Below, piece by piece: positions 1 to 64,000 of a stretch of DNA of 64,000 nt. Made by a program: the position numbers and the translations under genes. Positions within the stretch are counted from its first letter, which is position 1, and every line of letters starts with the position of its first letter. The notes under the pieces are model-generated. The model saw nothing but the letters and a program-made list of their open reading frames with translations. It ran no database searches and was not told the DNA's origin. Source of the DNA: Desulforamulus reducens MI-1. GTDB taxonomy: Bacteria; Bacillota; Desulfotomaculia; Desulfotomaculales; Desulfotomaculaceae. The stretch is taken from contig NC_009253.1 of assembly GCF_000016165.1 (NCBI RefSeq), positions 372,001-436,000 on the forward strand, given 5' to 3'.

Positions 1-766
1 AATTCCGTTTTCAGAGGAAGATCGTATGATAGCAAACCATATTATGGAAGAAATAGAGGATGGTTCCTGTATTCAGCTAGGCATTGGCGGCATGCCCAAT
101 GTGGTAGGGAAGATGTTAGCTGAATCTGATTTAAAGGATATTGGTGTGCATACTGAAATGTTGGTGGATGCTTTTGTAGATATGTATGAAGCAGGTGCAT
201 TAACGGGACGGAAGAAGAACATAGACCAACGTAAGATTGTATATACCTTTGCTTTAGGTTCACAAAGATTATATGATTTTATTAATAATAACCCGATGTG
301 TGCAACATATCCGGTAAATTATACTAATAATCCCAACATTATAGCACAAAATGATAAAGTAGTGTCTATTAATAACGCCGTGGAAATAGATTTATTTGGC
401 CAGGTTAATTCGGAAACTTCTGGAGTCAGGCAGATAAGTGGAACAGGCGGGCAAGTAGATTTTATAGATGGTGCATATAATTCAAAGGGGGGTAAAAGTT
501 TTATTTGTCTTACTTCCACCTACAGAGATAAAAATGGAAAGAATATTTCGCGGATCAAGCCTTTTTTGTCTAACGGTTCAATTGCTACTACTCATAGGGC
601 GGCTGTTCAATATGTAATAACTGAATATGGTAAAGCTGTATTAAAGGCGAAAACAACCTGGCAGCGGGCTGAGGCCCTAATAGCTATTGCCCACCCGGAT
701 TTTCGGGATGAGTTGATAAAGGAAGCTGAAAAGAATGGCATCTGGCGAAGAAGCAATATGAGGTAA
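1..766 (+). CDS. acetyl-CoA hydrolase/CoA-transferase family protein, 5'-truncated by window edge
   Basis: The reading frame is open from base 2 and the coding sequence clearly begins upstream of the window. What remains is the C-terminal half of an acetyl-CoA hydrolase/transferase-type enzyme, which moves CoA between acyl-CoA and a free carboxylate in the cytoplasm. It includes the GIGGMPN loop and the VHTEM segment that carries the family's catalytic glutamate. It aligns throughout with the C-terminal half of the full-length enzyme at 38002-39348 (same HTEM, TGTGGQ and IAHPDFR blocks), so the two are paralogues. A strong terminator follows. The substrate (acetate, butyrate or another short-chain acid) cannot be told from sequence. 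Confidence 0.88.
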
Positions 767-1143
767 ATGACATACCATCCACCCGCAAGGGTTGCAAGTA
801 AACATAGCAATTAAGTATCAAACGGGCTTCTTATGAATGGAAGAGTAACTGTTTTATTCTACCATTCATAAGAAGCCCGTATTATTTTCTGAAAGATTAG
901 TTATTTGGTGCCGACGGATTTGGAACTTACGCGCCTGGGATTATCGCCAGAGTAATTCTTTGTGTTTTCAATAGCTAAGGGTAAAAATAATGGGTTATGT
1001 TTTTAATGGTTAATAATTGTCTGAATAATATAAAAATAAAAAGGAAATGGCATGCTAATATCGAAAGAATAGTCAATCCATTGAACTTACATAGCAAGAA
1101 ATTTAGGAAAATAATTACATCTGATTATTAAGGAGGTAAGATA
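767..1143. other. intergenic region with terminator only
   Basis: This 377-bp gap holds the terminator at 822-885 and an AT-rich stretch just before the next ribosome-binding site. I see no open frame with a ribosome-binding site and no convincing promoter. Confidence 0.5.
822..885 (+). terminator. rho-independent terminator after CoA-transferase
   Basis: Two perfect 19-bp arms (822-840 and 862-880, ACGGGCTTCTTATGAATGG and its complement) enclose a 21-nt loop and are followed by a T-rich run. Confidence 0.88.
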
Positions 1144-1914
1144 ATGCCCCTCGTTACCCTAAACTCCATTCAATATTATTATGATACAAATGTGCCTACC
1201 TTAGAAAAACCCCGGCAGAGGATATTGTTTGTGCACGGCGCCGGGGGAAGTCACAGGCACTGGCGTTTACAACTAGCCCACCTAAGTAAAGAATACCAAG
1301 CCATTGCAGTGGATCTGCCGGGACATGACCTATCCGAAGGAAACCCATTTAACCGTGTTGCTGAATACAGTAGGTTTATTAAGGATTTTGTCGATTGTTT
1401 ACTGGACGTTCCTTTTATTCTGGTGGGACACTCTATGGGTGGCGCCATAGCCATGGACTTTGCCCTTAAGAATTCCCACCGGCTGGCAGGGCTGGTCCTT
1501 GTGGGAACAGGTTCCCGGCTCCGGGTTATGCCACAGTTGCTGGAAAGTTTTAAAAAGAATAAATTCTTTGCTGGTCTGGAACAGTTTTTATATAGTCCGG
1601 ACAGTTCCGCTGATATGTTTTCCCGGGCAAAAAAGGAATTAGAAAGTGTTCCACCCTCTGTATTTTTTGCAGATTTCACAGCCTGTGATAATTTTAATGT
1701 TGGGGACAGGTTGGGGGAGATCACTGCGCCTACCCTGATCATTTCAGGAGAAAAGGATGTTATGACTCCTGTAAAATTTGGTCAATTGTTATTCGATCAG
1801 ATACCTGGCGCCCAGATATCTGTTATACCCAAAGCTGGGCATATGATGATGATGGAGCGTCCGAGGGAATTTAACAGAGTTGTGGAGGCCTTTGTTAAAG
1901 GTCTTATTGAATGA
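1144..1914 (+). CDS. alpha/beta hydrolase
   Basis: This is a 256-aa cytoplasmic alpha/beta-hydrolase-fold enzyme. Visible features are the oxyanion-hole motif HGAGGSHRHW near residue 30, the nucleophile elbow GHSMGGA near residue 97, an acid-bearing loop GEKDVMTP near 200 and the catalytic histidine in AGHMMMMERP near 235. The start is set by AAGGAGG about 8 nt upstream. Its 3' end overlaps the 3' end of motB on the other strand by 11 bp. The family covers esterases, lipases, C-C hydrolases and haloperoxidases, so the substrate is unknown. Confidence 0.88.
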   Translation: MPLVTLNSIQYYYDTNVPTLEKPRQRILFVHGAGGSHRHWRLQLAHLSKEYQAIAVDLPGHDLSEGNPFNRVAEYSRFIKDFVDCLLDVPFILVGHSMGGAIAMDFALKNSHRLAGLVLVGTGSRLRVMPQLLESFKKNKFFAGLEQFLYSPDSSADMFSRAKKELESVPPSVFFADFTACDNFNVGDRLGEITAPTLIISGEKDVMTPVKFGQLLFDQIPGAQISVIPKAGHMMMMERPREFNRVVEAFVKGLIE

Positions 1915-2614
1915 CCTTTTGATTGATAATAACTTCTACCCGGCGGTTTTTGGCACGGCCCTCGGTGGTTGTGTTCTCAGCAATGGGTCGATATTCACCG
2001 TAACCGATGGCAACCAAGCGGCGTGGGTCTAGGTTTTTATTGGTCAGCATGATCTTCATGCAGTTTAGGGCGCGTTTGGAACTAAGATCCCAGTTGGATT
2101 CAAAGGTGTTGTTGTAAATGGGCTGATTATCTGTATGACCGGCTACCAGCACCTCAAATTTGGGGTACTGTTGAAGGATACTACCCATTGCTTTAATAAT
2201 CTTTCTGGATTGGGGTTTTACAACGGCGCTGCCGGAATCAAACAAAGCGCGGTCCCGGATGGTGAGAGTTAGGTGGTTGTTGATAATATTAGTTTCCACC
2301 TCTGTTGTCATGTTATTTTCCTTTATATACTGATCTAACTGCTTCTTTAATTCCTGCAGTTCCACGACAGTATCGGTTTTCACCTCTGTTTTATCAATCA
2401 ACTGATCAGACAAGGATTTGGATTCCATGATGCCTGCCCCACTGTTTAAAGCAGCATTCAGTGATTCCTTCATGGCGTTAAATTTTTGATTATCAATGGT
2501 GCTGGAAGCAAAAAGGACTATAAACAAAGCTAATAAAAGGGTTAACAAATCAGCATAGGGGATTAGCCAGGATTCATCAATATGTTCCTCATGCTGCTCT
2601 CTGTGCTTTGCCAT
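1904..2614 (-). CDS. motB: flagellar motor stator protein MotB
   Basis: This 236-aa protein is the peptidoglycan-anchoring stator subunit of the flagellar motor. A short cytoplasmic N-terminus leads to one membrane helix that begins in the motif SWLIPYADLLTLLLALF; Asp22 is the proton- or ion-binding residue. An OmpA-like peptidoglycan-binding domain fills the C-terminal half (AGHTDNQP, SSKRALN, GYGEYRP, NRRVEV). It overlaps the upstream motA by 26 bp, so the two are translationally coupled. Whether the motor uses protons or sodium is not clear. Confidence 0.93.
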   Translation of the reverse strand: MAKHREQHEEHIDESWLIPYADLLTLLLALFIVLFASSTIDNQKFNAMKESLNAALNSGAGIMESKSLSDQLIDKTEVKTDTVVELQELKKQLDQYIKENNMTTEVETNIINNHLTLTIRDRALFDSGSAVVKPQSRKIIKAMGSILQQYPKFEVLVAGHTDNQPIYNNTFESNWDLSSKRALNCMKIMLTNKNLDPRRLVAIGYGEYRPIAENTTTEGRAKNRRVEVIINQKVIQ

Positions 2615-3395
2615 CGTTTTCTGCTTCCTCCTTTGAGCTACTTCTTTCTGATGGAGACAGGTATACTAAAAGTTGTTGTTCTATGGCTATGGGTGAGCGC
2701 CCGGTTTGAATAGCCAGGACCCCCTCAACAATCATTTGTTTTATTTCCATTTCTTTTTTAGAAATCCGTTTTAATTTATTGGCAATAGGGTGCCATAAAA
2801 CATAACCCGAGAAAATTCCCAGCAGTGTAGCAACAAAGGCTGCAGCAATGGAGTGGCCCAATTTTTCAATATCACTCAGGTTTCCCAGAGCGGCAATTAA
2901 CCCCACCACCGCACCCAAAACGCCCAGGGTAGGGGCGTAGGTACCAGCCTGAGTAAAAATAAGTGCTCCGGAACGGTGACGCTCTTCGGTGGCATAAATC
3001 TCTTCTTCCATTACGAACTTTACAAATTCCGCATCACTTCCGTCTATAATCATTTGCATACCGCCTCTTAAGTAAGGATCATCAATACTTTCCAATTGAC
3101 TTTCCAAGGATAAAAGACCTTCTCTACGGGCGGTACTGGCCAAGGCAACAAAGGTATTAACCACTTCCCTTTTGGCCATCAGTTTAGGCTCCTGCAGGGT
3201 GATCTTCAGAAGTCGGGGAATTTTTTTAAGTTCTGACATCGGGAAAGCAATAAATAGGGACGCTGCTGTCCCCACAAAAATAATCATAATGGCCGCTGGA
3301 TTCCACAGAGACGAAAGATGTGCGCCCTTTAATACCATTCCCACACTGATGGCTGTGATGCCAAGAAACAAACCAATAATTGTCGACTTTTCCAT
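2589..3395 (-). CDS. motA: flagellar motor stator protein MotA
   Basis: This 268-aa membrane protein is the ion-channel partner of MotB in the flagellar stator. There are four hydrophobic segments, two near the N-terminus (residues about 5-25 and 30-50) and two after residue 145. The conserved loop GTYAPTLGVLGAVVGLI contains the family proline. The large cytoplasmic loop between them (about 55-140) would contact the rotor protein FliG. A GAGGTG ribosome-binding site precedes the ATG. It forms a two-gene operon with motB, and no other flagellar genes lie in the window. Confidence 0.93.
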   Translation of the reverse strand: MEKSTIIGLFLGITAISVGMVLKGAHLSSLWNPAAIMIIFVGTAASLFIAFPMSELKKIPRLLKITLQEPKLMAKREVVNTFVALASTARREGLLSLESQLESIDDPYLRGGMQMIIDGSDAEFVKFVMEEEIYATEERHRSGALIFTQAGTYAPTLGVLGAVVGLIAALGNLSDIEKLGHSIAAAFVATLLGIFSGYVLWHPIANKLKRISKKEMEIKQMIVEGVLAIQTGRSPIAIEQQLLVYLSPSERSSSKEEAENDGKAQRAA

Positions 3396-3810
3396 GTATT
3401 ATTACACCTCATTAGTTAAATAATTACTATAAAGAAGAAGTATAAACTAAGATATACATAAACCTGTATCTATCATAACAGATAAAATCTTCATATAACA
3501 ACATATTTCACCTTTTTTGCTAAATCATCATATTTATTTAATTTATTTTAAATTCTAAAGACAGGAAAATAAATAGATTGCGTCTATTTATTTTATTTTT
3601 AAAGTATATTTTATCACTTTCTAAATGTAATTAACAAAATAAAGGGGTGTGCAAAAAACAGGGGAAACCCTTTAAAATGCTCATATCATCCAGTATATCC
3701 AGAGTATCCCGAGTCATTCGCTTTTCATAGGAAAACCTATGCCATCATGATAAAAAAAGAATCACCTCCCCTAATGGTAGGAGGTGACTAATTCCTCTAA
3801 AATAGAAACC
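3396..3810. other. AT-rich intergenic region between motA and hdrA
   Basis: The gap contains the likely motAB promoter region in a very AT-rich stretch (about 3420-3640) and the hdr operon terminator at 3752-3787. No gene is supported. Confidence 0.45.
3752..3787 (-). terminator. rho-independent terminator of the hdr operon
   Basis: On the minus strand an 8-bp stem (TCACCTCC/GGAGGTGA, 3762-3769 with 3780-3787) is followed by TTCTTTTTTTAT, just downstream of the hdrA stop. Confidence 0.85.
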
Positions 3811-5793
3811 TTATATGCATAGGGCTATGATCTCAGACATTACCTGCTGGTTTGTAAAACCCTTAAGATCTGCGGCACCGCAGCGGCATGTGGCTGCACA
3901 GGCACCACAACCCTGGCATAAACCAGTATTAATAGCAGCCACAGTGCGTTGGACTCCCTGCCCCATTGATTTATCAGTGATTAATTTTTCTTCAATGGCA
4001 TTGAAGGGACAAACATCACGGCAGGCCATACATCCGGTACAACGTCTTTCATCAATTTGGGACACCATTGGGTTGGTGGCTAGTTCGTCTTTAGATAATA
4101 GCACGATTACCTTGGCGGCTGCTGCACTGGCCTGGGATACAGTGTCTGGAATATCCTTGGGACCCTGGCAACATCCAGCTAAAAAGATACCGCCGGTATT
4201 GGTTTCCACAGGCTTAAGCTTGGGGTGGGCTTCCTGATAAAAACCATCTTTGTCTGTGGTAAACCCAACTACCTTGGCCAATTCATCCGAACCTCTGCTG
4301 GGTGTCATAGCTGTGGCCAATACCACCAGGTCTGTCTCAACCTCCACCGGTCGCCCCAGCAGGGTGTCTGCACCCCTGACTACTAATTTTTCACCCTTGG
4401 GGTAAATTTTTGAAACTCGACCCCTTATGTAACAAGCACCCTCATTCACCGAACGCTGATAAAATTCCTCATAACCCTTTCCTGGAGTACGCACATCCAT
4501 GTAGAAGACATAGACTCTGGCCCCTTCAATCTTTTCCAGTATCTGTTGAGCGTGTTTAGCCGTGTACATGCAGCAGGCCCTAGAGCAGTAAGACTTACCC
4601 TTTGATTCATCCCTGGAGCCCACACATTTAATAAACACTATACTTTTAGGTTCTTTGCTGTCCGACGGCCGAAGTATTTTACCACCGGTAGGACCGGAAC
4701 TGTTAAGTAGTCGTTCAAATTGCAAGCTGCTGATGACATCTGGATACTTACTGTGGCCGTATTCTCCGTAAGAACCAGCCCAATCAAACAAGTCATAGCC
4801 AGTTGCCATGACCACAGCCCCTACTTGTTCTTCAAAAAATTGCTCTGTATCCTTATAATTGATTGCCTCCGCCTGGCAAACTTTCTGGCAGACACCGCAT
4901 TTACCACTTAAAAGCATACGGCATCCCTTTGGGTCAATAATTGGCTTGTTCGGTACAGCCTGGGGAGAACTGATGTAAATGGCTTTTCTTTGTCCCAGGT
5001 GTAGGTTATACTCGCTGGGGACCTTAGCTGGACATTTTTCCCAGCAAGTGCCACAGCCTGTACATTTGTTATGGTCCACATATTTTGGTTTTTGTTTAAT
5101 TCGAACATTAAAGTTTCCGATAAAGCCGCTTACCTCGCAAACCTCAGCAAAGGTATAAAGCTTAATGTTAGGGTGCTGTACCACAGCAACCATCTTGGGG
5201 GTGACAATTCAGCCACTGCAATCCAGCGTGGGGAAGGTTTTATCAAGCATAGCGGATTTACCGCCAATGGTTGGTTCTCGTTCCACCAGCACAACTTCAT
5301 GGCCGGCATCAGCAATATCCAGGGCAGCCTGAATACCAGCAATACCTCCGCCAATGACCAGTGCCCGCTTGGTAACCGGAATCCTTTCTTCATATAGGGG
5401 CTCTGTGTTGTTCGCTTTAGCGACAGCCCGCCGTACCAGTGCAATGGCCTTTTCCGTAGCTCCATCTTTTTGCCGGCTGTGTACCCAGGCACACTGTTCC
5501 CGGATATTGGCAATTCTCATCATAAATGGATTAAGCCCGGCCCTTTCTAGGGTCTTTCGAAAGGTTTGCTCATGTAACCGTGGGGAGCAAGATGCTATTA
5601 CCACTTTGTCCAAGCGATATTCACTGATTTTCTGAACAATTAAATCTTGTCCTGGTACTGAACACATATATTTATAATCGGTGCTAAAAACCACTCCGGG
5701 AAACTTGGCTGCTTCCGTAGCCAATCTCGGTACATCAACAACACTGCCTATATTGGAACCACACCAGCAAACAAAAACGCCAATTCTGTTCAT
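3811..5793 (-). CDS. hdrA: CoB-CoM heterodisulfide reductase-like subunit A, selenocysteine-containing
   Basis: Read as one 660-aa flavoprotein with an in-frame TGA (5209-5211) as selenocysteine 195. Upstream of the TGA lie the N-terminal domain (residues 1-140, with VCWCG and an ASCSPRLHE block) and the FAD-binding GGGIAG motif near 150. The sequence LDCSG-[TGA]-IVTPKM matches the family block DCSACILTPKM, so the TGA replaces the second cysteine. Downstream, the same frame continues with no gap into a ferredoxin motif CTGCGTCWEKCP (near 244), the thioredoxin-reductase-like core and two C-terminal 4Fe-4S motifs (CTGCMACRDVCP, CQGCGACAATC). A SECIS-like hairpin follows the TGA. HdrA is a known Sec-containing family in methanococci and some sulfate reducers. 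It is the electron-bifurcating or electron-distributing flavin subunit of HdrABC. A naive reading gives two truncated genes (5209-5793 and 3811-5193). Confidence 0.88.
5172..5191 (-). promoter_or_regulatory. bacterial SECIS-like hairpin for hdrA
   Basis: Starting 17 nt after the TGA, the message reads GGT-T-GCTG-TGGTA-CAGC-ACC. This is a 3-bp lower stem, a bulged U, a 4-bp upper stem and a 5-nt apical loop containing GGU. A bulged U plus GU in the apical loop is the known recognition pattern of bacterial SelB, as in the E. coli fdhF SECIS. The hairpin lies inside the coding sequence, as bacterial SECIS elements do. Confidence 0.75.
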
Positions 5794-5815
5794 ATCTTCG
5801 CCCCCTCTGGCTAAA

Positions 5816-6670
5816 CTAGCTTATTCTGGATAACATAGCTTTAGCTGTCATTAGGTCCATACCCAGGCAATTGGGTTCTATCCCCAAAGATAAACCCAAT
5901 AATTGGGTAAAATAGAAAACAGGTAATTTTAAATCAGTATTGAAGACCTTATTCATTTTATTTTGTTTCATATCAAGGTTAAAATGGCACTGGGGGCAGG
6001 CAGTAATAATGCAGTGAGCACCGGCTTCTGCAGCGCTGGACAAAATATCTCTGGCCAGCTTTAAAGAAATATCCTCATTGGTTACGGATAGAGAACCACC
6101 ACAACATTCAACCTTATGGGTCCAGTCTACGGTTTCTGCACTGGTGGCCCTTATTAAATTATCCAAAATTTGAGGGTCTTCAGGATCATCAATTTCTACT
6201 ACGTTTGATGGACGAACAAGTAAACAGCCATAATATACCGCTACTTTTAATCCCTCTAGGGGTTGTACCACTTGGGATTGAATTTTTTCAGCAGTAAGTT
6301 TAGAAAAAACCTGAATAAAGGATTGTATTTTAACGCCGCCCTGGTAAGGTTGGCCAGTTGCATCGTTAATTTTTTCCCTCAGATCAGGATCTCCGGTTAA
6401 TTTCCAGTTGGCATAGGACAGGGATTGATAGCAGGCAGCACAGGGAGAAGTTACATCCAAACCCATCTGCTCAACCATATGTAAATTACGGGCACATAGG
6501 GCAATTGGAAGGTATTTGCTGGAGGCATGGGCAGCACTGGCACCACAGCAATTCCAGTCTGGTATTTCTACTAATTCGATGCCAAGGAATTCACTTACTA
6601 CTCGGGCAGACATATCATAATCCTTAGCCATTGTTTGTAAAGAACAGCCGGGATAATATGCAATTTTCAT
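5816..6670 (-). CDS. hdrB: heterodisulfide reductase-like subunit B
   Basis: This 284-aa protein has the two cysteine-rich CCG domains typical of HdrB, which ligate the non-cubane 4Fe-4S clusters at the disulfide-reducing site. Domain 1 shows YYPGCSLQ near residue 5, NCCGAS near 41 and PCAACYQS near 77. Domain 2 shows YYGCLLVRP near 145, VECCGGS near 190 and CPQCHFNLD near 230. It starts 1 nt after the hdrC stop and is followed 22 nt later by hdrA, so the operon order is hdrC-hdrB-hdrA. In sulfate reducers and acetogens the true disulfide or other electron acceptor of such complexes is often unknown. Confidence 0.93.
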   Translation of the reverse strand: MKIAYYPGCSLQTMAKDYDMSARVVSEFLGIELVEIPDWNCCGASAAHASSKYLPIALCARNLHMVEQMGLDVTSPCAACYQSLSYANWKLTGDPDLREKINDATGQPYQGGVKIQSFIQVFSKLTAEKIQSQVVQPLEGLKVAVYYGCLLVRPSNVVEIDDPEDPQILDNLIRATSAETVDWTHKVECCGGSLSVTNEDISLKLARDILSSAAEAGAHCIITACPQCHFNLDMKQNKMNKVFNTDLKLPVFYFTQLLGLSLGIEPNCLGMDLMTAKAMLSRIS

Positions 6671-6671
6671 G

Positions 6672-7235
6672 TTACTTCATCTCCAACTTCTTGATGTTTT
6701 CCATGATCTGAAGGATATCTTTACTTCCCTTTATCCTTTCAGGCGCAAGTTTCAATTTCCCACGTGAAAACATGTCTAATCCTAGCATGGCATCTTTAAA
6801 GGGGGTGTGTAAGTTTAGGTTATATTTAAGCATTAAACCCATCTCGTAGGTGCGCCCGTATTTCCGTAAGGAATCCAGGAAAAGCTGGTTAAAAAGGGAT
6901 ACATTTCTACCCCTGCCATTGGGTTTAATACCTTGTTGAAGGGCATAGGACCTTAGACTATCCATTAGTTTTGCTAAATCAAAGCCCTTGGGGCAACGGG
7001 TGGAGCAGGTAGAGCAAGTGGCACAGAGCCAAATTGTCTCCGAACGCAAAGCTTCATCTAACAAACCTAACTGTAACATTCTGATAATTTGGTTGGGGGC
7101 AATGTCCATTGCAAAGGCCACCGGGCAACCGGCAGTACATTTGCCACATTGATAACAATGTTGAATATTTTGCCCAAATTTGTTTATTAACTGATTAACC
7201 TTTTCCCCCGCATCGTTAAAAGTAATAACTTCCAT
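6672..7235 (-). CDS. hdrC: heterodisulfide reductase-like subunit C
   Basis: This 187-aa iron-sulfur protein carries two 4Fe-4S motifs, CYQCGKCTAGCP near residue 28 and CATCSTCSTRCPKG near 72, and would pass electrons between HdrA and HdrB. The C-terminal half is helical, as in soluble HdrC; I see no membrane anchor, so this is the cytoplasmic HdrABC type. A GAGGGGG ribosome-binding site lies about 7 nt before the ATG. It is the first gene of the operon, and an AT-rich promoter region lies upstream. Confidence 0.93.
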   Translation of the reverse strand: MEVITFNDAGEKVNQLINKFGQNIQHCYQCGKCTAGCPVAFAMDIAPNQIIRMLQLGLLDEALRSETIWLCATCSTCSTRCPKGFDLAKLMDSLRSYALQQGIKPNGRGRNVSLFNQLFLDSLRKYGRTYEMGLMLKYNLNLHTPFKDAMLGLDMFSRGKLKLAPERIKGSKDILQIMENIKKLEMK

Positions 7236-7558
7236 TAAAAATCCCCCTCAATGCTTGTGTTAAAACATTCAAAAGATAATATCAATTTAGAAAGTTTTTA
7301 TATATCATTATACTATCATTTAATTATATTTGCTTCAAATTTATATTTATTTTAAGTAAATCAAAAATTTTTTTTAACTAATATATAAAAATATTTTATT
7401 GTTTAATTATTTTTACTATTTGACTATTTATGTGTTGACCTAGATCATGACGAAAGGGCTTTTAGAAGCAGAAGGTTCTTTTTTCTTTGAATATTTTTGG
7501 CTAGATCCTGCATTATGGTAGAATAAACGGAAGATTATCTTGTTTGAGGAGAGGTTAA
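7236..7558. other. divergent intergenic region between hdrC and the MutS-like gene
   Basis: The 323-bp gap is very AT-rich and must hold the promoters for both flanking transcripts. TTGGCT at about 7498 with TAGAAT 16 nt later is a weak candidate sigma-A promoter for the rightward gene. I see no operator that I can name. Confidence 0.4.
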
Positions 7559-9355
7559 ATGGAACAACACATAAAGAAGATTTATCAAAAGAACAAAGAA
7601 CGTTACGAAATTGAATTAGATGGGCTAAAAAAAACAGATAACACCTTTGTTTTTTCTCGTAGTGTGGTGGCTCTGAGCGTGGTGGGACTTCTGTTATACG
7701 CCTATTTAAAGGGATTATCTTACCTTTATCTTTCTACCGTTCCACTGGTCTTTTTATTTCTGGTAATGGTTAATAAACACCAGAGGGTAAAAAAACAAAT
7801 GACCCAATTGGAAAGCCTTGTTCAAATAAATGAGCGAGCCCTGCTCCGATTGTGTGGCCAATGGACAGGCTTTCAGCAACGGGGGGAGGAATACATTGCT
7901 TCTGAACATCCCTACTCCGGCGATCTGAATATCTTCGGCCAAGGTTCCCTATTTCAATATTTGAACGCTGCTAACCTGGTAACTGGTAATGAGGCCTTGG
8001 CAAAATTGCTCAGTGCGGAGGAACCCTGTTATGAGCAAATTAGACCCCGCCAAAGTGCCATAAAGGACCTGGCTGCTCGGCTGGATTGGAGACAGCTTTT
8101 ACAAGCTATGGGTATGGGCAGTGGTTACAAACCGGAAGATGCTATCAAACTATGGAACTGGGCCAGAGAAAAGCCCCTATTTCTACATGGCAAATTAATC
8201 TATCTGTTATGGTTGTTACCGATTACCACATTGATTCTCCTGATTTTAATGAGTCAGCGTCTGGTGCCGTCCTACGTCCCGCTTATTTTGTTGATCCTGC
8301 AAGTAATCCTGGTAACCGCCAGTCAGGCAATAATATCCCGTAAATTTAAAGATACCGAAAGGTCCGCAGCTGAACTGGCACGTCTTTCAAGGCTTTTAAA
8401 GTATATTGAGGGAGAAGAATTTCAAGCACCCTTGCTGGTGGAACTACAAAACCGGTTAATACAGAAAAAACAGACAGCATCCCAACAGGTGAAAGCCCTT
8501 GAAAAAATTGCTGCTTTGATTAATCTACGTTATTCGGTGGTTTACCATTTTATTAACGCCCTGATCTTCTGTGATTTATATACCTTGCGGACATTGGAAC
8601 AATGGAAATCCCAATATGGTACTCATTTAGAGCAGTGGTTCCGGGTGATCGGCCAATTTGAAGCACTATCCAGCCTGGCCACACTGGCCCACGACAATCC
8701 GCACTGGGCTTTTCCTGAAGTTACAAAGGCTGGACCGTATCTTACGGCCACTACCCTGGGACATCCGCTGATTAATGCCGAGACCCGGGTCAGTAATGAT
8801 GTTTCTTTGCCGCAACCGGGTACCGTCCATATTATTACCGGTTCCAATATGTCTGGCAAGAGTACACTGCTGCGTACGGTGGGCATCAATTTGGTGCTGG
8901 CCTATGCCGGAGCACCGGTCTGTGCCAGTTTTCTGAGCTGCTCCCTGATGAGTATTTACACCAGTATGCGGATTCAAGATAACCTAGAAGAAAGTACTTC
9001 TTCCTTTTATGCAGAACTAAAACGAATCAAGCTGGTTATTGAGGCTACCCGGCAGGGAAAATCCCTAATTTTCCTGCTGGATGAAATATTTAGGGGAACC
9101 AATTCCCGGGACAGGATAACCGGCGCCAGAACAGTAATAAAAAATCTAGCCCTACAACCAGCCATTGGCTTTGTCACAACCCACGACCTAGAACTCAGCA
9201 CGCTAGAAAATGAATACCCTCAGCATATTAAAAATTATCATTTTACCGATGAAATAATTGAAAATAAAATTACCTTTGATTACCGCTTGAAAGAAGGGGT
9301 TTCCCAGACCACCAACGCCATTGCCCTAATGAAAATGGTTGGTATTGATGTGTAA
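7559..9355 (+). CDS. membrane-associated MutS-family ATPase (MutS-like, not mismatch-repair MutS)
   Basis: This 598-aa protein has two hydrophobic hairpins (residues about 35-75 and 220-260) in its N-terminal part and a MutS-type ABC ATPase domain at the C-terminus. The ATPase shows Walker A GSNMSGKST near 430, Walker B LLDEIFRGTNS near 510 and the signature FVTTHDLEL. It lacks the mismatch-recognition domain I and most of the lever, and at 598 aa is well short of MutS. Such membrane-linked MutS-like proteins are common in Firmicutes and their role is not established. It converges with lysR, with only 2 bp between the stops. Confidence 0.85.
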   Translation: MEQHIKKIYQKNKERYEIELDGLKKTDNTFVFSRSVVALSVVGLLLYAYLKGLSYLYLSTVPLVFLFLVMVNKHQRVKKQMTQLESLVQINERALLRLCGQWTGFQQRGEEYIASEHPYSGDLNIFGQGSLFQYLNAANLVTGNEALAKLLSAEEPCYEQIRPRQSAIKDLAARLDWRQLLQAMGMGSGYKPEDAIKLWNWAREKPLFLHGKLIYLLWLLPITTLILLILMSQRLVPSYVPLILLILQVILVTASQAIISRKFKDTERSAAELARLSRLLKYIEGEEFQAPLLVELQNRLIQKKQTASQQVKALEKIAALINLRYSVVYHFINALIFCDLYTLRTLEQWKSQYGTHLEQWFRVIGQFEALSSLATLAHDNPHWAFPEVTKAGPYLTATTLGHPLINAETRVSNDVSLPQPGTVHIITGSNMSGKSTLLRTVGINLVLAYAGAPVCASFLSCSLMSIYTSMRIQDNLEESTSSFYAELKRIKLVIEATRQGKSLIFLLDEIFRGTNSRDRITGARTVIKNLALQPAIGFVTTHDLELSTLENEYPQHIKNYHFTDEIIENKITFDYRLKEGVSQTTNAIALMKMVGIDV

Positions 9356-9357
9356 TT

Positions 9358-10299
9358 TTAATTTGCTGGTAATTGGGGAAGGTCCTTTAGTAGAGTATTA
9401 ACAGTATCTCTTAGGGTCAAAATAAATTTCTTTTGTGCTATTTGTAAATAATCTTTTCTATATACAAAGCCAATATGAATATTTGTTTTAAAGTGGCTAA
9501 TTGTTAAGGGACGAATTTTTCCTGACTGAACATAGATGTCATTTAAAGACATGACCCTTGGCAGTAGCGCTACGGCATTTCCACGGGCAATCACTTTTTT
9601 CATACTTTCCCTATCGTTAAAACGCATAACATTTATGTCTTTTAACTTCATAAAGACTTCAATATCCTTGTCTGATATATTATTTTTAAAAACCACCAAA
9701 GGATAGTTCTGTATATCTTCTATATGAACCTGTTGTTTTTGCGATAGGATGTGGTCCGTTGCTGTGAAAAGACAAAAATTATCAATAAAAAGTTCTTCGT
9801 AATGAATATTGTTTTTGCATTGATTGAATAAAAAGGCTTCTTTTTCATAATCCCAAAGGGCAAGTATACCAATATCTATGTTACCTACTTTAATTTCCCG
9901 CATGATGTTTGAGGTATCGTCTTCGTTGAAGGATATATTTACCTGGGGATGCTTTTCTTTAAAAATGGATAGTGTTTCCAATAAGATATGGTTACTAATT
10001 GCCGGCAAGGTAGAAACAGTTAGGTTGCCGTTTAGACAAACAGATGAATTTGCACACATATTATTTATTTCTTCAACCTCCTGAAATATTCGGGAGGCTT
10101 TTTCTATTAGAAATCGTCCAATTTCGGTGGGTTCCACTCCGTCATGGGTTCTAATAAAAATCTTGATATTCAGTTCTTGCTCTAGGTTACTTATGGCCGA
10201 ACTAAGGGAGGGTTGTGAAATAAATAATTGTTTGGCAGCTTTGGTTATGGACTTTTGCTTACTAACCTCAAGTATATATTGCAACTGTTTCAACCTCAT
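9358..10299 (-). CDS. LysR-family transcriptional regulator
   Basis: This 313-aa protein has an N-terminal winged helix-turn-helix (KSITKAAKQLFISQPSLSSA, residues about 16-35) and a LysR substrate-binding domain from about 90. It is divergent from the arylsulfotransferase gene with 250 bp between them, the usual arrangement for a LysR regulator and its target. The AAGGAGAAGG ribosome-binding site supports the ATG. The inducer is unknown; from context a sulfate ester or a related anion is a guess. Confidence 0.92.
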   Translation of the reverse strand: MRLKQLQYILEVSKQKSITKAAKQLFISQPSLSSAISNLEQELNIKIFIRTHDGVEPTEIGRFLIEKASRIFQEVEEINNMCANSSVCLNGNLTVSTLPAISNHILLETLSIFKEKHPQVNISFNEDDTSNIMREIKVGNIDIGILALWDYEKEAFLFNQCKNNIHYEELFIDNFCLFTATDHILSQKQQVHIEDIQNYPLVVFKNNISDKDIEVFMKLKDINVMRFNDRESMKKVIARGNAVALLPRVMSLNDIYVQSGKIRPLTISHFKTNIHIGFVYRKDYLQIAQKKFILTLRDTVNTLLKDLPQLPAN

Positions 10300-10378
10300 T
10301 GTCCTTCTCCTTTAAAAGCAGTTAGATAAGTGAAATATATTGCTAATCAAAACACATTATAACATAAGTTTTGTCGAC

Positions 10379-10425
10379 ATAGGTTAGGCCTATTACTGTC
10401 ATAGGTAGTTGGTATTTTACCCAAC
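10379..10425. promoter_or_regulatory. candidate LysR operator palindromes
   Basis: ATAGG-TTAGG-CCTAT (10379-10393) is a T-N11-A-type interrupted palindrome, and a second, AGGTAGTTGG...CCAACCT, follows about 10 bp later. Both lie in the divergent lysR/arylsulfotransferase spacer. The assignment rests on position and symmetry only. Confidence 0.45.
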
Positions 10426-10549
10426 CTAACCAATTAAATATAATGAAGTCAGGGAGCAGACAAAAAAAGAAGACGTACGGCCTTTTTTGTACCCTTATTA
10501 GTGAAAGGTAAAATAATCACAAGCAAAATACAAAACAGGAGGAAAAATA

Positions 10550-12007
10550 ATGACTTATCCAAGTATTTTCCCAACGGGTGCTACCATTTACAATCCTGAA
10601 AAATGTTGGAACGGATATACAATTATTCAAGTAGAAGATCTTGGCGCGCTTTTGATCAATATGAACGGCGGCGAAGTAAAACTTTGGAAAAATTTGCATG
10701 GCTTTCCTAATAAGTTGCTGCCGGGTGGACAGGTTTTTGGCCATACAGGCGAGAGAAGTATAGCCTTTGGCGTACAGGATGGTATTGATTTGATTCAAGT
10801 GGATTGGGATGGCAATGTTGTCTGGAAATTTAACCAATATGAATTTATTGAAGATCCTGGTGAAAAGCCCCAGTGGATGGCCAGACAACACCATGACTTC
10901 CAGCGGGCAGGCAACCCAGTAGGTTACTATGTGCCAGGGATGGAGCCCCAAGTGGATAAAGGCAACACTTTGATCCTCTGCCACAAAAATTTAGTAAATC
11001 CAAAGATTTCTGATAAACTTCTGGCGGATGACGCCATCATTGAAGTGGACTGGGAAGGAAACATTGTTTGGGAATGGGTTTGCAGCGAGCATTTTGATGA
11101 GTATGGTTTTAGAGAAGAAGCAAAGAATATTTTGGCTCGGGATCCTAATATGCGGGCAGCAGGACCGGGGATGGGAGACTGGATGCATATTAATTCCATG
11201 TCTGTACTGGGACCTAATAAGTGGTATGACGCCGGTGATGAACGATTCCATCCTGATAATATTATATGGGACGCCAGGGAATCCAATATCATTGCTATCA
11301 TAAGCAAGCAGACTGGTAAAGTGGTCTGGAAGGTTGGTCCCTATTATGATACCAGCGAAGAACTAAAGAAACTCGGCTGGATTATTGGTCAGCACCATGC
11401 CCATATGATTCCTCGGGGACTACCCGGTGAGGGTAATATTTTGGTCTTTGATAACGGAGGCTGGGCTGGTTACGGTGCACCGAACCCCGGTTCACCAACT
11501 GGTACGAAGAATGCTCTGCGGGACTACTCCAGGGTGTTGGAATTTGACCCAACAACACTGGAAATCAAATGGCAGTATACACCCAGCGAAGCCGGTTATC
11601 TGCAACCGGTAGATTCCAACCGTTTCTATAGCCCCTTTGTCAGCGGTGCCCAAAGGTTGCCAAACGGTAACACCTTAATAACCGAAGGTTCTGGTGGCAG
11701 AATTATTGAAGTTACTCCTGATCATGAAATAGTATGGGAGTACATTAGTCCCTATTGGGGGGAGTCTTTCCCCATGAACCTGCTTTACAGGGCCTATCGT
11801 GTACCCTATGAATGGGTGCCCCAACTGGAAACTCCCAAAGAAGTGCCCATTGAACGTATTGATGTAAAGACCTTTCGAGTGCCCGGGGCTGCCCCCATTG
11901 GCTGCTCCGATGTAACTGAAGTGGAAGGTGTACTGCCCTATCAGGCTGATAATACCCTGTGTGTTGCCGCCGGTGATGAGTTTGAGCATAAGGAAAAGAA
12001 TAGTTAA
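10550..12007 (+). CDS. arylsulfotransferase (ASST) family protein
   Basis: This 485-aa protein has repeated beta-propeller-like blades (VEVDWEGNIVWEW, LEFDPTTLEIKWQYTPS) and the histidine-containing blocks QHHDFQRAG and GQHHAHMIPRG that match the PAPS-independent arylsulfotransferase family. ASST moves a sulfuryl group from one phenolic sulfate to another phenol through a sulfo-histidine. No signal peptide is visible, so it is probably cytoplasmic, unlike the periplasmic enterobacterial ASST. An AGGAGG ribosome-binding site precedes the ATG. It is followed by a hairpin and then the anion transporter. Confidence 0.82.
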   Translation: MTYPSIFPTGATIYNPEKCWNGYTIIQVEDLGALLINMNGGEVKLWKNLHGFPNKLLPGGQVFGHTGERSIAFGVQDGIDLIQVDWDGNVVWKFNQYEFIEDPGEKPQWMARQHHDFQRAGNPVGYYVPGMEPQVDKGNTLILCHKNLVNPKISDKLLADDAIIEVDWEGNIVWEWVCSEHFDEYGFREEAKNILARDPNMRAAGPGMGDWMHINSMSVLGPNKWYDAGDERFHPDNIIWDARESNIIAIISKQTGKVVWKVGPYYDTSEELKKLGWIIGQHHAHMIPRGLPGEGNILVFDNGGWAGYGAPNPGSPTGTKNALRDYSRVLEFDPTTLEIKWQYTPSEAGYLQPVDSNRFYSPFVSGAQRLPNGNTLITEGSGGRIIEVTPDHEIVWEYISPYWGESFPMNLLYRAYRVPYEWVPQLETPKEVPIERIDVKTFRVPGAAPIGCSDVTEVEGVLPYQADNTLCVAAGDEFEHKEKNS

Positions 12008-12054
12008 TACTCATCTCGGTGCTGCTCAGCAGCTGGGGAATTAATTTGACAAAC

Positions 12055-12094
12055 CTCAAAGGGTGATACAGTGTTAATCACTATCACCCCTTGA
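12055..12094 (+). terminator. hairpin between arylsulfotransferase and anion transporter genes
   Basis: CTCAAAGGGTGATA pairs with TATCACCCCTTGAG around a 12-nt loop. There is only a weak T run after it, so it may be a partial terminator or an mRNA-stabilising stem within the operon. Confidence 0.6.
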
Positions 12095-12135
12095 GAAAAC
12101 ATCTTCACACTTTATAAAAGGGAAGGAATAGAAAT

Positions 12136-13548
12136 ATGGAACAGGCTATAAACAGCAAGAATAAGAATATAAATTATATCCAGTGGGCCATAACAATATT
12201 AGTACCCATAATAATTTATCTATTTACGCCACTGGACTATGCCGGAAAAACTTTTTTAGCAATTACTGCTACCTGTGTAATTTTATGGGTATTTGCACTG
12301 ATTCCCGAGAATATTACAGGCCTGCTTATTCCCATCTCCTTTGTGCTATTCGGGGTAGCTGAACCGGAAGTAGCCTTTAAGCCCTGGGCGCAAATTCTTC
12401 CTTGGTTAGTTGTGGCTGGTATGATTTTGAGTGAAGTGATGCTGGATACCGGTCTGGCTAAACGGCTAGCTTATAAATCACTTCTGATGACCGGTGGTTC
12501 CGGTAAGGGTATTGTACTGGGTTTTATTATAACTTCCTTTGTTCTTCCTCTGCTGGTTCCATCATCTGTTTGGGCCAAGATGTTTATTATGGCACCTATT
12601 GGTATTGCCATTTGTAAAGCCTTAGATTTTAAGCCAATGAGCAAAGAAGCCACGGGTATCATGTTAATGGCTTGTTTTGTGGCAATATCCTCTGGATTTT
12701 CCTTTCAAACAGGCGATGAAACAATGGTTTGGATAAGCCAGGTTATTTCAGAAGTATCCAATGGACAAATTACTATATCTTGGCTGGCCTGGCTAAAATA
12801 TATGTTGTTACCCGGTCTCTCTTGGTCAGTCTTCTCAATTTTGACTGCTTATTATCTCCTTGTAAAAAAAGCCTTTGACAATAAAGGAAATGTTAAGTCG
12901 GTACTGGAAGTCGAATATAAGGAAATGGGGTCCCTTAGCGGTAAGGAAATTAAAACTTTACTAATTGTGCTGTTGATTTTATTAAACTTCATTTTTGAGA
13001 CATACCATAAAATGAATGCCGCATTTATTATGGTTGCTTTGGTTTCTTTGTTCTTTATTCCTGGGATAAGCCTCATGAAGCGTGAGAAATTGCAGAGTGT
13101 CAATCTCTGGATTCTCTTTTTCGTAACTGGTGCCATGTCGGTGGGAATGGTGGCCGGGTCTGTGGGAGTTACCAAAGTTGTAGCTGATTCATTGCTGCCA
13201 ATTATCAAGGAAATGGGACCCTTTGGTGCAACAATGATGGCATTTACCTTTGGTGTTATTATGAACTTCATTATGACACCGCTGGGAGCTATGGCGGCAT
13301 TTATCACGGTTATTTCCGGCTTAGCAGTGCAGGCTGGCATACATCCCCTGCCTGTTTCCCTTGCCTTTGCCGTGGGCTTAGATATCTATGTGTTTCCCTA
13401 TGAGGTAGCCCCTGTTTTATATTTCTTTAGCCTAGGATATATGAGTCTCCAAGAAGCAATAAAAGTACTTGCTGTTCGGACCGTACTTGCCTTTTTGGTG
13501 GTTGCAGTAGTATTTGGGGGTTATTGGTATACTCTTGGGTTAATGTAA
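12136..13548 (+). CDS. SLC13/DASS-family anion transporter
   Basis: This 470-aa membrane protein has about 11-12 hydrophobic segments and the overall pattern of divalent anion:sodium symporters: an N-terminal pair of helices followed by LIPISFVLFG, and a C-terminal half with FFVTGAMSVGMVAGSVG and NFIMTPLGAMAAF. Family members carry sulfate, dicarboxylates or citrate with sodium. The position behind the arylsulfotransferase suggests a sulfated or carboxylated aromatic, or sulfate, but the sequence does not fix this. An AGGGAAGGA ribosome-binding site lies upstream. Confidence 0.85.
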   Translation: MEQAINSKNKNINYIQWAITILVPIIIYLFTPLDYAGKTFLAITATCVILWVFALIPENITGLLIPISFVLFGVAEPEVAFKPWAQILPWLVVAGMILSEVMLDTGLAKRLAYKSLLMTGGSGKGIVLGFIITSFVLPLLVPSSVWAKMFIMAPIGIAICKALDFKPMSKEATGIMLMACFVAISSGFSFQTGDETMVWISQVISEVSNGQITISWLAWLKYMLLPGLSWSVFSILTAYYLLVKKAFDNKGNVKSVLEVEYKEMGSLSGKEIKTLLIVLLILLNFIFETYHKMNAAFIMVALVSLFFIPGISLMKREKLQSVNLWILFFVTGAMSVGMVAGSVGVTKVVADSLLPIIKEMGPFGATMMAFTFGVIMNFIMTPLGAMAAFITVISGLAVQAGIHPLPVSLAFAVGLDIYVFPYEVAPVLYFFSLGYMSLQEAIKVLAVRTVLAFLVVAVVFGGYWYTLGLM

Positions 13549-13590
13549 TGATAAGGTTTTTTCTGTTAGCAATAGAAAGGAATGGGTTGT

Positions 13591-13992
13591 ATGACAAAAT
13601 CAGCGGAAGAGTTAACGTTTCTTGACAATATTCATTATTATAAAGAACACACATGGGCCATGGTGGAAGGTAACCAATTAAAGATAGGAATCACGGATTT
13701 CGCTCAGGATAACCTTGGCAATATTATCTTCGTTGAACTACCCAATGCTGGAGAGAGCTTTGACAAAGGGGAAGAATTTGGACAAGCAGAGTCAGCTAAA
13801 ACAGTATCGGCCCTTTATATGCCTATTAGTGGCGAAATAATTGATGTAAATAACCAGTTAGAAGATGCACCACAAAATGTCAACGAAGATCCCTATGGTA
13901 CAGGTTGGATGATTATTGTTAAACCTAACAATATATCTGAAGTTAGTGAACTGTTAACTAAAGAAGAATACATCAATCTAATAAATCAATAA
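13591..13992 (+). CDS. glycine cleavage H-like lipoyl carrier protein
   Basis: This 133-aa protein has the GcvH fold: HTWAMVEG near residue 25, an IIFVELPNAGE strand, and the lipoylation loop ESAKTVSALY with the modified lysine near residue 70. The ATG at 13591 is preferred over one 9 nt upstream because the AAAGG site then has normal spacing. No gcvP or gcvT genes are nearby, and the neighbours are a dihydrolipoamide dehydrogenase and a glutaredoxin fusion. It may therefore serve a specialised lipoate-dependent pathway rather than glycine cleavage; GcvH-like carriers are known in sulfur metabolism. That role is inference. Confidence 0.88.
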   Translation: MTKSAEELTFLDNIHYYKEHTWAMVEGNQLKIGITDFAQDNLGNIIFVELPNAGESFDKGEEFGQAESAKTVSALYMPISGEIIDVNNQLEDAPQNVNEDPYGTGWMIIVKPNNISEVSELLTKEEYINLINQ

Positions 13993-14043
13993 AAACATTC
14001 CCAAAAGAGCTTGTCAGAACAGCATAACTAGGAGAGAAAAAAT

Positions 14044-14892
14044 ATGAGTTATACCATTTATACAGCCACTGGCTGTACACGTTGTAAAATTGTAAAGCAG
14101 TGTATGAAAGAACGTGGCATTGATTTTGTAGAGCAAGATATGAAGGCAGAAGGAAAGGAAGCCTTTCGAAAATTTTATAGTGCTAATCGAAAGTCTATTT
14201 TTCGTGGGCCGGACGGAGTGGAATTTCCCATTCTTACAGATGGCTCAACCATTTGTCAGGGGATAGGTACATCAATAGCCTTCCTTCATGCAGGTAATAA
14301 GCTTGATGGTTTCTTTGGCGTAGGTACATTACACAAAGAATGGGTGGACGGTATCTATGTTTCTGCCGGTAATCCTAAGTATGTAACAGAGTTCATGGAA
14401 GTGTTGCGCTATCTCAAAGGAAACAACATGAAATTGCAACTTGAAACCAATGGACTGAACAGCAATATTTTACAGCAGGTACTAGATGAAGGCTTGGCTG
14501 ATGTAGTAATTATGAATGTTTTAGGACCAAGGGAACTCTATAGCCGCATTCTGGGACAAGAGGTTGACATGAACGAAGTAGAAAAGACCATACCAACTGT
14601 AACAAAGTTCCCGGAATACAGATTCCAGACCACCGTTGTTCCCGTCATTCGTCAGGAAAGTGAGCCAAATGAGATTAGCTTCCTGACCGCCAAGGAGATT
14701 GGTGAAACAGCAAAACTAATTGCCGATGGAACCGGTAGTATGAAGAATCCTTATTTAATTAGACTATGGAATCCTAAACTGACCACTGATCAGAGATTTA
14801 AAGCAGTAAAAGCGATGTCTATAAACGACATGTTTTCTTACAGAACTTCTGCCAGGTGCCACCAAGTGTTAACAGAAATTGAAAAGGAATAA
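14044..14892 (+). CDS. glutaredoxin domain fused to a degenerate radical-SAM-like domain
   Basis: This 282-aa protein starts with a glutaredoxin/NrdH-type thioredoxin fold (residues 1-75, redox motif CTRC at 10-13). The rest resembles the TIM-barrel core of pyruvate-formate-lyase-activase-type radical SAM proteins: SAGNP in place of the GGEP strand (near 118), LETNG near 140, ADVVIMNVLGPRELY near 157, and a YRFQTTVVP strand near 195. The CX3CX2C iron-sulfur motif is absent, so radical chemistry is unlikely. It lies between gcvH-like and lpd genes. I do not know a named family for this arrangement and assign no function. Confidence 0.7.
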   Translation: MSYTIYTATGCTRCKIVKQCMKERGIDFVEQDMKAEGKEAFRKFYSANRKSIFRGPDGVEFPILTDGSTICQGIGTSIAFLHAGNKLDGFFGVGTLHKEWVDGIYVSAGNPKYVTEFMEVLRYLKGNNMKLQLETNGLNSNILQQVLDEGLADVVIMNVLGPRELYSRILGQEVDMNEVEKTIPTVTKFPEYRFQTTVVPVIRQESEPNEISFLTAKEIGETAKLIADGTGSMKNPYLIRLWNPKLTTDQRFKAVKAMSINDMFSYRTSARCHQVLTEIEKE

Positions 14893-14898
14893 CCAAAA

Positions 14899-14920
14899 CG
14901 GGGCTCTCGCAGCCCCTATT
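14899..14920 (+). terminator. weak hairpin after the glutaredoxin fusion gene
   Basis: GGGGCT-CTCGC-AGCCCC (14900-14916) is followed by TATTCATTT, a poor T run. It may attenuate transcription into lpd. Confidence 0.5.
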
Positions 14921-14968
14921 CATTTACACTAACAACAAAGCTTAGGAACATATAAGGGAGGTAATAGC

Positions 14969-16345
14969 ATGATTTATGATGCTGTGGTGATTGGTGGGGG
15001 ACCTGGAGGATATGTGGCTGCCATTAGGATTGCTCAAAAGGGAGGTAAAGTGGCAGTAATAGAAAAGGATCAATTGGGGGGAACCTGTCTAAATAGAGGA
15101 TGCATACCCACCAAAGCACTGATTGCCTCAGTTGATAAACTGAAAGCAGTTGAGGAAGCCAGTGAGTTCGGTATAGAGGTAGGTAAGCCAGTTATCGACT
15201 TTAGGAAGGTTCAGGCCAGAAAGGCTGAAATAGTAGATAAATTGGTTAGCGGTATTAAATATCTTTTTGACAAAAATAAAATTGACCACCTTAATGGTAC
15301 AGGTAAAATCAAAACAGCCAATATAGTAGAAGTCAATAATGCTGATAAAACCTATGAATTACAGTGTAAAAATATAATCGTTGCCACTGGATCAAGTCCG
15401 TCCTTAATACAATCATTGGGATACAATGGAACTACTATCATTACCAGTGAAGAAGCGTTAAAACTTACAGAGGTACCGAAGAGCTTACTGATTATTGGAG
15501 CAGGAGTTATTGGCTGTGAATTTGCTCATATTTTTGGCAGTATGGGAACCCAAATAACGATGGTGGAAGCAGCACCTAGCATTTTATCGATACAGGATAA
15601 AGATATTTCTCGTCGCATGCAAACCGTTTTCAAGAAGAAAAAGTTTAATATTAAAACAAATGTAGCCATTACGAAAATGGAACAAACTGGAGCTGGAATT
15701 CAAGCAGAATTAGAAAATGGAGACATTATAAAAGCAGAGAAAGCCCTTATTTCCATTGGACGCCAGTTAAATACCAAAAATTTGGGACTTGAAGATATAG
15801 GTGTTCAGCTTGGTGAAAAAGGTCAGATTTTAGTAAATGACAGATTGGAAACCAATATTAAAGGAATATATGCTGTCGGAGATGTTATAAGCAAATACCA
15901 GTTGGCCCACGTGGCCTCTGCCCAGGGTATTGTGGCAGCAGAGAATATCATGGGCAAAGAATCCACAATGGATTATAATGCCGTTCCCAGCTGCATTTTT
16001 ACCAGTCCAGAAATTAGCTCCGTAGGCATTACAGAGCAGCAGGCAAAGGATCGAAAAATCCCTGTGAAGACCGGGAAATTTAACTTTATGGCTAATGGAA
16101 AGGCCTTGAGTATGGGAGAAGGTGAAGGTTTTGTTAAAATAGTTGCACATAAAGAAACCGATGTTGTACTAGGAGTTCATATCATTGGTCCCCATGCGTC
16201 GGATTTGATTGCTGAAGCAACTCTGGCGGTAAGAAAGGGACTAACAACAAAGGAATTAGCAGTTACGATCCATGCTCACCCAACATTGGCTGAAGTGATC
16301 ATGGAAGCGGCGGAAAATGTTCATGGTTTAAATATTCACGGTTAG
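14969..16345 (+). CDS. lpdA: dihydrolipoamide dehydrogenase
   Basis: This 458-aa flavoprotein shows the FAD motif GGGPGGYVAA near residue 9, the redox disulfide GGTCLNRGCIPTK near 38, the NAD-binding GAGVIGCEFA near 175, the second FAD motif YAVGDV near 305 and the C-terminal catalytic pair HAHPTLAE near 440. It oxidises dihydrolipoamide with NAD+. A GGGAGG ribosome-binding site supports the start. With the lipoyl carrier two genes upstream it makes a small lipoate-redox module without any 2-oxoacid dehydrogenase subunits nearby. Confidence 0.95.
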   Translation: MIYDAVVIGGGPGGYVAAIRIAQKGGKVAVIEKDQLGGTCLNRGCIPTKALIASVDKLKAVEEASEFGIEVGKPVIDFRKVQARKAEIVDKLVSGIKYLFDKNKIDHLNGTGKIKTANIVEVNNADKTYELQCKNIIVATGSSPSLIQSLGYNGTTIITSEEALKLTEVPKSLLIIGAGVIGCEFAHIFGSMGTQITMVEAAPSILSIQDKDISRRMQTVFKKKKFNIKTNVAITKMEQTGAGIQAELENGDIIKAEKALISIGRQLNTKNLGLEDIGVQLGEKGQILVNDRLETNIKGIYAVGDVISKYQLAHVASAQGIVAAENIMGKESTMDYNAVPSCIFTSPEISSVGITEQQAKDRKIPVKTGKFNFMANGKALSMGEGEGFVKIVAHKETDVVLGVHIIGPHASDLIAEATLAVRKGLTTKELAVTIHAHPTLAEVIMEAAENVHGLNIHG

Positions 16346-16406
16346 GAACCACTTAAATGTAATGGTGGAGTGTAGAAATAATATTTAGTTAAAAAGGAAG
16401 ATACGT

Positions 16407-16771
16407 ATGCTATATTCATTACTTGTTTTTTTGGCCGGATGTAGCTTCGGCTTGTTATCTCCCATTGTAAAGCTTGGCTACAACACTGGCTTGCAACCGG
16501 AACAAGTGATTTTTACGCAGTTTTTTATGGCTTGGGCCTGGGGTTATTGGGTGGCGTGATTCCAACTTTTTTGTTAGCCAAAGGTGTTCCCCAGGTGGGG
16601 GCGGGCATGTCCACCATTCTTTGTTCTTCAGAGTTGCCAGTTGCATTGCTGGCTTCAGCTTTAATACTGGCCGAAAAGTCAACTCTGTTGCAATGGTGCG
16701 GAGTAGTGCTAATTATACTTGGCATAAGTACACCATATATATCTTTGCTAAGACATCAACACAGGGTCTAG
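16407..16771 (+). pseudogene. EamA/DMT-family transporter, internally deleted and frameshifted
   Basis: An AAAAAGGAAG ribosome-binding site and ATG at 16407 open a frame whose first 40 residues read as the first helix of an EamA transporter (LAGCSFGLLSPIVKLGY), ending at TGA 16558-16560. A second frame, open from about 16520 to 16771, encodes a typical EamA C-terminal end (GVPQVGAGMSTILCSSELP, then a last helix). The middle, roughly 150 residues, is missing. The gene is therefore a deletion remnant and not functional. The TGA is not a selenocysteine codon because the frame after it is not homologous. Confidence 0.75.
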
Positions 16772-16781
16772 ACTACACATT

Positions 16782-16836
16782 AAACAAGAACACAGCTTCT
16801 TTGTAAATTGAGAAGATGTGTTCTTGTTTAAATTTT
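16782..16836 (+). terminator. rho-independent terminator after the EamA remnant
   Basis: AAACAAGAACACAGCTTCT (16782-16800) pairs with AGAAGATGTGTTCTTGTTT (16811-16829), with one mismatch, and is followed by AAATTTTTAG. Confidence 0.85.
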
Positions 16837-17030
16837 TAGTAAATAAGCATTTTTTTAAAATATAACTTAATTTCTAGTCTATATAGATATTGCCTATACC
16901 TTGCATATTAAGTTAGTATTTTACAATCCTATCCAATAGGCATAAAATTAAATTGGGAATGTGGCGAACGATATCTGGTAGTACCATCAGATGAGTTAAC
17001 CAACAAGAAACTGTTTAGGAGGTGCCAGTG

Positions 17031-17819
17031 TTGAACATTGTAGTGCTTATTAAACAAGTTCCAGGAACTGATAATGTGAAATTAGATCCCAAAACCGGTG
17101 TCATGATTCGCAGCGGCAGGGATACCATTATCAACCCACTGGATGAGAACGCATTGGAAGAAGCGATCCGCATCAAAAATTCCAGAGAAGGTGTTAAGGT
17201 CACGGCTGTAAGTATGGGACCCGAATCTGCTGTTAAAGCCTTAAAAGAAGCGGTGGCCATGGGGGCAGATGCCGGTGTATTAATCTCCGGCCGAGCCTTT
17301 GCGGGTTCAGATACCATTGCAACAGCCAAGGCATTGGCCGCAGTCATTAAAAAGCTAAGCCCAGTGGATCTGGTTATTTGTGGTGAACGGGCCACAGACG
17401 GTGAAACCGGTCAAACCGGTGCGATGATTGCTAACTATTTGGACTTCCCGGTTCAAACCTATGTTTCCGCTGTGGAAGCGAAGGAAGATCGGGTGATGGT
17501 TAAGCGTACTGTCGAAGGTGGCTTTGAACGGGTTGAGGTTTCTTATCCGGTACTCCTTACGGTTAACAAAGATATCAACGAACCTGGCTTCCCAACCCTA
17601 AAAGGTAAATTAAAAGCAAAACAAGTGGATATATCCATCTGGAGTTCTGAGGAGTTAGACTTAGACAAGTCAGAACTTGGTTTACAGGGATCACCTACTC
17701 GGGTAGTTAAAGTGTTTAGCCCCAAGCTATCCCGGGATACCATTCTATATCAGGCAGACGGAACCAGCAAACCAGTGGATGAACTGATGAAGTTCCTTAA
17801 TGCTAAGGAAGTTCTATAA
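17031..17819 (+). CDS. etfB: electron transfer flavoprotein subunit beta
   Basis: This protein of about 262 aa is the nucleotide-binding small subunit of an electron transfer flavoprotein. It shows NIVVLIKQVPGT at the N-terminus, a NPLDENALEEA block near 42 and the signature GERATDGETGQTGAMIA near 125. TTG at 17031 lies 8 nt after AGGAGG and gives the usual family start; GTG at 17028 is the alternative. The gene leads an operon with etfA and an FAD-linked dehydrogenase. The upstream region (16885-16945) carries TGCCTAT...ATAGGCA inverted elements that may be regulatory. Confidence 0.93.
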   Translation: MNIVVLIKQVPGTDNVKLDPKTGVMIRSGRDTIINPLDENALEEAIRIKNSREGVKVTAVSMGPESAVKALKEAVAMGADAGVLISGRAFAGSDTIATAKALAAVIKKLSPVDLVICGERATDGETGQTGAMIANYLDFPVQTYVSAVEAKEDRVMVKRTVEGGFERVEVSYPVLLTVNKDINEPGFPTLKGKLKAKQVDISIWSSEELDLDKSELGLQGSPTRVVKVFSPKLSRDTILYQADGTSKPVDELMKFLNAKEVL

Positions 17820-17834
17820 GAAGGGAGTGGAAAC

Positions 17835-18851
17835 ATGGTGAGTCAAGATATTTCTCAATACAAAGGCGTGTTTGTGTTAGGTGAACAAAGGGATGGCAAG
17901 ATCCAATCTGTCACCTTTGAACTATTAACCCGTGGACGGGCCCTGGCAGAGGAACTTCAGTGCGAATTGGGCTGCATTCTGCTGGGAGAAGAGATTGATA
18001 ATATAGAAGAAGTTATTCAGCGTGGTGCGGATAAAGTCTTTTTTATCAAAAACCCTGTCTTGGCAAACTTCTTACCGAAGCCCTATTGCAATGCTATTTG
18101 TCAACTGATTGAAGAAGAAAAACCGGAAATCATTGTTGCCGCTGCAACCACCACTGGTCGTACCGTAATGCCCTTGGTGGCAGCCAAGGCCAATACCGGC
18201 TTAACGGCTGATTGTACGGAACTAACCATTGATACCGAGGCTAAAATCTTGCTACAAACCCGACCAGCCATCGGTGGTAACATTATGGCTACCATTAAAA
18301 CTCCCAACCATCGTCCTCAAATGGCCACAGTGCGTCCGAAATCTGCCAAACCAGCCCAGGCCGATCCCAACCGTAAAGGTGAAATCATCATTAAAGAATA
18401 CACTGGAGCATTATTTGTAACGCCGGAAAACTTCCTGGAATATATCAAAGATACCACCCAAGAGGTAAGCATTGAAGAAGCGGATATCATTGTAGCCGGT
18501 GGTAAAGGTATGAAGAATGCCGAAGGATTTAAAATGGTGGAAGAATTGGCCCATCTTCTGGGTGCCGGAGTGGGTGCCACCCGTGATGCAGTGGAATTGG
18601 GTTGGACTACTTATCCCCACCAAATCGGTCTATCTGGCAAAACCGTATCACCCAAGTTATACATGGCTCTGGGCCTATCTGGTAAAATTCAACATTTGGC
18701 CGGTATGCAGACATCCGATGTGGTTATCGCTGTGAATAAAGATCCCGAAGCCCAAATCTTTAAAGTAGCGGACTTTGGTATTGTGGGTGATGTTTTCGAA
18801 ATTGTGCCCATGCTCATAGAAGCTGTAAAAAAAATGAAGGCCACTGCATAA
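17835..18851 (+). CDS. etfA: electron transfer flavoprotein subunit alpha
   Basis: This 338-aa large Etf subunit binds FAD through its C-terminal domain: GGKGMKNAEGF near 218, VGATRDAVELGW near 245, QIGLSGKTVSP near 260 and AVNKDPEAQIFKVADFGIVGD near 295. It lacks the extra N-terminal ferredoxin domain found in the bifurcating LctC of acetogens, so bifurcation is possible but not shown. It starts 15 nt after etfB with AAGGGAG as ribosome-binding site. Confidence 0.95.
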   Translation: MVSQDISQYKGVFVLGEQRDGKIQSVTFELLTRGRALAEELQCELGCILLGEEIDNIEEVIQRGADKVFFIKNPVLANFLPKPYCNAICQLIEEEKPEIIVAAATTTGRTVMPLVAAKANTGLTADCTELTIDTEAKILLQTRPAIGGNIMATIKTPNHRPQMATVRPKSAKPAQADPNRKGEIIIKEYTGALFVTPENFLEYIKDTTQEVSIEEADIIVAGGKGMKNAEGFKMVEELAHLLGAGVGATRDAVELGWTTYPHQIGLSGKTVSPKLYMALGLSGKIQHLAGMQTSDVVIAVNKDPEAQIFKVADFGIVGDVFEIVPMLIEAVKKMKATA

Positions 18852-18864
18852 GGGGGGATAAGCT

Positions 18865-20271
18865 GTGCAATTTAACAAAGTGACGGATGGTATTGTTCAA
18901 GAATTAAAGGCAATATTGGGTGAAGGCAATGTACTGATCGAAGAAGAAAAATTGGACATGTACTCCAGGGATGAAGTTTCGGATAAACTTTGGGAGAAGA
19001 TGCCCGAGGTAGTAGTAAAGCCGGAAAATGTAGAGCAGGTTTCAGAAATTGTGAAGTTGGCCAACCGTGAATTACTGCCCATTACCCCCAGGGGTGGTGG
19101 TACTGGTTTGGCAGCCGGTGCGGTACCCCTAAGTGGTGGCCTTGTCTTATCTCTGGAAAAAATGAATAAAATCCTGGAAGTGGATACCGAGAATCTCTTT
19201 ATGGTGGTTGAACCCGGTGTAACCACCGGCGAAGTACAAAAAACAGCCAAGGCCCAGGGACTTTTATATGCCGGGGACCCATGTTCTGCGGACAGTTCCT
19301 TTATTGGCGGCAACGTAGCCACCAATGCCGGGGGGAACAAAGCGGTTAAATATGGTGTTACCAGTCGTCATATCTATGGCCTTGAAGTGGTCATGCCCAA
19401 TGGTGATATTGTTACCTTTGGTGGAAAGAATGTTAAAGATGTGACAGGCTATGATTTTGTACATTTAATGGTGGGTTCCGAGGGTACCCTGGGAGTTGTA
19501 ACCAAGATTTGGTTAAAACTGATGCCCCTGCCAAAGTATGTGGCAGACCTGCTGGTTCCCTTTGCAGATATGCAAAGTGCCATTCAAGTGGTGCCAAAGA
19601 TTATGACCGCAGGGATTATTCCCACTTGCCTGGAATTCATGGACAGCCTATCCATCAAGGCAGCGGAAATGTATCTGAATAAAAAATTACCTTACAGTGA
19701 TGCTGGTGCCTATATTATCTGTGAAATTGATGGCACTTCAGAAACTCAGGTACAGGATGATTACGAAACCATTGGCAAGGTATGCCAGGACAATGGTGCC
19801 CTAGAGGTATTCGTGGCAGACAACATGTCTACCCAGGAGCGGATATGGAAATCCCGGAAATGTTATGCCGAGGCCATTCGTATGCTTAGCCCAGTCTATT
19901 GCATGGAAGACGTTGTGGTACCGGTATCCAATATTCCTAAGGCACTGGAAGCCATTGAGCGGATTGCCAAGAAGTACGAATGTAAAATACCCAGTTGCGG
20001 ACATGCCGGTGACGGTAACATTCACGCCACCGTACTAAGGGAAGATCGGGACGACCATGAATGGCATGACTTAAAGGATAAAGTGTTAGAGGAACTGTAC
20101 GAAGAAGTATATCAACTGGGTGGTAATCTTTCCGGTGAACATGGTATTGGTGCCAAGCGAGCCGGAGCAATGGATAAACACATGACGGAGGCACAGTTAA
20201 ATGTGCTAAGATCTATTAAAAAGGCATTGGACCCCAAGGGTATTATGAACCCGGGCAAGGTCTTGGTCTAA
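18865..20271 (+). CDS. FAD-linked oxidase, GlcD/D-lactate dehydrogenase type
   Basis: This 468-aa enzyme has a PCMH-type FAD-binding domain (PRGGGTGLAAGAVP near 73, GGNVATNAGGNKAVKYG near 147) and the FAD_oxidase_C domain with a CGHAGDGNIHATVLR metal/substrate loop near 378 and SGEHGIGAKR near 428. Family members oxidise D-lactate, glycolate or similar 2-hydroxy acids. Coupling to etfBA in one operon matches the Etf-dependent lactate dehydrogenases of anaerobes. The start is GTG after AAGGGGGG. Lactate is the likeliest substrate, by context only. Confidence 0.9.
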   Translation: MQFNKVTDGIVQELKAILGEGNVLIEEEKLDMYSRDEVSDKLWEKMPEVVVKPENVEQVSEIVKLANRELLPITPRGGGTGLAAGAVPLSGGLVLSLEKMNKILEVDTENLFMVVEPGVTTGEVQKTAKAQGLLYAGDPCSADSSFIGGNVATNAGGNKAVKYGVTSRHIYGLEVVMPNGDIVTFGGKNVKDVTGYDFVHLMVGSEGTLGVVTKIWLKLMPLPKYVADLLVPFADMQSAIQVVPKIMTAGIIPTCLEFMDSLSIKAAEMYLNKKLPYSDAGAYIICEIDGTSETQVQDDYETIGKVCQDNGALEVFVADNMSTQERIWKSRKCYAEAIRMLSPVYCMEDVVVPVSNIPKALEAIERIAKKYECKIPSCGHAGDGNIHATVLREDRDDHEWHDLKDKVLEELYEEVYQLGGNLSGEHGIGAKRAGAMDKHMTEAQLNVLRSIKKALDPKGIMNPGKVLV

Positions 20272-20274
20272 GAA

Positions 20275-20315
20275 TAAAAGGTAAAAGGGACTTCACCCTT
20301 TTACCTTTTATTTTT
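20275..20315 (+). terminator. terminator of the etfBA-dehydrogenase operon
   Basis: Perfect 15-bp arms TAAAAGGTAAAAGGG (20275-20289) and CCCTTTTACCTTTTA (20296-20310) are followed by TTTTTATTT. Confidence 0.9.
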
Positions 20316-20405
20316 ATTTAGGGTGTTAGATTTTATTTTCCAAAGTAATAAAAAAAGTTGCATACAATATAAATATAAAAAAATATTATATTTAATATAA
20401 AATAT

Positions 20406-20434
20406 TTGACAAGTTAAGCCATGCGGTTTATAAT
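20406..20434 (+). promoter_or_regulatory. consensus sigma-A promoter of the tRNA-Gln/tRNA-Lys unit
   Basis: TTGACA (20406-20411) and TATAAT (20429-20434) are both perfect and separated by 17 bp. tRNA-Gln starts 27 bp after the -10 box. Confidence 0.88.
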
Positions 20435-20460
20435 AACTAATTGTTAGGGGCGTTGCATTT

Positions 20461-20536
20461 TGGGGCGTCGCCAAGTGGTAAGGCACCGGACTCTGACTCC
20501 GGCATTTCGTTGGTTCGAATCCAGCCGCCCCAGCCA
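20461..20536 (+). tRNA. tRNA-Gln (anticodon CTG)
   Basis: Acceptor TGGGGCG pairs with CGCCCCA, the anticodon arm is CCGGA-CTCTGAC-TCCGG, and the T arm contains GGTTCGAATCC. Discriminator G and an encoded CCA end at 20536. Confidence 0.93.
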
Positions 20537-20545
20537 AAAAAATAT

Positions 20546-20621
20546 GACTCACTAGCTCAATTGGTAGAGCAACTGACTCTTAATCAGTAGGTTCGGGGTT
20601 CGAGTCCCCGGTGGGTCACCA
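20546..20621 (+). tRNA. tRNA-Lys (anticodon CTT), intact copy at the left attachment site
   Basis: Acceptor GACTCAC pairs with GTGGGTC, the anticodon arm is ACTGA-CTCTTAA-TCAGT and the T arm CGGGG-TTCGAGT-CCCCG; CCA is encoded. Bases 20553-20621 are shared with the right-hand attachment copy, so the 3' part of this tRNA is supplied by the integrated element. Confidence 0.93.
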
Positions 20622-20622
20622 G
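20553..20622 (+). repeat. attL: left 70-bp attachment core
   Basis: Seventy bases from the D-arm start to just past CCA are identical to 34918-34987. The integrase gene starts about 155 bp inside. Site-specific recombination at a tRNA 3' end is the usual mode of tyrosine integrases. Confidence 0.9.
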
Positions 20623-20637
20623 TCCTTATATATCAAG

Positions 20638-20672
20638 GGTTCAGAGGTGTTTTTCTTCTGAACCTTTTTTTA
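20638..20672 (+). terminator. terminator just inside attL
   Basis: GGTTCAGA (20638-20645) pairs with TCTGAACC (20657-20664), followed by TTTTTTT. It ends the tRNA transcript in place of the native terminator now stranded at 34993. Confidence 0.85.
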
Positions 20673-20778
20673 TTTACCTTATAATCCTTTTTCTTAAATT
20701 CACTTCATTTTTTGACTACTTAATTCCGAAATCAGATTGTCATTTTACCGCTACTAAAAATTAAGGAGTGGTAAAGCA

Positions 20779-21693
20779 ATGACTAACCAAGAATTAGTAA
20801 AAACATTTCTAATGTATCAAGAAACAAAGAATCTCTCAAAACGAACCATCGAGTGGTATCAGTTTACTTTGAACAAACTTATTGACTACTGCAAGGAGAA
20901 CAATATTTCTATTGAATCTATGACCACACCACAAGCCAGGCAATATGTATTTTCACTTCAAAAATCAATAAGTAGAACAGGTAAGAAGTATGCTGACAAT
21001 GGCATTAATGGCTATATTCGCTCAGTTAAAATCATGTTCAATTACTTGTTTGAAGATGAATACATTGAGAAAAATCCCTTTGCCAAAGTGAAGCAGATTA
21101 AAACTGATAAGGTTATTATCGAAACTTTTGAAGTAGAAGAAGTTAAACGTATGCTCAACCAATTCAATAAGAAAGTTTACACTGAATTTAGGGACGCCTT
21201 ATTAATTCAAATTTTATATGATACAGGAATTCGTATTTCAGAAGCAATTAATCTTAAAATATCTGACATAGACACAGATAAAAATATGTTTAAGGTATTC
21301 GGTAAAGGCCACAAAGAGCGTATGGTTCCCTTTGGACGTTCTATCAAACGTGAAATACTAAAATACCTTCCCAAACGAAACAAAGAAGTTGATAAGGAAT
21401 TAGACGAAGGTTATTTATTCTCAACTAGAAATGGCACTGCTTTAACCATTAGGAACGTCCACAGAAAAATAGTTGAAGTTGGCACTAAAGCAAAAATAAA
21501 AGGTAAGCGTCTGTCTGCTCACACTTTTAGACACACCTTTGCAAAAACCTACTTGGTAAATGGTGGTAATTTATTTTCCCTCCAAACCATTATGGGACAT
21601 AATGACTTATCAACCACTAGAAAATATGTCCACCTTCTCACCGAAGATATTCAAAAGCAACACCGTCAATTCAGCCCCTTAGACAATCTTTAG
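20779..21693 (+). CDS. int: tyrosine recombinase / element integrase
   Basis: This 304-aa integrase has a SAM-like N-terminal core-binding domain (residues 1-95) and a catalytic domain with Arg near 151 (DTGIRISEA), HTFRH near 247, GHNDLSTTRKY near 270 with the nucleophile tyrosine near 282. It should catalyse integration and excision at the tRNA-Lys site. An AAGGAG site lies upstream of the ATG. It is the only integrase in the element and faces into it from attL. Confidence 0.95.
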   Translation: MTNQELVKTFLMYQETKNLSKRTIEWYQFTLNKLIDYCKENNISIESMTTPQARQYVFSLQKSISRTGKKYADNGINGYIRSVKIMFNYLFEDEYIEKNPFAKVKQIKTDKVIIETFEVEEVKRMLNQFNKKVYTEFRDALLIQILYDTGIRISEAINLKISDIDTDKNMFKVFGKGHKERMVPFGRSIKREILKYLPKRNKEVDKELDEGYLFSTRNGTALTIRNVHRKIVEVGTKAKIKGKRLSAHTFRHTFAKTYLVNGGNLFSLQTIMGHNDLSTTRKYVHLLTEDIQKQHRQFSPLDNL

Positions 21694-21705
21694 GGGGTGC
21701 TGAAT

Positions 21706-21930
21706 ATGAAATTAAAACAAATTTACGGTTATGGTAAAACAATCCTCTGCCATCAGCCCACCATTGGCGACTGGTATAACAACATAGAATGTTCTATCTC
21801 TAAGCGGAATATTATTGTTACTACAGAAATAAATAAATCTGACTATCAATCAATAGTATCTCCTGGAGAGTTTTGTTCTGATTGTCCTTGTAACAAAGGG
21901 GCAGTAAATCTCTTCTGGGAAATGAAATAA
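21706..21930 (+). CDS. small hypothetical protein next to integrase
   Basis: The gene encodes 74 aa from ATG 21706, with GGGGGTG 8 nt upstream and a start 13 nt after the integrase stop. It ends in a cysteine-containing motif CSDCPCNKG that could bind metal. The position suggests cotranscription with the integrase, perhaps as an excision or regulatory partner, but there is no recognisable helix-turn-helix. I do not recognise the family. Confidence 0.6.
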   Translation: MKLKQIYGYGKTILCHQPTIGDWYNNIECSISKRNIIVTTEINKSDYQSIVSPGEFCSDCPCNKGAVNLFWEMK

Positions 21931-21933
21931 TCC

Positions 21934-21970
21934 AAAGGAGTAGGAATTTTTGCCTACTCCTTTTTTATGT
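21934..21970. terminator. bidirectional terminator between integrase unit and structural operon
   Basis: AAAGGAGTAGG (21934-21944) and CCTACTCCTTT (21953-21963) form a stem with A-rich and T-rich flanks, so it can serve both convergent transcripts. Confidence 0.85.
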
Positions 21971-21971
21971 C

Positions 21972-23390
21972 TTAGAACAAAGATTTTACTTGAATTTGCT
22001 TACTCGCCTTAATGGTATTATCACTATTCAAAGTACAAACTAATTCTAAATATTTATTGACATAAGATGATGTACTAGTTGCTTTAATACTTACAGAATT
22101 ACCTGTTTGGCTCTGGATTGTAGCATAAACATTTGTAGTGCCATCAGGATTAGGACTTGTAATTGACCACGTTCCGCTCTGATCTGCCACCTCAACCCCA
22201 TTATCATAAAATGTAGCAGTATATGATAACGTCTGATTAAGTTTAATAGTAGCACCACCGTTAATGGAAATAGAATAATTATGACTTATAGGTACTTCCT
22301 GGACAGTCACTTCTAATATATCATAAATTTCTGGCCTGTCTGCCATTTGTGCGGTAATCGTTACTGTTCCAATGGAAATACCTGTAATTAATCCGCTACT
22401 ATTTACAGTAGCAATATTATTATCACTTGAAGTAAATATAACATTAGGATTATCAACTATAACTCCATTATCTGTTAATGTATAGTTTAATTGTAAATTA
22501 TCTCCAATATTTAAAGTTGCTGATTCATTGGTTATAGTCAATACATAATTATGATTAACTTTAACATTAATAGAAATAGTATCTTTAACATCTGGTTTAC
22601 CTGTCATTTGAGCAGTGATTATTGCTTTACCTTCGGCAATACCAGTAATTAAACCATTATTATCAATATTACATATATTAGCGTCGCTGGAAACATATGT
22701 AATAGAAGGACTATCAACTGCAACTCCATTATCAGTTAATTTTACAGATAATTGCAAAGTATCATCTTTTAATATATTTGCTGATTCTCCCTCGTTGATT
22801 GTTAATTTATAAATGTGTTCATATTGCCAACGGTTTGCAATTTCATTTTCTTTATCATCACTACTACCAAACGAATCTTTTTCTAAATGCAAAATGACAA
22901 GGCCATTTTTTGTTTTGTCAATTCCTATTACCTTCCACGCTGAATCCATCTTAATAATTCTCTGATTTAAGATAATATTTTTTGTGTCGGAATTATCTTG
23001 AATTGTCATAAGTATTTTCCCAACTGGCAGTGTCATATATTGCCCTGTTTCAATGTCAAAAACTTTAGATTCAACAATGGCAGGAAATGTTTTAATATTG
23101 CCAGCAAAATTAAATTTAATATCAAAATTGCAAGCCCTCATAACCCCTTTATATTTTTCATAGCGTTTACCATTAACCTCCGAAACAATAAGCCAGTATA
23201 AACCGTTATATTCTATTCTGTCCCCTTGTGACAGTTCAGTTAGCGTAGATATATATTTATCGTCATAATCAGATTTAACTTTTAAATTGCTTATCAATGC
23301 CCTTGTTGCTATGCCATTAATTAAAATATCCCTGCCAGCATCAGCAAGGATAAAGTTAAAATCATTTTCATTAGGTGAAAACAGATTCAA
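21972..23390 (-). CDS. phage protein with N-terminal head-closure-like region and Ig-like (Big_2) repeats
   Basis: The protein has 472 aa. Residues 1-150 are a beta-rich, phage-type region beginning NLFSPNENDFNFIL that resembles small head-tail stopper or closure proteins fused to adhesin domains in Clostridia phages. Residues about 200-275 and 285-370 are two tandem BIG2 Ig-like repeats (the pattern SSD..I.....GLITGI..G...ITAQM occurs twice), and a third diverged Ig-like domain ends the protein. Ig-like repeats on phage virions bind surface carbohydrates weakly. It is the last gene of the leftward structural transcript. The stopper role is inferred. Confidence 0.65.
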   Translation of the reverse strand: MNLFSPNENDFNFILADAGRDILINGIATRALISNLKVKSDYDDKYISTLTELSQGDRIEYNGLYWLIVSEVNGKRYEKYKGVMRACNFDIKFNFAGNIKTFPAIVESKVFDIETGQYMTLPVGKILMTIQDNSDTKNIILNQRIIKMDSAWKVIGIDKTKNGLVILHLEKDSFGSSDDKENEIANRWQYEHIYKLTINEGESANILKDDTLQLSVKLTDNGVAVDSPSITYVSSDANICNIDNNGLITGIAEGKAIITAQMTGKPDVKDTISINVKVNHNYVLTITNESATLNIGDNLQLNYTLTDNGVIVDNPNVIFTSSDNNIATVNSSGLITGISIGTVTITAQMADRPEIYDILEVTVQEVPISHNYSISINGGATIKLNQTLSYTATFYDNGVEVADQSGTWSITSPNPDGTTNVYATIQSQTGNSVSIKATSTSSYVNKYLELVCTLNSDNTIKASKQIQVKSLF

Positions 23391-23428
23391 TTATATTCCC
23401 CCTTTCCTAAGCGTTAAATTTGACGCAC

Positions 23429-23776
23429 CTAACTACTAAACATATAGAAGAAACTGGCTCCGTCCTCATAAACCTTTTCATCATTGGGAATTTCTCTGAT
23501 TTTCCGCTCTAGTTGGTCAATACGAGATTGTAAATTCTCATGGAATTGGGAAACTGTAATATCATCCTGTTTGTATGACTTCATAAGTTGTGGCTGATTA
23601 GCAATTGATTCAAGAATTGCTAGGGCAGTTTTAAGGATATTTCTCTTGTTGGTATTACTGGTAGGATTATATTCAATATTTGATTCTAAATTTTGTTCTT
23701 GTAAATATATGGATAATTCATCTATAGTTAAATCAATTCCTTTTATTTCAAGGTTTAAGCGTTCTATATTGGTCAT
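23429..23776 (-). CDS. putative head-tail connector/adaptor protein
   Basis: This 115-aa protein is helical, with the core NILKTALAILESIANQP and a C-terminal SRIDQLERKI coiled segment. These resemble short phage adaptor-type connector proteins encoded just after capsid or portal genes. It overlaps the upstream gene by 29 bp and precedes the Ig-like protein. The call rests on pattern and position, not on a unique motif. Confidence 0.5.
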   Translation of the reverse strand: MTNIERLNLEIKGIDLTIDELSIYLQEQNLESNIEYNPTSNTNKRNILKTALAILESIANQPQLMKSYKQDDITVSQFHENLQSRIDQLERKIREIPNDEKVYEDGASFFYMFSS

Positions 23777-24209
23777 GGTTGATTATCAACTCCTTATTTA
23801 ATTCCTCAATAATAGTGTCCATTTGGTCTTTGGTGGTTAGTGGCTCCAGTATCTCATATTTACTATCATCCCAAAGACAATTATTTCTAGTAATATGCCA
23901 TTGGTTGGTTTCATGGTTGAGATGGAATTTTGTTTCTTTTTTATTTGTTAGGTTTTTTAGGTTAATATATATAAATGGATATAAACCATAGCCAGCCATT
24001 ACTTTCTCTATGATGTATTTATGTTTAATGTCGGGATATAAGCAATTGAATGTATCTACAAAATCCTGGTATCTCTCTAGGAATTGTGTGTTTTGTTGTT
24101 CTGCTCTTAGTTTTGCTTCTTGTATTTTTTGTTCTTGTTCTTGTTTTCTTTCTTCGGCAGTTTTTGGTATATTTGTATAGAATGGTTTTCTAAAGTATGA
24201 ATTGAGCAT
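23748..24209 (-). CDS. hypothetical element protein
   Basis: This 153-aa protein has a strongly charged N-terminal helix (residues 16-45, rich in Glu, Gln and Lys) followed by a compact mixed region with YIIEKVMAGYGLYPFIYI. GGAGG precedes the ATG. The 29-bp overlap with the next gene indicates coupled translation. Similar small proteins lie near phage connectors, but I do not recognise the family. Confidence 0.6.
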   Translation of the reverse strand: MLNSYFRKPFYTNIPKTAEERKQEQEQKIQEAKLRAEQQNTQFLERYQDFVDTFNCLYPDIKHKYIIEKVMAGYGLYPFIYINLKNLTNKKETKFHLNHETNQWHITRNNCLWDDSKYEILEPLTTKDQMDTIIEELNKELIINHDQYRTLKP

Positions 24210-24316
24210 CTTAATTTCCTCCAGTCGAAAATTTTCCGAACGTGTAAAATTAGGTATGCTTAAAGCACCTCAAAAAGTTTTAGGGTATCGCTTATACAAT
24301 CAATCCTAACCACTCT

Positions 24317-24521
24317 AAAATGCCCTAGAATCAATCAAAATTAAATAGGTATATGTGTTTCCCCTATCAATCCACCAGACACCTTCTCAGCCCCCATAAA
24401 ACAAGGGACGAAGGGGAAAATAGATGCAATTATATATTTGCAATACCTATAAACCATTGATTTACAAGGGATTATAAGCATTTTTAATGCTATTTTAAGT
24501 CAATAAAAATGCCCTAGAATC
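24317..24521 (+). repeat. pair of 16-bp direct repeats
   Basis: AAAATGCCCTAGAATC occurs at 24317-24332 and 24506-24521; similarity continues weakly for about 25 bp downstream (AAATTAAAT..AGGTATA). Confidence 0.7.
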
Positions 24522-24663
24522 GTTTTAAATTAAATTTAGGTATAATTACCTTACCCGATTATTTTGAAGCCATACAGGGCAAAAATAAATGGACATATTG
24601 TCAGTTGAATTATTCAACTCACCAATCGTTCCCCAACTATGGAGAAGCACAAAAATAGGTGAA

Positions 24664-24753
24664 TTAAGTTGTCAATTATCACATTAGAAACTGCTAAACC
24701 CTTGAAATATAAGGGTTTATTCTATTTTATATCCTTTAAAATTGACAACTTAA
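24664..24753. repeat. inverted pair of TTAAGTTGTCAATT motifs
   Basis: One copy reads forward at 24664-24677 and one reverse at 24740-24753; the same 14-mer (16 bp with TTAAGTTGTCAATTAT) recurs at 26468-26483. Between the arms lies AAACCCTTGAAATATAAGGGTTT. Confidence 0.7.
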
Positions 24754-24961
24754 TACTAGATTAAGGGGTCATTTTGCTAAAACATGATAAAAGAAAAATT
24801 TCATGTTGATATTTCAAATTAGAATTATTCAAATCTAAACTTCTATCTCCACCATTCAGCCAGAAGGCCATTAGTAGGGAGGGAGGAAGGGGATAGCAAT
24901 GTTTTATTATCGAACATATCTAATTGATAATAGTTATCATTTAATGTTACTTACTGATAGT

Positions 24962-25009
24962 CCCATGTTTTAATTCCGACTAATTTACTCGGAATTAGTA
25001 TAACATGGG
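24962..25009. repeat. two-part hairpin in the gene-free region
   Basis: CCCATGTT (24962-24969) pairs with AACATGGG (25002-25009), and inside it AATTCCGA (24972-24979) pairs with TCGGAATT (24989-24996). No T run follows on either strand, so it is not a simple terminator. Confidence 0.65.
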
Positions 25010-25102
25010 CGAAAATACCGAACAAATGTTCTGCATCCCCATCCCACATATCCCCTATACTTCTAATTAATAATCATTATCAATTAAAACAACCCATCCT
25101 AA

Positions 25103-26425
25103 TTAACTATTTACAATATCCGTATTATCTAATCCATTCCTCTCTTTACCTAATCTTTCCATTTCACTTCCAACATCGTATATCATTGGACAATTCTCAA
25201 TTGCACTCTGTAAACTCATTACTCCTAATTCCTTCAGCACCTTAATATTATCAATAATATCCGTTTCATTTAGTGGCCTTGCATACTGGAACACAACATC
25301 AATATTATCTGAATTAATCTCTATACCCTGCAACCTCAACAATTTCTCTATTTTTTTAAACCTTTGTTCAAATCCTTCTCTAATATATCGCTCATTTAAT
25401 CCTGCTTTAATATCTGCTAGGGAAAACAATAATTTTATACTTACTTCTGATAAATTGCTAATATCTGTATTATTCATACTGACAGCAGGAGTATTACTAA
25501 TATCTAACAATGATTGCTTTAATACCTTCCAAACGCTCTCAAAACTTTCAAAATCCAATTGACCATGAATAAATTTCATGTCTGCTCCATCATCTAAATT
25601 AAGACCAACACCAACTAAGTTTGTTGGTATCTCACCTTTGCCATCTTTTATATTTAATCTCTGTCCTATCACTACAGGAATAGGATTTAGAAACTTGTAA
25701 ATACTGTCAGTATATTTACTAATCAAATCCTCCATATTATCTATGATGTTTATAAAATCCTCTAAATCTGATCTTCCATCTGTATTATCTAACTCATTCA
25801 AATTCTTATAAACACAAGGTAGCCCACTAGGATTATTAAAAACTCCTAAGAAATTAAAATCCCCTCCAGCATCAGACCATTTTTGGACTGTACTATCAGT
25901 AAAGATATTGTAGTAACTAACATTATAATCAGTTGTATAATGTTCTATAAAACAAATCATTTCTCCCTGCTCATTATAGATAGGATAAGCATCCTCTGGA
26001 TTAATCAATTTACTCTTAATCTTTCCGTCTTTATCAACAAATATATATTCATAGATAGCCCCATATTTAACTAACTTGTCCATTATATCTAAATCAGTTC
26101 TATTGAATTTACCTTGCTTATAAACTTTCTTCATCACTTTAACGTCATTTTCTTCACCTGTAATTGTTACGGGATTTTTTAACAGATAACTTGTACTAAA
26201 ATTTAAAACTGTCTTAGCATACTGTAAAACTATTCTCCTGGGTTCAAATACTTTTCCGTTCCACATTTCCGCTGGCCTATTATTGATTAAATGACTACCA
26301 CTCAAATATTCTTTTATGTCAATAATATTATTGATTCTGCTTTGGTGGTAATAACTATTACATTCACTTACAAACCAATCTGGTTTGCCATCATGGACAA
26401 CATTTATATACTCTTGTAAATTCAA
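25103..26425 (-). CDS. phage portal protein (SPP1 Gp6-like)
   Basis: This 441-aa portal protein forms the ring through which DNA enters the head. Seen are the N-terminal SHLINNRPAEMW block, the TSYLLKNPVTITGE segment near 80, an IIDNMEDLISKYTDSIY helix near 230 and the conserved SNLSEVSIKLLFSLAD segment near 335, all in family order. TTG at 26425 lies 8 nt after a strong AAGGAGG, so I prefer it to an upstream GTG at 26455 that lacks a site. The 88-bp gap to the terminase gene holds a parS site and a copy of the 14-bp repeat. Confidence 0.85.
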   Translation of the reverse strand: MNLQEYINVVHDGKPDWFVSECNSYYHQSRINNIIDIKEYLSGSHLINNRPAEMWNGKVFEPRRIVLQYAKTVLNFSTSYLLKNPVTITGEENDVKVMKKVYKQGKFNRTDLDIMDKLVKYGAIYEYIFVDKDGKIKSKLINPEDAYPIYNEQGEMICFIEHYTTDYNVSYYNIFTDSTVQKWSDAGGDFNFLGVFNNPSGLPCVYKNLNELDNTDGRSDLEDFINIIDNMEDLISKYTDSIYKFLNPIPVVIGQRLNIKDGKGEIPTNLVGVGLNLDDGADMKFIHGQLDFESFESVWKVLKQSLLDISNTPAVSMNNTDISNLSEVSIKLLFSLADIKAGLNERYIREGFEQRFKKIEKLLRLQGIEINSDNIDVVFQYARPLNETDIIDNIKVLKELGVMSLQSAIENCPMIYDVGSEMERLGKERNGLDNTDIVNS

Positions 26426-26467
26426 AGTTAACCCCTCCTTATCTAAAATTGACACCTTGACAAATGA

Positions 26468-26483
26468 TTAAGTTGTCAATTAT
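26468..26483 (+). repeat. third copy of the TTAAGTTGTCAATT motif
   Basis: TTAAGTTGTCAATTAT is identical over 16 bp to 24664-24679 and lies 6 bp from the parS site. Confidence 0.7.
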
Positions 26484-26489
26484 AATATA

Positions 26490-34734: not shown

Positions 34735-34917
34735 TTATAGGATGAATTGAAGCAAAATTCCTTATTAATATACGAATTAACTTGTCAATTCCTTGCCTTG
34801 CTTAGTCAAGTTGTCTTTGATATAATAAATTGACAATATAATTCATGTAAATTGACAATCTGATTCATTGAAAAAACGGTAAGTAAAAAACTTTGTACCA
34901 ATGATTATATAAGGGCG

Positions 34918-34987
34918 TAGCTCAATTGGTAGAGCAACTGACTCTTAATCAGTAGGTTCGGGGTTCGAGTCCCCGGTGGGTCACCAG
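34918..34987 (+). repeat. attR: right 70-bp attachment core (tRNA-Lys remnant)
   Basis: This is identical to 20553-20622. It is preceded by GGGCG instead of GACTC, so the 5' acceptor strand cannot pair with GTGGGTC and this copy is not a functional tRNA. Confidence 0.9.
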
Positions 34988-34992
34988 AGGAT

Positions 34993-35022
34993 AAATCCAC
35001 TCAATGGGTGGATTTTCTTTTT
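34993..35022 (+). terminator. native tRNA-operon terminator, now beyond attR
   Basis: AAATCCAC (34993-35000) pairs with GTGGATTT (35008-35015), followed by TCTTTTTTC. Confidence 0.8.
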
Positions 35023-35451
35023 TCTTAAGACAAAAAAGCTTGCACTTCTGCAAGGCCTTTCCTTGATCTCAATGGGATTCTTCAAGATATACAAGCAATT
35101 CCTAATTAAACCGTTAGAGGTTAAAGACTGACTAATAATTTACAGGCTTTTCCAATATCACAAAAAAACCTTTAGTAATGTTTTTATCTAAACAAGCAGT
35201 TTGAGCAGGGGAAAGGAGATAAATTATTATTTTTTAAGAGGAATTTTCAGAACTATGTAGAATATTAAATAAAATAAAGAATTTGATATTGGCATGTGAC
35301 TGGAGAAGCCGCACGGTATCAGGATGATGATCCTGTTATTGTGTGGCTTTTTTTATATATAGTATATCTTTGTTTTTTTACCTACGGTTAACACCAGCAG
35401 GCATAAGGATCATGGTTCAGTGTTAGAGATGCTTAATTAGGGGGGATATAC
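35023..35451. other. intergenic region upstream of pyruvate kinase
   Basis: No gene is seen. The region holds the leader terminator at 35306-35355 and an AT-rich stretch with likely promoter sequence before it. Confidence 0.45.
35306..35355 (+). terminator. intrinsic terminator in the pyk leader
   Basis: AAGCCGCAC (35306-35314) pairs with GTGTGGCTT (35341-35349) and encloses CAGGAT...ATCCTG; TTTTTTTA follows. It lies about 100 bp before pyk with no gene upstream since the tRNA, so it may act as a leader attenuator. Confidence 0.75.
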
Positions 35452-37188
35452 ATGCGTAAAACAAAAATAGTTTGTACCATAGGACCAGCCAGCGAAAGAT
35501 TAGAAACCATTAATGAAATGATCAAAGCTGGTATGAATGTTGCCAGACTGAACTTTTCGCACGGTTCCCATGAGGAACATGCTAAGCGTATCACAACCAT
35601 TCGTTGTGCAGCACAAGAGATGGGACAAAATATTGCTATTTTATTAGATACCAAAGGTCCTGAAATCAGGCTGGGGGATTTTCAGGAACAACCAGTGCTA
35701 CTAGAGGCAGGACAGTCATTTTTTTTAACAACCGAACCGATTATAGGGGATCAGCACGGAGTTTCCGTTACATATGAGGACCTGTCAAAGGATGTCAAAA
35801 GGGGAGACCGTATCCTGGTTGACGATGGTCTAATTGAATTAGTAGTTGAAGCTGTTGAAGAAAAAAAGATAGTTTGCCGGGTAATGAATGGCGGAAAAGT
35901 TTCTAACCGCAAAGGAGTAAATTTACCGGATATTCATGTAAACTTACCGGCGGTAACGGAGAAGGATATTGCAGATATCAAATTTGGCATAGAACAGCAA
36001 GTGGATTTTATTGCGGCATCCTTTGTACGCAAGGCTGGGGATGTCTTAGCCATTCGGAAAATTTTGGAGGATGACGGGGCTAAAATTGATATTATTGCCA
36101 AGATAGAAAGCCGAGAAGCAGTTGATAATCTGGATGAGATTATCCAAGCATCAGATGGTATCATGGTGGCCCGGGGTGACCTAGGGGTAGAAATTCCGGC
36201 TGAAGAAGTACCCATTATTCAAAAAAAAATAATAACCATTTGTAACCAAGTAGGAAAGCCCGTGATTACCGCTACCCAAATGCTTGATTCCATGATTCAA
36301 AACCCTCGCCCGACCAGGGCAGAGGCCAGTGATGTGGCGAATGCCATCTTTGATGGAACTGACGCCATCATGCTATCCGGGGAATCTGCCAATGGCAAAT
36401 ATCCCGTTGAAGCTGTAAGGACAATGGATCGCATTGCCAGACGTTCGGAACAAGCCCTGAGCGACGGGGCTAAAACATACACTAACTGCTTTAGTGTTAC
36501 CGATGCCCTAGGTCAGGCCGTATGTACTGTGGCCAACCAACTGGACGCAGCTGCCATTATTACTGCCACCACCAGTGGCTATACGGCAAAGATGATTTCA
36601 CGCTATCGCCCCCAATCAGCCATTGTGGCGGTGACGCCGGACCGAGGTGTCATGAGACGGCTGTCATTGGTTTGGGGAGTGGTTGCATTACCTTCACCAA
36701 AGCTTACCAACACAGACCAAATGATTGCTACAGCGGTGGATACCGCAGTGGAACAAAAAGTCGTAAAGGGTGGAGATCTAGTAGTCATCACTGCAGGGGT
36801 ACCTGTAGGACTTCAGGGAACCACCAACTTGATGAAGATTCATACTGTAGGAACCATAGTGTCCAGTGGTACAGGGATTGTTGCACAGGCTGTGTCTGGG
36901 CCGGTAAGGGTATGCAATGATGCTGAAGAGGCGGCTAGGCTGGAACCAGGTGAAATCCTCGTAACCAACGGAACTGATGCAGGCTTTGTACCATTCCTGA
37001 AGAATGCTGCTGCCATTGTGGCGGAAGAGGGAGGGCTAACCTCTCACGCAGCAATTTTAGGACTGGAGCTAAAGGTTCCAACCATTGTGGGAGCGAAAGG
37101 TGCCAGCGGAATATTTAAAAATGGTGAAATCATTACAGTGGATGGTCAAAGTGGTGTTATTTACAGAGGAAACGCCAAGGTTTTCTAA
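35452..37188 (+). CDS. pyk: pyruvate kinase with C-terminal PEP-utilising domain
   Basis: This 578-aa enzyme converts phosphoenolpyruvate and ADP to pyruvate and ATP. The catalytic core shows TKIVCTIGPAS at the start, NFSHGSHEEH near 34, the signature IIAKIESREAV near 216, MVARGDLGVEIP near 240 and TATQMLDSM near 273. After about residue 475 there is an extra PEP-utiliser phosphohistidine-type domain (LVTNGTDAGF, EGGLTSHAAILG with the histidine near 533), as in Bacillus-type enzymes of about 585 aa. GGGGGG precedes the ATG. The gene is monocistronic, with terminators on both sides. Confidence 0.96.
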   Translation: MRKTKIVCTIGPASERLETINEMIKAGMNVARLNFSHGSHEEHAKRITTIRCAAQEMGQNIAILLDTKGPEIRLGDFQEQPVLLEAGQSFFLTTEPIIGDQHGVSVTYEDLSKDVKRGDRILVDDGLIELVVEAVEEKKIVCRVMNGGKVSNRKGVNLPDIHVNLPAVTEKDIADIKFGIEQQVDFIAASFVRKAGDVLAIRKILEDDGAKIDIIAKIESREAVDNLDEIIQASDGIMVARGDLGVEIPAEEVPIIQKKIITICNQVGKPVITATQMLDSMIQNPRPTRAEASDVANAIFDGTDAIMLSGESANGKYPVEAVRTMDRIARRSEQALSDGAKTYTNCFSVTDALGQAVCTVANQLDAAAIITATTSGYTAKMISRYRPQSAIVAVTPDRGVMRRLSLVWGVVALPSPKLTNTDQMIATAVDTAVEQKVVKGGDLVVITAGVPVGLQGTTNLMKIHTVGTIVSSGTGIVAQAVSGPVRVCNDAEEAARLEPGEILVTNGTDAGFVPFLKNAAAIVAEEGGLTSHAAILGLELKVPTIVGAKGASGIFKNGEIITVDGQSGVIYRGNAKVF

Positions 37189-37292
37189 ATGAATGCAAGT
37201 TAATTTGTCAGGAGTTACTTGGTAGTAAATGACCTACTATTGACGAAAATATGCCAATATCTTTTCTGATATGATAATAAGAGGGGGCATCA

Positions 37293-37372
37293 AACCCCTT
37301 TGCAAAGGGGCTGTTTGTAAAAAAAAGCCCAGATAAACCGCTTAAAACTTTGTTTTAAGCGGTTTATTCACT
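37293..37372 (+). terminator. two consecutive hairpins terminating pyk
   Basis: CAAACCCCTTTGCAAAGGGG...GTTTG is followed by a run of A, then AAACCGCTTAAAAC pairs with GTTTTAAGCGGTTT and a T-rich tail. Confidence 0.8.
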
Positions 37373-37414
37373 TTATCAGACTAACATGTCTCTTGCGACA
37401 ACACTGCTGAATGA

Positions 37415-37600
37415 AAATTTGGTCCATACTACTTTTGTGGCTGGCGAAAGTAGGTCGTACTTTCTTGTTACAGCGAGTCCGTTTATTAGATGGACCACAA
37501 CGACTAGGTGCATAGCAGATTGTTGCTCCTTCGGGAAGCACGCAGGGCAGAATACCCCCTATTGGTTATCGTACCAGCCTCAAATCAAAACCAACCTAAG
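37415..37600 (+). ncRNA. candidate structured RNA of unknown class
   Basis: A GC-richer island in AT-rich surroundings. GGCTGG (about 37439) can pair with CCAGCC (about 37573) to close a multibranched fold. Inside are GAAAGTA-GGTCG-TACTTTC, GTCC...GGAC, TGCTCC-TTCG-GGAAGCA with a UUCG tetraloop, and AGGG...CCCT. It does not match 6S, SRP, RNase P, tmRNA or the common riboswitches that I can recall. Strand and ends are uncertain. Confidence 0.4.
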
Positions 37601-37862
37601 GAGAAGTAAAGTTATAAGTTTTAAGGGTATCCCTTACTTTGGTATTTCAAAATAAGTCAAGTTTTTTTGCTAGTTTGCCAATTTTTCTCAAAAAAGAAAA
37701 CCCACTAAATGTAGTATTTTCAAATATTTCCTAAGCAATATTTCTAAATCGCAAAAATTCAAAATTTTCAATATTTAACTTGCCTTATACTGTTATTTGA
37801 TTATCTTAGTTTTTCGGCTTTTTAATTTATATTACTCTTTCTTTTGAATATTAGCATTTTCA

Positions 37863-37877
37863 TGGCACGATCTATGC
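37863..37877 (+). promoter_or_regulatory. sigma-54-type promoter upstream of CoA-transferase
   Basis: TGGCACGATCTATGC has the full -24 box TGGCAC and, at the right spacing, ATGC for the -12 TTGC. It lies 125 bp before the ATG of the acyl-CoA transferase gene. Confidence 0.65.
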
Positions 37878-38001
37878 TGTAAGAAATGATTACTCATTAA
37901 AATAGACCAGCGGTAAATAGTCAATAGCTGTTTCTTTAAAAATTTTAAGGAAGATGTCAATAGCATGTTAACACTAATACTAAAGAAGGAGGCCGGGGAA
38001 A

Positions 38002-39348
38002 ATGTTCGAGAGTGAATATCGGGAAAAACTTGTTACCCCCGAAGAAGCGGTTAAGGTAGTTAAATCCGGTGACTGGGTAGATTACATGTTTTTTAATGGT
38101 TATCCAAAAGCCCTTGATCGAGCGTTGGCCCGTCGAAAAGATGAGCTATATGGTGTGCATATCAGAAGCGGAATCTCCCTCCCCCCACTACCAGAAGTAC
38201 CTCAAGTTGATCCGACAATGGAACATTTTCAGTGGGATAGTTGGCATTTCGGGGCATTTGAGGCGAAATTGGGTGATCGGGGAATTTGTAGTTTCTCACC
38301 CCTACTGTATCACGAAGTGCCTGGTTACTATCGTCGTCGGGAAGTAGAGGTTGACGTTGCCATGGTGCGGGTTTGTCCTATGGATAAGTATGGCTATTTC
38401 AATCTCGGGATTAATACATCGCATATTGAAGCGGTGTGCGAAAATGCCCGCATAGTTATTGTTGAGGAGAACGAGAGTATGCCTTACGTCTTTGGTGGAA
38501 ACGGCAACCAACTCCACATCTCCGAAGTCGACTTTGTGGTAAGGGGTGAAAACGAGCCAATGGCCAGTATACCGGCCATTGAGCCTACCAAATCTGAAAT
38601 CAAAATTGCTGAGCATATTCTGAAAGAGATCAACGATGGGTGTTGTATTCAATTGGGTATTGGGGGTTTGCCCAATTACCTGGGTAAGAAGATAGCAGAA
38701 GCAGGTTTCCGGGATTTATCAGTTCATACTGAAATGATGGCAGACGCCTATTTGGAGATGTGGGAAAAGGGGTGTATTACAGGTCGTAAAAAGGAAATTG
38801 ACCGCAAAAAAATGGTTTGTACCTTCGCCCTTGGTTCTCCCCGCCTTTATGAATTTATGGACCGCAATCCTATGATTGCTACTTATTCCGTGGACTACAC
38901 CAATAATCCTGCGGTAATTGCTCAGATATCCAACATGATTTCTATTAATAGTTGTTTAGAAGTTGATTTTTACGGCCAGGTGACCTCAGAAATGCAGGGA
39001 ACACGTCAGCTTACTGGAACAGGTGGCCAATGGGATTTTGTTTATGGGGCTTACCACTCCCCGGGTGGTAAAAGTTTCCTGTGTATGCCTTCCACTTATT
39101 TAGACAAGACCGGAACTTTACAGTCCAAGATCAAACCTTTTTTAACTCCAGGAGCGGCCTGTACCGTTTCTCGCCAGTTAACTCACTACATCGTCACCGA
39201 ATACGGCAAAGCTTTGATGAAGTGCCAGTCTGTCTGGAAGCGAACAGAGAACCTAATCAATATCGCCCATCCAGATTTCCGGGAAGAACTAATTAAAGAA
39301 GCAGAAAAACTGGGTTTCTGGAAGAGAACTAACCGCATCGAACCATAG
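38002..39348 (+). CDS. acetyl-CoA hydrolase/CoA-transferase family protein
   Basis: This 448-aa full-length enzyme has two CoA-transferase halves: an N-terminal domain (LVTPEEAVKVVKSGDWV; VCPMDKYGYFNLGINTSH near 127) and a C-terminal domain with GIGGLPN near 217, the catalytic Glu244 in VHTEMMAD, and TGTGGQWDFVYGA near 338. It resembles butyryl/4-hydroxybutyrate:acetate CoA-transferases. AAGGAGG precedes the ATG. It is the paralogue of the gene at the window start and lies behind a sigma-54-like promoter. It would exchange CoA between short-chain acids and acetyl-CoA. The exact substrate pair is unknown. Confidence 0.92.
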   Translation: MFESEYREKLVTPEEAVKVVKSGDWVDYMFFNGYPKALDRALARRKDELYGVHIRSGISLPPLPEVPQVDPTMEHFQWDSWHFGAFEAKLGDRGICSFSPLLYHEVPGYYRRREVEVDVAMVRVCPMDKYGYFNLGINTSHIEAVCENARIVIVEENESMPYVFGGNGNQLHISEVDFVVRGENEPMASIPAIEPTKSEIKIAEHILKEINDGCCIQLGIGGLPNYLGKKIAEAGFRDLSVHTEMMADAYLEMWEKGCITGRKKEIDRKKMVCTFALGSPRLYEFMDRNPMIATYSVDYTNNPAVIAQISNMISINSCLEVDFYGQVTSEMQGTRQLTGTGGQWDFVYGAYHSPGGKSFLCMPSTYLDKTGTLQSKIKPFLTPGAACTVSRQLTHYIVTEYGKALMKCQSVWKRTENLINIAHPDFREELIKEAEKLGFWKRTNRIEP

Positions 39349-39411
39349 TGTGCCCATGAAAATCTCAATATAAACCAGTTCTTTCTTCATGTTCCACAGT
39401 TATATTTTGAT

Positions 39412-39455
39412 AAAAGGGCTGTGCCGAAACAAAAGTTTCAGCACAGCCCTTTTAT
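39412..39455. terminator. bidirectional terminator between CoA-transferase and c-di-GMP enzyme genes
   Basis: AAAAGGGCTGTGC...GAAAC-AAAA-GTTTC...GCACAGCCCTTTT forms a long stem with A and T runs on its two sides and serves both convergent genes. Confidence 0.9.
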
Positions 39456-39458
39456 ATA

Positions 39459-41699
39459 TTAATCTACCGAGAAGGCCAGAGATTGTTCAATAACCTTGAC
39501 GGCCATTGGCAGTAAAAATAAATCAAACTGTATTCCTGCATTGCGTTCCAACTCACGAATTGCTTCTTGGTGACTGATGGCCTTTCGATAAGGACGGTCA
39601 CTGGTCATGGCATCGTAGGCGTCTGCAATGGCCAGTATGCGGCATTCTAAAGGGATTTGTTCTCCCTTTAATCCCAGGGGATAACCTTGTCCGTTCCACC
39701 ATTCATGGTGCTTGAGAATCCAATCGGCTATGGGCAATAGTTCCGGAGATGCTTGAGCAATGCGGTAGCCAATCTCGCAGTGACGTTTAATTTCATTATG
39801 TTCGTCCGGTGTAAGTTTTGTGGGTTTAAAAAGAATCTTATCAGAAATACCCACTTTACCAATGTCATGAAAATGTGCAAAAAGCTGCAGGTCGTAGATT
39901 TTGTTTTCGGGTAACCCGAGGGCTTTACCTATGTTTACAACCAGACTTTTCATGCGGTCCCCGTGACCCTCTGTGATAAAATCCCGGGCTTCCAGAGCTT
40001 TCATAAGAGTTTGTACAAGGGAACTGCGTGTACTTTTTGCATGGTGTAACTTTGCACGGTACATATAGTAATCGGCTTCTTTAAAGACCTCATTCAAAGG
40101 TTTAGTGGGAGGTTCCCGCAGAGCATAACCGATGGACAAACTTAAATGACTTCCTGGGTTTTCCATGTTGTAATCCTTGATGTTTTTTTCTAAACGAGAC
40201 ACAGCAACCTTTAGGGTATCCATAGACACATTTGTCAGTATAACCGCTAACTCGTCTCCACCGATTCGAGCAACAATATCTTCTTCGCGGTAAGATATTT
40301 TTAATATATTGGCTACGGCCCTTAGGGCATTGTCTCCGACCTCGTGGCCCATGGTATCATTGATCAGTTTTAGACCGTCCAAGTCTGCAACAATCAAGCC
40401 CACAGGCTCAGAACTGTTTTCCAGTCGGCGCATCTCCAACTCAAAGTGTGTACGGTTATAGAGTCCTGTGACGGGATCATGCATACTGAAATACTTTGTT
40501 TGTAGTTCGGCCCACTTGCGCTCGGTGATATCACGTAGGCATAAGATACTGGTGCTCACTGATCCATGCTCATCCTGCAGGATATTGCCGATTAATTCCA
40601 ACCAGCGGTAATAGCCCTGTGCATTTTTATAACGAAAATCAACCCTCATACAAGACCAGTGATTGATGCTTTTTTCATAGGCTTCAAGAACCCGATCAAG
40701 GTCTTCTGGATGAACGTTCTTAAATACCGGTACTCCTAGGAGGTCTTTAGGATCAAATCCTAAAACAGTTTTAACTGAGGGACTGACATACTGTGTAATT
40801 CCTTCCGAATTTAGCTCAACCATAATGTCAAGCATATTCTCAGTTATACGGCTGATTCGCTCTTCGCTTGCTAGGAGGGCCTGCTTCGTCATTTTCCGAT
40901 CCGTTATATCCCTGGCAGTGATAATAGCTCCTGTGGCCTGACCATGACTATTTGATAGTATTTTTCCTGCACATTCCAGCCAGAGATAGCGCCCGTCTGC
41001 ATGACGACAGCGACATTCAAATTCGCCTTCCGTATAGTTTGCTAAACTATTTGCAAATAGTTTAGTGGTTTTATCGTAATCCTCCGAGTGCAATAATTCA
41101 AACACCTTTTTCCCTAAAAGCCTCTCAGGTTGATAACCCAAGAGAAACTTTACAGATGGGCCGACATAGGTAAGAGTTCCACATTTATCAATTTGTATAA
41201 TGATGTCGCGCATGTTTTCGGTAATCTGCCGAAATCGAAATTCGCTTTCTCTCAGGGCATTTTCAAACTCTTTTCGTTTTGTAATGTTTCGGGTGCTGAT
41301 AACAACGCCTGTTCTTCTATCTCCTTCCACTAAGCACCGACCAACGGACTCAACCCATAAATAATGACCAGTTGCATGTTGTAGTTGATATTCTACAATT
41401 ATTTCAGAAGCTGAGTTAAGCGCAGTCTGAAAAGCATCGGTTACCTTACTTATATCCTTGGGATGAATGCGAGAGAAAACTGATGTTCCTTTGAGTGCTT
41501 TTGGGTCATAGCCTAAAATGGTTTTGTGAGAGGGACCGACGTATCGAATAATACCCGCTAGGTCTGTTTCGGTATACAGATCTAACATGTTATTGGTAAT
41601 TTGTTGCAATCTCTGCTCTAGTTCAGAAATGATTTTGAGCAAGGAGTCTTTAGTCTGAATTGGTATTTTTCTTGGGGGAGTTTTTTGGTAATATTCCAT
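39459..41699 (-). CDS. PAS-PAS-PAS-GGDEF-HD-GYP c-di-GMP signalling protein
   Basis: The protein has about 746 aa from ATG 41699, which has GGAG at proper spacing; a longer frame to 41741 starts with TTG without a site. Three PAS domains (residues about 15-130, 140-260 and 270-390) each end in an ITxRK linker. A GGDEF domain follows (RIGGDELAVIL near 480, with the allowed GGDEL active site), then an HD-GYP phosphodiesterase (HFHDIGKVGI near 610, HHEWWNGQGYP near 670). It could both make and break c-di-GMP in response to redox or small-molecule signals. No membrane segment is seen. A c-di-GMP riboswitch lies 2.5 kb away. Confidence 0.93.
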   Translation of the reverse strand: MEYYQKTPPRKIPIQTKDSLLKIISELEQRLQQITNNMLDLYTETDLAGIIRYVGPSHKTILGYDPKALKGTSVFSRIHPKDISKVTDAFQTALNSASEIIVEYQLQHATGHYLWVESVGRCLVEGDRRTGVVISTRNITKRKEFENALRESEFRFRQITENMRDIIIQIDKCGTLTYVGPSVKFLLGYQPERLLGKKVFELLHSEDYDKTTKLFANSLANYTEGEFECRCRHADGRYLWLECAGKILSNSHGQATGAIITARDITDRKMTKQALLASEERISRITENMLDIMVELNSEGITQYVSPSVKTVLGFDPKDLLGVPVFKNVHPEDLDRVLEAYEKSINHWSCMRVDFRYKNAQGYYRWLELIGNILQDEHGSVSTSILCLRDITERKWAELQTKYFSMHDPVTGLYNRTHFELEMRRLENSSEPVGLIVADLDGLKLINDTMGHEVGDNALRAVANILKISYREEDIVARIGGDELAVILTNVSMDTLKVAVSRLEKNIKDYNMENPGSHLSLSIGYALREPPTKPLNEVFKEADYYMYRAKLHHAKSTRSSLVQTLMKALEARDFITEGHGDRMKSLVVNIGKALGLPENKIYDLQLFAHFHDIGKVGISDKILFKPTKLTPDEHNEIKRHCEIGYRIAQASPELLPIADWILKHHEWWNGQGYPLGLKGEQIPLECRILAIADAYDAMTSDRPYRKAISHQEAIRELERNAGIQFDLFLLPMAVKVIEQSLAFSVD

Positions 41700-42091
41700 C
41701 TTAAGAATCTCCATTTGAACTTTTTTTATAGTATTAGCCAAATAATTGCCAATTCCTGCAAATTATCTCATATTATGTCGAAAAATATTAAATTATTAGA
41801 GATTATAGGTGGTTAAATATTTCTAATAAATAAAAATGGTAAATAAAGTTAATGTAATTTTTACTAATTGACAGGATAATTCCGAAAGTTGTCGAACAAT
41901 AGCTATATATCCTGACTTGACATGAGGGCAGGATTATTCTTAATTATTTAATGCTGTTGTTTTGGTATTATCAAAAAAGCTTCTGTGGGTATTCTTGAAC
42001 AAGAGGTGACAGCTAAATTAGTAAAATACACAAATGATTTATATGAAAGGAAGATAATTAACGTGAAATTGACAATAGGGAGGACATTAAC
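41700..42091. other. divergent intergenic region between c-di-GMP enzyme and chemoreceptor
   Basis: This is AT-rich with a small hairpin ATCCTG...CAGGAT near 41907-41932. The promoters of both flanking genes must lie here. No gene is supported. Confidence 0.4.
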
Positions 42092-44026
42092 ATGAAAAGT
42101 ATAAAATTTATTATTGTTACGATTACTATTTCTATTACAGTCCTGATCTTTGCGGCTCAGACTGGGCTGGGTTTTTATCATTTTAAGAGTATCCTGTCCA
42201 CTCAAATCGAGTCCTCTCTAAAAACAGACGTTGAGAAGGAAGCTGGTTTTTTAAACGGCAAGCTTGATAATGTTGGTAAACTGGCCAGAATATTAGCTGC
42301 AGATTTGGAATCATTGCCACAGTATAACATTGAGCTATACGAACCCATTATTAAGAAATATATCCAAGAAGAAGACTTGGCTCTGGGTAGCGGATACTGG
42401 TTGGAACCATTTATCTATAATGAACAAACAGAATATTATGGTCCATATATTTATAAAGATAACGGTAATCTGCAGTTAACGTTGGACTACAGTAACCAGG
42501 AGTACAATTATTTTCAATATGACTGGTATAAAAACGCATTAAACTCAGATAAAAAATTGTGTTGGAGTGAACCCTATCTAGACACAGTTACCAATTTAAC
42601 GATGATGACCATAAGCAGTTCTATTAAGAAGGATGGTCGGTTAATTGGTGCTACCACCGTAGATGTTGAACTTAAGGAACTACAGGACTATGTGTCTAAG
42701 ATTAAAGTTGGGCAAAGGGGTTACGCGTTTATTATCACATCTTCTGGATATTATATGGCCCACAGGGATGAAAGTAAAAATCTAAAGGTTAAAATTACAG
42801 AAGAAAAGGATCCCCAGGTTCAAGCTATGGGGAATACTATTATCAATGCTACTGTTTCCGGAACGACAGAAAATAGTATAAATAATAGTAAGTATATGGT
42901 TTCCTATGCACCAATTGGTCAAACAGGCATGAAACTGGTTATGGTGCTGCCCAAAGAAGAAGCTACCTCGGTGTTAGCCAAGTTTTATACCACCAATGGG
43001 ATCAGTTTACTTATAGCCCTAATTCTTTTTAGTGTGGTATTATTTCTATTTATTAACAAAGTTTTAACAGCCCCCTTAAAATTAATTGTATTGGAAGCAC
43101 AGAGAATTTCCGGTGGAGATCTAACTATAGATGCCCAAGGTAAACTTAATAGACTAAGCCTTCTCAAAAATGAAATTGGCCAACTTGCAGAAGCGTTCCA
43201 AGTTATGTCCCATAATGTAAGAGAAATCGTCAGTCAGATCATAGATAAATCCAATACCCTTGCGGCTTCATCCCAGCAATTAAATGCAAATGCCCAACAA
43301 ACTTCTGCTGGTGCCAATGAAACGGCGGTAACCATAACTAAAATTGCCAGCACCGTGGGAACTGTTTCGGAAAATTCACAGGAAGTATCCCAACAGGCAG
43401 GCCAGGTAGTTGATTATGCAAACAATGGCTATCAAGGAATAAAGTCAATTAACAAGCAGATGGATATAATTTCTTCAGGTTCTCTGCAAGTGAATCATTC
43501 AGTTGTCAGTACTAATAATTCTATTAATAAGATTAATCAATTTGTTGAAGTGATTATGAAGATTGCCGATCAGACTAATTTGCTGGCCCTTAATGCAGCC
43601 ATAGAATCGGCAAGGGCTGGAGAAGCAGGAAAAGGATTTGCAGTGGTGGCAGATGAAGTTAGGAAATTGGCTGAAAATACCTCCCAGTCTACCAAAGAAA
43701 TTCAGCAGCTTATTTCTGAAATTGCAGTTGAATCTCAAAATGCTGTAAAAGCTATTGAAGAAAGCGAAAAAGAAGTAAGAAAAGGAAATGAAATTGTTAA
43801 TGAGGTTGGGAACAGCTTTACAGAGATTATAACTGCCATTAACAATTTAAATGAACAAATTAAACATATTGCCTTGTCAACTGAGCAGTTGAATTCTGGT
43901 GTAGAGAATGTTGCGGCAACCACAGAGGAACAAACTGCAGCAATTGAGGAGGTTTCAGCAACTTCCACACAATTAAGTGTTATAGCTGAAGAGTTAACCA
44001 AGTTGACCAATAGGTTCAAAATCTAA
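42092..44026 (+). CDS. methyl-accepting chemotaxis protein with dCache sensor
   Basis: This 644-aa membrane receptor has a first membrane helix at residues 5-27, an extracytoplasmic double-Cache sensor (about 35-290; [31 protein letters not shown]), a second helix near 295-317, a HAMP linker to about 385 and a cytoplasmic signalling hairpin with the tip near 495-530 ([22 protein letters not shown]). It senses an unknown small ligand, often amino acids or organic acids, and signals to CheA. GGGAGG precedes the ATG. A terminator follows. Confidence 0.94.
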
Positions 44027-44081
44027 AGGTTTTCTGTAAAAGTATTAAGTATATCTGGTAATTGAGCTAACATATTTGATT

Positions 44082-44116
44082 AAAAAAGTGTTGTCTATCC
44101 AGCAACACTTTTTTAA
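44082..44116 (+). terminator. terminator after the dCache chemoreceptor
   Basis: AAAAAAGTGTTG pairs with CAACACTTTTTT around TCTATCCAG. Confidence 0.9.
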
Positions 44117-44220
44117 CTTTTAGGATGATTTATTTATTATGTACTATTAGTAATAATAAGCAATTATTGCAGGTTTTTAAAATATTATGTCGAAATAGAA
44201 CTAACTAATAATTTGAAACT

Positions 44221-44303
44221 GAAGGGCAAACCCGAACGAAAGACGGGGACGCAAAACCTTGGGTCTAAGGTTCTAGGAATGAACTATTGATTGCCAGGCT
44301 GCA
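44221..44303 (+). promoter_or_regulatory. c-di-GMP-I (GEMM) riboswitch
   Basis: The block GGGCAAACCCG-AACGAAAGACGG-GGACGCAAAACC followed by GGGTCTAAGG and ATTGATTGCC-AGGCTGC matches the GEMM-I consensus: AGGGCAAACC, the GNRA-type GAAAG loop of P1b, the conserved GGACGCAAA joining segment and the receptor side. A terminator follows directly. It lies 270 bp before a soluble chemoreceptor gene, a usual target for this class. Confidence 0.9.
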
Positions 44304-44304
44304 A

Positions 44305-44337
44305 AAGAAAAAGGGCAGCCATGCCCTTTTTCTTTGT
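44305..44337 (+). terminator. riboswitch expression-platform terminator
   Basis: AGAAAAAGGGCA-GCCA-TGCCCTTTTTCT forms a strong stem with a T-rich tail. GGCTGC at the riboswitch 3' end can instead pair with GCAGCC in the terminator's left side and loop, so ligand binding could switch termination. Confidence 0.82.
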
Positions 44338-44348
44338 TTAGCAAATCA

Positions 44349-44456
44349 GAAAGCATAAAACTTTCCGACTTGCATAAGGGCAACTAAGGCTTACGCCATC
44401 GCCTAAAGGCTTTCGTGCGGCGCAAGCCAAGTTTTCTTTAGGAAATTATGCTTTTC
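44349..44456. repeat. dispersed long-palindrome repeat, copy 1
   Basis: The inner arms GGCTTACGCC (44388-44397) and GGCGCAAGCC (44419-44428) enclose CCTAAAGG...TCGTG; outer arms AAGCATAA...TTATGCTT extend the palindrome. It shares its left flank (TAAGGGCAA.T.AAG) with copy 2. This copy lacks about 14 nt of the inner right arm. It lies between the riboswitch terminator and the downstream gene. Confidence 0.8.
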
Positions 44457-44572
44457 GAAAACTGTAGATAACTTTAATCGCCCGTAGGATGAATTTGTTC
44501 TTGCCAGTATTGTTGTAAGCAATTGATTTAAAAGAATGTAAGAAATAATAAATTTATGAAAGGGAGTTAATA

Positions 44573-45394
44573 ATGAATTCACAAAAGCTACAGGTGTTAA
44601 GCGAAGTGTTAGAGACGATTAAAGATATTTTTCCTATGGATTGCATGATTAGCTTAACGGATCGGGAGAAATTTCTAAAATATTTACCAGGGGATAAAAT
44701 TGATGTCAAGGTTAAGGCTGGGGACAAACTGGCTCAGGGGGATGCCATTGATGCTTCCTTAAGCACTGGAAAGAAAAGTGAAGTAATGGTCCCTGTAGAA
44801 GTTTTTGGTTATCCCTTCAAAGCTGTTGCTCTGCCTGTTATAGAAAATGGGGAAGTCATTGGGAGTGTTGGGGTCGGTTTTGATATTTCTGCCCAAGAAG
44901 AGGTTGCTAGTGTGTCTGAAACCCTGGCGGCTTCAACCGAGGAAATTAGCAGTAGTGTAGAGGAAATGGCAGCATCGGCCCAACAACTGACGGCAATGCA
45001 GACCCAATTAAGTGCTGTGGCTCAGGAGACCAATAGCAGGCTCCAAAAGACCGATGAAATCCTTAAATTTATTAAAGATATTGCTGGGCAGACTAAGCTA
45101 TTAGGTTTAAATGCAGCCATAGAAGCAGCAAGGGCCGGAGAGGCAGGCAGGGGATTCCATGTGGTTGCCGATGAAATCAGAAAGTTATCGGACCGCAGTG
45201 CTGTATCTGTTAAGGATATTGCAGATATAGTGCACGAGATCCGGAATAATACCAATAAACTATTGGAATTTGTAGAAAAAACAAACCAAATTAGTGAAGG
45301 ACAATCCGAGGCAACCCAGTACATTGCCAAGGCAATTGAAGAAAACGCAAGGTTAGCTGAGAACTTAAGTAATGTTTCAAAGAATATGCTGTAA
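44573..45394 (+). CDS. soluble methyl-accepting chemotaxis protein
   Basis: The protein has 273 aa and no membrane segment. Residues 1-115 form a small PAS/Cache-like sensor ([47 protein letters not shown]) and residues 120-273 a short signalling domain ([34 protein letters not shown]). GGGAG precedes the ATG. It lies downstream of a c-di-GMP-I riboswitch with its own terminator, so its expression probably follows c-di-GMP levels. The ligand is unknown. Confidence 0.9.
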
Positions 45395-45480
45395 AATTGA
45401 TACAAGACCTTTCATTGTATACTAAGTATTACGGAGACATATCCGAGGTTTATTAGGGTATGTCCAGGAAGGCTCTTTTT

Positions 45481-45600
45481 ATCTGGAAGCATTATAACTT
45501 TCTGGCCTGCGTAAGGGCAAATTAAGCTTCCGCCAACGTCTAAAAGACTCTCGTGTCCTTTAGGTATGGCGGAAGTTTATGTTTTTCTAAATTGCAGAAC
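45481..45600. repeat. dispersed long-palindrome repeat, copy 2
   Basis: GCTTCCGCC (45526-45534) pairs with GGCGGAAG (45568-45575), with inner arms CTAAAAGA...TCCTTTAG. Compared with copy 3, both arms have changed (TTACGCC/GGCGTAA to TTCCGCC/GGCGGAA), a compensatory substitution. Left flank AAGCATTATAACTTTCTGG matches copy 1. Confidence 0.8.
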
Positions 45601-45643
45601 CTTTGTTAATAGCAGTGAGGTTTCAGGAACTGCAGGCAGCTTC

Positions 45644-46555
45644 TCAAAGTTTAGCCCTTCCCATTTCTGTTATTACCTGCAGCATATCTTCGGCTAAAGG
45701 AATTTGAAAGGACATTGGGTGACCAGTTCTGGGGTGAAGGAAGGATATTTTATCGGCATGTAAGCAATGGCGGCCTATTTGAGCGATACTGCCGCCGTAG
45801 AGTGTATCTCCTACCAAAGGATGTCCCAAATGTGATAAATGAACCCTTATCTGGTGGGTTCTACCAGTTTCAGGCATTAAACGGATAAGGGTACAATCTG
45901 TAATATATTGTAGAACCTCAAAACGAGTCAGCGCTTGCTGGCCGGTACTTGATATTTGACGTTTCGTGGTTTTTCCTTCACACTTTTCCAAAGGTAGGTC
46001 GATGTAGCCATTCCTTTGAACAATCTTACCATGAACTAGGGCAACGTATGAGCGAGCCAGTTGTTTACGTTTCCTCTGTAAGAACAGTTTTTGTGCACTG
46101 TAGGAGTTTTTAGCCACCAATACAAGGCCTGAGGTATTACGGTCAATGCGGTTTACGGCATGAAAGGTGGGCGCTGGGTTGTTCTCTAACCAGTGATAAA
46201 CTAAGCCATTGGCCAGGGTACCGGAAGGGTAGGCCAAGGTTGGGTGAACACACATACCGGGCTGTTTATTGACCAAAGCAATATCTTCGTCTTCAGAGAT
46301 AATCGACAAGTCCAACGGTTCCGGTGGCAGGTACTGGTTTCGAGGGGGAATGGGATATATCAGGACCACTTTGTCACCAGTGTTAACGATGGTACGCCAG
46401 GTGACCTTAGCGCCATTGCAAAGAATTTCCCCTTCATTTCGGAGTTTTTTCAATGCTCTATCCGAAATATCCTTGTGTTTAAGAAAATCTCTAAGGAATT
46501 TACCGTTCTGGCTGGCTTCCACACAAAGGACAACCTGGTTATTTGCACAGACCAA
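45644..46555 (-). CDS. RluA-family pseudouridine synthase
   Basis: The protein is about 303 aa from TTG 46555, 8 nt after GGGAGG; an ATG at 46579 lies before the site. An S4-like N-terminal segment (FLRDFLKHKDISDRALKKL) precedes the catalytic domain, with HAVNRIDRNTSGLVLVAK near 137 carrying the catalytic aspartate and RLMPETGRTHQIRVHL near 222. It isomerises uridines in rRNA or tRNA; the site is not predictable. Its start overlaps the end of the MATE gene, so the two are coupled. Confidence 0.92.
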   Translation of the reverse strand: MVCANNQVVLCVEASQNGKFLRDFLKHKDISDRALKKLRNEGEILCNGAKVTWRTIVNTGDKVVLIYPIPPRNQYLPPEPLDLSIISEDEDIALVNKQPGMCVHPTLAYPSGTLANGLVYHWLENNPAPTFHAVNRIDRNTSGLVLVAKNSYSAQKLFLQRKRKQLARSYVALVHGKIVQRNGYIDLPLEKCEGKTTKRQISSTGQQALTRFEVLQYITDCTLIRLMPETGRTHQIRVHLSHLGHPLVGDTLYGGSIAQIGRHCLHADKISFLHPRTGHPMSFQIPLAEDMLQVITEMGRAKL

Positions 46556-47912
46556 TCTTTTTTCCTCCCATTGCCGCATTTCGTTGAACGATAACCATAC
46601 GAATCAGTAAGCTTGTTGCACCTATGGCTAGACCCACAATAAGTCCTACCCAGTAGCCAAAGGCTGCCAGGGGCGTATAGAGGGAAAGGATATGTCCCAG
46701 GGGCAGGCCAATAACCCAGTATGAGGCCAGTGCAACAATAAATGAAACATTTACATCCTTATAGCCCCGGAGTATTCCCTGCACCGGTGTGGCGATGGCA
46801 TCAGAAAGTTGAAAGAAAAGGGCATATACTAGGAACTGCTGGGTCAATTTAAAAACCGTCTGATCTTTGGTGTACAACCCAGCCACTTGATCGCCAAAGA
46901 GCAGTAGACCAATGCCACAGCAGACAGCCATTCCCACCGCAATACCTAACCCCAATAAACTGTATTGTTTAGCATCGGAGTATCGCTGGGCACCTACTTC
47001 AAAACCAATGGTAATAGTTAGGGCCATGGAGATACTTAAGGGCACCATATATAAAAATGAGGCAAAGTTTAAGGCGGCTTGGTGTGCAGCGATGGTAACG
47101 GTGTTATACTGACTCATCAATAGTGTTACCCCAGAGAAAACACTGGTCTCAAAAAAGATAGAGAAGCCAATGGGTATACCCAGCTTAAGCTGGGTTCGCC
47201 AAGCGGAGAAAGAGATACCAAGCCATTTTTTAAAAAAATTGTAACAGGAAAAGGGCTCTACCCTGTGCAATACATAAAGAGCAATGAAAAAAACACACCA
47301 ATAAGTTATGGCTGTTGCATAACCTGCACCCACGCCACCCAAACGGGGAAAACCCAGCTTGCCAAAAATCAGTACGTAATTTAATAATATGTTGATGGGC
47401 AAGGACAGCAACGTAATAAACATAGACACCCGTGTTTGGCCCAGGGCATCAATAAAGCAGCGAAATATGGTATAGATGAACAGGGGGGTAATGCCGAAGG
47501 AAAGCCCCACTAAGTAACGTCTGGCAATGTCCCGCACGGGTGACTCCAAGTGCATGGTATTTAAAACTGGTTTTAATGCGATGGCACCACAAATAAGAAC
47601 AATAATGGAAATGGCAATGGCCAGATAGCTCCCTTGGATTACCGTAAAGGGGACATGGTCCCTCCTTCCCGCTCCTACAGACTGGGCAATGATGGGGGTT
47701 ACAGCCAGTAAAATGCCCGTAATGCCAGTGGAAATGGGTACCCAGAGGCTGGAACCGATGGCAACCCCGGCTAGATCCCTGGCCCCTGCATTGCCGGACA
47801 TGACTGTATCCAGCATGACCATGGCAGAAAGTGAAATTTGAGTAATAAGTATGGGCCATAATATTGTCATAAATTGGAGTATTTTTTCCTTTGTGGAGAA
47901 TGTTTTTTTCAT
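46539..47912 (-). CDS. MATE-family multidrug/sodium antiporter
   Basis: This 457-aa protein has twelve hydrophobic segments and the MATE pattern of two homologous six-helix halves: ILITQISLSAMVMLDTVMSG at the N-terminus, PISTGITGILLAVTPIIAQSVG near 58, and SIFFETSVFSGVTLLMSQYN near 255. It exports cationic drugs or metabolites using a sodium or proton gradient. It is the upstream gene of a two-gene unit with rluA. The substrate is unknown. Confidence 0.93.
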   Translation of the reverse strand: MKKTFSTKEKILQFMTILWPILITQISLSAMVMLDTVMSGNAGARDLAGVAIGSSLWVPISTGITGILLAVTPIIAQSVGAGRRDHVPFTVIQGSYLAIAISIIVLICGAIALKPVLNTMHLESPVRDIARRYLVGLSFGITPLFIYTIFRCFIDALGQTRVSMFITLLSLPINILLNYVLIFGKLGFPRLGGVGAGYATAITYWCVFFIALYVLHRVEPFSCYNFFKKWLGISFSAWRTQLKLGIPIGFSIFFETSVFSGVTLLMSQYNTVTIAAHQAALNFASFLYMVPLSISMALTITIGFEVGAQRYSDAKQYSLLGLGIAVGMAVCCGIGLLLFGDQVAGLYTKDQTVFKLTQQFLVYALFFQLSDAIATPVQGILRGYKDVNVSFIVALASYWVIGLPLGHILSLYTPLAAFGYWVGLIVGLAIGATSLLIRMVIVQRNAAMGGKKIGLCK

Positions 47913-48056
47913 GGTTCCTACCTAATAGAGTATTTTTAAAATAACATTATATCATCTTTATTGCTTAAAAAGACTTTAGGTGCTAAAAAATCGATTTTCC
48001 AATTTCTCTGAGGTACTATTTAAAATAACTAACTGTTTAGGAACGGAGACTGACAT

Positions 48057-49196
48057 ATGGGGGTAAGTATCAGGGATACCTTGAGTTTGGACATTCTTAA
48101 AGGTGCCAAGGTTATCGCCGGGCAAAGGGGCTTTAATCGTCTGATCAAAAGGGTGAGCGTCATTGAGTGTCCGGACTGTCAGGATTACAAAGAACTTTTA
48201 AGAGAGGGAGATTTCTTTCTAACAAGTTTTTATGCCGTAAAGGATGATCCGGGGCTTTTAGCCATAACAGTATCGACAATCATTGAGTCCGGTTCCAGCG
48301 GGTTGTGTTTGTTGGATCTTTATATGGAAGATCTACCCGAAGAAATTAAAGCACTGGCCAACCGCAAAAATTTTCCTATTATTATGATCTCAAAAGATTT
48401 GCCCTATGCAGAGATTATTACAGAGATTATGGATTTAATTATCCAGAACAAAGAAAATATTATTGTAGAAATGCAAGTGGATAAGTTATTGCTGGAAAAA
48501 GATGGAAGCAGTATAAAAGGTTTAGCACTTCAGATTAATAATAAATTTTGTAATAATGTTGCTGCCATTTTTATTACCAGCAAGCAAGGGGTAAAAAGAC
48601 GCCTTTTAAACTTGAAGGAGAGTTTTCAGGGGCAGGAAAGTTGGTCGGTCATTTCCTATAAGAGGGGTATTCTGCTGTTAATCAGTACACCCTATCAGGT
48701 GGAGAACCACCAATCAATAAAAGAGCTAAATTCTATTATCCAAACCATTGAGGGGACAACTAAAAACTATTATTTGGGGATTAGTAGACATTATTCAGGT
48801 CTTGAAAACCTAGGCCTGTGTATTAAAGAGGCAATGCATGCCAATGAACTAGGTGAAAAAGTTTTAGAGCAAAAAATAACCATGTACAAGGACCTTGGAG
48901 TTTACCGGGTTTTATCTGTGGTTAAAGAAACCCCTGAATTGAAAGAGTTTCATGATGAAATCATCTTACCTTTACAGGAATACGACCGTAAAAACAATAT
49001 GAATTTATTTAAGACCGCAGTATCCTATATCGAAAATGACGGGGATGTAAATAAAACAGCCCAGGAACTTTTTCAGCATAGAAATACTATCCGCTATCGT
49101 TTGATGAAGATCAAAGAAATTTTAAAGATGGAAGGCTTAGAAGGAAGTTTTTATGAACAATTATCAGTAGCGATCAAAATTCATAAGATGTTATAG
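48057..49196 (+). CDS. PucR-family transcriptional regulator
   Basis: This 379-aa protein has an N-terminal PucR domain (residues 1-130, with AGQRGFNRLIKRVSVIECPD and the EGDFFLTS block), a middle GGDEF-like degenerate region with a diffuse LGISRHYSGLENLG block near 245, and a C-terminal HTH_30 (NKTAQELFQHRNTIRYRLMKI, about 340-360). It is placed directly before the peptide-uptake operon on the same strand and is the obvious regulator candidate. Family members respond to purine or amino-acid-related metabolites. Confidence 0.9.
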   Translation: MGVSIRDTLSLDILKGAKVIAGQRGFNRLIKRVSVIECPDCQDYKELLREGDFFLTSFYAVKDDPGLLAITVSTIIESGSSGLCLLDLYMEDLPEEIKALANRKNFPIIMISKDLPYAEIITEIMDLIIQNKENIIVEMQVDKLLLEKDGSSIKGLALQINNKFCNNVAAIFITSKQGVKRRLLNLKESFQGQESWSVISYKRGILLLISTPYQVENHQSIKELNSIIQTIEGTTKNYYLGISRHYSGLENLGLCIKEAMHANELGEKVLEQKITMYKDLGVYRVLSVVKETPELKEFHDEIILPLQEYDRKNNMNLFKTAVSYIENDGDVNKTAQELFQHRNTIRYRLMKIKEILKMEGLEGSFYEQLSVAIKIHKML

Positions 49197-49230
49197 CACT
49201 TGTTTTATTTACAAAACAAGTGCTTTTCTT
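49195..49230 (+). terminator. terminator after pucR-like gene
   Basis: AGCACTTGTTTT pairs with AAAACAAGTGCT, followed by TTTCTTTTT. Confidence 0.9.
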
Positions 49231-49424
49231 TTTGGATATTTAACAAAGGTCAGAAAAAAATCTTGTCGAATTCACCTAGAATACTATTGAATATGTATAA
49301 AAAAATCTACATATTCATGCACGTAAAGGCAGGGTGGTGAAACAGAACCACGTTAACGTTATTTGGGGGTGACAAAGGGAAGAAAGAATGGTTCTATATC
49401 TAAAATTTTACCGGGGGTGGTCTT

Positions 49425-51008
49425 ATGAGTAATAAAAGAACGAAATTAATGGTAGCCATTGTGTTGCTGGTCTTTGCACTTACGGTTGTTACAGGTTGCG
49501 GAGGTGGAAATCAAGGAGGTTCCGGCGGGCAGAAGGCTAAAATTGCCTATTATGCCTTTAACAGTGAACCAGTGCTGGATTGGGATCCCAGTGTGGAGTT
49601 TTCCAATGGTATCGCAGTTATGAACAACATTTATGAAACCCTTTTAAGGTTTGATCCGGAGCAAAACAAAATCATTCCTATTCTTGCAGAGGAATATTCA
49701 AAATCAGAAGATGGTTTGACCTGGGTTTTCAAACTGAGAAAAGGTGTTAAATTCCATGACGGAACTGAAATGAAAGCCGATGCAGTTAAGTATTCCATTG
49801 AGAGAACAAAGAAAATAAACAAAGGTGCAGCCTATATTTGGGATTCCGTAAAGGAAATCAACATCAAGGATGATTACACAGTTGAGTTTAAATTGAGCTA
49901 TGCGGCCCCGGTGGATTTAATTGCCAGTTGTGGTTATGCAGCCTTCATTATGTCACCAAAGATTGCTGAGCAGCCCGAAGGTTGGTTCTCCCAGGGAAAT
50001 GAAGCAGGTACCGGCCCCTATAAGCTGCAAAGCACTAAGAAGGGCGAAGAAGTGGTACTGACTCGCTTTGATGAGTATTGGAAAGGCTGGGAAGGCAACC
50101 ACTTTGATAAGGTGATTGTAAAGAAGGTTCCAGAAACTGCTTCCAGACGTCAGTTGGTTGAAAAGGGTGAGGCAGATGTAACCATTGAACTTCCCTATGA
50201 AGACGTTGAAGCGCTGAAGAACAATGCCGACGTACAAATACTGGATGCCCCTGCTTTCCAAAACCTATTCTTCTGCTTTAATACAGAAAAGGAACCGTTA
50301 AATAATAAACTTGTAAGGCAGGCCCTATCCTACGCTTTCCCCTATGAAGATGTAGTGAAATATGCCATGGGCAACTATGCTACCCAGGCCAAGGGGCCCA
50401 TACCTTATGGGCACTGGGGACATGGAGACAACCTGTTCCAGTATAAGCACGATTTGAATAAAGCAAAGGAATTGTTGGCCCAGGCGGGCATCCCCAATGG
50501 TGGCTTCAAACTTCTCTTAACCTACATGTCCGGGGATGAAGCTGAAAAGAAAACAGCGGAGCTCTATAAAGCGGAACTGGCTAAGCTGAATATTGAATTG
50601 GAAGTAAGGGGCATGCCCTGGGATAGTCAGTGGGAGTTGGCCAAGAGCAAAGATGCCAAGAGCAGACAAGATATCTTAGGTATGTACTGGTGGGTGGATT
50701 ATGCCAGCCCCTACAGTTGGTTGTACAGTCTATATCACTCCGAGAAGGATCCATTGTTTAACTTAAACTATTATAAAAACGAAAAGTTTGATCAGTTAAT
50801 TGATGAAGCCAATAGTAAGAGCGGTATTGACAGAGCTGCGGCTGAACAAATGTATATTGAAGCGCAAAAGATGCTAATTGAAGATGCACCGTCCATTTTC
50901 ACCTATGATAAGAAATATGTTTGGGTGCATAATAAGCAATTCAAAGGTCTCAAGAGCAATGCAGCCTACCCCAATACCATATTCTTTTATGATACTTACC
51001 GTGAATAA
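49425..51008 (+). CDS. peptide ABC transporter substrate-binding lipoprotein
   Basis: This 527-aa family-5 solute-binding protein has a lipoprotein signal with hydrophobic stretch and lipobox VVTGC (Cys25), then a Gly/Ser-rich linker. The SBP_bac_5 signature FKLRKGVKFHDGTEMKADAVKYS lies near 104-125 and PYGHWGH near 325. It delivers oligopeptides or related compounds to the permease. It is the first gene of a seven-to-eight-gene operon. A long-palindrome repeat lies between it and the permease gene and may stabilise or separate its mRNA. Confidence 0.93.
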   Translation: MSNKRTKLMVAIVLLVFALTVVTGCGGGNQGGSGGQKAKIAYYAFNSEPVLDWDPSVEFSNGIAVMNNIYETLLRFDPEQNKIIPILAEEYSKSEDGLTWVFKLRKGVKFHDGTEMKADAVKYSIERTKKINKGAAYIWDSVKEINIKDDYTVEFKLSYAAPVDLIASCGYAAFIMSPKIAEQPEGWFSQGNEAGTGPYKLQSTKKGEEVVLTRFDEYWKGWEGNHFDKVIVKKVPETASRRQLVEKGEADVTIELPYEDVEALKNNADVQILDAPAFQNLFFCFNTEKEPLNNKLVRQALSYAFPYEDVVKYAMGNYATQAKGPIPYGHWGHGDNLFQYKHDLNKAKELLAQAGIPNGGFKLLLTYMSGDEAEKKTAELYKAELAKLNIELEVRGMPWDSQWELAKSKDAKSRQDILGMYWWVDYASPYSWLYSLYHSEKDPLFNLNYYKNEKFDQLIDEANSKSGIDRAAAEQMYIEAQKMLIEDAPSIFTYDKKYVWVHNKQFKGLKSNAAYPNTIFFYDTYRE

Positions 51009-51015
51009 AACAGTG

Positions 51016-51105
51016 TCATAAGGGGAGCTAAGGCTTACGCCGTCGCCCAAAGGACCTCGTGTCCTTTGGGTATGGCGTAAGCCAAGTTTCTTTAGCCCCT
51101 TATGA
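51016..51105. repeat. dispersed long-palindrome repeat, copy 3
   Basis: This is a near-perfect 90-bp palindrome: TCATAAGGGG...CCCTTATGA outside, GGCTTACGCC (51032-51041) with GGCGTAAGCC (51074-51083), then CCCAAAGGA (51046-51054) with TCCTTTGGG (51062-51070) around CCTCGTG. It sits inside the operon between the binding-protein and permease genes. Confidence 0.88.
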
Positions 51106-51124
51106 TTTGAAGGAGGGCAGTGAG

Positions 51125-52135
51125 GTGCGTTCATTTATTCTTAAGAGACTGGGCTTGGGCGTGCTGGTTTTGTTAGGGGTTATTACCGTAACCTTTTTTA
51201 TTACCAGGGTTATACCTTCGGACCCTGCGGCAAAATGGGTTGGCCCACGGGCCACACCTCAACAGATTGAAGCAGCAAGGGTTGAGTTAGGGTTGGATCA
51301 ACCGCTCTTTATTCAATTTGGCAAGTACGTAACGGATTTAAGCCAAGGGGATTTTGGCAAATCCCTGCGCAGCCATCAACCGGTGGCAGAGGAACTCAAG
51401 GCCTATCTGCCTGCTACCATAGAATTGGTTGTATTATCAACCATCATCGCTATTTTCGTTGGGATTCCCCTGGGAGTCCTTTCGGCCAGAAGAAAAGACC
51501 AACTAGTGGACCATTTCAGTAGAATCTTTTCCGTGGGGGCCGTATCTCTCCCCACTTTCTGGGTTGGCCTCTTTTTACAACTGTTGTTTTATCGACACCT
51601 AGGGTTTCTTCCCCTGGGAGACCAGCTTAGCACAGATATAAAACTGCTTTATGAAGTGCCCCATATTACTGGCTTTCTGCTTTTTGACAGCTTTATTACA
51701 GGCAACTTTGTTATTCTGCAGGATGTTTTAATTCATATGATTTTACCGGGCATTACCATAGCCCTGTATCCCTTGGGTTTAGTGGCAAGAATGACCCGTT
51801 CTGCTTTGCTGGAAATTTTGAACGAGGACTATATCAGTGCCGCCAGGTCCTATGGTTTGCCAGAGGGTCTGGTTTTATGGAAATACGCCCTTAAGAATTC
51901 TCTGGGGCCCACCGTTACTGTGGTTACCCTTTCCATCGGCTATACACTGGTGAATACCTTTTTAATCGAAGCCATCTTCAGTTGGCCGGGCATTGGTAGT
52001 TATATATCTTCAGCAGTGATTAGTCTGGATTATCCCGCCATCATGGGTGTAACCATCTTTTCGGCCATTGCCTATGTATTTTTGAATTTAGTTGCTGACT
52101 TTATTATTGCGCTAGATCCACGTGTTCGCACTTAA
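51125..52135 (+). CDS. peptide ABC transporter permease (DppB-like)
   Basis: This 336-aa inner-membrane permease starts at GTG 51125, 8 nt after AGGAGG; an upstream in-frame start would read through the palindromic repeat and is rejected. The N-terminal helix (residues 9-30), five further helices and the cytoplasmic EAA loop EDYISAARSYGLPEGLVLWKY near 237 fit the BPD_transp_1 family. The N-terminal motif GPRATPQQIEAARVELGLD is typical of dipeptide/nickel permeases. Confidence 0.93.
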   Translation: MRSFILKRLGLGVLVLLGVITVTFFITRVIPSDPAAKWVGPRATPQQIEAARVELGLDQPLFIQFGKYVTDLSQGDFGKSLRSHQPVAEELKAYLPATIELVVLSTIIAIFVGIPLGVLSARRKDQLVDHFSRIFSVGAVSLPTFWVGLFLQLLFYRHLGFLPLGDQLSTDIKLLYEVPHITGFLLFDSFITGNFVILQDVLIHMILPGITIALYPLGLVARMTRSALLEILNEDYISAARSYGLPEGLVLWKYALKNSLGPTVTVVTLSIGYTLVNTFLIEAIFSWPGIGSYISSAVISLDYPAIMGVTIFSAIAYVFLNLVADFIIALDPRVRT

Positions 52136-52147
52136 AGGGGTGAAAGG

Positions 52148-53035
52148 ATGTCTTTAACTGTAGTAAAAGCTTTAAAACCACGGATTAAAGAAATGAGATT
52201 TTCTTTATATCTACTCAACAGAAACAAGCTCACCCGTTTATCGTTAATCATTGTATTGGCCTTACTGGTTATGGCCATGGTGGCTCCTTTGATTGTGCCC
52301 TATCCGCAGCATATCAGTCTGGAGACCAACCCCCATGATAAACTTCTGGCCCCATCGGCCCAATATTTTTTTGGTACCGATGAGCTAGGCAGAGATATCT
52401 TTAGCCGTGTCCTGTACGGTACTCGGATCTCTTTGCAGACAGCTTTGCTGGCAGTGGGATTGGCTTTATGTATTGGTATCCCCTTGGGTGCCATTGCTGG
52501 CTTCTTTGGTGGGTTTATTGATGAATTAATTATGCGAATCACCGATATTTTTCTCAGTTTCCCGCCACTGCTGTTAGCCATTACCATTGCTGCCTTTATG
52601 GGACCCAGTCTTCATAATGCCATGTTGGCCATTGCCCTATCCTGGTGGCCTTGGTATACCCGGCTTATTCGAGGACAGGCTGTTTCCATACGGGAAAGGC
52701 AGTTTGTTAAAGCAGCTCGGGCCATTGGAACTCCGCCTTTTAAAATTATTTTTAATCATATTGTTCCAAACTGTATTGCACCTGTTATCGTACAGGCATC
52801 AATGGATATTGGTGGCGTCATTCTAACCATCGCTTCCTTAAGTTTTCTGGGTTTAGGTGCACAACCCCCAACCCCTGACTGGGGACTGATGGTAAGTACC
52901 AGCCGGAATTACTTTTTAAATGCCTGGTGGTACAGTATTTTTCCAGGATTGGCCATCTTTATCACGGTACTAGTATTTAACCTGCTGGGTGATGGTTTGA
53001 GGGAAATCATGGATCCAAAAACCCGTAAGCTTTAG
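52148..53035 (+). CDS. peptide ABC transporter permease (DppC-like)
   Basis: This 295-aa partner permease has an N-terminal OppC-type helix (residues 30-52), FGTDELGRDIFSRVLYGTRISL near 75 and the EAA loop REREFVKAARAIG-type segment (ERQFVKAARAIGTPPFKI near 186). It begins 12 nt after the previous stop with AAGGGGTG as site. Together with the DppB-like protein it forms the membrane channel. Confidence 0.94.
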   Translation: MSLTVVKALKPRIKEMRFSLYLLNRNKLTRLSLIIVLALLVMAMVAPLIVPYPQHISLETNPHDKLLAPSAQYFFGTDELGRDIFSRVLYGTRISLQTALLAVGLALCIGIPLGAIAGFFGGFIDELIMRITDIFLSFPPLLLAITIAAFMGPSLHNAMLAIALSWWPWYTRLIRGQAVSIRERQFVKAARAIGTPPFKIIFNHIVPNCIAPVIVQASMDIGGVILTIASLSFLGLGAQPPTPDWGLMVSTSRNYFLNAWWYSIFPGLAIFITVLVFNLLGDGLREIMDPKTRKL

Positions 53036-53047
53036 GAGTGCTAAAAG

Positions 53048-54022
53048 ATGAATCACTATTTCGAGATAAAAGATCTTAAAGTCGGTTTTAAAACCTTTGA
53101 GGGGCAAAAAAGGGTACTAGATATAGAGCATTTAGCTATCCAAAAGGGAGAGGCCTATGGTCTGATTGGCGAGAGTGGTTCTGGTAAAACCGTGCTTGCC
53201 CTCACTATTCTTAAACTTTTGACCATGCCCCCTGCCATTGTGGAAAGTGGGAAAATCCTTTTTAATGGCATGGACCTTATTACAAAGTCCGAGCATGATA
53301 TGCGTTTAATCCGGGGTAAAAAAATCTCAATGATTTTCCAGGACCCCATGTCCACCTTAAATCCCGTTTTTACGGTAGGTGAACAATTACGTCAGGTTAT
53401 TCAACACAACCGAGGTGTGGCCAAAAAAGAAGCAGCAAAAATTGCTCTGGAAACCATTGATTTGGTCAAGCTTCCCGATGCGAAAAGCATTATTGATAAA
53501 TATCCCCACGAGTTAAGTGGTGGTCAACGTCAGCGCATTATTATTGCCATTGCCCTATCCTGTGGGGCGGAACTTCTCATTGCCGATGAACCCACAAGAA
53601 ATTTAGATGTTACGATCCAGGCTGGCATTTTAAAGCTTATTGCTGAATTGCAAAGAGAGTTAAAGGTCTCCGTGTTGTTTATCGCCAATAACCCGGGACT
53701 TGTTTCTGCGGTATGTAACCATGTGGCCATTCTACAAGAAGGGAAAATTGTGGAAAAGGGTACAGTGCGTGATGTATTAAGAAATCCAATACATCCTTAT
53801 ACCACGGCCCTGCTGAATACCATACCCAAGAGTAAAAAGGAAAAAATTGATCTCAAGAAACTTATCGCAACCGATGGTGCAGAATGTAACGGGGGATGTA
53901 CCTATTACGCTCGGTGCCTGAAGCGGCAAGGAAACTGTCAGAATCAAAGCCCTACGCTTCATCCCATAGAGGGAACCCATTTTGTTGCTTGTCACCTGGG
54001 GCTAGAAGGGAGTGAACCTTAA
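53048..54022 (+). CDS. peptide ABC transporter ATP-binding protein (DppD-like)
   Basis: This 324-aa ATPase shows Walker A GESGSGKT near 38, the Q-loop [12 protein letters not shown] near 97, the signature LSGGQRQR near 157, Walker [15 protein letters not shown] near 176 and the C-terminal oligopeptide-ABC domain with Cys residues ([11 protein letters not shown]...CHLG) that binds an iron-sulfur cluster in related proteins. The usual D-loop TTALD reads TRNLD here, and a switch histidine in VLFIANNPG is replaced by Asn, so hydrolysis may rest more on the partner ATPase. Its stop overlaps the start of the next gene. Confidence 0.93.
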
Positions 54023-54993
54023 TGAGTACGCCACTCTTACAGGTTAAGGATATTAAAAAGCACTTTCCTTTAAGGGGTGACTTTTTAGCAAAGCCAACTG
54101 CCTGGGTCAAAGCCGTGGATGGTATTAGTTTTGAACTGGAAAAGGGAGAAGTCTTAGGTTTAGTAGGGGAATCAGGCTGTGGTAAGACAACTCTGGTTAA
54201 TGTGCTGTTGCGACTGGAAGAACCAACGGCCGGGGAAGTTTGTTTTGAAGGTAAGAATATCTTTGCCCTAAATCAAAAGGAATTAAGAAAGTTAAGAGAG
54301 CATCTGCAGATCGTTTTTCAGGATCCCTTTTGGTCCTTAAACCCCAGACTGTTGATTAGAGATATTGTGGGGGAACCTTTAAAGGTTCATGGCAATCCCT
54401 CCACGGAAGAATTAGCCGAAAAGGTTGCCGAACTATTAGAAATGGTAGGCTTACCCCGGGATGGTGTTTACAAATATCCCCATGAATTTAGTGGGGGGCA
54501 AAGACAAAGAATTGCCATTGCCCGGTCCCTGGCCCTGCGACCCAAATTTATTGTATTGGACGAGCCCACCTCTTCCATTGATGTTCTATCCCAAGCCCAA
54601 ATTCTGGATATCTTAAAGGATATTAAGGACCAGTTTGGTTTGACCTATATCCTCATTTCCCATGACCTGAGCGTTGTAAACTATATGTCAGATAAAATTG
54701 CCGTTATGTATCTTGGTAAATTGGTGGAGTATGGGAGTGCAGACGAGGTGTTCAATAATCCGGCCCACCCCTATACCAGGGCATTGTTTGCTGCCATTCC
54801 GGATATCGAAACCGAAGGAGTCGATTCCCTGGTGACTCTGGATGAAAATGTGCCCAGTGCCATTAACCCACCGGCGGGATGCAGATTTCATACCCGATGT
54901 CCAGAAGCCACACCAATATGTCAATCCAAAGAACCTGTGTTAAAAAACTTAGGAAATCAACATTTGGCTGCCTGCCATAAAAATAACAACTAA
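54022..54993 (+). CDS. peptide ABC transporter ATP-binding protein (DppF-like)
   Basis: This 323-aa second ATPase shows Walker A GESGCGKT near 53, FQDPFWSLNPR near 100, signature FSGGQRQR near 158, Walker B FIVLDEPTSSIDV near 177, switch histidine ILISHDLSV near 212 and the C-terminal oligo_HPY domain (CRFHTRCPEATPICQ). All catalytic motifs are canonical. The start overlaps the previous stop by one base. Confidence 0.94.
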   Translation: MSTPLLQVKDIKKHFPLRGDFLAKPTAWVKAVDGISFELEKGEVLGLVGESGCGKTTLVNVLLRLEEPTAGEVCFEGKNIFALNQKELRKLREHLQIVFQDPFWSLNPRLLIRDIVGEPLKVHGNPSTEELAEKVAELLEMVGLPRDGVYKYPHEFSGGQRQRIAIARSLALRPKFIVLDEPTSSIDVLSQAQILDILKDIKDQFGLTYILISHDLSVVNYMSDKIAVMYLGKLVEYGSADEVFNNPAHPYTRALFAAIPDIETEGVDSLVTLDENVPSAINPPAGCRFHTRCPEATPICQSKEPVLKNLGNQHLAACHKNNN

Positions 54994-55025
54994 CCAATGA
55001 TCTCAATAGAATGGAGGCATTACAT

Positions 55026-56069
55026 ATGGCCAAGTTTTATGAATATGAGTTGCAGAAGGCGGCGGACGTTTTAATGCGGCATATGTTTAATCTCAAGCCC
55101 GGAGAAACAATCGTGATCACTGCTGACTCAGAATCCGATGAAAGGGTTGTCAATGCTACGGCCAGCAGCGCCTTTGCTGTGGGAGCAAAACCAATGGTTA
55201 TCTGGTTGCCAGCTCCCCAGGGGGTAGGAAAAGCAGCGGACCCAATGCTACCGGTGGAAGCTCTGGCAGGGGCCTTAAGTCATGCCGATGCCTGGGTAGA
55301 GTTTAATAACCAGTGGTTGCTTTATTCAACCCCCTTTGAAATGGCCTTTGAGAAAAATAAAAAGCTCCGCTATATTTGCCTGGTGGGTATGGATGTGGAC
55401 ATGATGGTCAGGGTGATTGGCAGGGTTGATGCCAAGGCTTTGTCTTTATTCCAGCATAGGGTAACGGATATAACAGCCCAGGCAAAAAGGATGCGTATCA
55501 CAACCCCTGCAGGTACCGATCTGGAATATGAGTTTGTACCTAGTAGAAAGATCATTTGTGATGATGGGGATGTCTCCACACCGGGTGTTCATATGCTGGG
55601 GGGGCAAATTTCTTTCTTCCCGGATTCTGAAAGTATTAACGGCACCCTGGTCTTTGATGGTTCTCTGGTACCCCCCTGCGGGCTATTAAAAGAGCCTGTG
55701 GTTATGAAGGTGGACAAGGGGAGAGTGGTTGAAATTAGCGGGGGCCAGCAGGCTATGGAATTTAAAGCCTGGCTGGAGAGTTTTGACGATCCCAATATGT
55801 TCCGAGTGGCCCATGGCTGCTACGGTTTCAACCCCGGTGCGAAACTAACCGGCAATATTTTGGAGGATGAAAGGGTATGGGGCTGTACGGAATGGGGCCT
55901 AGGTTACCTCAGCGCTGAAGATGGTCCGCCGGATGGCATTAACGCAAAGTCCCACTGTGATGGCATTTGCCTCAATTCCTCAGTTTGGCTGGATGGAGAA
56001 CAAATCATGGATAAGGGTGCTATCGTTCACCCGGAATTAAAAGAAATGGCTGAAAGAATAAAGAAATAA
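55026..56069 (+). CDS. M29-type aminopeptidase (leucyl aminopeptidase family)
   Basis: The protein has 347 aa from ATG 55026, 8 nt after GGAGG. The N-terminal domain (KPGETIVITADSESDERVVNA) and a C-terminal metal-binding part with VAHGCYGFNPGAKLTGNILEDERVWG near 262 and a KSHCDGICL segment near 315 resemble thermophilic metallo-aminopeptidases (M29/AmpS-like), which are exopeptidases. It would degrade peptides brought in by the transporter encoded upstream, though a role in a cyclic amide or purine-like pathway is also possible given the DUF917 neighbour. Confidence 0.8.
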   Translation: MAKFYEYELQKAADVLMRHMFNLKPGETIVITADSESDERVVNATASSAFAVGAKPMVIWLPAPQGVGKAADPMLPVEALAGALSHADAWVEFNNQWLLYSTPFEMAFEKNKKLRYICLVGMDVDMMVRVIGRVDAKALSLFQHRVTDITAQAKRMRITTPAGTDLEYEFVPSRKIICDDGDVSTPGVHMLGGQISFFPDSESINGTLVFDGSLVPPCGLLKEPVVMKVDKGRVVEISGGQQAMEFKAWLESFDDPNMFRVAHGCYGFNPGAKLTGNILEDERVWGCTEWGLGYLSAEDGPPDGINAKSHCDGICLNSSVWLDGEQIMDKGAIVHPELKEMAERIKK

Positions 56070-56087
56070 CAACAAGAGGTGAAAGGC

Positions 56088-57197
56088 ATGAAAAAATTAA
56101 GCAAACAGGATTTGTATGATATATTATATGGGTGCACGATTCTTGGCACCGGTGGCGGTGGAGCTTTGCAAGAAGGTCTGACTATGATTGACGACGCTCT
56201 GGACAGGGGCAAGGAATTTATCCTGGTGGATCTGTCTGAAGTGCCTGATGATGCCTATATTGCCACACCCTATATGTGTGGTGCCATCTCTCCCCTTACT
56301 GAAGAAGAAGAGCGTAAGTATGTAGGGCTGGCTGTGTTGGATGAGGAACCTTCCCTAAGGGCCTTTAGGGCAATGGAAGAATATATGGGCAAGGAGTTTT
56401 ACGGTGTGGTCTCCACGGAATTAGGTGGTGGCAATACGGCTAAGGCCTTTTATGTAGGGGCTATGGCAGGAAAATATATTATTGATGCAGATCCCGCCGG
56501 TCGATCCGTTCCGGAGTTACAGCATTCTACCTACTATATTAACAATTTACCCATCGCACCAATGGCTGTGGCCAATGAATTTGGTGATGTAGTTATCCTC
56601 AAAGAAGTGGCGAATGACCTTCGGGCAGAAGCTTTAGTTCGGGCCATGGCAGTGGTCAGCAAAAACTCCATTGGTGTGGTGGATCACCCTGCTTCTGCTA
56701 AAGACCTAAGAAAGGCTGTAATTCCCGGGGCCATTACCTATGCTTTGAAATTGGGTCAAGCCTACCGAGAAGCAAGGGAGGAAAACAATGACCTGGCAGA
56801 GGCATTGTGCAAAGCTGGCAAGGGCTACCTGCTCTTTAAGGGAACCGTTAAAGATTTTGGTTGGGATACCATAGATGGTTTCACAGTGGGGGAGACCTAT
56901 TTGGAAGGTACAGGTGATTATACAGGCTCCACCTATAAAATATGGTATAAAAACGAACACATTATTGCCTGGCGAAATGGGGAAGTGGATGTAACCGTGC
57001 CGGACCTCATCTGCATGGTTTGCGAGGATAACAAGGAACCTGTTACCAATCCCAATTATCAGATAGGCATGAATGTTGCGGTCTTTGCTCTGCCCGCTCC
57101 GGCGGAGTGGCGGACAGAGAAGGGACTGGACTGTTTTGGACCCAAGCATTTTGGCTATAATATTGAGTATTTGCCGGTGGAGAAAAAAATTGGCTAA
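56088..57197 (+). CDS. DUF917-family protein
   Basis: The protein has 369 aa from ATG 56088 (AGAGGTG upstream). The DUF917 pattern is clear: an N-terminal GCTILGTGGGGALQEG motif near 17, TPYMCGAISPLTEEE near 65, a STELGGGNTAKAF block near 110, DADPAGRSVPELQ near 135 and a C-terminal LICMVCEDNKEPVTNP. DUF917 members include hydantoin-type and S-methyl-thiohydantoin enzymes, so a cyclic amide hydrolase or desulfurase role is possible. The genes on both sides are M29-like peptidases, which suggests a joint pathway for a modified or cyclic peptide compound. Confidence 0.85.
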   Translation: MKKLSKQDLYDILYGCTILGTGGGGALQEGLTMIDDALDRGKEFILVDLSEVPDDAYIATPYMCGAISPLTEEEERKYVGLAVLDEEPSLRAFRAMEEYMGKEFYGVVSTELGGGNTAKAFYVGAMAGKYIIDADPAGRSVPELQHSTYYINNLPIAPMAVANEFGDVVILKEVANDLRAEALVRAMAVVSKNSIGVVDHPASAKDLRKAVIPGAITYALKLGQAYREAREENNDLAEALCKAGKGYLLFKGTVKDFGWDTIDGFTVGETYLEGTGDYTGSTYKIWYKNEHIIAWRNGEVDVTVPDLICMVCEDNKEPVTNPNYQIGMNVAVFALPAPAEWRTEKGLDCFGPKHFGYNIEYLPVEKKIG

Positions 57198-57212
57198 TGC
57201 GGAGTGAGAACA

Positions 57213-58229
57213 ATGATCAAAACAGAAGAAATTAGATCTGGCGTAGTTTCCATGTTCAAAGTGAACATGGGACTCAAGACAGGAGAAAAGGTTCTGATTG
57301 TTAATGATGTACCTAGACCTGAAGAATGGCAAATGAACTATGGGGAGATCAGTGATATGGCCACAAGATCTCTTTTTGCCAGAAAGGTCTATGATATTGC
57401 CCGGGAAGAATTTACAGGCAACCAAATTGATTACATGGTTTTCCCCTCCACAGGACAAAGCGGCAAAGAACCCTCACAGGATGTGGCCGAGAGGTTCTTG
57501 GAGTATGATGTTATTATCCTATTGACCAGCCATTCTCTATCCCACACCAATACCCGGGAAAGGGCAACCCAAAGGGGTGCCAGGGTTGCCAGTATGCCGG
57601 GCATTGAGTATGCCATGTTTCTTGCGGATGGTCCAATGGCGGTGGATTACGAAGAAATACGTAGGGAAACAGAAACCATTGCAGCCATGCTGACCAAAGC
57701 CAAGACAGCCAGGGTGACTACGGACCTGGGAACGGACTTGACTTTTAGTATTGAAAACCGAGAAGGAGGGCCCGATTCAGGGATCTATGATGTAAAAGGG
57801 GAGTGGGGTAACCTGCCCGGCGGCGAGGCCTTTACTGCCCCGGTGGAAGGCACTGCCAACGGCAAACTCGTCGTACCCAAGGGATGGTATCCTGGCCTGG
57901 AAGAGGATATGGTTCTGGAATTTAAGGACGGCTATGTGGTATCCCTGCAGGGTGGCGGCAAAGTTGGGGAGGAATTTACTAAGCTCTTCTCCTTTGGCGA
58001 TGAGAGTTTTAAGCACCGGAGAAATTGTGCGGAACTGGGTATTGGTACCAATCCCAAGGCTAAGAAACCAGATAATGTTCTGGAAGCGGAAAAAATTAAA
58101 GGAACTATCCATATAGCTGTTGGAGATAGCTCACATATGGGCGGTGTTACAGAGTCCGATTTGCATGAAGATTTTGTTCTCCCTCATCCCCGGCTGTATT
58201 TAGATGGAGCGCTTGTTATAGGTAAATAA
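57213..58229 (+). CDS. second M29-type aminopeptidase
   Basis: The protein has 338 aa from ATG 57213, with GGAG 10 nt upstream. It is distantly related to the gene at 55026: GLKTGEKVLIVNDVPRPEEW near 20, PGIEYAMFLADGP near 130, TARVTTDLGTDLTFSIE near 168, and a metal-site-like C-terminus with ELGIGTNPKAK near 272 and HIAVGDSSHMGG near 298. The pairing of two diverged family members in one operon suggests distinct substrates or a hetero-complex. A terminator follows, closing the operon. Confidence 0.8.
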   Translation: MIKTEEIRSGVVSMFKVNMGLKTGEKVLIVNDVPRPEEWQMNYGEISDMATRSLFARKVYDIAREEFTGNQIDYMVFPSTGQSGKEPSQDVAERFLEYDVIILLTSHSLSHTNTRERATQRGARVASMPGIEYAMFLADGPMAVDYEEIRRETETIAAMLTKAKTARVTTDLGTDLTFSIENREGGPDSGIYDVKGEWGNLPGGEAFTAPVEGTANGKLVVPKGWYPGLEEDMVLEFKDGYVVSLQGGGKVGEEFTKLFSFGDESFKHRRNCAELGIGTNPKAKKPDNVLEAEKIKGTIHIAVGDSSHMGGVTESDLHEDFVLPHPRLYLDGALVIGK

Positions 58230-58243
58230 ATCATTGCTTAAAG

Positions 58244-58280
58244 AAAGCTGCCTGTGCTATGCATACGGCAGCTTTTATGT
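58244..58280 (+). terminator. terminator of the peptide operon
   Basis: AAAGCTGCC (58244-58252) pairs with GGCAGCTTT (58267-58275), followed by TATGTTT. Confidence 0.85.
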
Positions 58281-58588
58281 TTCTATGGAATGCATTTACC
58301 TAGCCTCTGGATATTGGCGGGAAGCTAGGAGAGATTTACAACTGCGGCCTCTTTTGTATTTGATTACCTGTTTATATAGTGGGGGCATTACATTCAAACA
58401 TAAAAATCATCCTCGAGTGGTTAATATTACCATACAGTATTCACAGAGGGTTTGAAGCGTTACAGTTTTTGGAGGGTTCAATAATAGTAAACAAAACAAT
58501 ATTTTCTGAAAATTATAACAAAACTTTGTCGCTTGCCTGACAAAACTCAAGGGACTTCATATATAATAAAAATAACATCCTTAGAAAG
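58281..58588. other. intergenic region before small membrane protein
   Basis: No supported gene. An open frame reaching 58455 overlaps the terminator and has no ribosome-binding site. AT-rich sequence from 58490 onward may contain the promoter of the next gene. Confidence 0.4.
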
Positions 58589-59017
58589 GTGGTGTTAAAC
58601 ATTTCTCAAACCCTGCTTGTAAATAAGAAAATTATTGTTCATGGTACTGTTTTTGGAATAATAAACACATTAGGAGTCTATGTTATACACTCTGTCAGAA
58701 CAGATAAATCTTTACTATTTTTGGTTTTTGGAATGCTTTTAATTATCTTGAACTCCTGGTTCTATATGATTTATTGCTATAAACATGGACACTATTTAGC
58801 TGATAAGGAAAAATGTATCTTAGGAATACTGTATATAGGGATTTTGGCGGTTAGTAATATTATTTCTGGTAACAAACTACTTTTCTATCAGGTCGCTTTA
58901 GACATTACACCCTTCAGTGTTCTTATGCAGTTGGCAGTTATCCCTATCTTATCCTGCATGGTGACAATGCTGCTGTGCAAGCAAGAGTATTTGATTAAAG
59001 AGGAAGATTGCCAGTAA
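58589..59017 (+). CDS. small four-helix membrane protein of unknown function
   Basis: This product of up to 142 aa has four hydrophobic segments (about 18-35, 43-63, 77-95 and 110-130) and a charged tail. AAAGGTGG lies at the 5' end; the start could be GTG 58589 or 58592, or a rare ATT at 58601, because the first GTG overlaps the site. I do not recognise the family. The gene stands alone and is followed by a terminator. Confidence 0.6.
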   Translation: MVLNISQTLLVNKKIIVHGTVFGIINTLGVYVIHSVRTDKSLLFLVFGMLLIILNSWFYMIYCYKHGHYLADKEKCILGILYIGILAVSNIISGNKLLFYQVALDITPFSVLMQLAVIPILSCMVTMLLCKQEYLIKEEDCQ

Positions 59018-59030
59018 ATATTTTAGATTA

Positions 59031-59075
59031 AAAAACCATCCCCATGATTAACCTGGGAGATGGTTTCGTTTTTTT
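59031..59075 (+). terminator. terminator after small membrane protein gene
   Basis: AAACCATC pairs with GATGGTTT across an 18-nt loop containing CCCATG...CTGGG, followed by CGTTTTTTT. Confidence 0.85.
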
Positions 59076-59234
59076 CTATGGTAACGTATAAAACTATCTT
59101 TGTTTTTCTTCAAAAGAAAATGGATATAAAAATTTTCATATTGTAAAGGTTATTGTATAATTAAATTTGTTGTTTAAATACAATTTAAGTTTAAACATTA
59201 AAAAGTTAGTCCAAACGGAGGATATTTAATAATA

Positions 59235-60833
59235 ATGAGTGATTTTCAAAAGGAAATTCAAAGGCGCAGAACCTTTGCGATTATCTCCCACCCGGATGCC
59301 GGTAAAACAACAATGACAGAAAAACTTCTCCTGTACGGTGGAGCACTTCGGTTGGCTGGTACAGTTAAGTCCCGCAAGTCCAAGCAGCATGCTGTGTCGG
59401 ACTGGATGGAACTGGAGAAACAGAGGGGTATTTCAGTAACCTCCAGTGTACTGCAGTTTGAATATAAAGATTGTAAAATAAATATTTTGGATACCCCAGG
59501 CCACCAGGATTTCAGTGAAGATACCTATAGAACTCTGATGGCTGCAGATAGTGCTGTCATGCTGATTGATGCAGCAAAAGGGGTAGAGGAGCAAACCAAA
59601 AAATTGTTCCATGTTTGCCGCAAAAGGGGTATTCCTATTTTTACATTCATTAATAAAATGGACCGGCATGGTAAGGAACCCCTAGACATTTTGGATGAAC
59701 TAGAAAAGGTGTTGGATATTAAATCCTATCCCATGAACTGGCCCATTGGTAGGGGCAAGGAATTTAGAGGCATTTACGAACGGGCAACCTCTAAAATAGA
59801 ACTTTTTACTGGTGCCGGTCACGGTACCACCATTGTACCGACAAAGGTTGGTGATCTTTCAGATCCTGCCATTGTGGAGACCATGAGTGAATCAGTTTAT
59901 GAATTACTCAAAGAAGATCTTGAACTTTTAGATTTGGCAGGGGATGCCTTTAATATGGATCTTGTATCTCGTGGCGAATTAACCCCTGTTTTCTTTGGTA
60001 GTGCGCTTACCAATTTCGGAGTAGGAGCCTTTTTGGATTCCTTTATAAAAATGGCCCCGGCACCCCATGAAAAGGAATCCAGTGTTGGCGTTATACAGCC
60101 AAATCAATCGGAGTTCTCTGGTTTTGTTTTTAAAATTCAAGCCAATATGGATCCGGCACATAGAGATAGAATAGCCTTTGTCCGGATTTGTTCCGGAGTT
60201 TTCCATCGGGGTATGACGGTAAAACATGTGCCTTCCGGTAAAACCATTCGGCTGGCCCAATCAAAGCAATTTATGGCCCAGGATGCCACCACCATTGATG
60301 AGGCCTACCCGGGAGATATTATTGGTATTTTTGATCCAGGAATTTTTCGAATTGGTGATACTCTAACCGAGAAAAGTAGCTTTTCTTACGAGGCCATCCC
60401 TAAATTTCAGCCGGAACTTTTTGCCCGAGTGCATCTGCGGGATGCCATGAAACGAAAGCAATTTGTAAAAGGAATTGAGCAGTTAACCAATGAAGGGGCG
60501 GCCCAACGATTCCGCAACCCGGATATTGGACTAGAATCTCCTATCATTGGAGCGGTAGGGGTATTGCAGTTTGATGTGCTGGAACATCGTTTAACCCATG
60601 AGTATGGGGTTGATATAAGTCTAGAACACCTACCCTTTACTTTGGCCCGCTGGGCTGTGGGGGTAAACCTAACACCCCGGGATTTAAAGAGTATGGACAA
60701 TATGGTGGTACAGGATGACGATGATAATTTTGTGGTCTTGTTCCGCAATGAATGGGCCTTTAATTGGGAAGCCGAACGACATAAAGAGGTATCCTATTTA
60801 GAACATCCACCGACTAAGGGTACAGCACTTTAA
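59235..60833 (+). CDS. prfC: peptide chain release factor 3
   Basis: This 532-aa translational GTPase recycles RF1/RF2 after termination. It shows G1 SHPDAGKTT near 18, the switch I region RGISVTSSVLQFEY near 62, G3 DTPGHQDF near 84, G4 NKMDR near 142, and the RF3-specific C-terminal region (PELFARVHLRDAMKRKQFVKG). Length matches RF3 of about 525-530 aa rather than EF-G. GGAGG precedes the ATG; terminators lie on both sides. Confidence 0.95.
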   Translation: MSDFQKEIQRRRTFAIISHPDAGKTTMTEKLLLYGGALRLAGTVKSRKSKQHAVSDWMELEKQRGISVTSSVLQFEYKDCKINILDTPGHQDFSEDTYRTLMAADSAVMLIDAAKGVEEQTKKLFHVCRKRGIPIFTFINKMDRHGKEPLDILDELEKVLDIKSYPMNWPIGRGKEFRGIYERATSKIELFTGAGHGTTIVPTKVGDLSDPAIVETMSESVYELLKEDLELLDLAGDAFNMDLVSRGELTPVFFGSALTNFGVGAFLDSFIKMAPAPHEKESSVGVIQPNQSEFSGFVFKIQANMDPAHRDRIAFVRICSGVFHRGMTVKHVPSGKTIRLAQSKQFMAQDATTIDEAYPGDIIGIFDPGIFRIGDTLTEKSSFSYEAIPKFQPELFARVHLRDAMKRKQFVKGIEQLTNEGAAQRFRNPDIGLESPIIGAVGVLQFDVLEHRLTHEYGVDISLEHLPFTLARWAVGVNLTPRDLKSMDNMVVQDDDDNFVVLFRNEWAFNWEAERHKEVSYLEHPPTKGTAL

Positions 60834-60837
60834 GATA

Positions 60838-60872
60838 AAGGGTTTCAGGAATTTCCTGAGACTCTTTTTTAT
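60838..60872 (+). terminator. terminator after prfC
   Basis: GTTTCAGGAA pairs with TTCCTGAGAC, followed by TCTTTTTTATT. Confidence 0.85.
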
Positions 60873-60993
60873 TGTAAGAAAAATTAAAAGTCAAATAGAA
60901 TTTGAATTATTTTTAAAAAAATATTAATATTTCAGAAAAGTAAGACTTATATTTAAGGCTTTCCTGTGATAAGTTAGAGTTGAGGTGTTGCAT

Positions 60994-63081
60994 GTGAAAG
61001 TTCGAGAAATCAATACATTGCATTCCATTGCTTTGAGCCCGGAGCAAACTGTCCAGGAAGTAGTGGGAATTTTCCTAAAACATCAGGTGGACGGAGCACC
61101 CGTTATCGATGCAGAAGGGAAGATCATGGGCCTTTTTACCAAAGATCAGATTTACCGACTAGTAAATGAGGGCTTAAATGTGAATACTTCTGTAGCAGAG
61201 TTGATGATCCCGGCAGACAAAATCGGCCACCTAGATGATGAGTTGGAAGATCTTTTAAATGAGGATTTTGAATGGTTGCCCATTGTTGATGAAGATCGAG
61301 TTACTAGCATGATCACCAGAAGCAATCTCTCAAAGGTGTTTTTTGACTTTTATCGGGCTATTTCCTGTGAGCTTGAAACCATTATTAACTCCACGATAAA
61401 CTTAATTGTATCAGTTGATAAAGAAGGAAAAATTAACGTATTTAATAAGGCAGCAGAGAAATTTCTTGGTAAGGAAGCTCAAGAGGTAAAGGGTAAGAAT
61501 ATTGCTGAAATTTTTCCAAACAGTGGACTGGCTGAGGTTGTACGTACGGGGAATGTAGAACTTTTGCAGAAGGTCAAGTTGAATGATAATGATTATATCT
61601 CTAACCGTTCACCAATCATAAAAGATAATAAGGTAATTGGGGCTGTTGCGGTACTTCAGTGTATTTCCGAAATGGAGAAAGTATCAAGGGAGTTAGAGAG
61701 TGTTAAAGAATTAAATGAGGAATTACAGGCAATTATTGAATCCTCCTTTGATGGACTTTATATTACAGATGGGAAGGGGTTAACTCTTCGTTTAAATAAG
61801 GCGTATGAGAGGATAACTGGCCTAAAGGCCCAAGAATTCCTGGGGCGGTATGCTGAGGATATAATGAAGGAAGGTGTGGTTTCTGAGTCGGTAGCTGTTC
61901 TGGCCTTAAAGCGAAGGGAAACGGTCTCGATTATTCAAGAATACAGGGCGGGCAAAACAACTTTGGCCACTGGCAACCCGGTCTTTGATAAAAACGGTAA
62001 CATCTTTAGAGTTGTTTGCAACGTTAGGGATATTACAGAACTCAATCAATTAAATAAAGAACTAGAACAGGCCCGGGGCTTAAGTCAACATTATCAAAGT
62101 CAATTGCGTACTATGAGCTATTTTGGCTCAGACAGAATTGTGATTAAATCGGAAAAAATGAAAGATCTTTTAGGACTCATTATTCGATTAGCCGGGGTTG
62201 ATTCTACCATTTTAATCACTGGAGAATCAGGAACAGGTAAAGAATTAATTGCGGAAACCTTATATATTAATAGTAATCGGCGGGATGGGCCATTTATCAA
62301 ATTAAATTGTGGGGCAATTCCAGAAAACTTACTGGAGTCAGAACTTTTTGGTTATGAATCTGGTGCCTTTACAGGGGCCAGTAAAGAAGGTAAAGCTGGA
62401 TATTTTGAGCTAGCTAACGGGGGAACTCTTTTTCTTGACGAGATTGGGGAATTGCCATTAAATCTTCAGGTTAAACTCTTGCGGGTTTTACAGAGCAGGG
62501 AAATTGTCCGTGTAGGCGGGAAAAAACCGCTAAAAATTAATATTCGTATTTTGGCTGCAACCAACCGTAATCTAAAGGACATGGTTGACAAAAAAGAATT
62601 TCGCGAGGATTTGTATTACCGTTTAAATGTTGTGCCTGTTAATGTGCCGCCTCTTAGAGAACGGAAGGAAGAAATTACATCCTTTGTCACCCATTTCATG
62701 CTGATATTCAATAGAAAATATAAGGTTAATAAAAGGATTACACCAGAAGTGGTTGATCTTTTCCTACGGTATGACTGGCCCGGTAATATCAGGGAACTAG
62801 AGAACCTTATTGAGAGATTGATAGTAATTACTACAGGGAATTTATTAACAATAAATGATTTGCCAGCCAATATTAAGGGAAACAATCCAGACAATTTAGC
62901 CAGTGTACAAGTTTCTTGTCTTATGCCCCTAAAAGATGCGGTCGAAAGTGTTGAGAAACAGGTATTGGAACGAGCCTATGCAGAGTTCCGTACTATTCGT
63001 CAGATGGCTGAGACATTAAAAGTATCTGCTGCTACTGTTGTAAGAAAGGCAGCCAAATATGGAATTACCCAAGAACTATGA
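60994..63081 (+). CDS. sigma-54-dependent activator with CBS pair and two PAS domains
   Basis: The protein is about 695 aa from GTG 60994, 6 nt after GAGGTG. Order: two CBS motifs (residues 1-115), PAS 1 (about 120-225), PAS 2 (about 240-355), AAA+ domain with Walker A GESGTGKE (410-417), the sigma-54 contact loop GAFTGA (457-462) and Walker B GTLFLDEIGE near 478, and a Fis-type HTH (IRQMAETLKVSAATVVRKAAKYG) at the end. CBS domains usually bind adenine nucleotides. It is the likely regulator of the downstream thiolase unit, which has paired palindromes and a -24/-12 promoter. Confidence 0.95.
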   Translation: MKVREINTLHSIALSPEQTVQEVVGIFLKHQVDGAPVIDAEGKIMGLFTKDQIYRLVNEGLNVNTSVAELMIPADKIGHLDDELEDLLNEDFEWLPIVDEDRVTSMITRSNLSKVFFDFYRAISCELETIINSTINLIVSVDKEGKINVFNKAAEKFLGKEAQEVKGKNIAEIFPNSGLAEVVRTGNVELLQKVKLNDNDYISNRSPIIKDNKVIGAVAVLQCISEMEKVSRELESVKELNEELQAIIESSFDGLYITDGKGLTLRLNKAYERITGLKAQEFLGRYAEDIMKEGVVSESVAVLALKRRETVSIIQEYRAGKTTLATGNPVFDKNGNIFRVVCNVRDITELNQLNKELEQARGLSQHYQSQLRTMSYFGSDRIVIKSEKMKDLLGLIIRLAGVDSTILITGESGTGKELIAETLYINSNRRDGPFIKLNCGAIPENLLESELFGYESGAFTGASKEGKAGYFELANGGTLFLDEIGELPLNLQVKLLRVLQSREIVRVGGKKPLKINIRILAATNRNLKDMVDKKEFREDLYYRLNVVPVNVPPLRERKEEITSFVTHFMLIFNRKYKVNKRITPEVVDLFLRYDWPGNIRELENLIERLIVITTGNLLTINDLPANIKGNNPDNLASVQVSCLMPLKDAVESVEKQVLERAYAEFRTIRQMAETLKVSAATVVRKAAKYGITQEL

Positions 63082-63143
63082 AGTATTCTTAAAAAATACA
63101 ATATAGCTATGCTGATAACAATCAGCTTGTTCATTTAGTTCAG

Positions 63144-63175
63144 AAAAGGGAGGGTATAAACCACTCCCTTTTTTA
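63144..63175 (+). terminator. terminator after the sigma-54 activator gene
   Basis: AAAAGGGAG (63144-63152) pairs with CTCCCTTTT (63164-63172), followed by TTA. Confidence 0.88.
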
Positions 63176-63309
63176 TGTTTGTTTGATAAGTGTTTTTTTG
63201 CGTACATGCAATTTTGTAAAAGCCCAGTGAAATAATCTTAACTATTTAATTAAAAATTTTTTGATTTAATGAGAAGAGTAGGCTTGAAAAATAATAATAA
63301 TGTTAATTT

Positions 63310-63345
63310 GTTTCAATATTGAAACGGACACTTCAATATTGAAAC
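63310..63345. promoter_or_regulatory. twin palindromes, candidate enhancer (UAS) for the sigma-54 activator
   Basis: GTTTCAATATTGAAAC (63310-63325) is a perfect 16-bp palindrome, and TTCAATATTGAA (63332-63343, with AC after it) repeats its core. Centres are 20 bp apart, about two helical turns, and about 260 bp upstream of the -24/-12 promoter, the normal geometry for a sigma-54 enhancer. Confidence 0.75.
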
Positions 63346-63586
63346 AATCAAAAAAAGGTCGTAATTTGCAGCAAAACCAAAAACTAAATATTCTAAATAT
63401 ACTGAAAAGTACCACAACAACTGAAATGAAGAGAAAATAAACCCCTAATTGGTTTAGACAAAATTTTTAAACTTATACAATAGTATGGTGAAATGTTTCA
63501 AAAATGTAATGATCGTTAATAAAGGAACAAATGCTGTTCTATGTTAAAACGCCGAGTTACGGGGATTATTCAATGCAAAACACCTT

Positions 63587-63601
63587 TGGCATAGGCTTTG
63601 C
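63587..63601 (+). promoter_or_regulatory. sigma-54-type -24/-12 promoter
   Basis: TGGCATAGGCTTTGC matches TGGCAC-N5-TTGC with exact spacing and one mismatch. It lies 151 bp before the thiolase start and downstream of the twin palindromes. Confidence 0.75.
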
Positions 63602-63668
63602 GAATATCTAAATTTAAATATGCTCTTTGTATAAACCCAAATAGCAACTTTTTTGAGAAGAGAGCCTA

Positions 63669-63706
63669 GAGCCCCAATGATTTTTAATCTATTGGGGCTC
63701 TTTTTA
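63669..63706 (+). terminator. leader terminator between the sigma-54 promoter and thiolase
   Basis: GAGCCCCAAT (63669-63678) pairs with ATTGGGGCTC (63691-63700), followed by TTTTTATT. It lies inside the transcribed leader if the promoter at 63587 is used. Confidence 0.85.
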
Positions 63707-63751
63707 TTCAGTTCTCAGAAAAGGTGTGAAAGAAAGAAGTGAGGTGCTGAA

Positions 63752-64000
63752 ATGAAGGAAACTGTAATAGTGAGTGCAGCAAGAACGCCCTTTGGCCGAT
63801 TCGGTGGCGGACTAAAGTCACTAAAGGCTGTGGATCTTGGAGGGATAGCCATTGCTGAAGCAATCAGACGTGCTGGTGTATCCTCTGAGCAAATTGACTA
63901 CGTCTATATGGGTCAAGTTCTCCAGGGTGGATGCGGTCAAGTTCCATCTCGTCAGGCAACCCGCAAGGCAGGTTTGCCATGGGAAGTTCCATCGATAACA
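63752..64000 (+). CDS. acetyl-CoA acetyltransferase (thiolase), 3'-truncated by window edge
   Basis: The first 83 residues of a thiolase are present: [19 protein letters not shown] at the N-terminus, [20 protein letters not shown] near 55. The catalytic cysteine would lie just beyond the window end. The enzyme condenses or cleaves acetoacetyl-CoA and related 3-ketoacyl-CoAs. GAGGTG precedes the ATG. Control by the upstream sigma-54 activator fits a regulated acyl-CoA degradation or synthesis unit. Confidence 0.93.

Follow-up and report, generated by a model that had tools for sequence, protein, structure and literature searches.

A two-hairpin, gene-less repeat of Desulforamulus reducens and other Bacillota that probably inserts behind intrinsic terminators

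Three long palindromes lie in a 64,000-nucleotide window of the Desulforamulus reducens MI-1 genome (one contig of 3,608,104 bp, genome G000). We are confident, short of certainty, that they are copies of a two-hairpin, gene-less and non-autonomous mobile DNA element of about 90-115 nt, and the element probably inserts at DNA in which a hairpin is followed by a T-tract. From 5' to 3', the element begins with a covarying hairpin (H1, about 34 nt long), followed by the linker ATAAGKGCAA(A)CTAAG, by a second, GC-rich hairpin (H2) and by a tail, which is either AAGTTTTCTTTA or AAGTTTTTCTAA. The family consensus, comprising H1, linker, H2 and T-rich tail, reads (T-tract) R GCAAATCAGAAAGTATAAAACTTTCCGACTTGC ATAAGGGCAACTAA GGCTTACGCCGTCGCCTAAAGGCTCTCGTGCCCTATAGGGTATGGCGTAAGCC AAGTTTTCTTTA, and copies normally end on the right with CTTTA. 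A second subfamily of ~94 nt has the tail AAGTTTTTCTAA and a single inner hairpin within H2. The linker and the 3' tail remain single-stranded in the fold; when folded as single-stranded DNA, the terminator, T6, H1, linker, H2 and tail form separate units (z -6.7). The element is of the MITE- or REP-like kind, with an unusual targeting.

The three copies in the window

The palindromes had been described in the initial annotation as sharing nested arms, GGCTTACGCC/GGCGTAAGCC and CCCAAAGGA/TCCTTTGGG, around TCGTG. All three were found in the window sequence where that annotation had placed them. The nested arms are exact in copy 3 but not in copies 1 and 2, and although the palindromes belong to a real repeat, the repeat unit is larger: H1, the linker and the T-rich tail had been missed. 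No Rfam 15 family matched the window copies at the gathering score, and permissive searches gave only sub-threshold matches (E up to 1), which lay near copies 1 and 2 and near one copy from PH28_bin88. Coordinates are collected in Table 1.

Table 1. Positions of the window features and of the identical copies elsewhere in the genome (window numbering unless indicated)
Feature	Position	Strand	Basis and remarks
c-di-GMP-I riboswitch aptamer	44215-44306		RF01051, 62 bits; own terminator, to 44335
Terminator-like hairpin and T-tract	44304..44335	+	Arms AAAGAAAAAGGGCA/TGCCCTTTTTCTTT, perfect; directly 3' of the c-di-GMP-I aptamer; target site of copy 1
Copy 1	44340..44440 (about)	+	Model R1 match G000:416340-416440, 120.5 bits; alignment A1
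Copy 2	45481..45589 (about)	+	Diverged; model R1 match G000:417476-417589, 84.3 bits
Copy 3	51017..51094	+	Linker, H2 and tail, without canonical H1
Extended palindrome around copy 3	51016..51105	+	Sequence and folds
Identical copies, 94-nt subfamily	791748, 1618840, 1933437, 2376798, 2929134, 3068336, 3241349		Own genome (genome positions)

Copy 1 has all four parts, H1, linker, H2 and T-rich tail, with the inner second hairpin CCCTATAGGG deleted from H2, and its GGCTTACGCC faces GGCGCAAGCC, resulting in an A.C mismatch. The riboswitch terminator lies on one side of it and a chemoreceptor-like gene at 44573-45394 (MCP-signal protein; Pfam) on the other. Copy 2 lies 3' of the same gene, facing a convergent pseudouridine synthase gene (Pfam), and carries the arm change from TACG to TCCG that had been noticed initially, together with the matching change of the partner from CGTA to CGGA. 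Copy 3 occupies the gap between two genes identified by Pfam, an SBP_bac_5 gene that extends to 51008 and a permease gene that extends from about 51125. Its inner arms are perfected to CCCAAAGGA/TCCTTTGGG, and its outer arm, GCCCCTTATG, lies outside the usual right boundary and repeats the linker, CATAAGGGG, in inverted form. The RNA fold of copy 3 has an energy of -59 kcal/mol (z -8), and most other copies match it over positions 8-85 when it is used as the query. Further strong inverted repeats with arms of 22-32 nt occur in the window at 817-885, 29959-30014 and 28521-28594, unmatched to the element family.

Dispersal, recent movement and target site

The genome-wide covariance search that had been proposed for further copies returned 93 matches in the D. 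reducens genome, far above chance, with a model built from 32 copies; sequence queries gave 44 matches with copy 3 and 49 with the consensus. The same kind of search counted 89, 54, 26, 6, 3 and 2 copies in six congeners and zero in two congeners and in one other genus of the family, and a class-wide model search added two carrier genomes from another family of the same order. A 23-nt pattern spanning linker and H2, TAAGKGCAACTAAGGCTTNCGCC, detected at least 116 stretches in GTDB representative genomes of Bacilli and Clostridia. Among the matches listed, the carriers include Natribacillus, Lentibacillus, Virgibacillus, Oceanobacillus, Scopulibacillus and Pullulanibacillus among the Bacilli, and PH28_bin88, Formimonas, Desulfosporosinus and Peptococcaceae among the Clostridia. 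Across these Bacillota carriers the layout is constant and the linker and tail are nearly invariant, whereas the H1 sequence varies yet stays paired. IMG/VR (exact pattern), phages and plasmids gave no match, each searched by one short query or exact pattern. In Oceanobacillus halotolerans (L148, L171, L194, L213 and other loci), the element sits within a larger conserved repeat, a composite family with ..CCACGTCGAGGCTTGGCTTATGCTTGGCA.. upstream and ..TCGGGGGTGATCAAGGCGCTT.. downstream.

The suggestion that the palindromes could be MITE-like and mobile is supported by copies that are identical despite different flanks, by empty sites in related genomes and by the occurrence of copies in two classes of Bacillota. 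Seven copies of the 94-nt subfamily in the D. reducens genome are identical across 93 nt, from GC to CTAA, in entirely different flanks, and recent copies have precise ends. The base preceding GC is A in five of the seven and G in two, which suggests that this base belongs to the target. Some of the identical copies could have arisen by gene conversion. At the xpt locus of D. reducens, GACCGGTTACTATGCCGGTC TTTTTT is followed by the element and then by TTTTTATTCAC...GACATGGAACTT, and the sequence behind xpt is devoid of the element in all seven congeners read. The terminator GACCGG..CCGGTC is recognisable at the empty site in three of these seven (G001, G006 and G008), and several congeners also retain the downstream ATGGAACTT. 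Conversely, the jag-mnmE interval carries elements in G001 and G008, behind the terminator CCCAGCA..TGCTGGG-T6, and a matching terminator without an element in G000 and G007. Because they are recognisable in the empty sites, the terminators at both loci predate the insertions; as the comparison of filled and empty sites spans diverged species, the junctions are not fixed to the base. G001 and G008 are about 92% identical, and each of the six orthologous sites compared carries an element in both, which argues for slow movement in this pair. A target-site duplication, one of the checks proposed initially, was not visible, and none was consistent by eye in 60+ copies; the T-rich flanks could conceal a short one.

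The placement of copies next to terminators had gone unremarked in the initial annotation. On the fetched loci, a score for a hairpin plus T-tract recognised a terminator immediately upstream of the element, on the element strand, at 38 of 64 copies in D. reducens and 11 of 25 in the congeners, and at the 3' side of only one of 64 and one of 25, respectively. As controls from the same loci, random positions scored in 46 of 1500 cases (3%) and positions after any T-tract in 250 of 2573. In other Bacillota, the terminator was upstream at 30 of 62 copies, versus 2 of 62 at the 3' side and 30 of 1500 at random positions. In about 40% of copies no terminator was recognised, which is due in part to a strict scorer. 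The left end of the element would be placed against the T-tract after a DNA hairpin, mostly the intrinsic terminator of a gene, and in the direction of transcription. At four loci (L165, L229, L281 and L091) a copy immediately follows another copy's right end, an arrangement that is expected if H2 with its T-rich tail also counts as a target. Copies in D. reducens are co-directional with replication more often than the open reading frames of the same loci (64 of 76 versus 114 of 161, p 0.036, assuming the origin at base 1 and the terminus at the midpoint). This bias would fit insertion into the lagging-strand template, without proving it.

Candidate mobilisers and related systems

A trans-acting enzyme would presumably recognise the folded single strand, that is, a hairpin with a T-tract. 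The search for a RAYT or other transposase that had been recommended found no transposase, RAYT, reverse transcriptase (RT) or larger element with these ends. A larger element was likewise absent at the extra places with an H1 motif and in 80 loci, save for one pair: in L153 (minus strand, 4625-5878), an element core and a right-end motif are 1,253 nt apart, the sole such spacing in the scan. We set aside RT-based mobility, as the single RT of the D. reducens genome (the only RVT_1 match) sits in a locus resembling a diversity-generating retroelement (DGR). In this locus (L041, G000:C1:1301000-1305500), the RT, of about 353 aa, is accompanied by nearly identical repeats of template-like and variable-like type and neighbours phage-like genes.

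As a specific form of the mobile-element explanation, the repeat might be REP- or PATE-like and moved in trans by a Y1 (HuH) transposase of the IS200/IS605 or RAYT group, with the T-tract as the left cleavage target and the right cleavage site within the tail. The lack of a visible target duplication, the subterminal hairpins, the insertion in a fixed orientation 3' to a short T-rich target and the replication bias are all in line with such an enzyme; many Bacilli carriers have a Y1 gene of ~190 aa, and the linker TAAGG could pair with the CTTTA of the tail as a guide and cleavage pair. However, the only Y1 gene of D. reducens belongs to a tnpA/tnpB element (L040) whose ends are unlike the repeat by eye, and of 30 Y1 loci in 16 carrier genomes, none has element ends on both flanks, so that Y1 is not the obvious mobiliser. 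The nearest cases are L281, where a Y1 pseudogene has a full copy with a perfect core and right end about 340 nt away on one side, and L273, where a weak Y1 match lies near a right-end motif with one mismatch. In addition, UBA5318, though only a metagenome bin, carries copies without a Y1 match, G004 and G006 have Y1 genes with zero copies, and the element has no GTAG tag. We regard a Y1 mobiliser as possible rather than probable.

Among known systems, the element resembles MITEs (reviewed in PMC10969869) in being short, gene-less, present in many copies, intergenic and hairpin-forming, and it shares with them the character of a short non-coding dispersed element with recent and precise movement. 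It differs in having neither a simple terminal inverted repeat joining its ends nor a target duplication that could be seen, and in its oriented insertion behind terminators; no parent insertion sequence, and no terminal inverted repeats of one, were found at the extra H1 sites or in the 80 loci, the L153 pair aside. REP sequences, like the element, are high-copy extragenic palindromes with preserved pairing (PMC2817692, PMC3733652). Yet a REP is defined by a GTAG or CGTC tag and a single palindrome of 20-40 nt (PMC3733652), whereas our element has two hairpins in ~90-115 nt, no such end tag and no flanked RAYT gene. A REP/BIME identity, one of the options proposed initially, is not supported in the strict RAYT-driven sense. 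PATEs of the IS200/IS605 family (PMC7290912) are likewise ends-only and oriented, with subterminal hairpins; they lack a target duplication, and none was visible for our element. No IS200/IS605 element with the ends of our element was found (own Y1 locus L040, by eye). The pneumococcal BOX, RUP and SPRITE repeats (PMC3049150), to which the element has no known sequence relation, are also modular hairpin repeats, and BOX and SPRITE share its association with 3' ends. At one end SPRITE resembles a terminator and has a T-rich tract, and its copies are concentrated at the 3' ends of genes (PMC3049150); SPRITE is itself terminator-like, whereas our element adjoins a pre-existing terminator. Group IIC introns insert 3' of a DNA stem-loop by recognising its structure (PMC10190682), unlike our element in possessing a ribozyme and an intron-encoded protein that a sequence of 90-115 nt lacks; no Rfam intron matched in the window. 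Overall, the element behaves as a MITE or PATE whose choice of target is similar to that of group IIC introns.

Insertion just 3' of terminators represents a nearly harmless niche in compact genomes. The niche immediately behind terminators is known chiefly for group IIC introns, and a tiny gene-less element appears to have found it in both Bacilli and Clostridia, raising the question of whether terminator-like DNA might be a general landing site for single-strand transposition. The right end of the element, H2 with its T-rich tail, itself resembles a terminator with its T-tract, and donor end and target could share recognition. A bolder and rather doubtful reading is that the repeats constitute an undescribed, Bacillota-wide class of minimal mobile elements, in which the right end mimics a terminator, a single mode of recognition, of a hairpin plus T-tract in single-stranded DNA, operates and the mobiliser is an enzyme of the host or unlinked to the element; if true, the same recognition would serve the donor end and the choice of target. 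We found no earlier description of the element by topic or motif string in a literature search with subscription journals mostly outside its scope, where a prior report is possible. Entered in Rfam or insertion-sequence databases, this class of repeats may account for many intergenic hairpins of Bacillota that lack an explanation.

Pairing, possible function and change of copies

Unpaired arm changes in further copies had initially been named as a refutation, and the answer is mixed: covariation exceeds most column shuffles, but many cells have merely decayed. Since RNAalifold misses H1 on the D. reducens copies, the three-helix structure was counted as stated. Over 32 copies, 89% of pairs are standard and nine pairs show two-sided changes; the column pair of the TACG/TCCG change is AU in 27 copies, CG in one and unpaired in four. 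Compensatory changes in this genome exist but are few. The covariation score of 0.116 was reached by no shuffle, and slid versions scored at most 0.058. Depending on the measure, 0 of 500 to 26 of 500 column shuffles were as high as the real alignment; these fractions are not probabilities. Related sequences may exceed shuffles without constraint, so the comparison is supportive only. Near its foot, H1 shows all four Watson-Crick pair types across Bacillota. The H1 finder alone is loose, with 24-25% of shuffles passing versus 91% of real sequences in Desulforamulus and 56% in others, and the evidence for H1 therefore rests on the excess over shuffles and on the diversity of pair types.

The repeats could instead be a functional cis-acting RNA, such as a back-up terminator, 3'-end stabiliser or attenuator, maintained by selection, with vertical descent and recombination as its main routes of spread. 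Such an RNA would suit the strong conservation that linker and tail show in two classes, the covariation of H1, the placement behind terminators with H2 followed by a T-rich tail, and the position of copy 3 between a binding-protein gene and its permease gene. This explanation is nevertheless improbable in view of the recent identical copies in unrelated flanks, the empty sites in relatives and the patchy presence within one genus. Moreover, departures from pairing favour neither strand consistently, A.C being more frequent than G.U in H1 and G.U dominant in the outer part of H2. Most copies probably persist as neutral passengers at a site where they do little harm, and some may be co-opted as mRNA barriers or attenuators. 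An effect on mRNA stability, as had been considered initially, is most plausible for copy 3 at 51016, between the solute-binding-protein and permease genes. The stable hairpin of this copy is not followed by a free T-tract and could protect the mRNA upstream or act as an attenuator of the genes downstream.

The paired changes had been taken to indicate selection or copying of the paired form. Selection does not follow from compensation alone, and several copies fit a different process: template switching at quasi-palindromes would give perfected arms, inverted loops and changes of modules. Whether such switching, rather than selection for pairing, accounts for the compensatory arm changes is evenly balanced in our judgement, and the question concerns the covariation, not the existence of the element. 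The copy at 1188106 shares with copy 3 long arms that have been perfected with several simultaneous changes, and the outer arm of copy 3 is its own linker inverted. Copy 3 probably represents palindrome perfection through template switching, which makes the compensatory argument weaker than it appears for this copy. The H1 loop is inverted relative to H2 in L095, L101 and L102, as if flipped. On the other hand, the many different H1 stems that are still paired across Bacillota are not readily attributed to switching. After insertion, copies would change further through template switching and as inner mini-hairpins are gained or lost. When G001 and G008 are compared at their orthologous sites, the inner module, either CTCGTGCCCTTTAGGGTA or a reverse-complement form, has been gained or lost, and the H1 type at jag-mnmE differs between the two genomes. 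In PH28_bin88 (L144, L210, L214 and L215), H2 of the element encloses a nested second unit, which is GCATAAGTGCGACTA..CAAGTCTTCTTTA or closely similar.
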